A stretch of DNA of 55,397 nucleotides from Candidatus Gaiellasilicea maunaloa. GTDB taxonomy: Bacteria; Actinomycetota; Thermoleophilia; Gaiellales; Gaiellaceae. The notes beneath the pieces were generated by a model. It searched no databases and had not been told where the DNA came from. It saw only the letters and a list, made by a program, of their open reading frames with translations. This document shows, one piece after another, positions 1 to 55,397 of the stretch; positions within the stretch are counted from its first letter, which is position 1; every line of letters begins with the position of its first letter. The DNA is taken from NCBI GenBank assembly GCA_024330215.1, contig JANDLU010000015.1, positions 1-55,397 of the forward strand. The letters are read 5' to 3'. Made by a program: the position numbers and the translations under genes.

Positions 1-48
1 AAATCCGGTTCCCCCCGGGGAGTGCGGGTTCGATTCCCGCCTTCGGCA
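1..48 (+). tRNA. tRNA-Leu(CAA), 3' part only (5' end lies outside the window)
   Basis: The window opens inside the anticodon loop. What follows is the 3' strand of the anticodon stem, a long variable arm typical of Leu/Ser tRNAs, a T arm (GCGGG-TTCGATT-CCCGC), the 3' acceptor strand CTTCGGC and discriminator A at 48. No CCA is encoded. The anticodon CAA is read from the otherwise identical second copy at 202-204. The 5' half cannot be checked, so intactness of this gene is inferred. Confidence 0.75.
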
Positions 49-78
49 TCGCAACCGAGATCGCTCGGCCGCCAGCCC
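1..78 (+). repeat. 78-bp direct repeat, copy 1 (tRNA-Leu 3' end plus flank)
   Basis: Bases 1-78 recur at 204-281 with one visible mismatch. The repeat covers the tRNA 3' half and about 30 bp beyond it, so the duplication is not limited to the tRNA. It may extend further left than the window shows. Confidence 0.9.
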
Positions 79-93
79 AGCCCTGAGGCCGGA

Positions 94-110
94 GGCCGGT
101 TTTGCCGGCC
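94..110. other. GC-rich hairpin downstream of the tRNA
   Basis: GGCCGG (94-99) and CCGGCC (105-110) form a perfect 6-bp stem around the loop TTTTG. It lies about 46 bp past the tRNA end. It has no T tract, so it is at best a weak terminator or a transcript-end structure. Confidence 0.35.
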
Positions 111-157
111 GGGAGGCCCGGAAACGCACGAACCATGAGACACACAAGGAGGGGGCT

Positions 158-184
158 CGTGGGGGAACCATGGGTTCCCCCACG
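158..184. repeat. Perfect 12-bp inverted repeat abutting the tRNA fragment
   Basis: CGTGGGGGAACC (158-169) and GGTTCCCCCACG (173-184) pair perfectly around ATG. The left arm resembles the D-stem and D-loop start of a Leu tRNA. The structure sits exactly where the 5' half of the second tRNA copy should be, which suggests a snap-back duplication that destroyed that copy. That origin is inference. Confidence 0.7.
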
Positions 185-251
185 CCGAGACGCGCCGGAC
201 TCAAAATCCGGTTCCCCCCGGGGAGTGCGGGTTCGATTCCCGCCTTCGGCA
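185..251 (+). pseudogene. tRNA-Leu(CAA) fragment, second copy lacking an acceptor-pairing 5' end
   Basis: Anticodon arm (CCGGA-CTCAAAA-TCCGG, anticodon CAA at 202-204), long variable arm, T arm and acceptor 3' strand CTTCGGC are all present and match copy 1. A GCCGAAG-like 5' acceptor strand and a proper D arm are missing. The remnant AGACGCG just before the anticodon arm matches the 3' side of a Leu D arm. A functional cloverleaf is therefore unlikely. A dedicated tRNA covariance model would settle it. Confidence 0.65.
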
Positions 252-281
252 TCGCAACTGAGATCGCTCGGCCGCCAGCCC
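204..281 (+). repeat. 78-bp direct repeat, copy 2
   Basis: Near-identical to 1-78, with a 203-bp offset. It ends 12 bp before the start codon of the phosphofructokinase gene, so it forms that gene's immediate upstream region. Repeats of a tRNA 3' end often mark integrase attachment sites, but only about 125 bp separates the copies and no integrase is visible. Confidence 0.9.
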
Positions 282-293
282 TAGACTCCCGCC

Positions 294-1343
294 ATGGCGA
301 CGCGAGTCGGGATCCTCACCGGAGGCGGCGATTGCCCTGGACTGAACGCGGTGATCCGCGCCGTCACGCGACGCTCGTTCGACCGCGGTTGGGACGTGCT
401 CGCCGTGCGCGAGGGCTGGCGCGGGCTCGTCGAAGGGATCGTGCAACCGCTCGAGCGGCGCGACGTCTCGGGGATCCTGCCGCGCGGCGGCACCATCCTC
501 GGCACGACGCGCACGAACCCCTACAGGCTGGAGAGCGGCGTCGAGCGGGTACTCGCGACGTTCGAGCGCGAGCGGCTCGACGCGCTCGTCGCGATCGGGG
601 GCGAGGACACGCTCGGGGTCGCGGCCCGCCTCCACGCCGAGCACGGCTTCCCGGTCGTCGGCGTGCCGAAAACGATCGACAACGACCTCTCCGGCACCGA
701 TTACACGTTCGGCTTCGACACAGCGGTCACGATCGCGACCGAGGCGATCGATCGACTCCACACGACCGCCGAGTCGCACAACCGCGTCATGGTCGTCGAG
801 GTGATGGGACGGCACGCCGGCTGGATCGCGGTGCACAGCGGGATCGCAGGCGGCGCGGATGTGATCCTGATCCCCGAGCAGCTGGTCACCGTCGAGGAGG
901 CCTGCCGCGGGCTCGAGAAGCGTCACGAGGGCGGCAAGGACTTCTCGATCGTCGTTGTCAGCGAAGGCTACGAGCTGACCTACGAATCGGGCGAGCGGCG
1001 GCTCGTGGCGGGCGAGGCGCGGGCCACCGACCAGTTCGGACACGTCGCGCTCGGCGGTGTCGGCGACGCTCTCGGTCGTGAGATCGAGGAGCGGACGGGC
1101 TTCGAGACGAGGGTGACCGTGCTCGGCCACGTCCAGCGTGGCGGCACCCCCACGCCGCGCGACCGCGTCCTCGCCACCCGCTACGGCCTGAAAGCTGCCG
1201 ACCTCGTTCACGAGGGCCGCTTCGGCCGGATGGCGGCGCTCCACGGGGACGAGCTCGTCGACGTCTCGCTCGAGGACGCAACCGCGGAGCTGAAGACGGT
1301 GCCGCCCGAGTGGTATGCCGTGGCGCAGGCCTTCTCGGGCTAG
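294..1343 (+). CDS. pfp: 6-phosphofructokinase, probably pyrophosphate-dependent
   Basis: A 349-residue PfkA-family protein that phosphorylates fructose 6-phosphate in the cytosol. The N-terminus carries the GGGDCPGLN phosphate loop. Two phosphodonor-discriminating positions match the PPi type: GGED at 102-105 puts Asp where ATP enzymes have Gly, and PKTIDND at 125-131 puts Lys126 where ATP enzymes have Gly. Similar actinobacterial enzymes, such as that of Amycolatopsis methanolica, use PPi, which makes the step reversible. The ATG at 294 gives the canonical N-terminus MATRVGIL. The stop is TAG within CTAG, shared with the convergent neighbour. The family is certain; donor specificity is inferred from residues. 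Confidence 0.93.
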   Translation: MATRVGILTGGGDCPGLNAVIRAVTRRSFDRGWDVLAVREGWRGLVEGIVQPLERRDVSGILPRGGTILGTTRTNPYRLESGVERVLATFERERLDALVAIGGEDTLGVAARLHAEHGFPVVGVPKTIDNDLSGTDYTFGFDTAVTIATEAIDRLHTTAESHNRVMVVEVMGRHAGWIAVHSGIAGGADVILIPEQLVTVEEACRGLEKRHEGGKDFSIVVVSEGYELTYESGERRLVAGEARATDQFGHVALGGVGDALGREIEERTGFETRVTVLGHVQRGGTPTPRDRVLATRYGLKAADLVHEGRFGRMAALHGDELVDVSLEDATAELKTVPPEWYAVAQAFSG

Positions 1344-2968
1344 CCGAAGAGCAGGAGCAGGGCGTCGGTCGGCGCGTAGTCGTCCGTCAGCACCGGCACG
1401 TTGCTCGTCGAGATCGGCGCGTCGACGCGGTCGCGGATCGCGCGGCCGAGATCGGGTGCTCCCGGAGCATCGTCGCGGACACCGCGCCAGCGCTCGGCGA
1501 GGAACTCCTTCGCGGGCGCCGCTCCCTCGCCGGCCACGAAGATCACGTTCCGGACCGCGTTTCGATCCGTGTCCCCGCGATCGTAGACCGGATGGATCGC
1601 GACGGTCGGGAAGACGGTTCGATACGTGCGTAGCATCGAACGCAGGAGTCGCGACTGCTCGCCGGCGACGGCGCCGATCACGTTCGTCGCGATCACGCCG
1701 GCGGGCGCGAGCCTCGCCTGGGCGAGCTCGAGGAACTCCCGCGTGGCGAGATGGAAGGGAATCGAGTCGGAGTAGAAGGCGTCGAGCACGATCGCGTCCC
1801 ACGGCCCCTCGTTCTTCGCGAGATAGCGTCGACCGTCCCCGACCTCGACCCGCAGGCGCTCGTCTCGCGGCAACCCGAAGAAGCGGTAGGCGACGTCGAC
1901 GACCTCGGGGTCGAGCTCGACGACGTCGAGCTGGAGACCCGGAAAGTCGCGCCACATCCGCTTCGGCGCCGAGCCGCCGCCGAGCCCAACGAAGAGGATC
2001 CGCTTCGCGCCCGCGTTGTAGGCGAGCGCGAGCTGGAGGTAGTCGGTGTAGTCGAAGCGGGTCCTGAACGGTTGCTCCCGGAACATGCCGCTCTGGAAGG
2101 AGCTGTCGAAGCGCAGGTAGCGGCTGGTCGGGTCCTGGACGACGGCGAGCCTGTGGTACTGCGTGTCCTTCGTGTGCAGGACCTCGAAACCGGCTTGGCC
2201 GTTCTCGCCCTGCTGCGGCTCTTGCTCGTCGACCCCACGCTGACGGTAGACGGGCGACCAGTTCCGGAGCTCGGAGGCGGCGACCGTGCCGCCCTTCTCC
2301 GGGGCGAGCGAGAGGACGCCGCCGAAGCTCGCAGCGGCGATCGCGACCGCGAGGACGAAGGCCGCAGTCAGCCGCTCGACGAGCGCGACAGCCGCCGCCG
2401 CGAGCATCAGCGCGACTGCGCCTGCGGCGAGCAACTGGTCGGTGCCGAGCTCGGGGATCAGCCAGAAGGCAGTTGCGAACGTGCCTGCGATCGAGCCGGC
2501 GGTCGAGATCGCGAACAGGCGGCCGGCGGTGCGGCCGAGGCGATCGAGGGAGCGAGCACGCAGCTTCACGGCGATCGGCGAGACGGTGCCGAGCACGACG
2601 GCCGGGGCACCAAAGAGGATGACCGTCGCGAGGAGAGGGTTCAGCCTCGGTCCGGGATCCAGCTCCACGACTCGGTCGAGCACCCAGCCGTCCACGAACG
2701 GGATCGCGAGCACGAGCAGGGCGCCGAGCGCGAGCACCCCCACGAAGAGCTGCGGCGTCGGCTCGCGGTCGGCTGCCATCCCGCCGAGCCAGTAGCCGAC
2801 CGAGAGACCGGCGAGCACGACGCCGATCAGCGCGCCCCAGACGTAGAGCGAGCTGCCGAAGAAGGGCGCGAGCACGCGACTCGAGGCGATCTCGAGTCCG
2901 AGGAGGACCGCGCCGGCGATGAAGACCGCGACCCCGATCACAGCCGCGCTCCGCTGCTCTGCCCGCAT
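1340..2968 (-). CDS. Membrane-embedded spermidine synthase-like protein
   Basis: A 542-residue protein with about seven to eight N-terminal transmembrane helices (residues 10-225), followed by a Rossmann methyltransferase-like domain of the spermidine synthase type. Nucleotide-binding motifs LFVGLGGGS and VVELDPE are visible, then VLDAFYSDSIPFHL. This architecture is a fused MFS/spermidine-synthase-like family, common in bacteria and mostly without demonstrated polyamine activity. It is followed, 9 bp upstream on the same strand, by the GT39-type gene, so the two may be co-transcribed. Its stop overlaps that of the phosphofructokinase gene by 4 nt. Substrate is unknown. Confidence 0.85.
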   Translation of the reverse strand: MRAEQRSAAVIGVAVFIAGAVLLGLEIASSRVLAPFFGSSLYVWGALIGVVLAGLSVGYWLGGMAADREPTPQLFVGVLALGALLVLAIPFVDGWVLDRVVELDPGPRLNPLLATVILFGAPAVVLGTVSPIAVKLRARSLDRLGRTAGRLFAISTAGSIAGTFATAFWLIPELGTDQLLAAGAVALMLAAAAVALVERLTAAFVLAVAIAAASFGGVLSLAPEKGGTVAASELRNWSPVYRQRGVDEQEPQQGENGQAGFEVLHTKDTQYHRLAVVQDPTSRYLRFDSSFQSGMFREQPFRTRFDYTDYLQLALAYNAGAKRILFVGLGGGSAPKRMWRDFPGLQLDVVELDPEVVDVAYRFFGLPRDERLRVEVGDGRRYLAKNEGPWDAIVLDAFYSDSIPFHLATREFLELAQARLAPAGVIATNVIGAVAGEQSRLLRSMLRTYRTVFPTVAIHPVYDRGDTDRNAVRNVIFVAGEGAAPAKEFLAERWRGVRDDAPGAPDLGRAIRDRVDAPISTSNVPVLTDDYAPTDALLLLFG

Positions 2969-2977
2969 GCGCCCAGG

Positions 2978-4480
2978 TTACAGGCGGTAGACGGCAACCC
3001 AGGGGCCGGCGAGACCGCCGCCCGGGTCGACGCGCAGGACGCGGCGGGCGTCGGTCTCGAGCTCGCCGTAGAAGCGGGTCTCGACGGGGTAGCGCTCGGC
3101 CGCGGCGAGCACGCGGTCGGCGACGGCTCCCGTCACGAGCACGTAGTCGATCCCAAGCGTCCGGAGCCGGTCGACGTCGCGGTCCGGGTCGGTCAGGCGT
3201 CCCGGGCCAGGGAGCTCGAGCCGCAGTGCCGTCCGCTCCCCGAGCGGCGGGGTCGAGGACTCGACCGCGATGCGGGCTCGGAGCGGCACGTTGCGCGCGA
3301 TCCAGTCGCGCGCCACGAGCCGCGTGTCGGTGCGGGTGAGCTCCCGGACGTCGCCGATCGACCAGGCGAGCGGGACGACGAGAAGGACGAGCGCCGTCGC
3401 TGCGAGCGGTCGTGCTCGTCCCGCGAGCGCGCCGAGCACCGGCACGAGCGGGAGCACGTAGCGGTCGAAGTGGGCATCCAACGTCAGCAGGTAGCCGAAG
3501 TACGCGAGCGCGAAGACGGCGAGCGCGAGGTCGGCGCGCCGCGCTGAGAGCTTGTGTTCTTTCAACACAAGCTTCGGTCGCACTGCGGGTGAACAGCCTG
3601 GTCGGGCCAAACCTCTGCGCTTGCCTGAGAGCTTGTGTTGTTTCAACACAAGCTCTTTCAGGGCGAGTGCGAGTCCGGCGAGGGCGACGAGGAGCGCCGG
3701 GCCGAGGCTCTCCCAAAGGCGGTCGAGGAAGGCGAGCGGAGTCAGGTGGTCGTGCTCGAAGCCGAGCCAGCCGGACGCGGCGAGCCGCTGGACGCGCGAG
3801 ATGTCCTCCCACGCGGCGCCCGGATGCCAGACGACGAACGGGCTCGTCAGCACGAAGGCGACCACGGCGAGCGCCGCGCAGATCGCGAGCCGGCGCCACT
3901 CGCGCCAGCCCACCGCGAGGAGCGGCGCGGCGAGGACGACGCCCGGATACTTGGCGGACGCGGCAAGCCCTGCGGCAACGCCCGCCCATTCGAGCCTGCC
4001 CTGGACCGCGAGCACGAGAGCAACCGTCGCGAGCGTCGTCAGGAGGACGTCCGTGACGGCGATGTGCGAGTAGGCGACGTGGACGGTGGCAACCGCGACC
4101 GATGCGCCTGCCGCGATCCCCGCGAGCACGCCGTACGCGACCCGCCCGAGCCACCACGCCGCCGCCACTCCGGCGATCCCGAGCACCGCGGCAACGGCTC
4201 GACCGGCGCCGTAGGAAGGGCCGTCGGCGAAGACCTGGAACGGCGCCAGCACCACGAAGAGCAGGCTCGGGTAGTCGTACCAGCCCGGATCGAGCCCGCC
4301 GCCATGGGCAAGCTCCCAGGCGCGCGGGACGATCGACGCCTCGTCGGGGTTGAGGAGCGGGAACGGCAGCCCGTAGCCGAGTCCCGGCAGCCTCAGCCCG
4401 GCGGCGAGCACGAGCAGCGCCGCGAGGGCGGGCCACGATCCCTCCCGGCGCCGCGTCCTAGCGGTCGGAGGCAGCCGCAC
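2978..4480 (-). CDS. GT39/PMT-like membrane glycosyltransferase with inserted repeat peptide
   Basis: A 500-residue polytopic membrane protein resembling dolichyl-phosphate-mannose or ArnT-type glycosyltransferases. An N-terminal helix is followed by LLNPDEASIV (the acidic motif in the first extracytoplasmic loop), about ten further helices, and a soluble C-terminal tail. A basic stretch near residues 272-315, reading LVLKQHKLS ... LVLKEHKLS, is encoded by two palindromes at 3549-3656 and looks foreign to the fold. The GTG at 4480 overlaps the upstream gene by 23 nt; no better start is seen. Donor is probably a polyprenyl-phosphate sugar; acceptor unknown. Confidence 0.8.
   Translation of the reverse strand: MRLPPTARTRRREGSWPALAALLVLAAGLRLPGLGYGLPFPLLNPDEASIVPRAWELAHGGGLDPGWYDYPSLLFVVLAPFQVFADGPSYGAGRAVAAVLGIAGVAAAWWLGRVAYGVLAGIAAGASVAVATVHVAYSHIAVTDVLLTTLATVALVLAVQGRLEWAGVAAGLAASAKYPGVVLAAPLLAVGWREWRRLAICAALAVVAFVLTSPFVVWHPGAAWEDISRVQRLAASGWLGFEHDHLTPLAFLDRLWESLGPALLVALAGLALALKELVLKQHKLSGKRRGLARPGCSPAVRPKLVLKEHKLSARRADLALAVFALAYFGYLLTLDAHFDRYVLPLVPVLGALAGRARPLAATALVLLVVPLAWSIGDVRELTRTDTRLVARDWIARNVPLRARIAVESSTPPLGERTALRLELPGPGRLTDPDRDVDRLRTLGIDYVLVTGAVADRVLAAAERYPVETRFYGELETDARRVLRVDPGGGLAGPWVAVYRL
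3549..3656. repeat. Pair of palindromic repeats inserted in frame within the glycosyltransferase gene
   Basis: Arm 1: AGCTTGTGTT (3549-3558) pairs perfectly with AACACAAGCT (3564-3573). Arm 2: AGAGCTTGTGTTG (3628-3640) pairs perfectly with CAACACAAGCTCT (3644-3656). The cores are identical, 80 bp apart, and much richer in A+T than the gene. Together they look like a small REP/MITE-like unit that keeps the reading frame open on the coding strand. No other copy was found in this window. Confidence 0.85.
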
Positions 4481-4973
4481 CGAGGAGGACTGCGTCGCAG
4501 CCGGCCCGCTCGAGCTCGTCGATCTCCTCGCGCGTCACCCCAGGCAGCTCCGCGATCGCGAGCTTCCCGGCCGGGACGTCGGAGAGCAAGTCGAGCACGC
4601 GCTCGAGCCGCTCGTCCGACTCGCCGCAGGCCAGGACGAAGATCTCGGGATCGTGCCGCTCGAGCGCTTCTTCGAGCTCGTCCTCGCGCTCGACGCGGAC
4701 GACGATCTCGACGTCGAGCTCGTGCAGGTGCTCCCAGTCGGCGTCCGCGCCGACGATGCAGGCGTCTGCCTCGGCCTGACCTCGGTTGAGATACGCAACC
4801 ACCGGGAGCGAGCTCGCTTCGCGGATCGCGGGGATCGCGTCACCGTGCGCCAAGAGGGCCTCGGCGCCCTCGGCCTCGGCCGCTCTCGCCGCATCCGGTC
4901 GCTCTACGGGGACGATCAACGAGATCCCGTCGCCTTCGGAGATCGCTTGGCTCAGACGTCTCGAGGCCGTCAC
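4458..4973 (-). CDS. TIM-barrel-like conserved protein (distant TrpC resemblance)
   Basis: About 171 residues, starting at GTG 4973. It reads as alternating beta/alpha units with ISLIVPVERP, LPVVAYLNRG, VEIVVRVE and PEIFVLAC near strand positions. The C-terminal part (GKLAIAELPGVTREEIDELERAGCDAVLLG, in pieces) recalls the last strands of indole-3-glycerol phosphate synthase, but the barrel is short and catalytic residues are not evident. It lies just upstream of the GT39-type gene and overlaps it by 23 nt, so the two probably share a transcript. The divergent secreted protein begins 33 bp away. Function unknown. Confidence 0.6.
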   Translation of the reverse strand: MTASRRLSQAISEGDGISLIVPVERPDAARAAEAEGAEALLAHGDAIPAIREASSLPVVAYLNRGQAEADACIVGADADWEHLHELDVEIVVRVEREDELEEALERHDPEIFVLACGESDERLERVLDLLSDVPAGKLAIAELPGVTREEIDELERAGCDAVLLGAAASDR

Positions 4974-5006
4974 GCGGCGCGAGTCTACCCGAGCTACCGT
5001 GTCGCG

Positions 5007-6605
5007 ATGAGGACGCTCCTCGCCGTCGCGCTGGCGCTCGTCCTCGCCGGCTCGGCCGGAGCGGCGACGATCCAGGGAACGAAGCGCGCCGAGCGGATCG
5101 CCGGGACGGCGCGCGTCGACCTGATCCTGGCACGGGGCGGCGCGGATCGCGTGACCGCGGGTGCGGGAGACGACCGGGTCGCCGTCCAGTACGACGGAGC
5201 CCGCGACACCGTCGCCTGCGGGGCGGGCCGCGACATCGTCAACGCCGATCTCACCGACCGCACCGCTGCCGATTGCGAGGTCGTCAGCAGGCGGCTCTCG
5301 CGCGACATCTACTCGAACGCCGACAGTCGGCACGAGACGCAGGTCGAGCCGGACAGCTTCACCTTCGGCCGCACCACGGTCGCCGTGTTCCAGACAGGCA
5401 GGCGGTTCGAGGGCGCCGCCGCCAACATCGCTTTCGCGACCTCGACCGACGACAGCGCCACCTGGCGCGCCGGCGAGCTCCCGGGGATCACGAAGCTCGC
5501 GCCGCGGGCGGGCACATCCGACCGCGCCAGCGACCCCGTGGTCTCCTATGACGCAGCGCACGGCGTCTGGCTCGCGAGCTCTCTCGCCGTCTCCCAGCCG
5601 ACGCGGCTGACGATCAACCGCTCGCCCGACGGCCTCGGGTGGAGCGATCCGATCGACGCGGCGTCGGCGACCGCGAGCGGCGGGATCGCCTACGACAAGC
5701 AGTGGCTCGCCTGCGACAACGGCACCGGTAGCCCGTTCCGCGGCCGCTGCTATCTCGCCTATAGCGACTTCGTCCGCGGCGGTCTGTCCGTCCAAACCTC
5801 GAGCGACGGCGGTCTCACATGGTCGCAACCCGTATCGATGGCACCGCTCTCGGTCGTCGGCGCCTTTCCGGCGATTCAGCCGGACGGGACTCTCGCGATC
5901 GTCTACCGGACGGGGGCGCGGGAAAGCGAGGAGCTCGCCGCCGTGCGCTCGCGCGACGGCGGCGCGACCCTCGAGGCGCCGGTGCGCGTGAGCCCGATCG
6001 ACGCGTTCGCAGTGTCTGGGTTACGGCTACCGGTGCTCCCCTCCGTCGACGTCGACAGGACGGGCCGGATCTGGGTGGCCTGGCACGACTGCCGGCTGCG
6101 CCGGGCCTGCCTCGGAAACGACGTCGTCGCCTCGACCTCGACCGACGGCATCGCGTGGACCGCCCCACGTCGGGTCACAAACGGCCCCACTGCGGCGATT
6201 CCGGCGATCGCGGTCGACCCGCTGAGCGCGAAGCTGGCGATCCTCTACTACGCCGTTCGCCCGACCGGGATCGACGCCGAGCTGGTCGAGTCGACGAATG
6301 GCGGCGCGACCTGGAGCAAGCCGCGTCGGCTGAGCGCAGAGACGATGCAGCGCGCCTGGATCCCCGCTACGACCCAGGGACGAATGCTCGCCGACTACAT
6401 CTCGGTTTCGTATGGAGCCGGAGGGCCGCTGGCAGTGTGGGCGCTCGCCTCGGAGCCGGCGGGCGGCGAGCTCAGACAGGCGATCTTCGCGACCCGCAGC
6501 GAGCCGCCTACTGACCGATGGGATGCCAGATCGTCTTCAGCTCGAGGAAGCTCGCAATCGCCCACGGGCTCTGCTCCTCGGCCGAGCCGTGGACGACGCG
6601 CTTGA
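5007..6605 (+). CDS. Secreted BNR/sialidase-like propeller protein with RTX-like N-terminal segment
   Basis: A 532-residue exported protein. Signal peptide: MRTLLAVALALVLAGSAGA. Residues 20-85 hold a short RTX-like calcium-binding segment (GGADRVTAGAGDDR, GAGRDIVNADL). Residues 100-500 contain repeated Asp-box-like motifs of beta-propellers (STDDSATWRAG, SSDGGLTWSQ, STDGIAWTA, STNGGATWSK). No sialidase Arg triad is identifiable, so it is better called a BNR-repeat protein. The last 30 residues are low complexity and antisense to the convergent ALDH-like gene (98-bp overlap), so the natural end may once have been earlier. Confidence 0.75.
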   Translation: MRTLLAVALALVLAGSAGAATIQGTKRAERIAGTARVDLILARGGADRVTAGAGDDRVAVQYDGARDTVACGAGRDIVNADLTDRTAADCEVVSRRLSRDIYSNADSRHETQVEPDSFTFGRTTVAVFQTGRRFEGAAANIAFATSTDDSATWRAGELPGITKLAPRAGTSDRASDPVVSYDAAHGVWLASSLAVSQPTRLTINRSPDGLGWSDPIDAASATASGGIAYDKQWLACDNGTGSPFRGRCYLAYSDFVRGGLSVQTSSDGGLTWSQPVSMAPLSVVGAFPAIQPDGTLAIVYRTGARESEELAAVRSRDGGATLEAPVRVSPIDAFAVSGLRLPVLPSVDVDRTGRIWVAWHDCRLRRACLGNDVVASTSTDGIAWTAPRRVTNGPTAAIPAIAVDPLSAKLAILYYAVRPTGIDAELVESTNGGATWSKPRRLSAETMQRAWIPATTQGRMLADYISVSYGAGGPLAVWALASEPAGGELRQAIFATRSEPPTDRWDARSSSARGSSQSPTGSAPRPSRGRRA

Positions 6606-7308
6606 CGTTGTCGGCGGCGAGCCGCTCCAGGGCTGCCGACTGACCGTTGGCGCCCGTGACGTCGATGGCGTTCACGTCCATGTGGCCGGCGAGGATCGGC
6701 GCCAGCTCCTCGCGATATCCCGTCAGGATGTTGACGACGCCGCCGGGGACATCGGAGGTGGCGATCGCCTCGGCGAGCTCGATCGCCGCGACGGGATGTG
6801 TCTCCGAGGCGATCACGACGGCCGCGTTGCCGCCGACGATCGCGGGCGCGAGCCGCGAGACGAGGCCGCCGAGCGCCGGCTCGTCGGGCGCGAGGATCGC
6901 GACGACGCCCGTCGGCTCGGGCACCGTGAAGTTGAAGTACGGGCCTGAGACCGGGTTCGAGGAGCCGAGCACCTGCGCGAGCTTGTCCGCCCAGCCGGCG
7001 TACCAGACGACGCGGTCGATCGCGGCCGCGACCTCGGGCTTGCCTGAGCAGACCGCGGCGAGCTCGCCGGTGCGCGCCTCCATCATCTCCGCGATCCGAT
7101 AGAGCACCTGGCCGCGGTTGTAGGCGGTCGCGGCGGCCCAGCCGGGCTGGGCCTTCCGAGCCGAGACGACGGCGTCGCGGGCGTCCTTGCGCGAGGCGCG
7201 GGCCACGTTCTGGCCCTCGGCCTCGTACGTGCGGCCGGACTCGGAGCGCGGGAAGGCGCCGCCGACGAAGAGCTTGTAGGTCTTGCGAACGGGGAGCCGC
7301 TTGCTCAT
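6508..7308 (-). CDS. Half-length aldehyde dehydrogenase-like protein without catalytic Cys
   Basis: A 266-residue ALDH-superfamily protein that covers only the N-terminal, cofactor-binding half (KLFVGGAFPRS, WAAATAYNRGQVLYRIAEMM, VVAILAPDEPALGG, VPGGVVNILTG). It ends before the E-LGGK and NQGxxCxGSR catalytic region of full ALDHs, so it should not oxidise aldehydes by itself. It sits in the deoC-ALDH operon and overlaps the small membrane-protein gene by ATGA. A catalytic plus vestigial pair resembles the two halves of fused ALDH16 enzymes; a structural partner role is inference. Confidence 0.8.
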   Translation of the reverse strand: MSKRLPVRKTYKLFVGGAFPRSESGRTYEAEGQNVARASRKDARDAVVSARKAQPGWAAATAYNRGQVLYRIAEMMEARTGELAAVCSGKPEVAAAIDRVVWYAGWADKLAQVLGSSNPVSGPYFNFTVPEPTGVVAILAPDEPALGGLVSRLAPAIVGGNAAVVIASETHPVAAIELAEAIATSDVPGGVVNILTGYREELAPILAGHMDVNAIDVTGANGQSAALERLAADNVKRVVHGSAEEQSPWAIASFLELKTIWHPIGQ

Positions 7309-7457
7309 GCTTCCCGCTCCGGCGCCGGCAAAGCCGGCACCTCCGCTTCTGGCGGCTCCGTCGAGCCTACGCCGCCGGCGCTCCCGAAGCGGCGATCCGA
7401 CGCGACGAGCGCGATCACACCCGCGAGCAGGAGTACCGGCAGTCGCAGACGTCTCAT
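7305..7457 (-). CDS. 50-residue membrane-anchored small protein, coupled on both sides
   Basis: A short frame starting ATG at 7457, inside the ALDH stop (ATGA), and ending TGA at 7305, inside the next gene's ATG (ATGA again). The product begins MRRLRLPVLLLAGVIALV, a classic positively charged N-terminus plus one hydrophobic helix or signal peptide. An acidic, Pro-rich tail (TEPPEAEVPALPAPEREA) follows. The exact double overlap is the main argument that it is translated. It may anchor the ALDH pair to the membrane or be a coupling spacer. No homolog is recognised. Confidence 0.5.
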   Translation of the reverse strand: MRRLRLPVLLLAGVIALVASDRRFGSAGGVGSTEPPEAEVPALPAPEREA

Positions 7458-8932
7458 CCGTCGAACCTCAGATACGGCTCGAGTCCGTGCCGGCCGCCCT
7501 CGCGGCCGAAGCCCGACTCCTTGTAGCCGCCGAACGGCGAGGCAGGATCGAAGCGGTTGAACGTGTTCGCCCAGACGACGCCTGCGCGCAGCCGCTCGGC
7601 CATCCACAGGATGCGCGATCCCTTTTCCGTCCAGACGCCCGCGGAGAGGCCGTAGGCCGTGTTGTTCGCCTTCTCGACCGCCTCCTCCGGGGTGCGGAAA
7701 GTGAGCACGCTGAGCACCGGCCCGAAGATCTCCTCCTGCGCGATCCGGTAGCTCTGCGCCACGTTCGTGAAGACGGTCGGCGCGAACCAGTAGCCCTTCT
7801 CCGGGAGGCGGCAGGCGGGCTGGAAGATCTCGGCACCCTCGTCCTTGCCCGACTGGACGAGCTCGGTGATCCGGTCGAGCTGCAGCTTCGAGTTGATCGC
7901 GCCGATGTCGGTGTTCTTGTCGAGCGGATCGCCGAGCCGAAGCGTCTCGAGACGGCGCTTCAGCTTGGCCACGGTCTGCTCGTAGATCGACTCCTGGACG
8001 AGCAGCCGCGAGCCGGCGCAGCAGACGTGGCCCTGGTTGAAGTAGATCCCGTTGACGATCCCCTCCACGGCCTGGTCGAGGGCGCAGTCGTCGAAGACGA
8101 TGTTCGCCGCCTTGCCGCCGAGCTCGAGCGTCAGCCTCGTGTCGGTGCCGGCGAGCTCGCGCTGGATCGCCTTGCCGACGCCGGTCGAGCCGGTGAACGC
8201 GATCTTGTCCACGTCGTCGTGCTCGACGAGCGCGGCGCCCGCGCGGCCGTCGCCAGTGACGATGTTGACAACGCCTGGGGGCAGCTCCGCCTGCCGGCAG
8301 ATGTCCGCGAAGAGCAGGGCCGTGAGCGGGGTCGTCTCGGCCGGCTTCAGGACGACGGTGTTCCCGGCCGCGAGCGCCGGCGCGATCTTCCAGGCGAGCA
8401 TCAAGAGCGGGAAGTTCCACGGGATGATCTGCCCGGCGACGCCGAGCGGACGGGGGCGACGGTTCGGGAAGGCGTACTCGAGCTTGTCCGCCCAGCCCGC
8501 GTAGTAGAAGAAGTGCGCCGCCGCGAGCGGGACGTCGACGTCGCGCGACTCGCGGATCGGCTTGCCGCCGTCGAGACTCTCGAGGACCGCGAGCTCGCGC
8601 GAGCGCTCCTGGATGATCCGCGCGATCCGGAACAAGTACTTCGCGCGCTCGGCGGGCGCGAGCGCCGACCAGCCGTTCTCGAAGGCGCCACGGGCGGCGA
8701 CGACGGCGCGATTGACGTCCGCCTCGCCGGCGTAGGCGACCTCGGCGAGCTTCTCCTCGGTCGCGGGCGAGATCGTCGGCTGCCACTCCCTCGACTTCGG
8801 AGCGACGAAGTCGCCGCCGACGAAGAGCCCGTAGCGCTTCTCGAGTGTGACGATCTCGCGGGTTTCCGGCGCCGGCGCGTAGTCCCACTCGGTCAGCGCC
8901 GGCGTCGACGGCTTGTGCTTCTCGACGGCCAT
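7454..8932 (-). CDS. NAD(P)+-dependent aldehyde dehydrogenase
   Basis: A full-length 492-residue ALDH. Visible landmarks are PWNFP (Asn173), VVLKPAE (Lys196), FTGST at 246-250, LELGGK (general base Glu270), and NQGHVCCAGSR with the nucleophile Cys304. It lies 13 bp after deoC, which releases acetaldehyde from deoxyribose 5-phosphate, so acetaldehyde oxidation to acetate is the likely role. It is followed by a small membrane protein and a half-ALDH through two ATGA overlaps. Family assignment is firm; substrate is inferred from context. Confidence 0.92.
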   Translation of the reverse strand: MAVEKHKPSTPALTEWDYAPAPETREIVTLEKRYGLFVGGDFVAPKSREWQPTISPATEEKLAEVAYAGEADVNRAVVAARGAFENGWSALAPAERAKYLFRIARIIQERSRELAVLESLDGGKPIRESRDVDVPLAAAHFFYYAGWADKLEYAFPNRRPRPLGVAGQIIPWNFPLLMLAWKIAPALAAGNTVVLKPAETTPLTALLFADICRQAELPPGVVNIVTGDGRAGAALVEHDDVDKIAFTGSTGVGKAIQRELAGTDTRLTLELGGKAANIVFDDCALDQAVEGIVNGIYFNQGHVCCAGSRLLVQESIYEQTVAKLKRRLETLRLGDPLDKNTDIGAINSKLQLDRITELVQSGKDEGAEIFQPACRLPEKGYWFAPTVFTNVAQSYRIAQEEIFGPVLSVLTFRTPEEAVEKANNTAYGLSAGVWTEKGSRILWMAERLRAGVVWANTFNRFDPASPFGGYKESGFGREGGRHGLEPYLRFDG

Positions 8933-8945
8933 TAGTCGCCCATCA

Positions 8946-9884
8946 TCAATCGAGCGTGAAGTAGTCGGGAGACTGGTACTGGCCGGTCTTCTGCTTGCGG
9001 ATCTGGAGCAGGACGTCGTTCAGGAGCGAGGAGGCGCCGAAGCGGTAGAGGTCGGGCGTCAGCCAGCGCAGGCCGAGCGTCTCGTGGAGGACGACGAGGT
9101 GCTGGACGGCCTGTTTCGCGGTGCGGATCCCGCCGGCGGGCTTCATCCCGACGACGCGACCGGTCTCGTCGTGGACGTCGCGGATCGCCTCGAGCATGCA
9201 GAGCGTCACGGGCAGGGTTGCGGCGAGCGGGATCTTGCCGGACGAGGTCTTGATGAAGTCGGCACCGGCGGCCATCGCGAGCAGAGAGGCGCGGCGGACG
9301 TTGTCGTAGGTGCCGAGCTCACCCGTCTCGAGGATCACCTTGAGATGCGTCTCGCCGCATGCCTCCTTCACGTTGACGATCTCGTCGTAGACCTTGGCGT
9401 AGCGGCCGGAGAGGAAGGCGCCGCGGTCGATCACCATGTCGACCTCGTCGGCGCCCCACTCGATCACCTGCCGTACCTCGGCGAGCTTGATCTCGAGCGG
9501 CGACTGGCCGGACGGGAACGCGGTCGCGACCGAGGCGACGCGGACGCTCGTCCCGCGCAGGCGCGCGACCGCCGTCGGGACGAGATTCGGGTAGACGCAG
9601 ACCGCGGCGACGGCCGGAACCGAGCTGTCGACCGGGTCTGGGCGGACGGCCTTCGAGCAGAGCGCGGCGACCTTGCCGGGCGTGTCGGCGCCCTCGAGCG
9701 TCGTCAGATCCATCATCCGGACCGCGAGCTCGAAGGCCTGGAGCTTCGACTCCTTCTTGATCGAGCGCTTGGCGAGGGTGGCAGCCCGCTCCTCGAGCGC
9801 GACCGCGTCGATCGAGCCGATCCGGGGGAGCCGCGGCTCGAGCGGCAGCTCGAACCCACGCGGCAGGGCGGGCGCCTGGGCCAT
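8946..9884 (-). CDS. deoC: Deoxyribose-phosphate aldolase
   Basis: A 312-residue class I aldolase that cleaves 2-deoxy-D-ribose 5-phosphate to glyceraldehyde 3-phosphate and acetaldehyde in deoxynucleoside catabolism. The Schiff-base lysine is in GADFIKTSSG (Lys212) and the activating lysine in GMKPAGGIR (Lys248). An N-terminal extension of about 50 residues makes it longer than the E. coli enzyme (259 residues). It is the first gene of the operon with ALDH, so acetaldehyde can be oxidised at once. The ATG at 9884 is followed by MAQAPALPRG. Confidence 0.95.
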   Translation of the reverse strand: MAQAPALPRGFELPLEPRLPRIGSIDAVALEERAATLAKRSIKKESKLQAFELAVRMMDLTTLEGADTPGKVAALCSKAVRPDPVDSSVPAVAAVCVYPNLVPTAVARLRGTSVRVASVATAFPSGQSPLEIKLAEVRQVIEWGADEVDMVIDRGAFLSGRYAKVYDEIVNVKEACGETHLKVILETGELGTYDNVRRASLLAMAAGADFIKTSSGKIPLAATLPVTLCMLEAIRDVHDETGRVVGMKPAGGIRTAKQAVQHLVVLHETLGLRWLTPDLYRFGASSLLNDVLLQIRKQKTGQYQSPDYFTLD

Positions 9885-10209
9885 GGCTTCAGTGTAGGCG
9901 CTCGGATGAAGCGGGCGTTCGCCGGTGAGCGAGACGGCTCCTGGCTCGAACGGACGTGTCCACCGCGGCCGCGTCCAGGGGCTGGCCCGGGACGCGGACG
10001 AATCGGACAGGTCTCGGCAGGACGCGTCCAGGGGCTGGCCCTAGACGTGTCCGAAATCGACAGCTCTCGGCGAGACAGGACGGGGGCTGTCCCCGGCCAT
10101 GGCCGGAAGGGACACGTCCGAGGCGTCACAATTCTGCATCTCTTCGCCCACAGGTCCGGAGGCCGTCGAGAGGAGTAGCGTCCGGCCGGGTTGGGCAGGA
10201 AGGCCGACG
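9885..10209. other. 325-bp divergent intergenic region, repeat-rich, no gene seen
   Basis: It separates the divergent deoC operon and the protease gene. It contains a 53-bp near-tandem repeat (9971-10076), the palindrome GGCCATGGCC at 10096-10105 and ACACGTCC motifs like those near 48.7 kb. Promoters for both directions must lie here, but I cannot point to convincing -35/-10 pairs. An AGGAAGG sequence at 10198-10204 fits a ribosome binding site for the protease gene. Confidence 0.7.
9971..10076. repeat. Two tandem 53-bp REP-like units
   Basis: Units 9971-10023 and 10024-10076 both begin GCGTCCAGGGGCTGGCC and end near CTCGG. Each can fold as GCGTCC...GGACGC or a variant. The units are about three quarters identical. 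They share GGGAC/ACGTCC building blocks with the palindromes between livK and fbiC, so they may belong to one dispersed repeat family. Confidence 0.7.
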
Positions 10210-11088
10210 ATGAAGTGGCGCCGGGGAACAGGAGCGGGACAGGTCGAGGACTTCCGCGGTCGTGGCGGCGGCGGTGGGCTCGGCGGGATCCCGATCGGGA
10301 AGGCGGGTGGCGGCGGCCTCGGCCTGATCGTGGTGCTCGTCGTCCTCTTTCTCTCAGGCGGCTTCCCCGGCGGCGGAGGCGGCGGCAGCGGCTTCCCGAT
10401 CAACCTCCCATCGGCACCCGCTGGCCCCGGGGCGGGCGGCGAACCGCCCGCGAGCGACGACGGGGCCCAGTTCGTCCAGTTCGTCGTCGCCGACGTGCAG
10501 GCCACCTGGAAGCGGATCTTCGCGGAGGCGAACCAGACGTATGAGCCGACGACGCTGCGTCTCTTCACGAGCGGGATCGAGACCGGCTGCGGCGGCGCCT
10601 CCTCGGACGTCGGGCCGTTCTATTGCCCGGCCGACAAGCACGTCTACATCGACCTCGGCTTCTTCCGCGAGCTCCAGTCCCGCTTCGGCGCCAAGGGCGA
10701 CTTCGCCCAGGCCTACGTGATCGCGCACGAGTTCGGCCACCACGTCCAGAACGTGCTCGGCGTCAGCGCCGACGTCCGGCAGCAACAGCAGGAGGATCCG
10801 GAGGGCGCGAACGAGCTCTCGATCAAGCTCGAGCTCCAGGCCGACTGCCTCGCCGGCGTCTGGGGCCACTCCGCAGACAAGGAGGGTCTGCTCGATCCGG
10901 GCGACGTCGAGGAGGGCCTGAACGCAGCGGCAGCCGTCGGCGACGACCGGATCCAGCAGAAATCGGGCCGGGGCGTCAACCCGGAGAGCTGGACGCACGG
11001 CTCCGCCGAGCAGCGGATGGAGTGGTTCCGGAAGGGCTTCGAGCAGGGCGATCCGTCCGCCTGCGACACCTTCAAGGGCGACGTCTGA
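10210..11088 (+). CDS. YpfJ-family neutral zinc metallopeptidase
   Basis: A 292-residue membrane-anchored putative protease. The start at ATG 10210 gives MKWRRG, the usual family N-terminus, with AGGAAGG just upstream. A glycine-rich segment (18-37) leads into one transmembrane helix (about 38-50) and then an extracytoplasmic domain. The zinc motif HEFGHH (His173, Glu174, His177) is followed by the third-ligand region LELQADCLAGVW. Two Cys pairs (GCGG...FYCP) may form disulfides. Substrate is unknown for the family. It is separated from deoC by a repeat-rich divergent gap. Confidence 0.9.
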   Translation: MKWRRGTGAGQVEDFRGRGGGGGLGGIPIGKAGGGGLGLIVVLVVLFLSGGFPGGGGGGSGFPINLPSAPAGPGAGGEPPASDDGAQFVQFVVADVQATWKRIFAEANQTYEPTTLRLFTSGIETGCGGASSDVGPFYCPADKHVYIDLGFFRELQSRFGAKGDFAQAYVIAHEFGHHVQNVLGVSADVRQQQQEDPEGANELSIKLELQADCLAGVWGHSADKEGLLDPGDVEEGLNAAAAVGDDRIQQKSGRGVNPESWTHGSAEQRMEWFRKGFEQGDPSACDTFKGDV

Positions 11089-11129
11089 CCCGACTTGCTT
11101 CTCCGCGCCGGCGCGGAGATGATGGGGAC

Positions 11130-11540
11130 GTGCCCGACGAGCGCAGCGACCGCGGCTGCGAATCCGAGGTGATCCTCGACGTTGTCTTCAACTGCGGGCT
11201 GCTCTTCCTCACCGTCGCGAACATCGGCGATCGACCCGCGCACGAGGTTCGGATCCACTTCAAGCGGGCGTTCACGGGACTCGGCGGGACGCGGAAGCTG
11301 CATCGGCTCGCGCTCTTCGAGCGGCTCGAGTTCCTCGCCCCGCGCAAGTCGATCGAGGTCTTCCTCGACCGCAGCGCCGCCTACTTCGCGCGAGAGGAGC
11401 CGACAGTGCTCGAAGCCACGATCACCTGGCGAACCGCGTCCGGCGAGGAGCGCCGAAGCAGCGTCATCCATGACCTCGAGATCTATCGCGATCTCGCCTA
11501 CATCGACAGGGAGGTCCCCACCCGTGCCGACCCAGCGTGA
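11130..11540 (+). CDS. Conserved hypothetical protein upstream of the tube protein
   Basis: About 136 residues from GTG 11130. It is beta-rich, with a central segment (VILDVVFNCGLLFLTVANIG ... HEVRIHFKRAF) resembling an Ig-like or immunoglobulin-fold sandwich. There is no signal peptide and no known motif. Its end overlaps the start of the phage-tail-tube-like gene by 17 nt, so the two are probably translated together and may act together. I do not recognise the family. Confidence 0.6.
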   Translation: MPDERSDRGCESEVILDVVFNCGLLFLTVANIGDRPAHEVRIHFKRAFTGLGGTRKLHRLALFERLEFLAPRKSIEVFLDRSAAYFAREEPTVLEATITWRTASGEERRSSVIHDLEIYRDLAYIDREVPTRADPA

Positions 11541-11958
11541 CAACCCGTACGCGAACTTCAACTTCGTCGTCGAGATCGACGGCGTCGAGGTCGGGGCCTT
11601 CAGCGAGGTCGCCCTGCCCGAGGCGACGATCGAGGCGATCGAGTATCGAGAGGGCGCCGATCCGACCTCCGGGGCCCGGAAGCTGCCGGGCCGCGTCAGC
11701 TACGCGAACGTCGTCCTCGAGCGGGGGCTCAGCGGTCGCACCGATCTCTGGGAGTGGTTCAAGGCGACCCGCGACGGCACGCTCCAGCGGCGCAACGTGG
11801 CGATCGTGCTCCTCGACGAGGCGCGCAAGCCCGTCCAGCGCTGGCTCCTCCGCGACGCCTGGCCGGCGCGCCTCGCCTACAGCCGGCTCGAAGGACGTGG
11901 CAACGAGGTCGTGATCGAGACGCTCGAGCTCGCTTACGAGAGCTTCGAGACCGAATAG
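11524..11958 (+). CDS. Phage tail tube / contractile-injection inner tube-like protein (orphan)
   Basis: A 144-residue protein matching the T4 gp19-like tube family found in phage tails and extracellular contractile injection systems. NPYANFNFVVEIDG at the start, GAFSEVALPE, and a late region WLLRDAWPARL ... NEVVIETLELAYESFE are the hallmark segments. It starts at GTG 11524. No sheath, baseplate, spike or ATPase gene lies anywhere in this window, so the copy stands alone beside one small unknown gene. It might supply a tube made elsewhere in the genome, or be a domesticated remnant. Family call strong, function open. Confidence 0.82.
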   Translation: MPTQRDNPYANFNFVVEIDGVEVGAFSEVALPEATIEAIEYREGADPTSGARKLPGRVSYANVVLERGLSGRTDLWEWFKATRDGTLQRRNVAIVLLDEARKPVQRWLLRDAWPARLAYSRLEGRGNEVVIETLELAYESFETE

Positions 11959-12377
11959 TGGGACGGAACGCGCGTCGATCGCGGCGGCGAGTAGTCGCGG
12001 TCTCCGACCTCCATCGCCCGGGCGATCAGACGCACGGCACGCTTGCTGTCGCGGGTGCCCCGGACGCGCCAGGCGAGCCCGCCTCGCGTGCTCCGCGCCT
12101 CGACGAGCCATGGGCGCCCGAAGACGACTCGCGTGACGAGGCCGGCCAGCGCGACGAGGACGGCAGCGAGTCCGACGAGGAGCGGAAGCCCACCCAGCAG
12201 GAGGAAGAGGAGGACCCCCAGGAGGATGAGGAACAGGCCGGCTCCGAAGTCGTCGGCCAGGAAAGGGAAGTCGAGACCCTCCGTGGTCGGGCGCCATCCT
12301 CGCCGTCGCCAGCGTGGCAGCTCGAGCCAGCGGCGACCCACAGTCCACGCGACGCCATCGGGATCGACGACGTCCAT
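11934..12377 (-). CDS. Small membrane protein following era
   Basis: A 147-residue protein with two adjacent hydrophobic segments (about residues 45-85: GLFLILLGVLLFLLLGGLPLL, then VGLAAVLVALAGLV). A basic soluble tail follows (WRVRGTRDSKRAVRLIARAM). Its ATG at 12377 is directly next to the era stop, so it is the last gene of the era operon. Its 3' end overlaps the convergent tube-protein gene by 25 bp. No family recognised. Confidence 0.65.
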   Translation of the reverse strand: MDVVDPDGVAWTVGRRWLELPRWRRRGWRPTTEGLDFPFLADDFGAGLFLILLGVLLFLLLGGLPLLVGLAAVLVALAGLVTRVVFGRPWLVEARSTRGGLAWRVRGTRDSKRAVRLIARAMEVGDRDYSPPRSTRVPSHYSVSKLS

Positions 12378-13238
12378 TCAGAGCCCCAGCCGGTCGAGCT
12401 GCGCGTCCTCGCGGCGCCAGCGCGGGCGCACCTTGACCACGAGCTCGAGGAAGATCTTCTTCCCGAGCAGCCGCTCGATCTCCGGCCGGGCCCGCACGCC
12501 GATCTCGCGGATCACCGCTCCCTTCCTCCCGACGAGGATCTGCTTCTGCGACTCCGTCTCGACGAGCACGAACGCGCGCAGCAGCTTCTGGTCGAGCTCG
12601 TCGAGCTCGACCGAGATCGAGTGCGGCACCTCGTCGCGCGTCAGCTGCAACGCCTTCTCGCGGATCAGCTCGACGATCCGCTCGGCGTCGGTCTGATCGG
12701 TCGCAGACTCGCGCTCGAAGAAGGGCTGGCCCTCGGGCAGCAAGTGGAGGAGATCGGCACGCAACTCGTCGACCCCGTCCTTCGTAACCGCGCTCACCGG
12801 ATGGAGCGCGTGAAAGTCGCCGAGCGCCGCCGCCGCCTTCATCCCGGTGACGATATGGCTCGGCTTCAGGTTGTCGACCTTGTTGAGCGCGACGATCACC
12901 GGAATCCCGAGGGCGTAGACCCTCCGGGCGATGAAGCGGTCGCCGCCGCCGATCCGGTCGCGCGCAGACATCACGAAGAGGACGACGTCGATGTCCTCGA
13001 ACGATGTGTCGACCGTCGTCTGCATCCGCTCCGTCAGCTTGTCCATGGGCCTCTGGAAGCCGGGCAGGTCGACCAGCACGAGCTGGTAGTCCTCGCCGTT
13101 CGCGACTCCGTAGATCCGCCGCCGCGTCGTGTTCGGCACGCGCGATGTGATCGCGATCTTCTCGCCGACGAGCGCGTTCACGAGCGTCGATTTGCCGACG
13201 TTCGGGCGGCCCGCGACGGCGACGAAGCCGGACTTCAT
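12378..13238 (-). CDS. era: GTPase Era
   Basis: A 286-residue ribosome-assembly GTPase that binds the 3' end of 16S rRNA. G1 is GRPNVGKST (10-18), the switch region TTRRRI, G3 DLPG, G4 NKVD and G5 SA. The C-terminal KH domain includes ILVGRKGAVIREIG, followed by ELVVKVRPRWR. The ATG at 13238 lies inside the stop of the upstream vapC-like toxin gene (ATGA). A cell-essential gene is thus translationally coupled to a toxin. The usual cdd-era adjacency is interrupted by this TA pair. Confidence 0.96.
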   Translation of the reverse strand: MKSGFVAVAGRPNVGKSTLVNALVGEKIAITSRVPNTTRRRIYGVANGEDYQLVLVDLPGFQRPMDKLTERMQTTVDTSFEDIDVVLFVMSARDRIGGGDRFIARRVYALGIPVIVALNKVDNLKPSHIVTGMKAAAALGDFHALHPVSAVTKDGVDELRADLLHLLPEGQPFFERESATDQTDAERIVELIREKALQLTRDEVPHSISVELDELDQKLLRAFVLVETESQKQILVGRKGAVIREIGVRARPEIERLLGKKIFLELVVKVRPRWRREDAQLDRLGL

Positions 13239-13618
13239 CTGTCGGCGGCCAAAATCTCGACCTCATACCTTGCGATCTTCGCGTCGCTCGTCACGAGAGT
13301 CATCCGCTCGTGCCGGGTCTGAGCGATCAGCATGCGATCGAATGGATCGCGATGAAGGAGCGGCAGTGACTCCGCCTCGACCGCGTGAACGCCTCGAACC
13401 GGCAGTTCCGTGAACTGCTCTCCCTCGATCCATTCTGCAACGTCGCCCTCGACCCGAAGCTTCCCGAGCGACCGCTTGATCGCGATCTCCCACGCCGACA
13501 CCGCACTCACGAACACGACGTTGCCATGACCCGCAACTGCAGCTCGCGCCCGCTGACCAAGCCTTCCGTCCTCCGTCAGCCACCAGAGCAACGCCGACGT
13601 GTCGAGCAGAAGGTTCAA
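13235..13618 (-). CDS. PIN-domain toxin (VapC-like), module 1
   Basis: A 127-residue PIN nuclease. Acidic metal-binding residues are visible in LLLDTSALLWW (Asp6), SAWEIAIK (Glu), and HRDPFDRMLIAQ (Asp pair), followed by LVTSDAKI. Such toxins cleave tRNA or rRNA and are held inactive by the antitoxin. It overlaps its antitoxin gene by 4 nt upstream and the era start by 4 nt downstream, so it is embedded in a housekeeping operon. All catalytic positions look intact. Confidence 0.88.
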   Translation of the reverse strand: MNLLLDTSALLWWLTEDGRLGQRARAAVAGHGNVVFVSAVSAWEIAIKRSLGKLRVEGDVAEWIEGEQFTELPVRGVHAVEAESLPLLHRDPFDRMLIAQTRHERMTLVTSDAKIARYEVEILAADR

Positions 13619-13848
13619 TCGACGCCGAAAGCCTCGGCAATCTCCGGAGGGAGCTCGTCGAAGTCGGGAGCGATCCAGATCTTGCCCTTCATCGACCCGG
13701 GCGTCCGCGGCTTCTTCGGCACCGAGTAGGCGACGATCCTCGCCACCGGCTCACCGCCGCGGGAGACGATCACCTCTTCGCCCGCCTCCGCCTGCTTGAC
13801 GAGCTTGGAGAAGTTCGTCTTCGCCTCGTGCATCCCGACGATGATCAT
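13615..13848 (-). CDS. Phd/VapB-type antitoxin, module 1
   Basis: A 77-residue antitoxin. The N-terminal Phd/YefM-like DNA-binding fold is seen in VGMHEAKTNFSKLVKQAEAG, followed by EEVIVSRGGEPVARIV. The C-terminal part, PDFDELPPEIAEAFGVD, should wrap the toxin. It overlaps the toxin gene by ATGA. A 15-bp inverted repeat 14-28 bp upstream is a likely autoregulatory operator. Pairing of a Phd-like antitoxin with a PIN toxin is common. Confidence 0.88.
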   Translation of the reverse strand: MIIVGMHEAKTNFSKLVKQAEAGEEVIVSRGGEPVARIVAYSVPKKPRTPGSMKGKIWIAPDFDELPPEIAEAFGVD

Positions 13849-13861
13849 GCCTACAGCCTAG

Positions 13862-13876
13862 CTAGACTTAGTCTAG
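13862..13876. promoter_or_regulatory. Candidate operator of vapBC module 1
   Basis: CTAGACT (13862-13868) and AGTCTAG (13870-13876) form a perfect 7-bp inverted repeat with a 1-nt spacer, just upstream of the antitoxin ATG and overlapping the cdd stop codon. Its A+T-rich composition stands out. Autoregulation by the antitoxin-toxin complex is the normal pattern; binding here is inferred. Confidence 0.6.
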
Positions 13877-14241
13877 TCGGCAAGCTCGAACGACTCGGGC
13901 AGAAGCTCCGCGACCGTCATCGTCACGACCTCACCGCGGTTCCGGAAGGTCACCCGCTCGAATCCCATCTCGGCGAGCCATTGGCGGCAGCCGCCGCAGG
14001 GCGAGGCGTTGATCGCGATCGCCTCGAACTCGCCGGGACGATAGCCCTGCGTGATCGCCGTCGAGATCGCGTTCTTCTCGGCGCAGACGCCGAGCGGATA
14101 GGCGCCGTTCTCCACGTTGACGCCCTCGATCACGACGCCGTCCCGCGCAAGCACGGCGACACCGACGAGAAACGTCGAGTACGGCGCGTAGGCGCGCTCG
14201 GCGATCGCATCGGCGCGCGCGAGGAGCTCGAGGTCGGTCAC
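13873..14241 (-). CDS. cdd: Cytidine deaminase
   Basis: A 122-residue tetrameric-type cytidine deaminase for pyrimidine salvage (cytidine to uridine). The zinc site is CAEKNAI (Cys ligand plus catalytic Glu) and PCGGCRQ (two Cys ligands). The N-terminal substrate region is AYAPYSTFLVGVA. GTG 14241 is chosen because it overlaps the stop of the upstream dgkA-PAP2 gene (GTGA) and gives the usual length. It is followed by the inserted TA module. Confidence 0.94.
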   Translation of the reverse strand: MTDLELLARADAIAERAYAPYSTFLVGVAVLARDGVVIEGVNVENGAYPLGVCAEKNAISTAITQGYRPGEFEAIAINASPCGGCRQWLAEMGFERVTFRNRGEVVTMTVAELLPESFELAD

Positions 14242-14960
14242 GGCGAGAGCTGGAAGACGGCGAGGGTGACGAGCGCGCCGAGCACGCCGCCGTAGAGGAC
14301 CTCGACGGAGGAGTGAACACCGGATTCGACACGCGTCTGGGCCACGAGCAAGGCCATGATGAGGGTCAGCGACGAGATCGTGAAGCGGTGATGGGTGTCG
14401 TCGAGGATCAGCGTCGTCGCCATCCAGCCGGCGAACGCCACCGCAGCATGGCCCGACGGGAGGCCGCCGCGGAGCGGAGTCCCCCGTCCTGTGAGCGCCT
14501 TCGTCCCGATCACGAGGATCGTCGTCAGCACGAGCGCGACCAGCGTTAGCGAGGCCGGGGCGTTCGAGAGCCGGTCGAGCAGGCGCGAGCTGCTGTCGGA
14601 AACCTGGCCGGAGAAGACGAGATAGCCGACGGCGACCGCGACCGCCGTCGCGATCAGGACCGAGCCGGCGGCGATGTCCTTGGCGAGCTTCGCCATCGGG
14701 TCGAACGAGGTCGTCGCCACGTCCACAGCCGCTTCGACGGCCGTGTTGATCATCTCCGCGATCAGGACGAACGCGATCGCGAGGAGGAGCGCGATCAGCT
14801 CGAGCTTGTCCACGCCGGAGAGCAGCGCGGCAACCATCACGAGGAAGGCGACAGCGAAGTGGATCCGCATGTTCCGCTGCGTGCGGAGGACGTGAATGAT
14901 CCCCTGGAACGCGTAGTTGAAGCTCTCGACGATCGAGGGCGCCCGTCTGGGAGTGCTCAT
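14238..14960 (-). CDS. Diacylglycerol/undecaprenol kinase fused to a PAP2 phosphatase domain
   Basis: A 240-residue membrane protein. Residues 1-120 are a DgkA-type kinase: RNMRIHFAVA, then AEMINTAVEAAVD and DPMAKLAKDIAAGSVL, with three helices. Residues 130-240 are a PAP2-type phosphatase: KALTGRGTPLR, PSGHAA, and VESGVHSSVEVLYGG. The protein may both phosphorylate and dephosphorylate a lipid such as undecaprenol. ATG 14960 overlaps the ybeY stop (ATGA); a longer upstream extension would be Arg/Pro-rich and unlikely. It keeps the standard ybeY-dgkA-cdd order. Confidence 0.87.
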   Translation of the reverse strand: MSTPRRAPSIVESFNYAFQGIIHVLRTQRNMRIHFAVAFLVMVAALLSGVDKLELIALLLAIAFVLIAEMINTAVEAAVDVATTSFDPMAKLAKDIAAGSVLIATAVAVAVGYLVFSGQVSDSSSRLLDRLSNAPASLTLVALVLTTILVIGTKALTGRGTPLRGGLPSGHAAVAFAGWMATTLILDDTHHRFTISSLTLIMALLVAQTRVESGVHSSVEVLYGGVLGALVTLAVFQLSP

Positions 14961-15334
14961 CGGTGCACCGCTTCCCGCGCTTCCATCGCCGCACCGTGGT
15001 CGTGGCCGAGTAGGTGGAGCAGGCCGTGAACGAGCGGCTCGCGCCACGCCGAGCCGACGACCTGCGGGCAGAGCACGACGTCGCCGAGCGCGCGCGGTAC
15101 GCCCTCGAGAACGTGCTCGCGCCCGTCGAGCGGAAACGAGAGGACGTCCGTCGCCTCGTCGATCCCGAGGTGCTCGCGCTTCAGAGCCCGGATCTCGTCC
15201 GGCGCGACGAAGGCGAGGCCGAGCTCGCCGTCAGGCACGCCCTCTGCCTCGAGGACGCGCCGGGCCAGCTCGACGGCGCCGTTCTCGTCCACCTCCACCC
15301 CGCTTCGGTTCTCGACCTCGACCGCGACGGTCAT
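14957..15334 (-). CDS. ybeY: Endoribonuclease YbeY
   Basis: A 125-residue single-strand endoribonuclease for rRNA maturation and ribosome quality control. The zinc motif reads HGLLHLLGHDHG (three His). The fold also shows DEIRALKREHLGIDEATDVLSFPL, which is highly conserved. It overlaps both phoH upstream (ATGA at 15331-15334) and dgkA-PAP2 downstream, in the phoH-ybeY-dgkA-cdd-era order typical of bacteria. Confidence 0.95.
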   Translation of the reverse strand: MTVAVEVENRSGVEVDENGAVELARRVLEAEGVPDGELGLAFVAPDEIRALKREHLGIDEATDVLSFPLDGREHVLEGVPRALGDVVLCPQVVGSAWREPLVHGLLHLLGHDHGAAMEAREAVHR

Positions 15335-16290
15335 CGCGTCCGCTCGAGGCCGGTCTCCTCCGCGTGCTGCTTGTACGCCTCGACGATCCGCTGCACGAGC
15401 TTGTGACGAACAACGTCCTCGTGCGTGAACTCGACGAAGCCGATCCCGTCGATCGAGCCGAGGATCTGTCGCACCTGGATCAGCCCCGAGGCCTGCTCTC
15501 GCGGAAGGTCGACCTGCGTCACATCGCCCGTGACCACGACCTTCGAGCCGAATCCGAGTCGGGTCAAGAACATCTGCATCTGCTCCGGGCTCGTGTTCTG
15601 CGCCTCGTCGAGGATGATGAACGAGTCGTTCAGCGTGCGGCCGCGCATGAAGGCGAGGGGCGCCACCTCGATCGTGCCGCGCTCCATGAAGGCGGTGAGC
15701 TTCTCCGGATCCATCATGTCGTAGAGGGCATCGAAGAGCGGGCGCAGGTACGGATCCACCTTGGCGAGCATGTCGCCCGGAAGGAAGCCGAGGCGCTCGC
15801 CGGCCTCGACCGCAGGGCGCGTGAGGATGATCCGGCCGACCTGCCGCTCGGAGAGGGCCGCAACCGCAAGCGCCATCGCAAGGTATGTCTTGCCGGTGCC
15901 TGCCGGACCGATCCCGAAGGTGACGGTGCTGTCGCGGATCGCGTCGACATACCGTTTCTGGGTCAGGGTCTTCGGAGCGATCTTCTTGCCGCGATGCCGC
16001 CAGACGACGTCGTCGAAGACGTGTCGGATGTCGTCCACCTGGTCGAGCGCGGTGACAACCGCTCCGACGGTCTCGGGACCGATCTCGTGGCCGCCCTCGA
16101 CGAGCTCGACCAGCTCGTCCACCACGGCGCGCGCCGCCGCAACCTGCGCGTCGGCGCCCTCGATCGTGAGCTGGTTCCCGCGCAGGCGCAGCGTGCAGTG
16201 CAGGCGCTCGCGCAGCGCGTCGAGCACCCCATCGCCGACGCCGGCGAGCTCGGCGGCCACCTCGTTCGGGACTGAGAGAACGTCCTGCAC
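15331..16290 (-). CDS. phoH: PhoH-family ATPase
   Basis: A 319-residue PhoH-like P-loop ATPase, thought to act in RNA metabolism with YbeY. An N-terminal KH-like region (RLRGNQLTIEGADAQVAAA) precedes the Walker A motif GPAGTGKTY. Then follow TRPAVEAGERLGFLPGD and the Walker B motif IILDEAQN, and GDVTQVDLP. GTG 16290 (VQDVLSVPNEVA) is preferred because an upstream start would overlap the PIN toxin gene by about 60 nt. It ends with an ATGA link to ybeY. Confidence 0.92.
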   Translation of the reverse strand: MQDVLSVPNEVAAELAGVGDGVLDALRERLHCTLRLRGNQLTIEGADAQVAAARAVVDELVELVEGGHEIGPETVGAVVTALDQVDDIRHVFDDVVWRHRGKKIAPKTLTQKRYVDAIRDSTVTFGIGPAGTGKTYLAMALAVAALSERQVGRIILTRPAVEAGERLGFLPGDMLAKVDPYLRPLFDALYDMMDPEKLTAFMERGTIEVAPLAFMRGRTLNDSFIILDEAQNTSPEQMQMFLTRLGFGSKVVVTGDVTQVDLPREQASGLIQVRQILGSIDGIGFVEFTHEDVVRHKLVQRIVEAYKQHAEETGLERTR

Positions 16291-16295
16291 CCGGC

Positions 16296-16682
16296 TCAGT
16301 CTAGGCCGGGACTGAGCACGGTGAGGCCCGCGGCCTCCGCGTCCGCGAGCAGACACCGGTCGTAGCAGCAGAACGCTCCGAGGTCGTCGCCGAGGGAGAT
16401 CGCCGAGGCAAGGTGGATCGCATCCAGGCTTCGGAGCGACGTCGATCCGACGACACAGGCGAGCCGACGGATCGGCTCGTCCAGCTCGACGAGCGAGAGC
16501 GGCACGAGGACGGCCGACGCGTCCGCTCCGGCGCGCGCCGCAACGCGCCTAACCTCGACCTCGCCGACCACGCTCGTCACCTGCTCCGGCCACCCGACGA
16601 GATGCATTCGTAGATCGCGACTCTCGCGCTCGTCCCACACGAGCTTCAGGAGCGCCGACGCGTCGAGGTACAGCGCCGTCAG
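16296..16682 (-). CDS. PIN-domain toxin (VapC-like), module 2, apparent CTG start
   Basis: About 128 residues. The PIN N-terminus LYLDASALLKLVWDE, with its essential first Asp, lies upstream of any ATG, GTG or TTG in this frame. The only sensible start is CTG at 16682-16680, which overlaps the antitoxin stop as CTGA, the same geometry as ATGA couplings elsewhere here. Later acidic motifs are VEVRR, RSLDAIHLASA and LLADAEAAGL. Either CTG is used, keeping toxin expression low, or the start codon is damaged. Starting at GTG 16640 would delete the active-site Asp. Confidence 0.75.
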   Translation of the reverse strand: MTALYLDASALLKLVWDERESRDLRMHLVGWPEQVTSVVGEVEVRRVAARAGADASAVLVPLSLVELDEPIRRLACVVGSTSLRSLDAIHLASAISLGDDLGAFCCYDRCLLADAEAAGLTVLSPGLD

Positions 16683-16966
16683 ACCTTGTCCTCGCGCAGC
16701 TCGTCGAGGATCTCGGACAGCGGACGCGTACCCGGGGGAGCGGGAGGCGGCGGCGGGAGGTCGGCGAGGCTCCCCCTCCCGACACGTGCGATTCGTCCGT
16801 GCCGCACAAGCCGTGCAATCACGTCCTCGTTCTCGGGTGGAAGCGGGTTCAATTGCGCGACCGGCCGGCCGCGCTCGGTCACCTCGAAGGACTCGCCGTT
16901 CTCGACCCGCCGCAACCAGCGGGAAAGGTTTTGCCGCAGCTCCCGCACTCCAACGCGCTCAGCCAT
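16679..16966 (-). CDS. VapB/Phd-type antitoxin, module 2
   Basis: A 95-residue antitoxin from ATG 16966. The N-terminal Phd-like domain is GVRELRQNLSRWLRRVENG followed by ESFEVTERGRPVAQL. The C-terminal toxin-binding tail is Pro-rich, then LSEILDELREDKV. Two 10-bp direct repeats overlap the start codon. It is unrelated in detail to module 1, so the two TA pairs are not recent duplicates. Confidence 0.87.
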   Translation of the reverse strand: MAERVGVRELRQNLSRWLRRVENGESFEVTERGRPVAQLNPLPPENEDVIARLVRHGRIARVGRGSLADLPPPPPAPPGTRPLSEILDELREDKV

Positions 16967-16986
16967 GTAGCACAACTGTAGCACAA
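16966..16986. promoter_or_regulatory. Direct repeats at the vapBC module 2 start, candidate operator
   Basis: TGTAGCACAA occurs twice (16966-16975 and 16977-16986) with one base between, overlapping the antitoxin ATG. The spacing of 11 bp per repeat places both on one DNA face. Its low G+C in a 70% G+C genome supports a binding site for the antitoxin. Confidence 0.55.
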
Positions 16987-17036
16987 GCTGGCTGCCTCCA
17001 GTTCCCGGCCCTAGGCGTCGACGGATGCGACCGCGG

Positions 17037-17480
17037 TCAAGCCAGCTTCTCGCGGACGAGCTGGCTGACCGACGAGCCGTCGGCGCGGCCCGCGATCTGG
17101 GGCATCACGTCGGCCATCACCCGGCCGATGTCGCGCATGCTCGTGGCACCGACCTCGGCGATCGCGTCGTCGACGATTTCCTCGATCTCCTCCTCCGAGA
17201 GAGGCTCGGGCATGAACTCCTCGAGCACGTCGAGCTCTGCCTCCTCCTTGTCGGCCTGCTCGGCGCGGTCGCCGCTCCGAAACGCCTCCGCCGCCTCGAG
17301 CCGCTTCTTGCGCTCCCGTTGCAGCACCTGGAGCTCCTCGTCCTCCGAGAGCTCTCGCTGCAGCTCCTTCTCGGCAGCGCGCAGGCTCGAGAGGATCAGG
17401 CGCAGCGCATCCCGGCGCGCATCGTCGCGCTCGCGCATCGCGTCCTTGAGCTGGGACTCGATCTCGACGATCAGCGTCAT
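17037..17480 (-). CDS. GatB/YqeY domain protein
   Basis: A 147-residue helical protein of the YqeY family, homologous to the tail domain of GatB, which contacts tRNA during transamidation. LRLILSSLRAAEKELQREL and EEFMPEPLSEEEIEEIVDDAI are family signatures, and SMRDIGRVMADVMPQIAGRADG closes it. ATG 17480 overlaps the HIT gene stop (ATGA). It often lies near dnaJ-prmA-phoH clusters. Molecular role unknown. Confidence 0.88.
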   Translation of the reverse strand: MTLIVEIESQLKDAMRERDDARRDALRLILSSLRAAEKELQRELSEDEELQVLQRERKKRLEAAEAFRSGDRAEQADKEEAELDVLEEFMPEPLSEEEIEEIVDDAIAEVGATSMRDIGRVMADVMPQIAGRADGSSVSQLVREKLA

Positions 17481-17806
17481 TGGGGCATCGCGCTGATTCT
17501 CCCACCCAGCACGTGCCAGTGCAGATGAAAGACGGACTGGCCGCCGCCGGGGCCGACGTTCACGAGCACCTTGTAGTCCTCGAGCCCGGCCTCGCGCGCG
17601 ACGTTTGCAACGAACTCGAGCATCCGCTTCGACTCGTCGGCCGTGAACTCGCCGACCTCGCGAAACGTCTCGACGTGCCGCTCGGGCAGGACGAGCAGGT
17701 GGACGTCGGCCTGCGGGTCGATGTCGCGAATCGCGACGAAGCCGTCCGACTTGGCGGCGTGTTCGCCCTCGCGGACGAGCTTGCAGAAGAGGCAGTCGCG
17801 ATCCAT
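17477..17806 (-). CDS. HIT-family nucleotide hydrolase
   Basis: A 109-residue HIT protein of the Hint type. CLFC near the N-terminus (residues 5-8) is the usual zinc-related pair. The active-site triad is HLHWHVLGG, with the nucleophile His in the middle. Such enzymes hydrolyse aminoacyl- or phosphoramidate-AMP. ATG 17806 fits the family length exactly. It lies between prmA and the YqeY gene in one operon. Confidence 0.93.
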   Translation of the reverse strand: MDRDCLFCKLVREGEHAAKSDGFVAIRDIDPQADVHLLVLPERHVETFREVGEFTADESKRMLEFVANVAREAGLEDYKVLVNVGPGGGQSVFHLHWHVLGGRISAMPQ

Positions 17807-17820
17807 CCGAGGACGGATTC

Positions 17821-18594
17821 TTACCGACGCACGTGGAGATCGGCGGCCCAGCCATCGACTCCGATGCGGCGCTCGCGGCGGTAGCCGGTGAGCTCGGGCT
17901 CGCCCGAGACGAGGTAGCCGGACGTGATCGCACGTGCGGCGCACAGCTTCGGCCCGAGTGCGAGCACCGCCTCGGCGGCGATGTTCGCGAGCGCGAGGTC
18001 GGTCTCGGGCAGCTCCTCCTCACGCAGGTCGCCGAGGCGCGCCTCGACCTCGACGCCGTTGTCGCGTGCGTTGCGCTCCGTCGCCTCGACGGCGTGCGGG
18101 TCGAAGTCGATCCCGAGCACCGGCGAGAAGCCGAGGCGGACGGCGGCGATCGAAAGGATTCCGGAGCCACAACCCACGTCGAGCACGCTCCCGCGGGGTT
18201 CGCTCGCAAGTAGCTCGAGGCAGAGCCGCGTCGTCGCGTGTCCGCCCGTCCCGAAGGCGCGGCCCGGATCGATCACGACCGGCAGGGCATCCGCGTCGGG
18301 GCTCTCCCAGGGCGGGCCGATCCAGAGCTCGCCGACACGCGACGGCTTGTGGAACTGGCGCCAGCGCTCCTCCCAGCCGCCGTCGACGTCCGAGCCCGCC
18401 GCGCCGCCGAAGGCCTGCCAGATCCGCTCTTCGCCCGCCGCGTTCGTGTACGCCGCCAGCTCGAGGCTGCCCTCTCGATCGACCTCCTCGAACCCTGTCG
18501 GGAAGAGCTCGAGCATGACCGCGCGCGCCTGCTCGGCCCGGGCCGGTGGGACGGTGACGGAGACGCGCCGGAGGAGCTTCAACGCCGTGTTCAA
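17821..18594 (-). CDS. prmA: Ribosomal protein L11 methyltransferase
   Basis: A 257-residue SAM-dependent methyltransferase that modifies L11. Signature DPGRAFGTGGHATT is followed by SAM motif I VLDVGCGSGIL and DFDPHAVEAT, then LANIAAE. The start appears to be TTG 18594, which overlaps the dnaJ stop (TTGA). A later start would lose RRVSVTVPP, the first strand of the substrate-binding domain. The dnaJ-prmA order is conserved in many Gram-positives. Confidence 0.93.
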   Translation of the reverse strand: MNTALKLLRRVSVTVPPARAEQARAVMLELFPTGFEEVDREGSLELAAYTNAAGEERIWQAFGGAAGSDVDGGWEERWRQFHKPSRVGELWIGPPWESPDADALPVVIDPGRAFGTGGHATTRLCLELLASEPRGSVLDVGCGSGILSIAAVRLGFSPVLGIDFDPHAVEATERNARDNGVEVEARLGDLREEELPETDLALANIAAEAVLALGPKLCAARAITSGYLVSGEPELTGYRRERRIGVDGWAADLHVRR

Positions 18595-19709
18595 CGCAGT
18601 GCGCTTCGGAGCTTCTCGAAGAACCCCTCGTCGCGCTTGTACGTCTCGTCGGTCGAGTGCTGCTCGAACTGCTCGAGGAGCGCGCGCTGCTCGCCGGTCA
18701 GCCTCCGCGGGACGGAGACGTTGACGAGCACCCGCTGATCGCCGCGCCCGTAGCGCTGGAGCGCCGGCATTCCCTTGCCCCGAAGCACGCGGACCTCGCC
18801 GGGCTGGGTGCCCGGCTCGAACTCGAGCTCCACCTCGCCCTCCAGGGTCGGCACCAGAACGCGCGCGCCGATCGCCGCCTGGACGATCGTCAGGTCGACG
18901 CTCGCGAGGATGTCATCGCCGTCCCGCTCGAAGTGCTCGTGACGGGCCACGCGCACCTCCACGTAGAGGTCGCCGGCCGGCCCTCCCTGCGCCCCGGCAT
19001 GGCCCTCGCCGCGAATCCGGATCTGCTGGCCGCTCTGGATTCCGGCCGGGATCTCGACGTCGACCATCCTCTCGCGAGTCGTCCGCCCGGCGCCCGCGCA
19101 CTCCCGGCACGGCGTCTCGGAGACCCTGCCGCTGCCGTCGCACGTCGGGCACGCCTGCGCGCGCACGAACTCGCCGAAGACGCTCCGCGAGACCTGCTGG
19201 ACGCGGCCGGCGCCGTCGCAGGTTCCACACGTAATCGGCGTCGTGCCCGGCTCGGCGCCGTCCCCGTCGCAGCGCTCGCAGGTCAATGCGACCTCGAGCT
19301 CGACCCGGCGCGCCACCCCGGTGAAAGCTTCCGCCAGCTCGATCTCGACGGCAAGCCCGATGTCGCCGCCCCGGCTCGCGGTCGTGCGACCCGCGCGCCC
19401 CATCAGATCGTCGCCGAAGAAGGCCGAGAAGATGTCGCTGAGATTGCCGAAGTCGAAGTTGCCGGGCGCATAGCCGCCGCGCTTCAGCCCGGCGTGACCG
19501 TACTGATCGTAGAGCCGGCGCGTCTCGGCGTTCGAGAGCACCTCGTACGCCTCCGCGACCTCACGGAACCGCGCCTGCGCGTCGGGCTCCTGGGAGACGT
19601 CCGGGTGGAGCTTCTGCGCCAGCCTGCGAAAGGCCTTCTTGATCTCGGCGTCGCTGGCGCCTCGCTCGACGCCGAGCAGCTCGTAGAGGTCTCGCTCGGC
19701 GGTCGCCAT
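18591..19709 (-). CDS. dnaJ: Chaperone DnaJ
   Basis: A 372-residue type I Hsp40 that stimulates DnaK ATPase. The J domain spans residues 6-70 with KLHPDVS (HPD motif) and YDQYGHAGL. A Gly/Phe-rich segment follows. Four CxxCxGxG zinc repeats come next (CERCDGDG, CGTCDGAG, CPTCDGSG, CRECAGAG). The C-terminal client domain ends LLEQFEQHS. It directly follows hrcA, as in heat-shock operons where HrcA represses the genes. Confidence 0.96.
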   Translation of the reverse strand: MATAERDLYELLGVERGASDAEIKKAFRRLAQKLHPDVSQEPDAQARFREVAEAYEVLSNAETRRLYDQYGHAGLKRGGYAPGNFDFGNLSDIFSAFFGDDLMGRAGRTTASRGGDIGLAVEIELAEAFTGVARRVELEVALTCERCDGDGAEPGTTPITCGTCDGAGRVQQVSRSVFGEFVRAQACPTCDGSGRVSETPCRECAGAGRTTRERMVDVEIPAGIQSGQQIRIRGEGHAGAQGGPAGDLYVEVRVARHEHFERDGDDILASVDLTIVQAAIGARVLVPTLEGEVELEFEPGTQPGEVRVLRGKGMPALQRYGRGDQRVLVNVSVPRRLTGEQRALLEQFEQHSTDETYKRDEGFFEKLRSALR

Positions 19710-19768
19710 CGTTTCCAGGGTAGACGCTGCGCCGGAGGCGCCCGTGCGTCCGGTTCGGCGCGCCTGCC

Positions 19769-20794
19769 TCAGCTCTCCTCATACGCGGTCTCGACGAGCC
19801 GAGAGAGCTCGAGCGCGGCCGCTCGAACGGTACGGACGGCCATCGCGTAGTCCATCCGCACAGGACCGAGCAGGCTGACAGTCCCGATCGTGCGCGTCGG
19901 CAGGCCGTAGGTGGCGCCGACGAGGGCCACGTTCTGGAGCTCCGGGTGATCGAGCCCGATGCGAACGAACGGGCGGCGGGCGTCGAAGGCGTCGCTCATC
20001 AGCTCCAGTACGGCCGCGCGCTGCTCGAGCACGGAGAGCAGGCGCCGGCATGCCTCGAGCTCGTCGTCGCGGACGTCGTCGAGCAGCGACGCCGCCCCGC
20101 CGACATAGAAGAGCTGCGCAGTCGGGGCAGCGAGATCGACGAACGCCGGCCGGAGCGCATCGAGAAATCCCTGCTCGCGCGCCGAGAGGCTCGAGTCCTC
20201 GATCCGCCGCCGCAGCAAATGGGTGCCGAGTTGGACGCCGGCGACGCGCTCGTTCAGGTACTCGTTCGCCCAGGCCGCGAGGCCCGGGTCGACGGCCTGC
20301 TCGAACTCGAAGAGGCGCTTCGCGACGCCCCCCGTCGAGGTGATCGTCACGACCATCACCACCCGCGGCTGGAGCACGAGCACCTCGATGTGCCGCACCG
20401 TCGCCGTCTGGATCCCCGGAGCCGAGACGAGCGCAAGCAGCCGCGTGACCTGCGAGAGCATCTCCGTCGTCGACTGCAACGCGGCCTCGATCTCGCTGCG
20501 CATCGTCGTCAGATCGAGCGGGAAGCGCGCCGGCCGGGGTTCGACCGCCTGGAGGATCTCGGCTGCGTAGAAGCGGTAGCCGGAGTCGGTCGGGATCCTC
20601 CCGGCCGAGGTGTGCGGATGTGTCAGGAGGCCGAGCGCCTCGAGCTCGGCGAGCTCGTTGCGCACGGTCGAGGCGGAGACCGGCAGTCCCGACCGCTCCA
20701 CGAGCGACTTCGAGCCAACCGGCTCACCGGTCGCGATGTACTCGGCGACGACCCGCCTCAGGATCTCGCGCCGCCGCTCGGTCAGTTCCGCCAT
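19769..20794 (-). CDS. hrcA: Heat-inducible transcription repressor HrcA
   Basis: A 341-residue repressor of class I heat-shock genes that binds CIRCE operators. The N-terminal winged helix is LTERRREILRRVVAEYIATGEPVGSK and VSASTVRNELAELEALGLL, then HPHTSAGRIPTDSGYRFY. No CIRCE repeat (TTAGCACTC-N9-GAGTGCTAA) is visible in the 12 bp before it or inside the hemW end, so this copy may be transcribed from upstream. It is followed by dnaJ after 59 bp. Confidence 0.95.
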   Translation of the reverse strand: MAELTERRREILRRVVAEYIATGEPVGSKSLVERSGLPVSASTVRNELAELEALGLLTHPHTSAGRIPTDSGYRFYAAEILQAVEPRPARFPLDLTTMRSEIEAALQSTTEMLSQVTRLLALVSAPGIQTATVRHIEVLVLQPRVVMVVTITSTGGVAKRLFEFEQAVDPGLAAWANEYLNERVAGVQLGTHLLRRRIEDSSLSAREQGFLDALRPAFVDLAAPTAQLFYVGGAASLLDDVRDDELEACRRLLSVLEQRAAVLELMSDAFDARRPFVRIGLDHPELQNVALVGATYGLPTRTIGTVSLLGPVRMDYAMAVRTVRAAALELSRLVETAYEES

Positions 20795-20806
20795 TTGCAG
20801 GGGATT

Positions 20807-21934
20807 TTAGCTGGAGCCTTCGGCGAGGAGCTCGGCCGTGACCCCGCCGCCGAGAAAGCGGCCGCGAGGCGTCAGCTCCAGAGCGGCGCCGTCGTCGCGC
20901 AGGCGGGCGAGCCCGCGGCGCTCCAGTCGCTCGATCGCGTCGGCGTCGAGGGCGTCGCCGAGGCCTGCGGTCGCGAGCGGCTCGTCGAGGCGGAGCCCGA
21001 GCAGGATCCGCTCGCGCGCCTGAACGTCCGCGCCGAGCGGCTCGAGCTCGCGGGGCGGCCGTTCTCCCCCACCGAGCGCGGCCACATAGCGTCCGACGCT
21101 CGGCGCGTTGCGCCAGCGCAGGCCGGCGACCGTCGAGACGGCACCGACTCCGATGCCGAGGTAGTCGCGACCGAGCCAGTAGCCGAGGTTGTGCTGCGCG
21201 CGGAGGTCGCGGGATGAGTCCGGCCGACAGAAGCTCGCGGTCTCGTACCAGCGGTAGCCGGCGGCGGTGAGGGTCTCGACGACGATCTCGAAGTAGCCCT
21301 CCATCGCCTCGGCCTGCCGGGCGAGCTCGTCGCCGTGGGCGTGCGTGAAGCGCGTTCCCGGCTTGGCCTCGAGCTCGTAGCAGGAGAGATGCTCGGGCTC
21401 GCGCGCGATCGCGGCGTCGAGGTCTCGGGCAAGATCGCCGGCGCTCTGGCCGGGGATGCCGTAGATCAGGTCGAGCGAGAGGTTGTCGAAGCCGGCTGCC
21501 CGCAGGGTCGGAACGGCAGCGCGGACATCGGCAGGGGTCGCGCGCCGCTCGAGGACCTGGAGCAGGCGAGGCTGGAAGCTCTGGGCTCCGAGCGAGACTC
21601 GGTTGACACCGTGCTCGCGGAGGAGCGCTGCGAGCTTCGGGCTGACGGTCTCCGGGTTCGCCTCGACCGTCACCTCATCGGCGCTGGGAAGCGCCGCCAG
21701 CAGCCGCGCCAGCGCGGCCGGCTCTGTGAAGGTCGGCGTGCCGCCGCCGAGGAAGATCGTCCCGACATCGTCCGCGAGCAGGCGCCGCTCGAGCGCGAGC
21801 TCGGCGAGGAGAGCGTCGACGTAGCGGTCGTGCTCATCCTCCCTGCCGACCGCGGTGACGAAGTCGCAGTAACCGCAGCGGTGAGCGCAGAAGGGCAGGT
21901 GCACGTAGAGATGCCGTGCGCGGCCTTGTTCCAT
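20807..21934 (-). CDS. hemW: Heme chaperone HemW (radical SAM)
   Basis: A 375-residue radical-SAM protein once annotated as oxygen-independent coproporphyrinogen oxidase. The cluster motif is [11 protein letters not shown] (Cys16, Cys20, Cys23). FLGGGTPT and [11 protein letters not shown] follow, then LIYGIPGQS. HemW proteins have this shorter Cys motif and insert heme rather than oxidise porphyrinogen. ATG 21934 gives [16 protein letters not shown]. It starts only 17 bp from the divergent nitrilase ATG and leads into hrcA. Confidence 0.92.
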
Positions 21935-21951
21935 GCAGCCATGATGCCCGC

Positions 21952-22860
21952 ATGCAGGTGCGTGTCGCGATCGTTCAGGCCGAGCCCGTCTACCTCGACC
22001 TCGCCGCCAGCGTCGACCGAGTGGTCGACCTGACCGCGACGGCTGCCGGTCGCGGGGCGCAGCTCGTCGTCTTCGGCGAGACCTGGCTTCCAGGCTATCC
22101 CGCCTGGCTCGACGAGTGCCCGGGCGCCGCGCTGTGGGATCATGCGCCGACGAAGGAGGTCTTCCTGCGCCTCCGCCGGAACAGCCTCGTCGTCCCGTCA
22201 CCCGAGTGCGAGCTGCTCGCGGACGCGGCGCGCCGGCACGAGGTGACGCTCGTGGTCGGCGTGAACGAACGCGTCGACGAAGGCCCCGGCAACGGCACGC
22301 TCTACAACTCGATCCTCGTCTTCGGGCCCGACGGCTCGCTCCTGAACCGCCACCGGAAGCTCGTGCCGACGTACACCGAGCGGCTCGTCTGGGGTCAGGG
22401 CGACGCCGACGGCCTACGCACGGTCGAGACGCCCGTCGGCCGGCTCGGCGCGCTCGTCTGCTGGGAGCACTGGATGCCGCTCGCCCGCCAAGCGCTCCAC
22501 GTCGCCGGCGAGCAGATCCACGTGGCGCTCTGGCCGACCGTGAAGGAGTCGCACCAGCTCGCCTCGCGCCACTATGCCTTCGAGGGCCGGTGCTTCGTGC
22601 TCGCCGCCGGAACGCTGATGCGGGCGCGCGACCTGCCCGCCGAGTTCTCGCTTGAAGAGGATCCGGAACGCTGGCTGCTCCGCGGTGGCAGCGCGATCGC
22701 CGGACCGGATGGCACCTGGATCGCCGAGCCGGTCTTCGACGAGGAAACGATCGTCGTCGCGGAACTCGAGCTCGACGCGATCGACCGGGGGCGCCTGACG
22801 CTCGACGTGACCGGCCACTACTCCCGGCCGGACGTGTTCGAGTTCGGCGTGCGTCGCTGA
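21952..22860 (+). CDS. Nitrilase-family carbon-nitrogen hydrolase
   Basis: A 302-residue enzyme with the nitrilase triad: Glu43 in [10 protein letters not shown], Lys136 in [10 protein letters not shown], and Cys170 in [12 protein letters not shown] and [11 protein letters not shown] are features of true nitrilases and cyanide-degrading relatives rather than amidases. It should hydrolyse a nitrile to acid and ammonia. It runs against its neighbours and separates hemW from lepA, which are usually adjacent, suggesting a later insertion. Exact substrate unknown. Confidence 0.9.
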
Positions 22861-22889
22861 AACGCCTCAGGTTCATCTGGTCGGAGTCG

Positions 22890-23343
22890 GTGGCGAGAGA
22901 GACGGCTGCCGCATTCGCCGAGCACGAGGCTCGAATCCGTGAGCATCTTTCCGAGGTGGAGATTCGACACACGGGCGGAACGTCGGCGGCCGGACTCTTG
23001 ACCAGCGGTGATGTCGACGTGCACGTCCGGGTGTCGCGACAGTCGTTTGTGACCGCGCGCGAGGCGCTTCGCGGACTCTATGAGCCGCAGCACGAAACCA
23101 AGTGGCATGCCGAAAGTGCGTTCTTCTTCGCGCCTGGTTCGCAACCCCTGGTCGAGATTGCGTTGACGGTGAGCAGAAGCCTCGACGATCTACATCACGG
23201 CGAGGCGGCGCCGAATCGTCGCGAGCGAGGATCTGAGGAAACGCTATAACGCGTTGAGGCTAACGCACCAAAGCGGTCCCGAGGACGCGTACCACGCCGC
23301 GAAGCGAGCTTTCTTCGACGACAACTTCCGACTCGATTCCTGA
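22890..23343 (+). pseudogene. GrpB-like nucleotidyltransferase-fold gene, frameshifted
   Basis: The first 105 codons from GTG 22890 read as a GrpB/UPF0157-like domain (RHTGGTSAAGLLTSGDVDVHVRV, then KWHAESAFFFAPG and VEIALTV). After DDLHHGEA near 23200 the homology jumps by one base and continues as RRIVASEDLRKRYNALRLTH and AAKRAFFDDNFRLDS to TGA at 23341. A single-base insertion, or a sequencing error, explains it. Left unrepaired, the protein ends at 23249 with an unrelated tail. G+C is lower than in the surrounding genes. Confidence 0.7.
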
Positions 23344-23433
23344 GAGACGAAGCACGTCAGGCACAACGGGCGCTTCGCGGACCAGCCCCCCTCGTGGGGG
23401 CACAGCGGCCCCCTTCTGGAACGTTACGGGTCG

Positions 23434-23475
23434 AACCGTCACGGAGGTGTGACGACTTCGTGCCGAATGCGTGAC
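23434..23475 (+). repeat. 42-bp intergenic repeat, copy 1
   Basis: One of three related 42-nt blocks (others at 31068 and 35954) built from CGTCACG, GTGTGACG, GTGCC and GCGTGAC modules. This copy shares about 29 of 42 positions with the 31068 copy. It lies between the convergent GrpB-like remnant and lepA, after a CCCCC-TCGT-GGGGG hairpin (23387-23400). Confidence 0.6.
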
Positions 23476-23495
23476 TTCTACTCGGGGCGGTTTCG

Positions 23496-25283
<1,788 letters not shown>

Positions 25284-25289
25284 GCCTCA

Positions 25290-26858
25290 TCAGCCCCTGT
25301 GGAAGCGGCCTCGGAGCGAGTCTAGCGCCTGCATCTCGCGGATCCCGAGTGCGCGGGCGGCCAGCAGGTAGACGATCCCGCCGACGACGAGCGCAGTCCC
25401 GAGCGATCCGAGCTGGGCGAGGAACGAGCGGCCGAGCAGCTCGTCCAGCCCCCACCAGATCCCGAAGGCGACGGCTCCCAGCGCGGCGGAGGCGATCGCC
25501 GCAAGGAGGAACGAGCGAACTGTCGCGGGCAGGTCGATCCGGCCGATCCGCCGGCGGAGTAGCACGAACAGGAGCAGCACGGCGGCGACGTTCGCGATCG
25601 AGATCGAGAGCGGGATCCCCCACGTGCCGACGCGGTAGAAGACGACGTAGAGCGCCGTGTTCAGGACGACGTTCGCAAGGGCGACGAGCGTCGGCACCCA
25701 TGGCGCCTGAAGGCTGAAGAAGCCGCGATTCAGCATCAGCATCATCCCGTTGAATGCGAGGCCAAGCGAGAACGCGGCGAGCGCGCCCGCGACCACACGG
25801 GTCTCCTCGGGCTCGAAGGCGCCCCGCTCGTAGAGGAGGCGGACGATCGGCAGCGCGAGGACGGCCGAGATCACGCTCGCCGGAAGGAGGAGGAAGTTGA
25901 TCTGGCGCAGTCCTCGCGCGACGGTGTCGCGGAAGCCCACTAGGTCGCCCCGCGTCGCATAGCGCGCGAGCGAGGGGAAGAGCACCGTCGCGACGGCGAC
26001 CGAGAACATCCCCTGCGGAAGCATGTAGACGCGGAATGCCTTGTCGATCGCGTTCGGCGAGATCGTCGGGTCGATCAGCTTCGACGCGAAGACGGTGCCG
26101 ATCACCGCGTTGACGTTGATCAGGCCGAGCCCGAGCATGACCGGGATCATCAGCTTGAAGACCTGCTTCACCGCTGGATCGCGGAGGTCGAGCGCCAGGC
26201 GGAGGCGCCCGTCGAGCCCGCGCAGCCAGGGGAGCGGTAGCAGCAGTTGGATCAGTGTGCCGACGACGATCGAGCCCGCGTAGACGTAGAGCTTGCCGCT
26301 GTCGGAGTCGGCGCGCGGCACGCCGATGATCAGGCCCGCGATGATCGCGAGGTTCCAGAAGACCGGCGTCAGCGCGGGGATCGAGAACTGCTCATAGCTG
26401 TTCAGGATCCCGGTCACGATCCCGAAGAGGCCGAGCAGGACGACGATCGGGAAGAGGATCTGCGAGAGCGTCACCGTCAGATCGTCGAAGGCGTCGGTCA
26501 GCGGCGGCATCAGGACCGGCGCCGCGAGGATGAAGAGCGCAGTCAGACCGCCGACGAGCAGGAGGAAGAGCCAGAAGACCGTCGACGCGACGCGCCACGC
26601 TCTGGCTTTCTCCCCTTTCTCGAGCAGCTCGCTGAAGACGGGGACGAAGGCCGACGAGAGAGCGGCGTCAGCAACGAGCGCCCGGATCAGGTTCGGGACC
26701 TGAAAGGCGATCGTGAAGGCGTTGATCGGACCGCGCGCGCCGAAGTAGTTCGCGGCGACGATCTCGCGGACGAGTCCGAGGAGCCGCGAGAGCCCGGTGG
26801 CGGCGGAGAAGATCGCCGTCGAGAAGGCGAGCCTGCGCGCGTTGGCTCGCTCCTCCAC
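25290..26858 (-). CDS. murJ: Lipid II flippase MurJ (MviN)
   Basis: A 522-residue polytopic protein of the MOP superfamily with about 14 helices, which flips lipid II for peptidoglycan synthesis. Family hallmarks include TGLSRLLGLVREIVAANYFGA near the N-terminus, NAFTIAFQVPNLIRALVADAALSSAFVPVF, and LLYERGAF. The start is GTG 26858. It lies directly upstream of lepA and divergently from rpsT, the promoter of which must share the 97-bp gap. Confidence 0.94.
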   Translation of the reverse strand: MEERANARRLAFSTAIFSAATGLSRLLGLVREIVAANYFGARGPINAFTIAFQVPNLIRALVADAALSSAFVPVFSELLEKGEKARAWRVASTVFWLFLLLVGGLTALFILAAPVLMPPLTDAFDDLTVTLSQILFPIVVLLGLFGIVTGILNSYEQFSIPALTPVFWNLAIIAGLIIGVPRADSDSGKLYVYAGSIVVGTLIQLLLPLPWLRGLDGRLRLALDLRDPAVKQVFKLMIPVMLGLGLINVNAVIGTVFASKLIDPTISPNAIDKAFRVYMLPQGMFSVAVATVLFPSLARYATRGDLVGFRDTVARGLRQINFLLLPASVISAVLALPIVRLLYERGAFEPEETRVVAGALAAFSLGLAFNGMMLMLNRGFFSLQAPWVPTLVALANVVLNTALYVVFYRVGTWGIPLSISIANVAAVLLLFVLLRRRIGRIDLPATVRSFLLAAIASAALGAVAFGIWWGLDELLGRSFLAQLGSLGTALVVGGIVYLLAARALGIREMQALDSLRGRFHRG

Positions 26859-26927
26859 GCGCCGAGTATAGGAATGAGCTGGGCGGCGCAGCTTCTGTTT
26901 GAAGAGACCTCTGCTAGGATCAGCGAC

Positions 26928-26944
26928 GCCCGCCTAGTGCGGGC
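26928..26944 (+). promoter_or_regulatory. Leader hairpin 11 bp upstream of rpsT
   Basis: GCCCGC (26928-26933) and GCGGGC (26939-26944) form a perfect 6-bp stem with loop CTAGT, followed by CTTTCT. It looks like a short attenuator or a translational control hairpin. Ribosomal protein S20 is autoregulated in other bacteria, but the mechanism here is inferred. A possible -10 element TAGGAT is at 26915-26920. Confidence 0.5.
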
Positions 26945-26955
26945 CTTTCTCTGAC

Positions 26956-27213
26956 ATGCCGAACATCCAGCAACAGATCAAGCGAGTCCGAATCGCCGAG
27001 CGCGAGCACGACGAGAACCTCCGCTACCGCTCGACGGTGAAGACGCTGACGCGGCGACTCGAGGCTGCTGCCGCCGACGGCGACAAGGCGACGATCGAGG
27101 CCGAGCACCTCCAGCTCGTGCGGACGATCGACAAGGCTGCCTCCCGCGGGGCGCTGCACAAGAACACGGCCGCCCGCAAGAAGGCCCGTGCAGCCCGGCT
27201 CGCCCAGCCCTAG
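26956..27213 (+). CDS. rpsT: 30S ribosomal protein S20
   Basis: An 85-residue basic, helical ribosomal protein. MPNIQQQIKRVRIAEREHDEN and KTLTRRLEAA are followed by the typical tail IDKAASRGALHKNTAARKKARAARL. It lies head-to-head with murJ and tail-to-tail with holA, sharing a CTAG stop overlap. The rpsT-holA pairing is widespread. Confidence 0.95.
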   Translation: MPNIQQQIKRVRIAEREHDENLRYRSTVKTLTRRLEAAAADGDKATIEAEHLQLVRTIDKAASRGALHKNTAARKKARAARLAQP

Positions 27214-28202
27214 CCGAGGTCGACGAGGGCGCGCTGGAGCTCGAGATCGGCTGCTAGACGGCTCTTGCCCTTCAGCGCCAGGTCGAGCTCCGCCAATCTG
27301 ACGACTGCGTCTCGAAGCTCGTCCTCGGAGAAGTTCTGGGCCTGGCCGAAGAGCTTCTCGGCGTAGAACGGATGCAGCTTCAGCCGTCCGGCAGCGTCGC
27401 GTGGCCGGACGCCCTCGGCGCCGAGCTTCTGACACTGGCGGACGCGACTGACGTGATTCCCGAGCGCGCCCGCAAGCCTCGGCGCGAGGTCGCGCCGCGG
27501 CTTTCCCTCCCGCTCGAAGATGGCTTCGCTCGCCTCGAGCGTTCGACCCGTGTCGCGACGGCCCCAGGCATCGGTGAGCATGAAGCTCGGCGTCTCGGCG
27601 ACGGCGGCGACGAGCAGCTCGACCTCCGGTTCCCCGATCGGCTCTCCTCCCGCCCACGTCGCGAGCTTGTCGACCTCGCTGGCGAGCTGCTGGAGATCGT
27701 CGCCGACGAGCTGAACGAGCGCGGCACAGGCTTCCGGCTCGACCCGCGCGCCCCGTGCGGCGAACTGCTGCGAGACCCACGCCGCGGTACTCTTCTTCGG
27801 CACCGAGTAGTCCAGTACGGTTCCGGCCTTCGCGCAAGCCTTGCGCAGCGCGGCGTCCTTCTTCAGCTCCTCCGCAACCAGCGCGAGGGTGGTCGTCGGC
27901 GCGGGCGAGGCAAGATAGTCCTCGACCGCCTTGACGTCGGCGATCTTCCAGCCCCTCGACAGTCGGCCCTCGTTCCCGCGGAGGCCGTCGACGTGCTCCA
28001 CGACGACGAGGCGCGCATCGCCGAAGAGGCTGCCCGCATTGCAGATCGCCGCGACCTCGGTGCCGGGCAGTTCCTGCGCCGTCGTCAGCTCGACCGACTC
28101 GGGCACGAAGTGCCGGCGAAGCCGCTGTAGAGCGACTTCGATCTTCGGCCGATCGCTTCCGGTGAGCAGGTAGACGGGCTTGAGCTCGGACGCGTCGGCC
28201 AC
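27210..28202 (-). CDS. holA: DNA polymerase III subunit delta
   Basis: A 330-residue AAA+-like clamp-loader subunit. The N-terminus KPVYLLTGSDRPKIEVALQRLR matches the family, which lacks a working Walker A. LVVVEHVDGL, WVSQQFAARGARV and ALVQLVGDDLQQLASEVDKLA, then LHPFYAEKLFGQA near the C-terminus, are typical. It starts at GTG 28202, 9 bp after comEC, as in the widespread comEA-comEC-holA order. Confidence 0.93.
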   Translation of the reverse strand: MADASELKPVYLLTGSDRPKIEVALQRLRRHFVPESVELTTAQELPGTEVAAICNAGSLFGDARLVVVEHVDGLRGNEGRLSRGWKIADVKAVEDYLASPAPTTTLALVAEELKKDAALRKACAKAGTVLDYSVPKKSTAAWVSQQFAARGARVEPEACAALVQLVGDDLQQLASEVDKLATWAGGEPIGEPEVELLVAAVAETPSFMLTDAWGRRDTGRTLEASEAIFEREGKPRRDLAPRLAGALGNHVSRVRQCQKLGAEGVRPRDAAGRLKLHPFYAEKLFGQAQNFSEDELRDAVVRLAELDLALKGKSRLAADLELQRALVDLG

Positions 28203-28211
28203 GGCTCCACA

Positions 28212-30473
28212 CTAACGATCGGATCGCACCCAGACGCGAGCGCCGTCGGACTCCACGACGACGCGTCCGTCCCGGTCGGTGCGCTGGAGACGAAGGCCAG
28301 GAATGGTCGCGAGCGCAGCGATCGTCTCCGCTCGTGGATGGCCGTAGCGATTGCCGCGACCGCAGGAGATCACCGCAATCGCCGGGCGCAACTCGCTCAG
28401 CTCGGCCTCGAGCCCGGGGTCCTCGGAACCGTGGTGCGCGACCTTGAGGATCTCGACCTGCTGCCCGTGGAGCGGCGCGGTGACGTCGGTCTCGGCGTCT
28501 GCGCTCAGGAGCGCGTCGACCTCGCCGTAGCTCGCGAGGAGCACGACCGTGCGCCGGTTGGGATCGTCGCTCGGCAGCCCGGGGCCATCCGGCCAGAGAA
28601 CGCGGATCCGGAGACCACCGAGCCCCCAGGATGCGCCGGCACGGGCTTCCACGACTGGGATCCGCCGCTCTGCGGCGACGGCGAGGGCGCGCGTCCGGTA
28701 CGGGCTCTCGCTCGCGATTCTCGGATCGAGCACGCGCTCCACCGTCACGCGACGCAGGATCTGCTCCGCGCCGCCCGTGTGATCGCGTTGGCCGTCCGTC
28801 AGCACGAGCGCCGCGAGCCGCCGTACGCCGAGCTCGCGAAGCTGCCGGTCGACCTTCGCCTCCGGCGGACCCTGATCGACCAGGATCGCTCCCTCCGGGA
28901 CCTGGACGAGGATCGAGTCGCCCTGACCGACGTCGAGAACGGTGATCCGCAGTCCCTCGGGAGGTGGGAGCGAGCGAGCCGGCCAGAGCTGCCAGAGGAG
29001 AAGCGCAGGCAGCCCGGCCGCGATGCACGTCAGCGCCAGCGGACGCCGCCAGGGCGGGAGTCTCCGCAGGAGCAGGATGCCGGCTGGAATGACGAGCAGC
29101 CCCGCGACGGCGAGGCCCGAGCTCGTCTGCGCCAGCGGCAGACCGGCCACGACACGGGCACACGCAGCGATGTAGGCGGCCAGCCAGCCGTTCAACCAGG
29201 CAAGGGCCAGCGACGCGGACGGCACGACCGGCTCGAGCAAGGTTCCGAGGAGAGCGATCCCGAGCAGGGGGCCGATCGCCAGCGTGACGAGCGCGTTCGC
29301 GAGCAACGAATACACCTGGATGGAGCCGAACTGGAGCCAGAGGATCGGCGCGGTCGCCACGCCACACGCAACCGAGATCGCGAGCGCCTCCCGCAGCCAG
29401 CGGGGTAGCGGATAGCCCTCCAGGGTGGACGAGAGCCGCGGCACGAGCAGGAAAATGGCGGCAACGGCTGCGAACGAGAGTTGAAAACCCGGCTCGAAGA
29501 CTGTCGCGGGCGTCCAGGCGAGCAGGATCGCGGCGCCGATCGCGAGGAAGTGCCAGCGGTCGCGTGGGCGCGACACGAGCCACGCGAGCGAGGCGAGGAT
29601 GCCAGCAACGCCGGCGCGAACGACCGACGGCTGCCAGCCGACCGCGAGCACGTACGCGACGATCGCTCCGATCGCCGCAGCCTCGGCAGGAAGCCGCGCG
29701 ATCCCAAGGAGCCACCCGAGCACCAGCACGGCGCCGGCCAGGAACGCGACGTTCTGACCGGAGACGGCCAGCAGGTGATAGAGGCCCGCGGCCTTGAAGC
29801 TGTCCTGGAGCTCCTTGGAGAGCCCCTCGTCCTCGCCCAGCACGATTCCGGCGAGCACCGCGCGCCGCTCTCCTTCGAGTCCGGGCGCGATCGAGCGGGC
29901 CACGTGTTCGCGAAGCCGGTCGGAGAGCCCGCCGATTCCACCGCGGCGGTCGACGACCCGCCAGTCTCGCCCGCGAAGGATCACGTGCACGCCGCGGCGC
30001 GCAAGCCAGCCGCGCTCGTCGAAACCTTCCTCCGAGGCACGCGGTGCGACGATCGTCGCCCGCAGGGCGAGGATGGCTCCCTGTGGCGGTGAGCGACCCA
30101 GCGGTAGTTCGAGCAGCACCGGCTCGTCGACGCGCGCGTCGACGAAGCGGCGTGCATCGGCCGGGACGCGGAGCGCGAACGTCGCTCGCCGCGCAGGACC
30201 GGTCACGACGAGTTCGGCCGTGCCGGTACGGCCGACCTGCGAAGCGAGGAGGCTCCGATCGAGGGCGTCGAGGCGTATGCTCCCCCACCCCCAACCGGCC
30301 ACGGCAAGTGCCAGGGCGAGCGCCGGCAGACGAGCGCTCGGTACCGCCAGGGACGTCGCGAGGAGCAACAGCGCGACGACCAGAACGGCGCTGGGCAGCC
30401 AGAGCGCATTCGAGAGCACGAGCCCGAGGCAGGCTGCGACGACGAGCAGTGTCGGCCAGGCCCGCTCGATCAA
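28212..30473 (-). CDS. comEC: ComEC/Rec2 DNA-uptake channel with altered MBL active site
   Basis: A 753-residue membrane protein: an N-terminal OB-like region (residues 70-170), the competence membrane domain with YHLLAVSGQNVAFLAG, then a C-terminal metallo-beta-lactamase-like domain (GQGDSILVQVPEGAILVDQG). The metal site normally reading HxHxDH is TDGQRDH here, losing the first two His, although LKVAHHGSED is kept. Nuclease activity of the domain is therefore doubtful. TTG 30473 overlaps the comEA stop (TTGA). It should pass single-stranded DNA into the cytoplasm. Confidence 0.92.
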   Translation of the reverse strand: MIERAWPTLLVVAACLGLVLSNALWLPSAVLVVALLLLATSLAVPSARLPALALALAVAGWGWGSIRLDALDRSLLASQVGRTGTAELVVTGPARRATFALRVPADARRFVDARVDEPVLLELPLGRSPPQGAILALRATIVAPRASEEGFDERGWLARRGVHVILRGRDWRVVDRRGGIGGLSDRLREHVARSIAPGLEGERRAVLAGIVLGEDEGLSKELQDSFKAAGLYHLLAVSGQNVAFLAGAVLVLGWLLGIARLPAEAAAIGAIVAYVLAVGWQPSVVRAGVAGILASLAWLVSRPRDRWHFLAIGAAILLAWTPATVFEPGFQLSFAAVAAIFLLVPRLSSTLEGYPLPRWLREALAISVACGVATAPILWLQFGSIQVYSLLANALVTLAIGPLLGIALLGTLLEPVVPSASLALAWLNGWLAAYIAACARVVAGLPLAQTSSGLAVAGLLVIPAGILLLRRLPPWRRPLALTCIAAGLPALLLWQLWPARSLPPPEGLRITVLDVGQGDSILVQVPEGAILVDQGPPEAKVDRQLRELGVRRLAALVLTDGQRDHTGGAEQILRRVTVERVLDPRIASESPYRTRALAVAAERRIPVVEARAGASWGLGGLRIRVLWPDGPGLPSDDPNRRTVVLLASYGEVDALLSADAETDVTAPLHGQQVEILKVAHHGSEDPGLEAELSELRPAIAVISCGRGNRYGHPRAETIAALATIPGLRLQRTDRDGRVVVESDGARVWVRSDR

Positions 30474-31048
30474 GGTCCCACCAGCTCGCGCAACTGGTCG
30501 ATCCGCACGGGACCGATGCCGGGGATCGCATCCAGATCGTCGACCGATCTGAACCCGCCGTTCGCGGCTCGGTAGTCGACGATCTTCTGCGCGGTCACGG
30601 GACCGACGCCCGGCAGCTCGTCGAGGTCGTCGAGGGTCGCCGCGTTCAGGCTGACGCGACCTGCCGCCCCCGCCGCCGTCCCCGCCACCGCCCCCGCCAC
30701 ACCGGCGACCCGACTCGGTATCAGAACCTGCATCCCGTCGGCGAGCGGTGCGGCGAGGTTTACGGCCGCGGTGTCGGCCGACGTCGTCGCTCCGCCCGCA
30801 CGGGCGACGGCGTCGGCGACTCTGGTGCCTTCCTTCAGTCGATAGAGCCCGGGCTGCGACACTGCGCCGGTCACATGCACGACGAGCCTCGTGACGGCGG
30901 CAGGGGATCGAGTGGCGACGAGCGCCTCAACAGGCTCTTCGGTGGACGATCCGGCCCCCGCCAGCGTTCGGCCCGCAACGGCGAGGAGCGCGAGCAACCC
31001 GACCGCGAGCACGAGGGCATGGCTTCGCGTGAGGGGCAGGGAGGGCAT
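30470..31048 (-). CDS. comEA: ComEA-type DNA-binding competence protein
   Basis: A 192-residue protein with an N-terminal membrane anchor (ALVLAVGLLALLAVAGRTLA), an SLBB domain (residues 53-110: VVHVTGAVSQPGLYRL), an Ala/Gly-rich linker encoded by repeated GCCCCCGCC-like units, and a C-terminal double helix-hairpin-helix domain (LNAATLDDLDELPGVGPVTAQKI). It binds incoming DNA outside the membrane and hands it to ComEC, which is translationally coupled to it. Confidence 0.93.
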   Translation of the reverse strand: MPSLPLTRSHALVLAVGLLALLAVAGRTLAGAGSSTEEPVEALVATRSPAAVTRLVVHVTGAVSQPGLYRLKEGTRVADAVARAGGATTSADTAAVNLAAPLADGMQVLIPSRVAGVAGAVAGTAAGAAGRVSLNAATLDDLDELPGVGPVTAQKIVDYRAANGGFRSVDDLDAIPGIGPVRIDQLRELVGP

Positions 31049-31067
31049 GGAGTGAGCCTTCCTGCAG

Positions 31068-31109
31068 AACTGTCACGGCTGTGTCACGGAAGTGAGCCAA
31101 CTTCGTGAC
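31068..31109 (+). repeat. 42-bp intergenic repeat, copy 2
   Basis: This block lies in the divergent gap between comEA and the small secreted protein and contains GTCACGGCTGTGTCACGG and CTTCGTGAC. It aligns without gaps to the blocks at 23434 and 35954. Its end touches the first possible start codon (GTG 31105) of the downstream gene. Confidence 0.55.
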
Positions 31110-31128
31110 GATCCGCGATCATGCCGGT

Positions 31129-31494
31129 GTGCGCGCACTGGTCTCGCTGCTCTTTGCCGCCGTAGCGCTCGCGGCGCCCGCGTCCGCCGCAGAGACGTCG
31201 AGCGGGATCCGCGGACTCGTCCTTCGCGGCCCGACCCAGCCGGTCTGCACCATCGGCACACCGTGCGAGGAGCCGGCCGCGCGCGAGCTGCTCTCGGTCA
31301 CCCGCGGCGGCCGGATCGTCGCTCGGATTCGAACCGGGAGCGACGGCCGCTTCCGAGTCTCGCTCGCTCCCGGCCGGTACACGGTTGCCACGACCGCAAG
31401 CGGCTTCGGCCGGAGCGCGTCACCCGTCTTCGTGCTCGTCCGCAGCGGCCGCTATGCACGCGTCACTCTGCGAATCGACACCGGGATCCGCTAG
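31129..31494 (+). CDS. Small secreted protein with carboxypeptidase-regulatory-like domain
   Basis: About 121 residues from GTG 31129, giving the signal peptide VRALVSLLFAAVALAAPASA. A GTG at 31105 would add eight residues and weaken the signal. The mature part has a beta-sandwich pattern, GIRGLVLRGPTQPVC...EEPAARELLSV, TGSDGRFRVSLAPGRYTVATT, seen in CarboxypepD_reg-like domains. Two Cys may form a disulfide. Function unknown. Its stop shares CTAG with leuS. Confidence 0.7.
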   Translation: MRALVSLLFAAVALAAPASAAETSSGIRGLVLRGPTQPVCTIGTPCEEPAARELLSVTRGGRIVARIRTGSDGRFRVSLAPGRYTVATTASGFGRSASPVFVLVRSGRYARVTLRIDTGIR

Positions 31495-33926
31495 ACGACA
31501 ACGATGTTCACGAGCTTCCCGGGCACCGGGATCCTCTGCTGAACTGTCTTGCCATCGATGTGAGCGAGTGCCTTCGGAGACTCCAGCGCACGCTCGATCA
31601 TTTCCTGCTCCGAGATGGAGGACGGCACTACGAGTCGGTCACGCAGCCTCCCGTTCACGAGAACTGCCATCTCAAAGGTCTCGCGCTCGAGCATCGCCGG
31701 ATCGGCCGCGGGCCAGGGCTCCTCCCAAAGGCGCTCGCGACCGAGCACCTCCCACAGCTCCTCGGCCACATGCGGCGCGTACGGCTGGATCAGCGAGACG
31801 GCTGTCTCGGCGGCGAAGCGCGCATCGGGCCCGGTGCGGTCGCGCGAGAGCTCGTTCACGAGCTCCATCACCGCTGAGATCGCCGTGTTGAACGCAAAGC
31901 GGCGCCCGATGTCGTCGGTCGCCTTCGCGATCGTCTCGTGGGCCTTGCGCGCGAGCGGCCCACCCGCCGGCTCCCCGTGCGGTGCGCCCTCCGCGACATC
32001 GTTGACGACCCGCCAGAGTCGCCGTACGAACCGCGCCATCCCGTCCGCCGCCTCCTCGGTCCACTCCATGTCCTGGTCGGCCGGGCCGAGGAAGAGGATG
32101 CAGAGACGGACCGCGTCGGCCCCGTAGCGCTCGACGAACTCGTCGGGGCCGACGAACGCGCCCGAGCGCTTCGAGATCTTCGTCTTCCCGATCGTGACCC
32201 AGCCGTTCGAGTAGAAGCTCGCGAACGGCTCGCGGAAGCCGACGAGGCCGAGGTCGTTCAGAACCTTGACCCAGAAGCGCGCGTAGATCATGTGCATCGT
32301 CGCGTGGTCGACGCCCCCGATATAGAGGTCGACCGGGTTCCAGTAGTCGACGAGGCCCCGATCGAACGGCGCCGTGTCGTTCTCCGCGTCGCAGTAGCGC
32401 AGGAAGTACCACGACGAGTCGACGAACGTATCCATCGTCTCGGTCTCGCGACGCGCAGGCCCCCCGCAGGCCGGACACGCGACGTTCACCCACTCCTCCG
32501 CCTGCGCGAGCGGCGGCCGGCCTCGCGGCTTGTAGTCGTCGACCTCGGGAAGGACGACCGGCAGCTCGCGGTCCGGAATCGGGACGATCCCGCAGTCGTC
32601 GCAGTAGACGACCGGGATCGGGCAACCCCAGTACCGCTGTCGCGAGAAGCCCCAGTCACGAAGCCGGAAGTTGACCGCGAAGCGGCCGCTCCCGTCGCGC
32701 TCGAGCCGCTCGACGAGCCTCCGACCGCCCTCGGGCGCGGCCAGCCCGTCGACCTCGCCGGAGTTGACGAGCACCTCGCTCTCCGTGTGCTCGGTGTACG
32801 GCTCCGTCTCGTCGACGTCGCGGTCGACGGGCTTCACGACCTGCCGGATCGGGAGGTCGAAGGCGCGGGCGAAATCGAAGTCGCGACGGTCGTGGGCCGG
32901 CACCGCCATGATCGCGCCGGTTCCGTAGTCGGTCAGGACGTAGTCGGCGACGTAGACCGGGATGCGCTCGTCGTTGACGGGATTGATCGCATGGAGGCCG
33001 GTGAAGACGCCCGTCTTCTCGACGGCCGCGGCGCGCTCTGCCGTCTTCTTCGCGGCCGCCCGCCGGACGTACTCCCGGACCTCCTCCGAGTCGATCCGGG
33101 CGACGAGCTCGTGCTCCGGCGCGAGCACGAAGAACGTGGCGCCGTAGAGCGTGTCGGGCCGCGTCGTGAAGACGGGAACGTCCTCTTCCCACTCGGCGAT
33201 CCGGAAGCCGACCTCGGCCCCCTCGGAGCGGCCGATCCAGTTGCGCTGCCGCGCCTTGATCGATTCGGGCCAGTCCACCGTCTCCAGGTCGTCGAGGAGC
33301 GCCTGCGCGTAGTCGGTGATCCGGAAGAACCACTGCTCCATCAGGCGCGACTCGACCTGGGTGCCGCAGCGCTCGCAGCTCCCGTCCGCCAACACCTGCT
33401 CGTTCGCGACGACCGTCTGGTCGTTCGGACACCACTTGACGGGTGCACCCCTCCGGTACGCCAGCCCGCGCTCGAGGAAGCGCAGGAACTGCCACTGCTG
33501 CCAGCGGTAGTACGCAGGCTCGTGCGTGGAGAGCTCGCGCGACCAGTCGATCCACCAGCCGATCCGACGCATCGAACGGCGGATCGCCTCGATGTTCCGC
33601 TCCGTGATCTCGCGCGGATGCCCGCCCGCGCGGATCGCGGCGTTCTCGGCGGGAAGGCCGAACGCGTCGAAGCCCATCGGGTGCAGGACGCGGAAGCCGT
33701 TGCGGCGCCGGAAGTGCGTCGCGACGTCTCCGATCGTGAAGGGGAGCATGTGCCCCATGTGGAGACTTCCCGAGGGATACGGCAGCTGCTCGAGCACGTA
33801 GCTCTTCGGCGTCGGATCGCCGGAGCTCTCGGGATTGGCCACGGCGGAGGCGCGCTCGTCCTCCCAGACGCGCTGCCACTTCGCCTCGATCGCCTTCGGG
33901 TCGTATCGCTCGGTCTGCTCTGTCAT
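31491..33926 (-). CDS. leuS: Leucyl-tRNA synthetase
   Basis: An 811-residue class I synthetase. The HIGH motif is seen as PSGSLHMGHM, the KMSKS motif as KISKRSG, and the zinc-type segment as CERCG. The editing domain contains TRPDTLYGATF and GTGAIMAVPAHD. Start at ATG 33926 (MTEQTERYDPKAIEAKWQ) rather than an upstream codon, because upstream lies a terminator hairpin in the leader. The neighbour lysA diverges. Regulation by transcription attenuation is likely. Confidence 0.96.
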   Translation of the reverse strand: MTEQTERYDPKAIEAKWQRVWEDERASAVANPESSGDPTPKSYVLEQLPYPSGSLHMGHMLPFTIGDVATHFRRRNGFRVLHPMGFDAFGLPAENAAIRAGGHPREITERNIEAIRRSMRRIGWWIDWSRELSTHEPAYYRWQQWQFLRFLERGLAYRRGAPVKWCPNDQTVVANEQVLADGSCERCGTQVESRLMEQWFFRITDYAQALLDDLETVDWPESIKARQRNWIGRSEGAEVGFRIAEWEEDVPVFTTRPDTLYGATFFVLAPEHELVARIDSEEVREYVRRAAAKKTAERAAAVEKTGVFTGLHAINPVNDERIPVYVADYVLTDYGTGAIMAVPAHDRRDFDFARAFDLPIRQVVKPVDRDVDETEPYTEHTESEVLVNSGEVDGLAAPEGGRRLVERLERDGSGRFAVNFRLRDWGFSRQRYWGCPIPVVYCDDCGIVPIPDRELPVVLPEVDDYKPRGRPPLAQAEEWVNVACPACGGPARRETETMDTFVDSSWYFLRYCDAENDTAPFDRGLVDYWNPVDLYIGGVDHATMHMIYARFWVKVLNDLGLVGFREPFASFYSNGWVTIGKTKISKRSGAFVGPDEFVERYGADAVRLCILFLGPADQDMEWTEEAADGMARFVRRLWRVVNDVAEGAPHGEPAGGPLARKAHETIAKATDDIGRRFAFNTAISAVMELVNELSRDRTGPDARFAAETAVSLIQPYAPHVAEELWEVLGRERLWEEPWPAADPAMLERETFEMAVLVNGRLRDRLVVPSSISEQEMIERALESPKALAHIDGKTVQQRIPVPGKLVNIVVV

Positions 33927-33951
33927 CTCGATCGCACTCGTCTCGGGGTAC

Positions 33952-33975
33952 AAAAAAGCCTCTCCTGAGAGAGGC
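33952..33975 (-). terminator. Intrinsic terminator in the leuS leader (attenuator)
   Basis: On the minus strand GCCTCTC-TCAG-GAGAGGC is followed at once by six T. It lies 25 bp before the leuS ATG. No minus-strand gene lies upstream (lysA is divergent), so it can only act on leuS transcripts. This is the structure expected for attenuation. Confidence 0.75.
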
Positions 33976-33979
33976 CGGG

Positions 33980-34012
33980 GGAAGCTGTCGCGGCGGGGCC
34001 GCGTTCGCTTCC
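33980..34012 (-). promoter_or_regulatory. Structured hairpin preceding the leuS attenuator
   Basis: On the minus strand GGAAGC/GCTTCC (6 bp) encloses a GAA/ACA internal loop, then CGCGGC/GCCGCG (6 bp) with loop CCC. The stem is perfectly complementary outside the loop. It could sense a ligand, uncharged tRNA or a leader peptide. No T-box consensus (TGGNACCGCG) is found, only a partial GAACGCGG. Confidence 0.55.
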
Positions 34013-34045
34013 TGCTCTATCGAAGAAGCTGCTTCACTGGCTCGC

Positions 34046-35305
34046 ATGCTAGCACTGTTCCCGGAAACAGCCAGGATCGAGAACGGCGAGCTGACGGTCG
34101 GTGGGATCGCCGCGACCGAGCTCGCGGAGCGCTTCGGGACGCCGCTCGTCGTCTACTGCGAGCGCTCGCTGCGGGAGCGGGCCCGGCTCTTCCGCGCGGC
34201 CGCCCCCGAGGCGCTCGTCGTCTACGGGACGAAGGCATTCGCGAACATGGCCTTGCTGCGGCTGCTCGCAGAGGAAGGCGTGGGCGCGGACGTCTCCACG
34301 CTCGGGGAGCTCGCGTACGCGCGCGCGGCGGGAATCGAGGGCGAACGGATCCTCTTCCACGGCAACAACAAGTCGGACGAGGAGCTGCGCGCCGCCGCGG
34401 AGCTGGGCGCGCTCGTCGTGCTCGACGCGCTCGACGAGCCGGAGCGGGCGGCTTCGGTCGGCGTGCGGCGCGCGCTCGTGCGCGTGACCCCCGGGGTCGA
34501 GGCCGAGACGCACGAGGCGATCCGCACCGGCCACCGCGGCTCCAAGTTCGGGCTCGACGCCGACGACGCGCCGGAGGCGATCCGGCGGGCGCGCGCCGCG
34601 GGAATCGAAGTCGAGGGGCTGCACGTCCACGTCGGCTCGCAGCTCGCCGACACGCGGGCGCACCTGCAAGCGGTCGAGCTGCTCGCAGATTTCGCGGCAC
34701 GGGCCCGGGAGGAGCTCGGCTGGGCCGCGGCCGTCGTCGATGTCGGCGGCGGCTTCGGGATCCGCTACGTGCTCGACGAGCCCGAGCCCCCGCTCGCGGA
34801 GCTCGTGCGCGAGATCGCCGAAGCGGTTCGCCAAGCGTGGGCGCGCCGCGGCCTTCCGGAGCCGCGCCTGATCCTCGAGCCGGGACGCTCGCTCGTCGGC
34901 GCCGCCGCCTGCACGCTCTACACCGTCGGAGCGAGCAAGCAGGCCGGCGATCGGCGCTACGTCGCGATCGACGGCGGCATGTCCGACAATCCACGTCCGC
35001 AGCTCTACGGCGCCCGCTACGCCGCGCTGCTCGCGAACCGGGCGAACGAGGAGCCGGCCGAGGAGCCGTTCACGATCGCGGGCAAGCATTGCGAGTCGGG
35101 CGACGTCCTGATCGAGAGCGTGTCGTTGCCGGTGCCGCGCCGCGGCGACCTGCTCGCCGTGCCGGCGACGGGCGCGTACACGCTCGGGATGGCATCGACG
35201 TACAACGGCGTCCCACGGCCGGCAGCGGTGCTCGTGCTCGACGGGGAGGCGCGGACGATTTTGCGGCGCGAGACGGTCGCCGATCTGCTGGCGCGAGAGG
35301 TTTGA
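34046..35305 (+). CDS. lysA: Diaminopimelate decarboxylase
   Basis: A 419-residue PLP-dependent fold-III enzyme making L-lysine from meso-diaminopimelate. The PLP lysine is in VVYGTKAFAN (Lys63). HVGSQ, the phosphate-binding VDVGGGFGI, EPGRSLV, CESGDVL and GAYTLGMASTYNG are all present. Length is usual. It diverges from leuS; the leuS leader lies in the 119 bp between the two ATGs. A GNAT gene overlaps its stop region. Confidence 0.95.
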   Translation: MLALFPETARIENGELTVGGIAATELAERFGTPLVVYCERSLRERARLFRAAAPEALVVYGTKAFANMALLRLLAEEGVGADVSTLGELAYARAAGIEGERILFHGNNKSDEELRAAAELGALVVLDALDEPERAASVGVRRALVRVTPGVEAETHEAIRTGHRGSKFGLDADDAPEAIRRARAAGIEVEGLHVHVGSQLADTRAHLQAVELLADFAARAREELGWAAAVVDVGGGFGIRYVLDEPEPPLAELVREIAEAVRQAWARRGLPEPRLILEPGRSLVGAAACTLYTVGASKQAGDRRYVAIDGGMSDNPRPQLYGARYAALLANRANEEPAEEPFTIAGKHCESGDVLIESVSLPVPRRGDLLAVPATGAYTLGMASTYNGVPRPAAVLVLDGEARTILRRETVADLLAREV

Positions 35306-35313
35306 GCCGGGTC

Positions 35314-35838
35314 TTGGAGAACCTCATCATCCGTCGCGGCGAGAGCCAGGACGTCGAAGGGATAGCGCGAGTCTGCGCGGCCGGCTGGCGCAAGACCTAT
35401 CGCGGCATAAAGACGTCGGAGCGGATCGAGGCGGTGATCGCCGAGTACTACGTGCCCGAGCGGATCGCGCGCGAGATAAAAGCGCCCGAGGGTTGGGACG
35501 GGTGGGTTGTGGCCGTCGAGGACGACACTGTGATCGGCGCAGGCGGCGGCGGGATGATCGAGCCCCACATCGGCGAGATCTTCGTCCTCTACCTCGATCC
35601 GGCGCGGCGCGGTGAAGGGATCGGCACTCTACTTCTCGCCGCCATCACGGAAGCACAGCGGCTGCAGGGCGCGCTGGAACAGTGGGTGAGCGTGGAGCCG
35701 GAGAACACGAAGGGACTCGTGTTCTACTACTCCCGTGGCTTCGAGCTCTGTGGCCACCGACCCGAGTGGAGAACCTCGCCCGAGGAGGGCAGCTTCTCCC
35801 TCCGACTTCGGAGGCAACTTCAGCCCGACGAACAGTGA
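35314..35838 (+). CDS. GNAT-family N-acetyltransferase
   Basis: About 174 residues. It begins with the usual GNAT start LIIRRGESQDVEGIARVCAAGW. Acetyl-CoA binding motif A reads VLYLDPARRGEGIGTLLL, and motif B VEPENTKGLVFYYSRGF. No ATG or GTG precedes it; TTG 35314 or TTG 35302 (overlapping the lysA stop as TTGA) are the options. It is probably co-transcribed with lysA. Substrate not predictable. Confidence 0.85.
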   Translation: MENLIIRRGESQDVEGIARVCAAGWRKTYRGIKTSERIEAVIAEYYVPERIAREIKAPEGWDGWVVAVEDDTVIGAGGGGMIEPHIGEIFVLYLDPARRGEGIGTLLLAAITEAQRLQGALEQWVSVEPENTKGLVFYYSRGFELCGHRPEWRTSPEEGSFSLRLRRQLQPDEQ

Positions 35839-35953
35839 CTTCGAGCAGTCGCGCTCGCCAGGATGATCGAGCGTCGGAGCGCCTCTGTCAGGAAAACATC
35901 CCTACGTGCCCCCAGGGGCACCCCAGGTGTCCCTACCGAAACACTATCGAGGA

Positions 35954-35995
35954 TCTCGTGACGTGGGTGTGACGGCGCCGTGTCGGATGTGTGCC
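35954..35995 (+). repeat. 42-bp intergenic repeat, copy 3
   Basis: It lies between the convergent GNAT and hisIE genes, reading CGTGACGTGGGTGTGACGG then TGTCGGATGTGTGCC. It shares 23 of 30 positions with the right part of the 23434 copy. A short palindrome (GTGCCCC-CA-GGGGCAC, 35906-35921) precedes it, much as a hairpin precedes copy 1. Confidence 0.55.
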
Positions 35996-36028
35996 AGACT
36001 TTCCCCAGCCCGTTCTCCCTCGGGCTGG

Positions 36029-36589
36029 TCAGCGCACTCGGCGGCGAAGCTCGTCCTCGACCTGCGCCGGGTCGAGGCCCCGCGCCGCGAGCAGCGCGTA
36101 GCTGTGGAACCAGAGATCGGCGACCTCCTCGACCAGCCGCTCGTCCGATTCGGAGGCGCCCGCAAGCGCCGCCTCGAGCCCCTCCTCCCCGACCTTGCGC
36201 GCCGCGAGCTTCGGATCGTCGAGCAGCGAGACGACGTATGAGCCCTCCGACCGCTCGAGCTCGCGCTCCTTGATCCGGCGCCAGAGCCACGGGGCGAAGC
36301 AGGAGCTCGCACCCGTGTGGCAGGTCGGGCCGGCCGGCCGCACGCGCACGAGGATCGCGTCGCCGTCGCAGTCCTCGCGCAGCTCCTCGACGGCCAGCGT
36401 GTGCCCCGACGTCTCGCCCTTCCGCCAGAGCTGCCGCCGGGAGCGGCTCCAGAACCAGGCCTCGCCGGTCTCCCGCGTCAGCCGGAGCGCCTCCTCGTCC
36501 ATCCACGCGAGCATCAGCACCCGCCCAGAGTCGGCGTCCTGGACGATCGCGGGCGTCAGCTCCGGCCGACCTAGATCCGGACTGCCCAT
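36029..36589 (-). CDS. hisIE: Bifunctional phosphoribosyl-AMP cyclohydrolase / phosphoribosyl-ATP pyrophosphatase
   Basis: A 186-residue fusion for steps 2 and 3 of histidine synthesis. The HisI part has [35 protein letters not shown] and DCDGD, and the zinc segment CHTGASSCF. The HisE part has [19 protein letters not shown] and [24 protein letters not shown] 36589 overlaps hisF by 19 nt. It is the last gene of the his operon. Confidence 0.95.
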
Positions 36590-37311
36590 CCCGCCTCCTT
36601 CAGCTCCGCCTTCAGCTCGCGCAGCCGCTCGGGGCGCTCGTGGACGATCGACGCGACGAGCGCCGCCTCGGCGCCCACGGCGAAGGCGTCCGCCAGGTGC
36701 GAGGCTTGCCCGGCACCGCCCGAGGCGATCACCGGGACCCGGACCGCTGCCGCAATCGCGCCGGTCAGCTCGAGGTCGTAGCCGTCCCGCGTGCCGTCCG
36801 CGTCGATCGACGTGACGAGCAGCTCGCCCGCGCCGCGCCGGACCGCCTCGCGCGCCCATTCGACCGTGCCGAGCCCTCGCCCGTTTCGGCCTCCGTGCGT
36901 GACGACCTCGCCGCGGCGCGAGTCGACGGCGCAGACCACGGCCTGGGAGCCGAACTCGTCGGCGAGCCTCGCGAGCAGAGAGGGGTCGTCGACCGCCGCG
37001 CGATTGATCGCCACCTTGTCCGCCCCGGCTCGGAGGAGGGCGCGGGCGTCCTCGAGCCTGGCAACTCCGCCGCCGGCCGTGAACGGCACGGTCAAGCACT
37101 CCGCCGCCCGCTCGACGAGCTCGAGGATCGGACCGCGCCCTTCGATGCTTGCGGCGATGTCGAGGAAGACGAGCTCGTCGGCGCCGAGCTCGGAGTAGCG
37201 CTCCGCAAGCTCGACGGGATCGCCGACGTCGCGGAGCGACTCGAAGCGGACGCCCTTGACGACCCGACCGCCGGCGACATCGAGACAGGGGATCAGGCGC
37301 TTCTTGACCAC
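36571..37311 (-). CDS. hisF: Imidazole glycerol phosphate synthase subunit HisF
   Basis: A 246-residue TIM-barrel cyclase that joins PRFAR and ammonia to give IGP and [23 protein letters not shown] holds the catalytic Asp11, and [18 protein letters not shown] and [18 protein letters not shown] cover the second Asp and phosphate sites. GTG 37311 overlaps hisH by 19 nt; HisH is its glutaminase partner. Confidence 0.96.
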
Positions 37312-37886
37312 GCCAGCGCGTTCTCGAGCAGGCGCGCGCCGGCCGCTCCGCTCCGCTCGGGATGGAACTGGACGCCCGCGAGCGAGCCCGACTCGATTGC
37401 AGCGACAACCGCTCCCTCGTGATCGACGTGCGCGATCGCCACGTCACCGAACGGCTCGACCGCGAAGCTGTGCGCAAAATAGACGTCCTCGCCCTCGAGC
37501 CCGTCGAGCAGCCGCGAGTCGCGAGCCGGAGCGAGCGCGTTCCAACCCATGTGCGGGACGCGCCTCGCCTCCAACCGCCGCACTGGCCCTGCCAGCAAAC
37601 CGAGACCACGACCGCCCTCGTCGCTCTCCTCGAAGAGGAGCTGCATCCCGACGCAGATCCCGAGAATCGGCCGGCCGGCCGTGACACGCTGCCGCAGAGC
37701 CTCCTCCACCGGCGCGAGTCCACGGGCGGCGCTCGCGACATGGCCGACCCCGGCGATCACGACGAGCGGCGCTTCGCGGATCTCGGCGGGCTCCGTCGAG
37801 ACGACGGGCTCTGCGCCCGCACGCGCAAGCGCGGCGCAGACACTACGCGTGTTGCCCGCGCCGTAATCCGCGAGCATGACCTTCAC
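37293..37886 (-). CDS. hisH: Imidazole glycerol phosphate synthase subunit HisH
   Basis: A 197-residue class I glutamine amidotransferase that feeds ammonia to His[15 protein letters not shown] at the start, nucleophile Cys78 in [11 protein letters not shown], and the His/Glu pair in VQFHPERSG form the triad. GTG 37886 is chosen because it overlaps the hisCB stop (GTGA); ATG 37877 would remove three residues. Confidence 0.94.
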
Positions 37887-39460
37887 GCGAGCCCCTTCGT
37901 CGACCGGACGCCCTCGCCCGCCGCGGTACACGCCTGTCGGAGCGCCTGCCCGAGCGCCTTGAACGCGGCCTCGGCGACGTGGTGATCGTCCCCGCCCGCG
38001 GCCGTGAGCTGGATCGTGCAACCCGCCTGTATCGCGAACCGCTCGAGCGCGTGCGCGAGCAGCGTCACGGCGAGCCCGCCGACGCGGTCGCTCCCGAACT
38101 GGAGTGCGATCTCGGCATGCGGGCGCCGGACGAGATCGACGGCCACGGTGGCGGTCGCCTCGTCCATGGGCACGATCGCGGAGCCATAACGCGCGATCCC
38201 CTCCCGCGCGCCGAGCGCCTCCGAGACCGCGTCGCCGAGCGCTGCGAGTACGTCCTCGACGGTGTGGTGCTCGTCGACCTCGAGGTCGCCTCCGGCGAGC
38301 AGCTCGAGATCGAAGCCGCCGTGAAAGGTCCAAAGCGCGAGCAGATGGTCGAGGAAGCCGATCCCGGTCTCGACGCGCGCATGGCCGGCACCGTCGAGGT
38401 CGAGCGAGATCCGCAGCGCCGTCTCGGTCGAGATTCGAGCGACGTGGACCTCCCGCCCGGTGAGCACGGCGTCGACCTCGGTTCCGAGCGCGGCCAGCAG
38501 CACGTCGTTCTCGCGCGGCCGCCGCAGCGTGATTCGAACTCCCTCGGCAAAGTGGCGGACGACGAGACCCTGCCGTTCAAGCTGCTCGCCGAGAGGCTCC
38601 GCGGTGCGGACGAAGACGAAGTTGCCCGCCGATTCGGGACAGTCGTGGCCGGCCGAGAGGAGCGCATCCCGGACACGGGCTCGCTCCGCGAGCGTGTCCT
38701 GCACGTCGATCCTCGGCTCTCGGAGCGCCGCCGCGGCGATCCGCGCGGCCGGACCGGACACGCTCGCCGGCGCTCGGCGCAGCTCCAACTCGGCTGCGAC
38801 GTCCGGAGCGGCAATCGCGTAGCCGACGCGGAGCGACGCCAGGCCGAAGACCTTCGAGAGCGTCCGAAGCACGATCAGGCTCGGCTGCTCGGCAATCAGC
38901 GGCACGCAGGTTGCATCCGCGAACTCGAAGTACGCCTCGTCTACGACGACGATCGCCTCCGCATGGGCGCGCGCGAGCGCCGCGAGCTCGGTCGGCTCGC
39001 GCAACTCCCCGGTCGGGTTGTTCGGGTTGCAGACCCAGATCACGGCCGCGCCGTCACGGTCTTCGACGACCTCGGCGCCTTCCAGCTCCGTGACGATCCG
39101 GTAGAGCCCGTACGTCGGCGGCGAGATGGCCGCGCATCGGCCCGGACCGAGAAAGGTCCTCGCACAGAGCGCGATCAGCTCGTCGGCGCCCGCACCGACC
39201 ACGATCTGGGACGCGTCGACGTCGCAATACGACGCGGCCGCCTCACGCAGCTCCCGGTACGTCCCGTCGGGGTAGTCGTTCAGCCGCGCGAAGCTCTGCG
39301 CGAGCGGAACCCGCGGCACCCCGGGCAGCGGCGGCGTGTTCTGGTCGAAGCGCAGGATGTGCTCGGGGCGGAGCCCGTGGCGGGCCGCGATCTCGAGGGA
39401 GCTCGGCGCCCAGGCGTAGGGTCGGAAGCCGGCGGGGAGCGGCAGCGCGCCTGGGCTCAT
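37883..39460 (-). CDS. hisCB: Fused histidinol-phosphate aminotransferase - imidazoleglycerol-phosphate dehydratase
   Basis: A single 525-residue frame with two enzymes. Residues 1-335 are HisC: YPDGTYRELREAAA, VCNPNNPTG, VVDEAYFEF, and TLSKVFGLASLRVGY with PLP Lys203. Residues 336-525 are HisB: GIGFLDHLLALWTFHG, VDEHHTVEDV, and GDDHHVAEAAFKALG, which supply the metal-binding His residues. HisB acts two steps before HisC, with IGP to imidazole-acetol phosphate to histidinol phosphate being consecutive. Normally these are two adjacent genes; there is no stop or start between the domains. It overlaps hisD and hisH by 4 nt. Confidence 0.94.
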   Translation of the reverse strand: MSPGALPLPAGFRPYAWAPSSLEIAARHGLRPEHILRFDQNTPPLPGVPRVPLAQSFARLNDYPDGTYRELREAAASYCDVDASQIVVGAGADELIALCARTFLGPGRCAAISPPTYGLYRIVTELEGAEVVEDRDGAAVIWVCNPNNPTGELREPTELAALARAHAEAIVVVDEAYFEFADATCVPLIAEQPSLIVLRTLSKVFGLASLRVGYAIAAPDVAAELELRRAPASVSGPAARIAAAALREPRIDVQDTLAERARVRDALLSAGHDCPESAGNFVFVRTAEPLGEQLERQGLVVRHFAEGVRITLRRPRENDVLLAALGTEVDAVLTGREVHVARISTETALRISLDLDGAGHARVETGIGFLDHLLALWTFHGGFDLELLAGGDLEVDEHHTVEDVLAALGDAVSEALGAREGIARYGSAIVPMDEATATVAVDLVRRPHAEIALQFGSDRVGGLAVTLLAHALERFAIQAGCTIQLTAAGGDDHHVAEAAFKALGQALRQACTAAGEGVRSTKGLA

Positions 39461-40608
39461 CGCGGGTCCAGGGCGGCCGCATGCAGCGGCAGGCCCTCGA
39501 TCCGGGCGAGCGGCAGTGCGATCTCGCCGGCGCGCTCGAGCCCCCCGGCGCTCGCGCGGACGATCTGGACCGGCTTGAGGAAGCTCTCCAGCCCGAGCCC
39601 CCCTGCTCCACGCGCGAGGCCGCCGGTCGGGAGGACATGGGTCGCGCCCGAGGCGTAGTCGCCGACAACCGCCGAGGTACGGACGAAAACGGTCCCCGCG
39701 TTTCGCACGCGCTCGACCAGTGGCTCGGAGTCGGCGAGCCAGAGCTCCAGATGCTCGGGCGCGTACTCGTCCGAACGAGCCAGCGCCTCGTCCACAGAAG
39801 CCATGTCCTCAATCGACACGTTGTCATATCCGCTTACGATCGTACGCACAGCCTCGGACAGCGCCGGCTCGAGGCTGAGCAGGATCGCCTCGCTGTCGGG
39901 CCCGTGCTCGGCCTGGGCGAGCAGGTCGGCGGCGCACTGACCAGCGCTCGCGCTGCCGTCGGCGATCACGACGACCTCGCTGGGCCCGGCCGGGAGGTCG
40001 ATCGCAACACGGCTCGAGACCAGCAGCTTCGCCGCCGTCACGTAGCGGTTGCCCGGCCCGACGATCTTGTCGACGGGCGCGATCGTCTCCGTCCCGTAGG
40101 CGAGGGCGGCAACGGCCTGGGCGCCGCCGACCGCGTACAGCTCGTCGATCCCAAGCTCGTGCGCCACCGCGAGCGTCACCTCGGCCGGGCGCGGCGTGAC
40201 GACGGCGATCCGCTCGACGCCGGCAACCTGTGCGGGCACGGCCGTCATCACGAGGGACGACGGGTATGCGGCCCGGCCGCCGGGCACGTAGACGCCGACC
40301 GACGCAAGCGGGAGCCAGCGGCGCTCGGTCACGATCCCGGGCACCGCCTCGACGAGCGTGTTCGCCGGCCGCTGCGAAAGCGCCACCTCGCGTACTGCCG
40401 CCACGAGCGAGCGGACGGAGTCGAGCACGTCGTCCTCGATCGTCGCGGCGGCGAGCGTCCCGCCCGAGACACGGAGCGGCCGTGCGTCGTCGAATGGCCC
40501 GTCGAGCCGCTCCGTCCAATCGAGCAGCGCCGCGTCGCCGCGGTCGCGAACGTCCGCCACGATCTCGGCGGCGCGCGGCAGCACCTCCTCGAGCCCGGCT
40601 CCCCTCAC
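39457..40608 (-). CDS. hisD: Histidinol dehydrogenase
   Basis: A 383-residue zinc enzyme that oxidises histidinol to histidine in two NAD+-dependent steps. VYVPGGRAAYPSSLVM, GGAQAVAALAYGTETI and IVGPGNRYV are followed by PAGPSEVVVIAD, QAEHGPDSEAILL and YAPEHLEL. It is about 40 residues shorter at the N-terminus than usual; GTG 40608 is set by the GTGA overlap with hisG and no earlier start is plausible. Confidence 0.93.
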   Translation of the reverse strand: MRGAGLEEVLPRAAEIVADVRDRGDAALLDWTERLDGPFDDARPLRVSGGTLAAATIEDDVLDSVRSLVAAVREVALSQRPANTLVEAVPGIVTERRWLPLASVGVYVPGGRAAYPSSLVMTAVPAQVAGVERIAVVTPRPAEVTLAVAHELGIDELYAVGGAQAVAALAYGTETIAPVDKIVGPGNRYVTAAKLLVSSRVAIDLPAGPSEVVVIADGSASAGQCAADLLAQAEHGPDSEAILLSLEPALSEAVRTIVSGYDNVSIEDMASVDEALARSDEYAPEHLELWLADSEPLVERVRNAGTVFVRTSAVVGDYASGATHVLPTGGLARGAGGLGLESFLKPVQIVRASAGGLERAGEIALPLARIEGLPLHAAALDPR

Positions 40609-41498
40609 GGAACGAGGCGCTCCACCGGGAGCACGAGGATCGACGAGGCGCCGGCGGCCTTGAGCGGTGCGAGCAGGTTCCAGAGCTCGTCCGCCTCGAC
40701 GGCCGCGTGGATCGCGATCTGTCCCTCCTCCGCGAGGTTGAGGACGGACGGGGCGCCCATGCTGGGCAGCAGTCGCTCGAGCTCGGGCAGCGCCGAGGCG
40801 GGCGCGTTCATCATCAGGTAGCGGCGGCGGCGGGCGGCGACGACCCCCGAGATCATCAGCCGGAAGCGCTCCACGAGCTCGCGCTGCTCGGTCACCGCGG
40901 CCTCGCTGCCCACGAGCACGGCCTGCGACTCGAGGAGCGTACCGATCAGCCGGAGGCCGTTCGCGCTCGCCGTCGACCCCGTCGAGACGAGATCGACGAT
41001 CGCGTCCGAGAGCCCGAGCCGCGGTGCGGCCTCGACCGAGCCCGAGATGGGCACGAGCTCGGCGGAGATCCCGAGCCGCGCCAGGCAAGCCCGCGTCGTC
41101 ACCGGGTAGGCGGTCGCGACGCGGAGGCCCGCGAGGGAGGCGAGATCCTCGTGTGGCGAGTCGTCGGGCACGGCGGCCTGGAGCGTGCAGCGGGCGAAAC
41201 CGAGCTCCGCGAGCGTGAGCACCTCCACCTCTGCCTCGACCGCGAGGTTGGCGCCGGTGATCCCGAGATGGACGACGCCGTCCTGCACGTACTCCGGGAT
41301 GTCGCTCGGTCGGACGAGGAGGAGGTCGACCGGAGCGTTCGCGCAGGGCACGAGCAGAGCGCGATCGGTCGCCTCGAAGCTGAGCCCGGCGTCCGCACAC
41401 AGACGCAGCGCCGGCTCCGACATCCTCCCCTTGGCCGGGACGGCGAGCGTGAGCCTGCCGTTCGCGCCGGCACGGGTGAAGCGCGCGGACGCCATCAT
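40605..41498 (-). CDS. hisG: ATP phosphoribosyltransferase, long form
   Basis: A 297-residue enzyme for the first, feedback-controlled step of histidine synthesis. LTLAVPAKGRMSEPALRLC starts it; the PRPP loop is near IVDLVSTGSTASANGLR. The C-terminal regulatory domain (YLMMNAPASALPELERLLP ... IHAAVEADELWNLLAPLKAAGA) marks the hexameric long form inhibited by histidine. ATGATG at 41498 overlaps the yerC-like stop. First enzyme gene of the operon. Confidence 0.95.
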   Translation of the reverse strand: MMASARFTRAGANGRLTLAVPAKGRMSEPALRLCADAGLSFEATDRALLVPCANAPVDLLLVRPSDIPEYVQDGVVHLGITGANLAVEAEVEVLTLAELGFARCTLQAAVPDDSPHEDLASLAGLRVATAYPVTTRACLARLGISAELVPISGSVEAAPRLGLSDAIVDLVSTGSTASANGLRLIGTLLESQAVLVGSEAAVTEQRELVERFRLMISGVVAARRRRYLMMNAPASALPELERLLPSMGAPSVLNLAEEGQIAIHAAVEADELWNLLAPLKAAGASSILVLPVERLVP

Positions 41499-41812
41499 CG
41501 TCTGCGGCTCGCGCGCTCGAGCGCGATCCGGTAGCCGCCGGTGCCGTGCCGTAGCCATTGGGCGACACGCGTGACCGTGGCCGTACTCGTCGGCACCCGT
41601 TCTGCGATCTCGAGGTACGGGACCCCTTGCTCGAGGAGCCGAACCGTCTGCCAGCGATGCGTGAGCGCCTCGAGCTCCGGCAGCGTGCAGAGATCGCGCA
41701 GGAAACGCGTCACCTCGTCGGGCGAGCGCAGGCTGACCAGCACCGCGGCGAGCTCGTCGAGACCGGGGAGAGGCTCGACTGCGCGTTCGAGCCCTGTTGC
41801 CGATCGAACCAT
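41495..41812 (-). CDS. TrpR-family (YerC/YecD-like) regulator heading the his operon
   Basis: A 105-residue helical protein of the TrpR superfamily. DLCTLPELEALTHRWQTVRLLEQG and PYLEIAERVPTSTATVTRVAQWL give the helix-turn-helix, as in Bacillus YerC. It is translationally coupled to hisG, and a perfect palindrome stands 8 bp before its ATG. TrpR-like proteins of this branch are proposed histidine-operon repressors (HisR) in Gram-positives. Autorepression of the his genes with histidine as ligand is inference. Confidence 0.87.
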   Translation of the reverse strand: MVRSATGLERAVEPLPGLDELAAVLVSLRSPDEVTRFLRDLCTLPELEALTHRWQTVRLLEQGVPYLEIAERVPTSTATVTRVAQWLRHGTGGYRIALERASRRR

Positions 41813-41820
41813 GATTGCAT

Positions 41821-41834
41821 GTTAGCATGCTAAC
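41821..41834. promoter_or_regulatory. Perfect 14-bp palindrome between yerC-hisG and hisA, candidate operator
   Basis: GTTAGCATGCTAAC is its own reverse complement and fills most of the 22-bp gap between the divergent ATG 41812 and GTG 41835. It is A+T-rich against a 70% G+C background. It would overlap both promoters or both transcript starts. The regulator gene next to it is the obvious candidate to bind it. Confidence 0.75.
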
Positions 41835-42572
41835 GTGGCAGCGCGGAGCGACTCAACAGGAACGTTTACGATCTATCCCGCGATCGACGTCCTCGCCGGC
41901 CGGGTCGTCCGGCTCGCGCAGGGCGATCCCTCGAAGGTCACCGTCGAAGGTGGCGATCCCATGGTTGCGGCGACGCGGTTCGCAGCCGAGGGCGCAAACT
42001 GGCTCCACCTCGTCGACCTGGACGGTGCCTTCCGGGGCTCCCCCACCGCCGAGCTCGTGCGCCGCGTGGCCTCCGCAATCTCCGTGCCGATCCAGGTCGG
42101 CGGTGGCTACCGGACGCTCGCTTCGATCGCCGCGGCGCTCGAAGCCGGAGCGACCCGGGTGCTCGTCGGCACCGCCGCCCTCTCGCCCGACTTCCTCCAG
42201 CAGGCCGTGGAGCGCTTCGGCGAGCGGCTCGTCGTCGCCGTCGACGTACGAGACGGCCGCATTGCAGTCCAGGGTTGGACCGAGCGCTCGACCGCAACCG
42301 CCGCGGAGCTCGCCGAGCAGTGCCGCGACGCGGGGGTCGCCCGCCTGCTCGTCACGAGCACGAGCCGGGACGGCTCGCTCGCAGGTCCGGACCTCGAGCT
42401 CCTCGCAACGGTGCTCGAAACGTCGCGGCTGCCGGTGCTCGCGGCCGGCGGCATCGCCTCGCTCGACGATCTCCGCGCCGTGCGCGACCTCGGGTGCGAG
42501 GGCGCGGTTGCCGGCAGTGCGCTCTGGCGCGGCCGTTTCACGCTCGGCCAGGCAATTAGTCTGGAGGCATGA
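41835..42572 (+). CDS. hisA: ProFAR isomerase HisA (possibly dual HisA/TrpF, PriA-like)
   Basis: A 245-residue TIM barrel. FTIYPAIDVLAGRVVRL carries the first catalytic Asp; LHLVDLDGAFRG, PIQVGGGYR, VVAVDVRDGRIAVQGW and LVTSTSRDGSLAGPDLELL follow. In many Actinomycetota the enzyme also serves tryptophan synthesis as PriA; that cannot be decided here. GTG 41835 directly abuts the palindrome, with no room for a ribosome binding site, so the mRNA may be leaderless. It overlaps the next gene by ATGA. Confidence 0.92.
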   Translation: MAARSDSTGTFTIYPAIDVLAGRVVRLAQGDPSKVTVEGGDPMVAATRFAAEGANWLHLVDLDGAFRGSPTAELVRRVASAISVPIQVGGGYRTLASIAAALEAGATRVLVGTAALSPDFLQQAVERFGERLVVAVDVRDGRIAVQGWTERSTATAAELAEQCRDAGVARLLVTSTSRDGSLAGPDLELLATVLETSRLPVLAAGGIASLDDLRAVRDLGCEGAVAGSALWRGRFTLGQAISLEA

Positions 42573-43174
42573 GCATCGAGACAGTCGCAATCTGGAGCGA
42601 CTACATCTGACCTTTCTGCCGCCTGGCGCAACCGATCGCCACGTGGCTCGGGCGCCGGTTCGGCGCCGCCGTCGTCTGGCTCCCGTTCGACCTCCATCCC
42701 GAGTACCCGCCCGAGGGCCTGCCGCGGGCGCAGCTACTCGCGCGCTACGGCGAGGGGATGACGGAGCGGATGCGGACGACCTTTGGCGCGCGCGGACTCG
42801 AGTACAACCCGAGTCCGGATGTCGTCCCGAACACCATGCGGGCGCTGCGGCTGACGGAGTTGGCGCGTGAGCTCGGACGGCACGAGGAGACCCACGACCG
42901 GCTGATGGACGCCTACTGGGCGGAGGCGCAGGATCTCGGCGATCCCGCCGTCCTGCGCACGCTCGCAGCCGAGGTCGAGCTCCCGCGCGACGAGGTCGAG
43001 GCGGTACTCGACGGCGATCGTTACCGTGAGCGGATCGAAGACTCGACCCGTCAAGCGGTTTCGATCGGGGCGAACGCCGTGCCGGCCTTCCTGCTCGATC
43101 GGCGGCTGCTCGTGCTCGGCGCGCAGCCGGAAGCGGTTTTCGAGCAGGCCGTCGCCCGACTCGAGGCGCCGTGA
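42569..43174 (+). CDS. DsbA/FrnE-like oxidoreductase, selenoprotein (TGA at 42608 = Sec14)
   Basis: ATG 42569 overlaps the hisA stop. Thirteen codons later, after AIWSDYI, an in-frame TGA is followed by PFC, and the frame then runs open to 43174. The family has SDxxCPWC here, so the motif reads U-P-F-C with Sec at the first, nucleophilic position. The rest matches: WLPFDLHPEYPPEG, a helical insertion (residues 65-160), and cis-Pro in NAVPAFLLDRR. The total is 201 residues including Sec. Read without recoding, only a 13-residue peptide and a headless fragment from about 42758 remain. DsbA-like selenoproteins are known in bacteria. A hairpin follows the TGA. Confidence 0.88.
42621..42647 (+). 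promoter_or_regulatory. Candidate SECIS element of the DsbA-like selenoprotein
   Basis: GCC (42621-42623) pairs with GGC (42645-42647), then TGGCG (42624-42628) with CGCCA (42637-42641), with a CGT bulge on the 3' side and an 8-nt apical loop CAACCGAT. The loop starts 18 nt after the TGA, inside the usual bacterial range. It lacks a G in its first two bases, so the match is imperfect. An alternative small hairpin is 42617-42630. Confidence 0.4.
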
Positions 43175-43770
43175 CAGAGTTCGTCGACGAGCTCGACGGC
43201 GGCTTCGGCTGGATCGCGGACGACCGACTCCACCGAGCGGCACACGCGCTCGCAGTCGACGGTCGCGTCTGGTTGATCGATCCCTTCGAGGACGATGGCG
43301 TCGAGGAGCGGATCCGCGACCTCGGCGAGCCGGCGGGCGTGATCCAGCTTCTCGATCGGCACGGTCGGGACTCGGCGGCGCTGGCGACACGGCTCGGCGC
43401 GCCGGTTCACGTCGTCCCCGACTCGCTGCCCGGGACACCGTTCGAAGTCCTTCCCGTCGCATCCTGGCGACGCTGGCAGGAGGTCGCGCTCTGGTGGCCG
43501 GAGCGGCGGATCCTCGTCTGCGCCGACGTGCTCGGCACGATCCCCTTCTTCCGGGCCGGAGCCGAGCCGATCGGCGTGCACCCGTTCCTGCGCCCGTTCC
43601 CGCCGCGACGGCTCCGGGGGCTGGCGCCGCTACACGTCCTCGTCGGCCACGGTCCCGGTCGCCACGGCGAGGGCTTCGGCGCCGAGGTCGACGACGCGCT
43701 CGCCCACGCCCGCCGCCGAATCCCGCGCTGGCTCCTCGGATTCCGGCGAGCCCTCCGAAGCGAGAGCTAG
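43171..43770 (+). CDS. Metallo-beta-lactamase-fold-like conserved protein
   Basis: A 199-residue protein from GTG 43171, overlapping the selenoprotein stop (GTGA). The pattern VWLIDPFEDDGVEERI, VIQLLDRHGRDSAALA, PFEVLPVASWRRWQEVALWWPE, ILVCADVLGT and VLVGHGPGRHG follows MBL-fold strand order, with LLDRHGRD in place of the THxHxDH loop. Metal binding is uncertain. Such proteins are annotated hypothetical in Actinomycetota. Co-translation with the selenoprotein suggests a joint role. Confidence 0.65.
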   Translation: MTEFVDELDGGFGWIADDRLHRAAHALAVDGRVWLIDPFEDDGVEERIRDLGEPAGVIQLLDRHGRDSAALATRLGAPVHVVPDSLPGTPFEVLPVASWRRWQEVALWWPERRILVCADVLGTIPFFRAGAEPIGVHPFLRPFPPRRLRGLAPLHVLVGHGPGRHGEGFGAEVDDALAHARRRIPRWLLGFRRALRSES

Positions 43771-43776
43771 CACAAG

Positions 43777-46260
43777 CTAGGGAGTGGTCGGCGGGTCCGG
43801 CGGATCGGGCGGCTCGGGGCCCGGCACCGGCGCGGTCGGCGGGAAGCTGATCGCCTCGCAACCGGAGAGCACGTCGGACGGGTCGGCGAGGACGCGATCG
43901 TTGCCGTCGCCGCACTCGACGGTGTCGATCTCCCCGTCGGCGACGATGATCGTGTCGCTCCCAGCGCCGCCGTCGATCCGATCGACGTCGGCGCCGCCGT
44001 CGATGTAGTCGTTCCCGTCGTCGCCGTTCAGCCGGTCGTCGCCCTTGCCGCCCATGATCGAGTCGTGGCCGCCGCGGCCGCTGAGGACGTCATCCCCACC
44101 CCCGCCCGGGATGTACTCGGAGCGGTTGGTACCGACGATCGTCCGGCCCTTCGGCCTCGGCGGGCCGAGCACGACCGACTCCGTCGCGTCGGAGTTCGCG
44201 CGCGCGTTTCCGACCGAGTTCCGGGCGACGACGATGAAGCGGATGCGGAAGCCGAGATCCGCCGCGGTCACCTTGTAGAGAAGGCCCTTGACGTTCCGCG
44301 AGCGACAGACCGTGACGGTCGCGTCGCAGCGCTGCCACGCGGAGGAATAGCGGACCGGCGCGAAGCCCGTCCAGGCGCCGCGCGTCGCCGTCAGCGTCTC
44401 GCCGGGCGCGGCATCGCCGGTGATCAGCGGCGCCGTCGTCAGCGAGGGCGCGAGCCTCGGCGCGGGGATCGTCGGGAAGGTGTGGTCGCTGAACTGCGTC
44501 GACGCGCCGCCGAGGCCCCTCGCGGTCACGTAGACCCGCAGTGTCACGCCGAGGTCGGCCTCGGTGGGGGTGTAGCGGCTCGTGACCGCTCCCGGGATCG
44601 GCACGCAACTCTGCAGCGATCCCGGAGCATCGCACCGCCGCCACTCGTAGGTGAAGCTCAGCCCGAACCCGGTCCAGCTACCGGTGTCGACGGTGAGCTC
44701 CTGCCCGACCGTCGGGTTCGTCGTCGCAACGGAGACCCTTGGGCGGACGAGGCTCAGGGGCGCGTTTGCGATCACGAGCGGCGTCGACTCGGACTGGACC
44801 GTCTTCGAGCCGGCCGAGTTCGTGGCGGTGACCTCGACGCGGAGCGACCAGCCGACGAGGTCGGCCGTCGGGACGAAGGTCGACGACTGCGCCCTCGTCT
44901 CGAGGATCCGGTAGCAGGGGCCGTCCTTCGGCTGGCACTTCTTCCACTGATAGGTGTAGGTGATCGGCCCCTGGCCCGTCCAGGTGCCGACGGAGGAGGA
45001 CTGCGCGACGCCGGCCATCGGGATGCCCGTCAGTCCGGGCACGATCACCTTCGGCGGAATCACGTTCTGCGGCTCCGGCCCGGCGATCACGGGCGTGGGA
45101 TCCGAGATCGCGGAGCTCGTGCCGCTGCTGCTCGTCGCAGTCACGCGGACGCGCAGCCGCTTGCCGACGTCCTGGCTCGAGCCGCGATAGGTGGACGAGT
45201 CGGCGCCGGTGATCTCCTCGCAGTCGTCGCCGTCGTCGTCGCAGCGCAGCCAGCGATAGGCATAGCTGCTCGCCGACGCGAAGGTGCCGGTCGAGGCGAA
45301 CATGGTGCCGCCATCGGAGAAGTTGCCGGTGATCACGGGCAGGGTGGTGTTCGTCGGGGCGGCCGGCTGCCAGTCGGGATTGGTATCGGTGCCGCCCGAC
45401 GTGAGCGGAGTCTCGCCGGTCCCGGTCGTGTAGATCCCGGCGCCTGAGCGCGCGAACGCGATCTGCGTACCGTCGGGAGCGTGTGCGGGGGCGTAGTCGT
45501 CGGTGCTCGAGCTCGTCACCCGAGTCTCGGTCCCGCCCGAGGTCGAGATCGTGTAGATCTGCCGTTGCGAGACCCCGATCCGGTCGGAGGCGAAGGCGAT
45601 CAAACCGCCGTCCGGGTCGTAGGACGGCTGCGTCTCGTTCGAGGTCGCCGTCGTCAGCTGCTCCTGGTTGCCGCCGCCGCCCGTGAGCGGATCCGACGGC
45701 GCGTCCATCGTGTAGATGTCTGCGTTCGCGGCCGTCCGTGTGAACGCGATCGAGTCGTCGTCGGGCGACCAGGCGGGATCGTCGTCCGCGGCGGAGGAGC
45801 CGCTGTTAGAGAGGTTGCGACCCGTGCCGCCGCTCGAGGAGATGACGTAGATGTCGGTCGAGCGCTCGTACGCGATCATCGTCCCATCGGGCGACCAGGT
45901 CGGCGCGGAGCCGCTGTCGAGGGTCTGGATCGCACCGCCGTCCACCGTGAGGACCTTGACCGAGCCGCTCTGCGTAAACGCGAGCTTGTTGCCGTTCGGC
46001 GACCAGGAAGGATCGGCTGCGTTCGCGACGAGAGCCGTCGAGCTCACCACCGGTGTACCGGCGGTCGTGACCGTGTAGATGTCGTTGCCGCGCTCGAACG
46101 CGATCAGCCCGTTCGTCCCGGGGAAGGCGGCATCGGCGCGCGACGCGGGGAGCGAGAGGAGGACGCCGACGGCGACGAGGGCTGCCCCCACTCGCACGAT
46201 CGGCCGCAGAATCTCAGCGCGCACGCGCACGTTGTAGCCGTTGAAAGTCAAGTTCGCCAC
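43777..46260 (-). CDS. Large secreted protein: TolB-like propeller, Ig-like repeats, RTX calcium-binding tail
   Basis: About 827 residues with an N-terminal signal (VGAALVAVGVLLSLPASRADA); GTG 46260 or in-frame GTG 46230 may start it. Residues 45-310 hold six or so WD40/TolB-like repeats (ADPSWSPNGNKLAFT, SAPTWSPDGTMIAYER, DDPAWSPDDDSIAFT). Four Ig-like modules of about 95 residues follow, each with W-x-R/K-C and Y-T-P-T-x-A-D-L-G. The C-terminal part is RTX nonapeptides (GGGGDDVLSGRGGHDSIMGG, GDDRLNGDDGNDYIDGG). The end is Pro-rich. Likely calcium-stabilised and surface-displayed. Confidence 0.85.
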   Translation of the reverse strand: MANLTFNGYNVRVRAEILRPIVRVGAALVAVGVLLSLPASRADAAFPGTNGLIAFERGNDIYTVTTAGTPVVSSTALVANAADPSWSPNGNKLAFTQSGSVKVLTVDGGAIQTLDSGSAPTWSPDGTMIAYERSTDIYVISSSGGTGRNLSNSGSSAADDDPAWSPDDDSIAFTRTAANADIYTMDAPSDPLTGGGGNQEQLTTATSNETQPSYDPDGGLIAFASDRIGVSQRQIYTISTSGGTETRVTSSSTDDYAPAHAPDGTQIAFARSGAGIYTTGTGETPLTSGGTDTNPDWQPAAPTNTTLPVITGNFSDGGTMFASTGTFASASSYAYRWLRCDDDGDDCEEITGADSSTYRGSSQDVGKRLRVRVTATSSSGTSSAISDPTPVIAGPEPQNVIPPKVIVPGLTGIPMAGVAQSSSVGTWTGQGPITYTYQWKKCQPKDGPCYRILETRAQSSTFVPTADLVGWSLRVEVTATNSAGSKTVQSESTPLVIANAPLSLVRPRVSVATTNPTVGQELTVDTGSWTGFGLSFTYEWRRCDAPGSLQSCVPIPGAVTSRYTPTEADLGVTLRVYVTARGLGGASTQFSDHTFPTIPAPRLAPSLTTAPLITGDAAPGETLTATRGAWTGFAPVRYSSAWQRCDATVTVCRSRNVKGLLYKVTAADLGFRIRFIVVARNSVGNARANSDATESVVLGPPRPKGRTIVGTNRSEYIPGGGGDDVLSGRGGHDSIMGGKGDDRLNGDDGNDYIDGGADVDRIDGGAGSDTIIVADGEIDTVECGDGNDRVLADPSDVLSGCEAISFPPTAPVPGPEPPDPPDPPTTP

Positions 46261-46293
46261 TCCCCGAGTTGTTCGCGCAGCCGAGTTCGAACC

Positions 46294-48651
46294 CTAGCGC
46301 GGCGTTGCCGCATCCGCCAGGAGTCCCGGACGGACGGGTCTCGGCGGGGCCTGAAGGCGCGCGTCCCGCACGTGGGGGTTGCTCGGCGCTGCCAGGGGCG
46401 GGGCCCCGAAGGAGGCGGCCCGACGCTCGGGCGGGACGTCCCCGTACAGCGTCGTGCGCTGGCGCGGGCTTCGCCCGCTCGCGCGGATCAGGGCCTCCAT
46501 CGCCTCGGGCGTCAGCTCCTGCCCGTGCTCCGAGCCGGCCGAGCGCGAGATCGACTCGTTCATCAGCGTGCCGCCGAGGTCGTTGACGCCGGCCGCGAGC
46601 GCGGCCGTAACCCCGACGGGTCCGAGCTTCACCCACGAGGCCTGGATGTTCGCGATCTGTGGGTGCAGCGCGAGCCGCGCGACGGCGTGCAGGAGCAGCG
46701 TCTCACCGAAGGTCGGCCCCGACCGCGCGTGACCCTTCAGCCAGATCGGCGCCTCCATGTGGACGAACGGCAGCGGCACGAGCTCGGTGAAGCCGCCGGA
46801 GCGCTCCTGCTGCTCGCGCGCCCTGAGTAGATGCCTGGCCCAGTGGCGAGGCGACTCGACGTGGCCGAACATGATCGTCACGTTCGAGCGCAGACCCACG
46901 CGGTGCGCGGCGTCGTGCACGGCGAGCCACTGCGCGGTCGAGACCTTGTCGGGGCAGATCAGCGCCCGCACCTCGTCGTCGAGGATCTCCGCCGCCGTCC
47001 CCGGGAGCGAGCCGAGCCCGAGCGTGCGCAGGCGCTCGAGGTAGTCCTCGAGGGACACACCCAGCGTGGCGGCGCCCTGCCAGAGCTCGAGCGCCGAGAA
47101 GGCGTGGATGTGCAGCTCAGGCAGCGCCTGCCGGATCGCGCTCACGACCTCGGCGTAGTAGTCGCCGGTGAACGCCGGATGGATCCCGCCCTGGAGACAG
47201 ACCTCGGTCGCGCCGCGATCCCAGGCCTCGCGGGCGCGGCGCACGATCTCCTCGAGCGGCACGAGGTAGGGCGCGCCGCGCAGGTTGGCCGCGAGCTTTC
47301 CCTTCGAGAAGGCGCAGAAGCCGCAGCGGAAGTAACAGACGTTCGTGTACTGGATGTTCCGGGTGACCACGTAGCTGACCTCGTCGCCGCAGACCTCGCG
47401 GCGGAGGCGGTCGGCGGCGGCGAAGACGCGCTGCCGCTCCTCGCCGCGGGCGCCGAAGAGCCGTACGAGCTCTTCCTCGCCCAGTTCGGCTGAGGTATCG
47501 AGGGGGATTGCGTCGCGCGCGACAGTGAACGGGATCCCGCCACGTTCGCCGGGATGCCAGCCGTCCTCGCGGGCGAGGCCGAGCGAGTCCGAGCTTCGGA
47601 GCGCCTGCGTGAGTGTCTGCGGAGCGAGCCAGACGCTGTCGACGAAGCCTGGATAGACAGGCAGGCGTGGTGCGAGCTCGAGCCCGCGCGCGCGAGTCGC
47701 CGCCGCGAGCCGGTCGCGCTCGGGCCAGGGCGCTTCCGGATTGACGTGGTCGATCGTCACCGGCGAGACTCCGCCCCAGTCGTCGATCCCGGCGTCGAGG
47801 AGCCGCGGGAACTCGTCGTAGGCGAGGTTCGGCGGCGCCTGCACGGAGACGTCTTCGGGGAGCAGCAGCCGCGCGGCCGCGATCGTCCAGAGGTGGTCGT
47901 CGAGCGACGGCTCGGGGTGGTCGGCCATTCGCGTCTTCGCCTTCGCGCGGAAGTTCTGGACGATCACCTCCTGGAGATGGCCGTACCGGTTGTGCAGCTT
48001 CGCGAGGGCTTCCAGGGCCTCGAGTCGCTCCGGTCGCGTCTCGCCGATCCCGATCAGGATCCCGCTCGTGAACGGGACCTTGAGCTCGCCAGCGAGCTCG
48101 ATCGTCTCGAGCCTGCGGACGGGCAGCTTGTCCGGCGAGGCCCAGTGCGGGCCGCCGCGCTCGGCCAATCGCACCGCAGTCGTCTCGAGCATGATCCCCA
48201 TCGAGGCGGAGACCGGGCGCAGGAGCTCGAGCTCGGCGCGCGTCATCACACCCGGGTTCAGGTGCGGCAACAGGCCCGTCTCGTCGAGCACGAGCTTCGC
48301 GACGCGCGCGAGGTAGTCGATCGTGGTCGCGCAGCCCAGCGCGCGCAGCTCCTCGCGCGCGATCTCGTAGCGGAGCTCGGGCTTGTCGCCGAGCGTGAAG
48401 AGCGCCTCCGTGCAGCCGGCCGCCGCGCCCGCCCGCGCAATCGCGAGCACCTCGTCCTCGGTGAGGTAGGCGCGCTCGCCGCGCCGCGGAGGACGGGCGA
48501 AGGTGCAGTAGCCGCAGACGTCGCGGCAGAGCGTCGTCAGCGGGACGAAGACCTTGGGCGAGTAGGTGACGAGACCGCCGCCTCGCCTCCGCTCGCGCGC
48601 CGCGCCGAGGAGATCGTCCAGCGATGCGCCGAGGAGGTCAGCCGGTGACAT
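46294..48651 (-). CDS. fbiC: FO synthase, fused CofG-CofH (FbiC), coenzyme F420 biosynthesis
   Basis: A 785-residue protein with two radical-SAM halves that make the deazaflavin FO from tyrosine and a pyrimidine. The first half (CofG) has CRDVCGYC with Cys42, Cys46 and Cys49. The second (CofH) has CYFRCGFC near residue 490, then GKLAANLRGAPYLV and LQGGIHPAFTGDYY. The fusion is typical of Actinomycetota; archaea use two genes. ATG 48651 is taken as start because upstream sequence is repeat DNA. It shows the organism makes F420. Confidence 0.95.
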   Translation of the reverse strand: MSPADLLGASLDDLLGAARERRRGGGLVTYSPKVFVPLTTLCRDVCGYCTFARPPRRGERAYLTEDEVLAIARAGAAAGCTEALFTLGDKPELRYEIAREELRALGCATTIDYLARVAKLVLDETGLLPHLNPGVMTRAELELLRPVSASMGIMLETTAVRLAERGGPHWASPDKLPVRRLETIELAGELKVPFTSGILIGIGETRPERLEALEALAKLHNRYGHLQEVIVQNFRAKAKTRMADHPEPSLDDHLWTIAAARLLLPEDVSVQAPPNLAYDEFPRLLDAGIDDWGGVSPVTIDHVNPEAPWPERDRLAAATRARGLELAPRLPVYPGFVDSVWLAPQTLTQALRSSDSLGLAREDGWHPGERGGIPFTVARDAIPLDTSAELGEEELVRLFGARGEERQRVFAAADRLRREVCGDEVSYVVTRNIQYTNVCYFRCGFCAFSKGKLAANLRGAPYLVPLEEIVRRAREAWDRGATEVCLQGGIHPAFTGDYYAEVVSAIRQALPELHIHAFSALELWQGAATLGVSLEDYLERLRTLGLGSLPGTAAEILDDEVRALICPDKVSTAQWLAVHDAAHRVGLRSNVTIMFGHVESPRHWARHLLRAREQQERSGGFTELVPLPFVHMEAPIWLKGHARSGPTFGETLLLHAVARLALHPQIANIQASWVKLGPVGVTAALAAGVNDLGGTLMNESISRSAGSEHGQELTPEAMEALIRASGRSPRQRTTLYGDVPPERRAASFGAPPLAAPSNPHVRDARLQAPPRPVRPGLLADAATPR

Positions 48652-48700
48652 GTCTCCATCCTCGCAGACGGCATCGCTGCCCCCGGGGACATGTCCTTGC

Positions 48701-48735
48701 GGGACACGTCCGGGCTTTGACCCCGGACACGTCCC
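48701..48735. repeat. Palindromic repeat between livK and fbiC, copy 1
   Basis: GGGACACGTCCGGG (48701-48714) faces CCCCGGACACGTCCC (48721-48735) across CTTTGA, with a short internal mismatch. It lies in the 225-bp gap upstream of fbiC. It shares the GGGACACG...CCGGG design with copy 2 and ACACGTCC words with the 9.9-10.1 kb region. Confidence 0.75.
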
Positions 48736-48827
48736 ACGCAGACGGTGTACTCGGCCACGGCCTGGACCGTCAACGGCTTGATGGCAAGCGCGATCGCGCA
48801 AGCCGAGTCGAGCGCAACCGTCCTCGC

Positions 48828-48862
48828 GGGACACGGCCGGGCTTTGACCCCGGACGTGTCCC
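48828..48862. repeat. Palindromic repeat between livK and fbiC, copy 2
   Basis: GGGACACGGCCGGG and CCCCGGACGTGTCCC flank CTTTGA, with a single mismatch in 14 pairs. It lies 15 bp past the livK stop, where it could cap the livK mRNA 3' end. The loop CTTTGA is the same as in copy 1, so this is a repeat family and not chance. Confidence 0.8.
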
Positions 48863-48876
48863 TACCGGACGGTTAG

Positions 48877-50100
48877 TCAGCCGGCGCGATAGCCCCAGAG
48901 GCCGCCGAAGCTCTGCCACGAGCCCTTCGACCACCGTTGGAGGAGGGCCTGCTCGATCGGGAAGCGCTCGGTCCCGCTCGTCCTGATCGCGATTCCGGGC
49001 AGTAGGAACGGGTTCGAGGCGTCGCTCAGCTTCCGCAGCTGCGCGACGAGCGCCGCGCGCGTCGGATTCTTGCCCGTGGCCTCGAGGACGCGCACGGTCT
49101 CGTGGGCGACCGCCATCCCGTAGACGTGGTAGACGTCCTTCGCGTTCGCGCCCCGCGCGTACTTGGCCAGCACGGAGCGATAGAGCTTCATCGCGGCGTC
49201 GGCGCGCCACTTGGCGTCGGTCGGATCCTTGAGGTAGACGATCGAGACCGAGTTCGCGACGGACTTGTTCGTACCGCCCTCGGAGGCCAGGGTCATGATG
49301 TTCGAGGCGCTCGAAACGGCGTTCACGAGCACGAGCGGCCGCCAGCCGAGACGGTTCGCGAACACGTACCCCTGGATAGCGAACTTGGGCGTCGCGAACA
49401 GCGCCAGCGTGTTGGCGCCGGACGCCTTCAGCTTCGCGATCTGCGACTGGACGTCCGTCGCCGTCACCTCGTAGCCTTCGGCCGCGACGATCTTCACCTT
49501 CGAGCGCGCGATTCCCTGTCGCACTCCGGCCATCAGGTCCTTGCCGTAGTCGTCGTTCTGGAACAGGATCGCGAGCTTCGAGCCCGGCCTCGTGCGCGCC
49601 AGGTAGGTGCCGTAGATCCAGCCCTCCGCCTGATAGCTCGGCTGGAAGCCGATCGTGTACGGGTAGCGCCTGTGGTCGCGCCCGAAGGTGGTGGCGCCGG
49701 AGGCGACGAAGAGCTGCGGCACCCGCAGCTGGTTCAGATAGTCGCGCGTCGCCACGTTGTGCTCGGTGCCGAGCGAGTTGAAGATCGCGAAGACCTTGTC
49801 CTGCTCCACGAGCTGACGCGTCGCCTGGACGGTCTGCACCGGGTTGTAGGCGTCGTCGACGTACTTGTAGGCGATCCTGCGGCCGTTGACGCCACCGCGC
49901 GCGTTCACGTACTTGAAGTAGGCGTCGGCGCCGCGGGCGACCGAGGCGTAGGCGGAAGCGGGGCCCGAGAGCGGCGACGTCCCGCCGAGGAGGATCGTCT
50001 TCGCGGTGATGCCGGGGTCGGCGCCGGACGCGGCGGTCGCGCCGGTGGCGATCGCCCCCGCGAGCGCGACCATCGAGAGAAAAAGCCTGGGACTACGCAT
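48877..50100 (-). CDS. livK: Branched-chain amino acid-type ABC transporter, substrate-binding protein
   Basis: A 407-residue periplasmic-binding-type protein of class I (LivK/HAAT). The N-terminal signal MRSPRLFLSMVALAGAIATGATA ends near ASG; no lipobox Cys is seen. GITAKTILLGGTSPLSGPASAYAS and ADAYFKYVNARGGVNGRRI are family landmarks. It closes a complete livG-livF-livH-livM-livK set. Ligand could be a branched-chain amino acid, amide or other small molecule. Confidence 0.92.
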   Translation of the reverse strand: MRSPRLFLSMVALAGAIATGATAASGADPGITAKTILLGGTSPLSGPASAYASVARGADAYFKYVNARGGVNGRRIAYKYVDDAYNPVQTVQATRQLVEQDKVFAIFNSLGTEHNVATRDYLNQLRVPQLFVASGATTFGRDHRRYPYTIGFQPSYQAEGWIYGTYLARTRPGSKLAILFQNDDYGKDLMAGVRQGIARSKVKIVAAEGYEVTATDVQSQIAKLKASGANTLALFATPKFAIQGYVFANRLGWRPLVLVNAVSSASNIMTLASEGGTNKSVANSVSIVYLKDPTDAKWRADAAMKLYRSVLAKYARGANAKDVYHVYGMAVAHETVRVLEATGKNPTRAALVAQLRKLSDASNPFLLPGIAIRTSGTERFPIEQALLQRWSKGSWQSFGGLWGYRAG

Positions 50101-50128
50101 CGGTGAGAACAGCTCCTTGAGTCGAGGC

Positions 50129-51259
50129 TCAGCGAACGCGATCGTAGCCGCGCGTCGCCAGCGACTGAACCCGGCGGACGAGCCCGCCCGCTCCGCCCGG
50201 GAAGGCGAGCATCACGAGGATCAGGATGACGCCGTAGACGACGGCCGGCGCGCCGGGTGCCTTGAAGTCGGGCACGCCGAGCGGGCCGAACGAGTTTGGC
50301 AGCGGACCGTTCAGCTGCTGGGCCCAGAGCGGCAGGAACTGGATGAAGATGGCACCGATCACGAGTGGCCACAGCGAGCCGAGGCCGCCGACGACCACGC
50401 CGACGAGGAGGAAGATCGAGAGCGTGATCGGGAACGTGTCGGGATTGACGAACGTCGTCGCGATCGCGAGCAGCGAGCCGGCGACGCCGGCGTAGAAGGC
50501 GCTGATCCCGAAGGCGAGAGTCTTGTAGCGCGCAAGGTTGACGCCCGAGGAGGCCGCGGCGAGCTCGCTGTCGCGCACGGCCCGGAACGCCCGGCCCATC
50601 CGCCCGCGCAGGAGCGCCCACGCGACGCCGAACATGACGATCGCGATCGCCCAGCTCAGGTAGTAGAGCCAGTCGTTGAACGTCGTGATCTCCCGCCCCA
50701 GGACGGTCACGCCCTCGGTTTGCTCGAAGGTGATCGGGTCGGTCTTCGGAGTCGCGGTCAGACCTTCGACGCCGAAGAGCTGGATCCCGCCGCCACCGCC
50801 GGTGAACGTCTCGAACTTCTTGATCACGGCCGGCGTCGCCACGGCGATCGCGAAGGTCGCGAGCGCGAGGTAGAGGCCCGTCAGCCGCAGAGCCGGGAAG
50901 CCGAAGAGAAAACCCGCGAGCCCGGCAATCAGGCCCGCGATGGGGATCGTCCAGAGATCCTTCATGTCGTTGGAGAAGACGTGCGAGCCGAGCTTCAGCG
51001 CTGGATCTGAGTTCGAGATCAGGATTGCGGTCGTATAGCCGCCGATCGCCATGAAGGCGCCGTGCCCGAGCGAGATCTGGCCCGTGAAGCCGGTGAGGAC
51101 GTTGAGGCCGAGCAGTGCGATCAGGTAGATCCCGACGTAGGCGAACTGCTGGGCGCGAAAGTCGCTGATCAGGCGCGGCAGGAGCAGGACGGCCGCCGCC
51201 GCGAGCAGGAAGAGAGCCACGCGCACGAGCTCGGCTCGGTTGAGGTACGGCCGGCTCAT
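50129..51259 (-). CDS. livM: Branched-chain amino acid-type ABC transporter permease LivM
   Basis: A 376-residue permease with about nine helices. LNVLTGFTGQISLGHGAFMAIGGY near residues 53-76 is the LivM signature, and MGRAFRAVRDSELAAASSGVN ... YKTLAFGISAFYAGVAGSL marks the ATPase-contacting loop. There is a 60-residue extra segment (GGGGIQLFGVEGLT). ATG 51259 overlaps the livH stop (ATGA). Partner of LivH in the membrane. Confidence 0.93.
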   Translation of the reverse strand: MSRPYLNRAELVRVALFLLAAAAVLLLPRLISDFRAQQFAYVGIYLIALLGLNVLTGFTGQISLGHGAFMAIGGYTTAILISNSDPALKLGSHVFSNDMKDLWTIPIAGLIAGLAGFLFGFPALRLTGLYLALATFAIAVATPAVIKKFETFTGGGGGIQLFGVEGLTATPKTDPITFEQTEGVTVLGREITTFNDWLYYLSWAIAIVMFGVAWALLRGRMGRAFRAVRDSELAAASSGVNLARYKTLAFGISAFYAGVAGSLLAIATTFVNPDTFPITLSIFLLVGVVVGGLGSLWPLVIGAIFIQFLPLWAQQLNGPLPNSFGPLGVPDFKAPGAPAVVYGVILILVMLAFPGGAGGLVRRVQSLATRGYDRVR

Positions 51260-52140
51260 ACGCGCCTCGTGACCGGCTTGCCGAAGAGGCCCGCGGGCCG
51301 CACCAGCAGCACGACGAGGATGATCAGGAGCGCCACCGGCAGGCGCAGGTCGGCGCCGACGAAGTCGACGTAGGCACCGATCAGGTTGAGCCCGACGCCG
51401 AGCAGCAGGCCCCCGGCGACCGCCCCGACCGGCGAGTCGATCCCGCCGAGCACGGCGGCCGCGAACGAGTAGATCAGGATCGCCTGCATCAGGTTCGGGT
51501 CGAGGAAGATGGTCGGGGCGGCCAGCATTCCGGCGACCGCGCCGAGCACGGCGGCGAGACCCCAGCCGATTCCGAGCATCCAGCCGACGCGCACGCCGAC
51601 GAGCCGGCTCGCCTCGGGATTCAGCGCCGACGCGCGCAACGCCAGGCCGATCTTCGTGTAGCGGAAGAACGCCGCGAGGAGGAGCACGAGCACGACGACG
51701 ACGACGATCGTGCCGACGTCCTGCACCGAGATCGCGACGCCGCCGACGTTCCAGGTGTCGTTCGGGAACGGGCTCGGGAAGGCGCGCACCTCTGCCGACC
51801 AGATCCAGCCTGCCGCGCCGTTGAAGACGAGCACGAGTCCGATCGTGATGATCACCGTCGTCAGAATCGGCCCCCGCTCGATCGGTCGGATGATCACGCG
51901 CTGGATCCCGAGGCCGAGCACGAACGCGAAGAGCAGCGTGACGGCGAACGCGGGCCAGTACGAGAAGCCGTGGTTCGCGGTCAGCGTCCAGGCGATGTAG
52001 GTCGTGAACATCGCCATCTCGCCCTGGGCGAAGTTGATCACGCCGGTGGCGCGGTGGATCAGGACGAGGGCGAGCGCGAGCGCCGCGTAGATGGCCCCCG
52101 TGGCGAGGCCGGCGACGATCTGCTGGAAGAAGGCGGCCAA
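51256..52140 (-). CDS. livH: Branched-chain amino acid-type ABC transporter permease LivH
   Basis: A 294-residue permease with about eight helices. FFQQIVAGLATGAIYAALALALVLIHRATGVINFAQGEMAM (in parts) is characteristic, and GLALRASALNPEASRLVGVRV is the coupling loop. The start is TTG 52140 with AGGAAG just upstream on the minus strand; no ATG fits. It lies 9 bp after livF and overlaps livM. Confidence 0.93.
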   Translation of the reverse strand: MAAFFQQIVAGLATGAIYAALALALVLIHRATGVINFAQGEMAMFTTYIAWTLTANHGFSYWPAFAVTLLFAFVLGLGIQRVIIRPIERGPILTTVIITIGLVLVFNGAAGWIWSAEVRAFPSPFPNDTWNVGGVAISVQDVGTIVVVVVLVLLLAAFFRYTKIGLALRASALNPEASRLVGVRVGWMLGIGWGLAAVLGAVAGMLAAPTIFLDPNLMQAILIYSFAAAVLGGIDSPVGAVAGGLLLGVGLNLIGAYVDFVGADLRLPVALLIILVVLLVRPAGLFGKPVTRRV

Positions 52141-52149
52141 CGTTCTTCC

Positions 52150-52854
52150 TCAGTAGCCGAGGTAGCTCTTGCGGACGGATTCGTCGCGGGCGAGCTCCTC
52201 GCTCGTCCCCGACACGGCCACCTTGCCGACCTCGAGCACGTAGGCGCGGGCGGCGACCTCGAGCGCGATCGCCGCGTTCTGCTCGACGACGAGCACGGTC
52301 AGCCCGTCCTCCTCGTTCAGCTCACGCACGATCCGGAAGATCTCACGTGTGACGAGCGGCGCGAGCCCGAGGGAGGGCTCGTCGAGGAGGAGCAGCTTCG
52401 GTCGGCTCATCAAGGCCCGTGCGAGCGCGAGCATCTGCTGCTCGCCGCCCGAGAGGGTGCCGGCGTGCTGGTCGCCGCGCTCCCCGAGCCACGGAAAGTA
52501 GCCGCTCATCCGCTCGACGTCCGCGTCGAGCGAGCCGCGACGCGTGTAGCCGCCGAGCCGCAGGTTCTCGTCGACCGAGAGCTCGGCGAAGGTGCCGCGG
52601 CCCTCCGGCACGTGCGCGACACCGAGCTTCGCGACTGCTTCCGGACCGTGGCGGCCGAGCCGCTTGCCCGCGAGCGAGATCTCGCCGGTCCGCCGGACGG
52701 TGCCCGAGATCGCGCGAAGCGTCGTCGTCTTGCCCGCGCCGTTCGCGCCGAGCACCGCCACGATCTGCCCCTCGTCGACGGCGAGCGAGACCCCGTGGAG
52801 AGCGCGCACCTGGCCGTAGCGGGCCTCGACGTCCTGCAGCTCAAGCAGCGCCAT
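52150..52854 (-). CDS. livF: ABC transporter ATP-binding protein LivF
   Basis: A 234-residue ATPase. Walker A GANGAGKTT, signature LSGGEQQMLALARALM, Walker B LLLLDEPSLGLAP, and the switch His region VVEQN are visible. ATG 52854 (MALLELQDVEARYG) is the normal family start and overlaps livG by 14 nt. It forms the ATPase heterodimer with LivG. Confidence 0.95.
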   Translation of the reverse strand: MALLELQDVEARYGQVRALHGVSLAVDEGQIVAVLGANGAGKTTTLRAISGTVRRTGEISLAGKRLGRHGPEAVAKLGVAHVPEGRGTFAELSVDENLRLGGYTRRGSLDADVERMSGYFPWLGERGDQHAGTLSGGEQQMLALARALMSRPKLLLLDEPSLGLAPLVTREIFRIVRELNEEDGLTVLVVEQNAAIALEVAARAYVLEVGKVAVSGTSEELARDESVRKSYLGY

Positions 52855-53626
52855 CGGGATCCCTGGCCACGGGCTCGCCGGCGTGCGCGGATCCCGCACC
52901 GTTGCCGCCGGCATGGGTGTCGTCCGTGCCGAGATAGGCCTCGATCACGGCCGGGTTCGCGCGCACCTCGGCGGGCGTGCCGCCGGCGATCTGGCGGCCG
53001 AAGTTGAGCACGTGGACGTGATCCGAGATGCCCATCACGAGGTTCATGTGATGCTCGACGAGCAGCACGGTCAGCTTCCGGTCGTCGCGGATCTGGCGGA
53101 TGAAGCGGCCGAGCTCCGCAACCTCCTCGTGGTTCAGCCCGCCGGCGGGCTCGTCGAGGAGCAGGAGCGTCGGCTGCGCGACGAGCGCACGCGCGAGCTC
53201 GACGCGCTTCAGCGTCCCGAAAGGGAGGCCGGCGACGGCACGGCGGGCGATCGGCGCGAGCCCGACGTAGTCGAGCGCCTCGAGCGCCTGCTGCTCCGAG
53301 TCGCGCCCGCGCGTGTGCGCGCCCACGAGCACGTTCTCGAGTGCGGACATCGTCCTGAAGAGCTCCACGTTCTGGAAGGTGCGCGCGATCCCGCGGCGGA
53401 CGATCCCATGAACCGGTGCTTTCAGGAGGTTCTCGCCGGCGAACTCGACCTCGCCCTCGTTCGGGGTGTAGAGGCGGGTGATCACGTTGAAGGCCGTCGT
53501 CTTGCCGGCACCGTTCGGACCGATCAGCCCCACGATCTGGCCCTCACCCACATCGAACGAGACACCGTCGAGGGCGACGATGCCGCCGAAGCGACGGGTG
53601 ACGTTCCGCAGCGAGAGGAGGGCCAT
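52841..53626 (-). CDS. livG: ABC transporter ATP-binding protein LivG
   Basis: A 261-residue ATPase with Walker A GPNGAGKTTAFN, the Q-loop at ARTFQNVELF, a signature-like region LPFGTLKRVELARAL (LSG replaced by LPF), and Walker B LLLLDEPAGGLN. ATG 53626 (MALLSLRNVTRRFGG) fits the family; upstream sequence is intergenic. It is the first gene of the liv operon. The C-terminal 25 residues are low complexity. Confidence 0.94.
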   Translation of the reverse strand: MALLSLRNVTRRFGGIVALDGVSFDVGEGQIVGLIGPNGAGKTTAFNVITRLYTPNEGEVEFAGENLLKAPVHGIVRRGIARTFQNVELFRTMSALENVLVGAHTRGRDSEQQALEALDYVGLAPIARRAVAGLPFGTLKRVELARALVAQPTLLLLDEPAGGLNHEEVAELGRFIRQIRDDRKLTVLLVEHHMNLVMGISDHVHVLNFGRQIAGGTPAEVRANPAVIEAYLGTDDTHAGGNGAGSAHAGEPVARDPDGAA

Positions 53627-53710
53627 GCGTCGGCGTACCTTAGAGCCTTCAACACCGTGAGGCCTCGTCGACGGGACGCGATGGATGGTGCGAGGCAAGG
53701 ACGCAGGGAA

Positions 53711-53735
53711 CGTCGATATGCAGGTCATATCGACG
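53711..53735. promoter_or_regulatory. Perfect 10-bp inverted repeat in the livG-desaturase divergent gap
   Basis: CGTCGATATG (53711-53720) and CATATCGACG (53726-53735) pair perfectly around CAGGT. It lies 76 bp from livG's start and 122 bp from the desaturase start, a good place for a transcription factor site for either operon. The centre is A+T-rich. No regulator gene is adjacent. Confidence 0.6.
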
Positions 53736-53856
53736 CGACTGAGGACGCGGACTCGCGCTGCGGAGCGCGTTCCGCCGGCACAGAGCTTCGTGGGTTGGAG
53801 GCTCTTGTGAGCGCGCCGCGACAGAGGCAACGAAGGAGCGCTACTCTCCTCCGCCA

Positions 53857-54783
53857 GTGACCGCCATCATCACCGAGATCCCGGCCGAGTTGCACATGAC
53901 CCGGGGACAGAAGATCACTAACCTCGTCGGCGTCACGCTCCCGTTCGTCGGCTTCGTCGCCTCGATCTTCCTCTTCTGGGGCAGCTACGTGACCTGGCGC
54001 GACCTGATCATCTTCGCCGTCGGCTACGCGTTGACGACGCTCGGGATCTCGATCGGCTTCCACCGGCTCTTCACGCACCGCTCGTACGAGACGTACCGGG
54101 CGATCCGCTACGGGCTCGCCGTCCTCGGCTCGATGGCGGTGCAGGGACCGGTGATCCGCTGGGTCTCCGACCACCGCAAGCACCACAACTTCGCCGACCG
54201 GGAGGGCGATCCGCACTCGCCGCACGCGGGCTTCGCGCCCGGCTTGCGTGGGAAGCTCGCAGGGCTCTGGCACGCGCACGTCGGCTGGCTCTTTCGCAAC
54301 GTCGGCCGCGCCGAGTGGACGAAGTACGCAAAGGATCTGCTCGCGGACCGGGGCATGGTCTTCATCTCGCGCTGGTTCCCGGCGTGGGTTGCGGCCTCGC
54401 TCGTGCTCCCGTTCGTAGCCGGCTGGATCTGGGGCGGCACGCTCGACGCCGGTCTGCAGGCCATGTTCTGGGGCGGTCTGATCCGGATCTTCCTGCTCCA
54501 CCACATCACGTGGTCGGTCAACTCGGTCTGCCACTTCGTCGGGTCGCGGCGCTTTCAGGTCAAGGACGAGTCGCGCAACGTCTGGTGGCTCTCGTGGATC
54601 TCGTTCGGCGAGTCGTGGCACCACAACCATCACGCCTTCCCATCGTCGGCGTTCCACGGCCTCAAGCCGTGGGAGCTCGACATCGGCGGGCTCGTGATCC
54701 GGCTGCTGCGTCGCCTCGGTCTCGTCTGGAAGGTGAACACGCCGAGCGTCGACATGCAGCGCCGCCGCCAGCTCGCCGGATGA
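53857..54783 (+). CDS. Acyl-CoA desaturase (membrane fatty acid desaturase)
   Basis: A 308-residue di-iron desaturase of the stearoyl-CoA delta-9 type. Three His boxes are present: HRLFTH (69-74), HRKHH (106-110) and HHNHH in GESWHHNHHAFPSSAFHG. Four hydrophobic helices (about 22-42, 48-64, 165-185, 195-215) place it in the membrane. The start is GTG 53857; an AAGGAG lies about 25 nt upstream, too far for a normal ribosome binding site. Its stop overlaps the selenoprotein ATG (ATGA), so the two proteins are produced together. Confidence 0.93.
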   Translation: MTAIITEIPAELHMTRGQKITNLVGVTLPFVGFVASIFLFWGSYVTWRDLIIFAVGYALTTLGISIGFHRLFTHRSYETYRAIRYGLAVLGSMAVQGPVIRWVSDHRKHHNFADREGDPHSPHAGFAPGLRGKLAGLWHAHVGWLFRNVGRAEWTKYAKDLLADRGMVFISRWFPAWVAASLVLPFVAGWIWGGTLDAGLQAMFWGGLIRIFLLHHITWSVNSVCHFVGSRRFQVKDESRNVWWLSWISFGESWHHNHHAFPSSAFHGLKPWELDIGGLVIRLLRRLGLVWKVNTPSVDMQRRRQLAG

Positions 54784-55397
54784 GTCGACCCGAGACGCCG
54801 GTCGACTCGCCGCTCCAGCTCGAGGGCGTGATGGAGTGCTCCCGCTACCGCAGCCTGATGACGCCCGAGCTCGGGCCTGGCGACCCCGCCTTCCCCTTCG
54901 ACCTGCCGCGGCTCGATCCCGAATCGCACCGCCCGAGCGCCGAGCGCATCCGGCTCGCCGAGCTCGCAGGCAGGCCTGTCGCGCTCGTCTTCGGCTCGTA
55001 CACCTGACCTCCGTTCCGCCGTCAGTTGGGCGAGCTGGAGGAGCTGCACGAACGACACGGGAGCGAGGTCGCGTTCTTCATCGTCTACATCCGCGAGGCG
55101 CATCCCGAGGACGGCTGGGTGCTCGCCGACAACCGCCGTGACAACATCGCGCTCGCGGATCCGACCTCGCTCGAGGAGCGGGCGGCCGCCGCCGAGGCGT
55201 GCGTCGTGCGCCTGCGCACGCGGATTCCGGTGCTGCTCGACGACGTCGACGACGCGGTCGCTCTCGCCTACGGCGGCTGGCCCGACCGGCTCTACCTGAT
55301 CGACCGAGACGGCCGAATCGCCTTCCAGGGCGGGCGCGGGCCGGACGGCTTCGAACCCGCGGAGCTGGCGCGGGCGATCGAGGCCGAGCTCGGCTAG
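54780..55397 (+). CDS. Iodothyronine deiodinase-like selenoprotein (TGA at 55005 = Sec76)
   Basis: ATG 54780 sits in the desaturase stop. The frame reads to ALVFGSYT, meets TGA at 55005-55007, and continues PPFRRQLGELEELHERHGSE to TAG at 55395. Vertebrate deiodinases read LNFGSCTUPSF at this point and then YIxEAHxxDGW; here VYIREAHPEDGW follows, with YGGWPDRLYLIDRDGRI later. Together these indicate a 205-residue thioredoxin-fold selenoprotein with Sec76. A stable hairpin begins one base after the TGA. Bacterial DI-like selenoproteins have been noted before; substrate is unknown. Coupling to a desaturase suggests lipid or peroxide redox chemistry (inference). Confidence 0.9.
55008..55041 (+). 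promoter_or_regulatory. SECIS-like hairpin directly after the deiodinase-like TGA
   Basis: CCTCC (55008-55012) pairs with GGAGG (55037-55041). CGCC (55017-55020) pairs with GGCG (55029-55032). A GTTC/AGCT internal loop separates the stems. The apical loop GTCAGTTG begins with G-U, as bacterial SECIS elements require, and lies 14 nt after the TGA. It codes for protein as well, as all bacterial SECIS do. Confidence 0.7.

Follow-up and report, generated by a model that had tools for sequence, protein, structure and literature searches.

The locus described here raises the question of whether an in-frame TGA close to the end of an actinobacterial contig terminates a gene or conceals a selenoprotein of the iodothyronine deiodinase family and, if the latter, what such a protein might do. 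The animal relatives activate and inactivate thyroid hormone, and related bacterial proteins were described as early as 2005 (PMC1088965). The window (the whole stretch of DNA analysed, 55,397 nt) is one entire contig (C47) of a 3.85-Mb genome assembled in 200 contigs, and its last base is the end of the gene's stop codon. The original prediction of a single frame from ATG to TAG, interrupted by one TGA, is borne out both by translation and by homologue conservation: in 205 codons (TAG at 55395–55397), the sole internal stop is codon 76 (Table 1). Standard gene callers would end the gene at residue 75 or begin it past the UGA, and the enzyme would stay hidden. The open frame of roughly 130 codons after the TGA is no proof by itself, because the DNA is GC-rich and long frames are common (198 open reading frames (ORFs) of at least 100 amino acids in the window); the argument for selenocysteine (Sec) therefore rests on conservation. 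Elsewhere in the window, a borderline tRNA match lies at the contig start (184–251, plus strand; 29.3 bits against a cut-off of 29).

Table 1 Features of the selenoprotein locus, in positions of the window
Feature	Position	Strand	Basis
Fatty-acid desaturase gene, upstream, ATGA overlap with the selenoprotein start	53857..54783	+	PF00487 4.6e-20
Predicted deiodinase-family selenoprotein gene, 205 residues, ATG to TAG	54780..55397	+	TGA-as-Sec translation; Pfam T4_deiodinase 1.5e-30; AlphaFold2 pLDDT 96.3; top folds DIO2, DIO3
UGA codon, predicted Sec76	55005..55007	+	TGA or Cys at the site in the family; selA, selB, selC and selD in the genome
SECIS-like hairpin directly 3′ of the UGA	55008..55041	+	predicted loop GUCAGUUG at 55021–55028; family loop AGUUG at 55024–55028
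Codons Tyr103–Trp113 (YIREAHPEDGW), deiodinase proton-relay and substrate-pocket segment	55086..55118	+	Tyr103, Glu106, His108 and Trp113 invariant, n = 32
Cys141 codon, candidate resolving cysteine	55200..55202	+	Cys in 27/32 bacterial sequences; role inferred

Close homologues, at 46–61% identity, run on in frame past a TGA at the same codon. After sequences identical across the compared stretch were dropped, 35 distinct homologues crossing codon 76 (the window not counted) carried TGA in 23 cases and Cys in 12, so that, as had been proposed for a genuine Sec site, every family member crossing this codon has one or the other; a single aligned Arg belongs to a distant thioredoxin-like match (L079) outside the family. 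The homologues nearer to the window protein, which belong to Actinomycetota, Chloroflexota, Pseudomonadota, Myxococcota, Armatimonadota, Planctomycetota and Latescibacterota, have TGA; others have TGC or TGT. The region beyond the TGA is under purifying selection, with dN/dS values of 0.2–0.55 among close relatives.

The genome also encodes the machinery for Sec insertion. A genome search located selA and selB next to each other on contig C123 and selD on C58. The tRNA-Sec gene runs off the end of C123, and its last 55 nt are shared exactly with C162; joining it across the two contigs yields a 93-nt tRNA-SeC(tca) whose 8-bp acceptor stem is perfect and whose anticodon is UCA. All four genes named in the original prediction (selA, selB, selC and selD) are thus present, the tRNA by way of this join. 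Of 20 genomes carrying the TGA form, 17 yielded selA, as did one of nine carrying the Cys form (Fisher p 3e-4, a guide only, as related genomes are not independent samples); two of the three TGA-form genomes in which selA was not found are 78–80% complete, and the third is 1.9 Mb in size.

Four lines of evidence, namely the TGA/Cys alternation at the site, the Sec genes, the co-occurrence with selA and the dN/dS values after the TGA, agree with one another and indicate that the in-gene TGA is almost certainly read as selenocysteine. That it is instead a genuine stop or a sequencing error, in a pseudogene or a misread Cys gene, is extremely improbable: a lone in-frame stop in a draft assembly may be an error, and the same genome holds another, clearly degraded deiodinase-like remnant on C149, but the same TGA appears independently in 23 distinct homologues from several phyla, purifying selection continues downstream of it and all the Sec genes are present.

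Several other sequences in this genome touch on the same subject. The C149 remnant (C149:19156–19329, minus strand, within L085, C149:17500–20727) is 56% identical to residues 138–195 of the window protein, and its frames are broken around the match. A second protein with an in-frame TGA is encoded on C102 (approximately 39568–40305, plus strand; L086:1369–2106); it matches T4_deiodinase at 1.2e-14, carries a UPFC (UxxC) motif and is 33% identical to the window protein, and many genomes from the same family and class encode relatives of it whose TGA is at the corresponding position. On C123, a 43-nt near-copy (98%) of the 5′ half of tRNA-Sec lies at 1475–1517, 1.4 kb from the gene itself (C123:1–85, minus strand); on C162 (263–350), the shared 3′ half runs into a different 5′ sequence that is not the tRNA 5′ half (L087, L088). 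The arrangement of split gene and 5′-half copy resembles an attachment site or a variation between strains; insertion of an integrative element into tRNA-Sec was considered as the cause and set aside, the few flanking ORFs scanned containing no integrase. A second SelB-like match, on C1 (118937–120088, minus strand; L010), scores 202 bits, under the cut-off, contains one in-frame TAG and is probably EF-Tu or a relative.

The original prediction also pointed to a hairpin with a GU-starting loop immediately after the TGA. A hairpin does lie directly after it, with G and U in its loop, but at −18.5 kcal/mol it is no better than shuffled sequences (z −1.14; 28 of 200 shuffles as good) and its energy alone is not significant; as it exceeds neither shuffles nor synonymous controls, we rejected it as stand-alone proof, and it is the family comparison that supports a SECIS role. 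Inspection shows that the segment could alternatively fold with the family loop AGUUG above a stem of four pairs. Many TGA forms have a hairpin inside the 45 nt past the TGA; AGUU, AGUUG and GGUC are examples of its loop. When set against synonymous-codon controls, the best hairpin is the stronger across 24 TGA forms (Wilcoxon 4e-6; Fisher 9e-5), with 15 of the 24 not reaching p < 0.1 singly, and in 12 Cys forms the best hairpin is not above such controls. A covariation score based on pair counts in 19 TGA forms was reached by none of 500 shuffles, a comparison that is inflated by sequence relatedness; slid registers also score lower. Enrichment and covariation in the TGA forms thus give the putative SECIS-like hairpin clear support at the level of the family. 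An Rfam scan for a SECIS family returned nothing relevant near the gene.

The read-through protein belongs to the deiodinase family by several measures. It matches Pfam T4_deiodinase (PF00837) with 106.7 bits against a gathering cut-off of 27, and aligns with mouse DIO3 at 2.3e-26. The NCBIfam model NF038285 (deiodinase_rel, 347 positions) is matched at 3.3e-55 over its C-terminal half (193–340); its first roughly 190 positions are absent here, and the score, 187.9 of 250 bits, is below the curated cut-off. An AlphaFold2 model built on an alignment of 32 family members has the confidence given in Table 1 (a mean over residues), and its comparison with solved structures places DIO2 (Z 20.7) and DIO3 (Z 20.2) as the top two, which corresponds to the deiodinase variant of the thioredoxin fold; the next chain is at 16.8, and ResA, AhpE and other thioredoxin-fold structures are at this value and below. 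With animal DIO1–3 (PDB 4tr3, 9h48) the protein has in common the fold (Z ~20, 30–35% identity across 165–174 residues), the GS-x-TUPPF motif, the EAHP-x-DGW segment and most proton-relay residues, but in contrast to them it has no N-terminal membrane segment in its sequence. The deiodinase resemblance first noticed in FGSYT-U-PPF and YIREAHPEDGW is therefore backed by the Pfam match, the DIO3 alignment and the DIO2/DIO3 fold match. The predicted product is a single-domain iodothyronine-deiodinase-family protein with no obvious membrane anchor, and we are highly confident of the gene's identity as a Sec-decoded member of this family, a statement that leaves its substrate aside. A tree was tried for the priority of bacterial over animal forms or the reverse, and, as it held two animal sequences only and was rooted at the midpoint, no claim is made from it.

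Peroxiredoxins and ResA-type proteins have the superfamily fold in common with the window protein (Z up to 16.8; AhpC-TSA match 6e-7); it differs from them in having neither CxxC nor PxxxTxxC and in carrying the deiodinase EAHPEDGW segment instead. The peroxiredoxin motif around the peroxidatic residue is PxxxT/SxxC; the window protein has Leu69 where Pro is expected, and Ser73 at the T/S position.

Residue equivalences taken from the alignment of the window protein with mouse DIO3 show which parts of the deiodinase active site are kept. Tyr103, Glu106, His108 and Trp113 correspond to DIO3 Tyr197, Glu200, His202 and Trp207 and are invariant in 32 bacterial sequences, as is the equivalent of DIO3 Arg225; Ser73 and Thr75 (DIO3 Ser167 and Thr169) are nearly invariant in the same set. 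For DIO2 and DIO3 a proton relay has been proposed, made up of these Ser, Thr, Tyr, Glu and His residues and of His219 (PMC11592359). The His219 position is Pro128 in the window protein and Pro in 30 of 32 homologues. The animal enzymes further have a proximal recycling cysteine (DIO1 Cys124 or DIO3 Cys168, absent in DIO2), which in DIO1 forms a selenenyl-sulfide with Sec, and a distal one (DIO3 Cys239) (PMC9141512). At the proximal site the window protein has Tyr74 and the bacterial sequences Tyr, Phe or Ile, and at the distal site none of the 32 has Cys. Because His219 is replaced by Pro and both recycling cysteines are missing, DIO chemistry is not simply transferable to the bacterial proteins. 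Cys141, kept in 27 of the 32, may be a resolving residue that replaces the DIO recycling cysteines. Arg186 of the window protein corresponds to DIO3 Arg275, a proposed substrate clamp; it is present in only 6 of 32 homologues, so that the clamp is no family constraint.

On the basis of the conserved residues, the enzyme is most likely a selenolate-based two-electron reductase. In the mechanism that we propose, the UGA would be decoded by SelB and Sec-tRNA with the aid of the hairpin just downstream; the Sec76 selenolate would then attack an electrophile, the conserved Ser/Thr-Tyr-Glu-His network donating protons, to give an Se-OH or Se-X intermediate; the oxidized selenium would be reduced via Cys141, or else a small thiol or thioredoxin would act on it directly. 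For the substrate, a peroxide or similar oxidant is our first guess, about as likely as not; a compound of some other kind is a weaker guess, and a halogenated aromatic a weaker one still.

A more specific reading, which we consider unlikely although it fares best among the alternatives, is that the protein is Sec-decoded and acts as a reductive dehalogenase on iodinated or brominated aromatics, with a chemistry resembling that of the animal deiodinases. In its favour, no solved structures come closer than those of DIO2 and DIO3, the relay and pocket positions are kept (Ser73, Thr75, Tyr103, Glu106, His108 and Trp113), and the window protein has Arg at the clamp position; against this, that Arg is confined to the 6 homologues noted above, the His219 equivalent is mostly Pro, neither recycling Cys is conserved and the Pfam tally of flanking ORFs reveals no dehalogenation genes recurring nearby. 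It is likewise doubtful that the bacterial proteins in general are true Sec-dependent dehalogenases acting on such aromatics in soil and sea and recycled via Cys141. If the dehalogenase reading were true, it would provide a bacterial counterpart of thyroid-hormone deiodination.

Less probable again is a joint role with the upstream desaturase, for example in reducing lipid peroxides that arise around unsaturated fatty acids. The ATGA overlap in the original prediction is real: the selenoprotein start lies inside the desaturase stop codon on the same strand (54780–54783), which suggests translational coupling. The coupling is not conserved, however, and was in no relative found: tblastn at E 1e-5 of homologue loci, with flanks of about 1.5–4 kb, detected a desaturase in the window only, and an operon function with the desaturase was rejected on this result. 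When 71 ORFs flanking the gene at 11 loci, some of these ORFs probably spurious, were tallied by Pfam family, no neighbour family occurred in more than four loci, ABC transporters ranking first. Because no relative shows the desaturase and no recurrent neighbour is telling, the gene pair is probably peculiar to this genome and offers no strong functional clue. Plasmid records gave no match. Upstream of the desaturase gene and divergent from it, the window carries a complete ABC transporter set of the branched-chain amino-acid type (48877–53830, minus strand), with a substrate-binding protein, two permeases and two ATPases.

A Sec-using variant of the ResA/TlpA thiol-disulfide oxidoreductases is, in our view, a very unlikely identity for the protein. 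The superfamily fold is common to both (Z up to 16.8) and there are weak Redoxin and Thioredoxin_8 matches, but its U-P-P-F motif contains neither a CxxC nor a UxxC pair, and the match to deiodinases is stronger by far.

The selenolate-based reductase favoured here joins a known bacterial group. The original prediction considered a bacterial deiodinase fold coupled to an acyl-CoA desaturase unusual; bacterial deiodinase-like selenoproteins had been reported in 2005, when the Sargasso Sea selenoproteome described Sec- and Cys-containing deiodinase-like proteins and a redox role was suggested for them, as bacteria would not be expected to contain thyroid hormones (PMC1088965). The 2008 GOS survey (PMC2398784) recovered such proteins again, and a review of 2026 counts the family with those whose functions remain largely unknown. 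The Sargasso Sea and GOS proteins (PMC1088965, PMC2398784) have PF00837 and a Sec/Cys catalytic site in common with the window protein, and their bacterial SECIS has a putative counterpart here, but they come from marine reads and it comes from an actinobacterial genome. The bacterial family motif is given as UxxC in a 2022 review, whereas the window protein shares UPPF with the animal enzymes. The window protein thus adds an actinobacterial member to a family already known: a well-supported Sec protein with a conserved cysteine other than those that the animal enzymes use. Short and probably soluble, proteins of this kind would be good objects for asking whether dehalogenation or some other reduction was the original chemistry of the deiodinase family.
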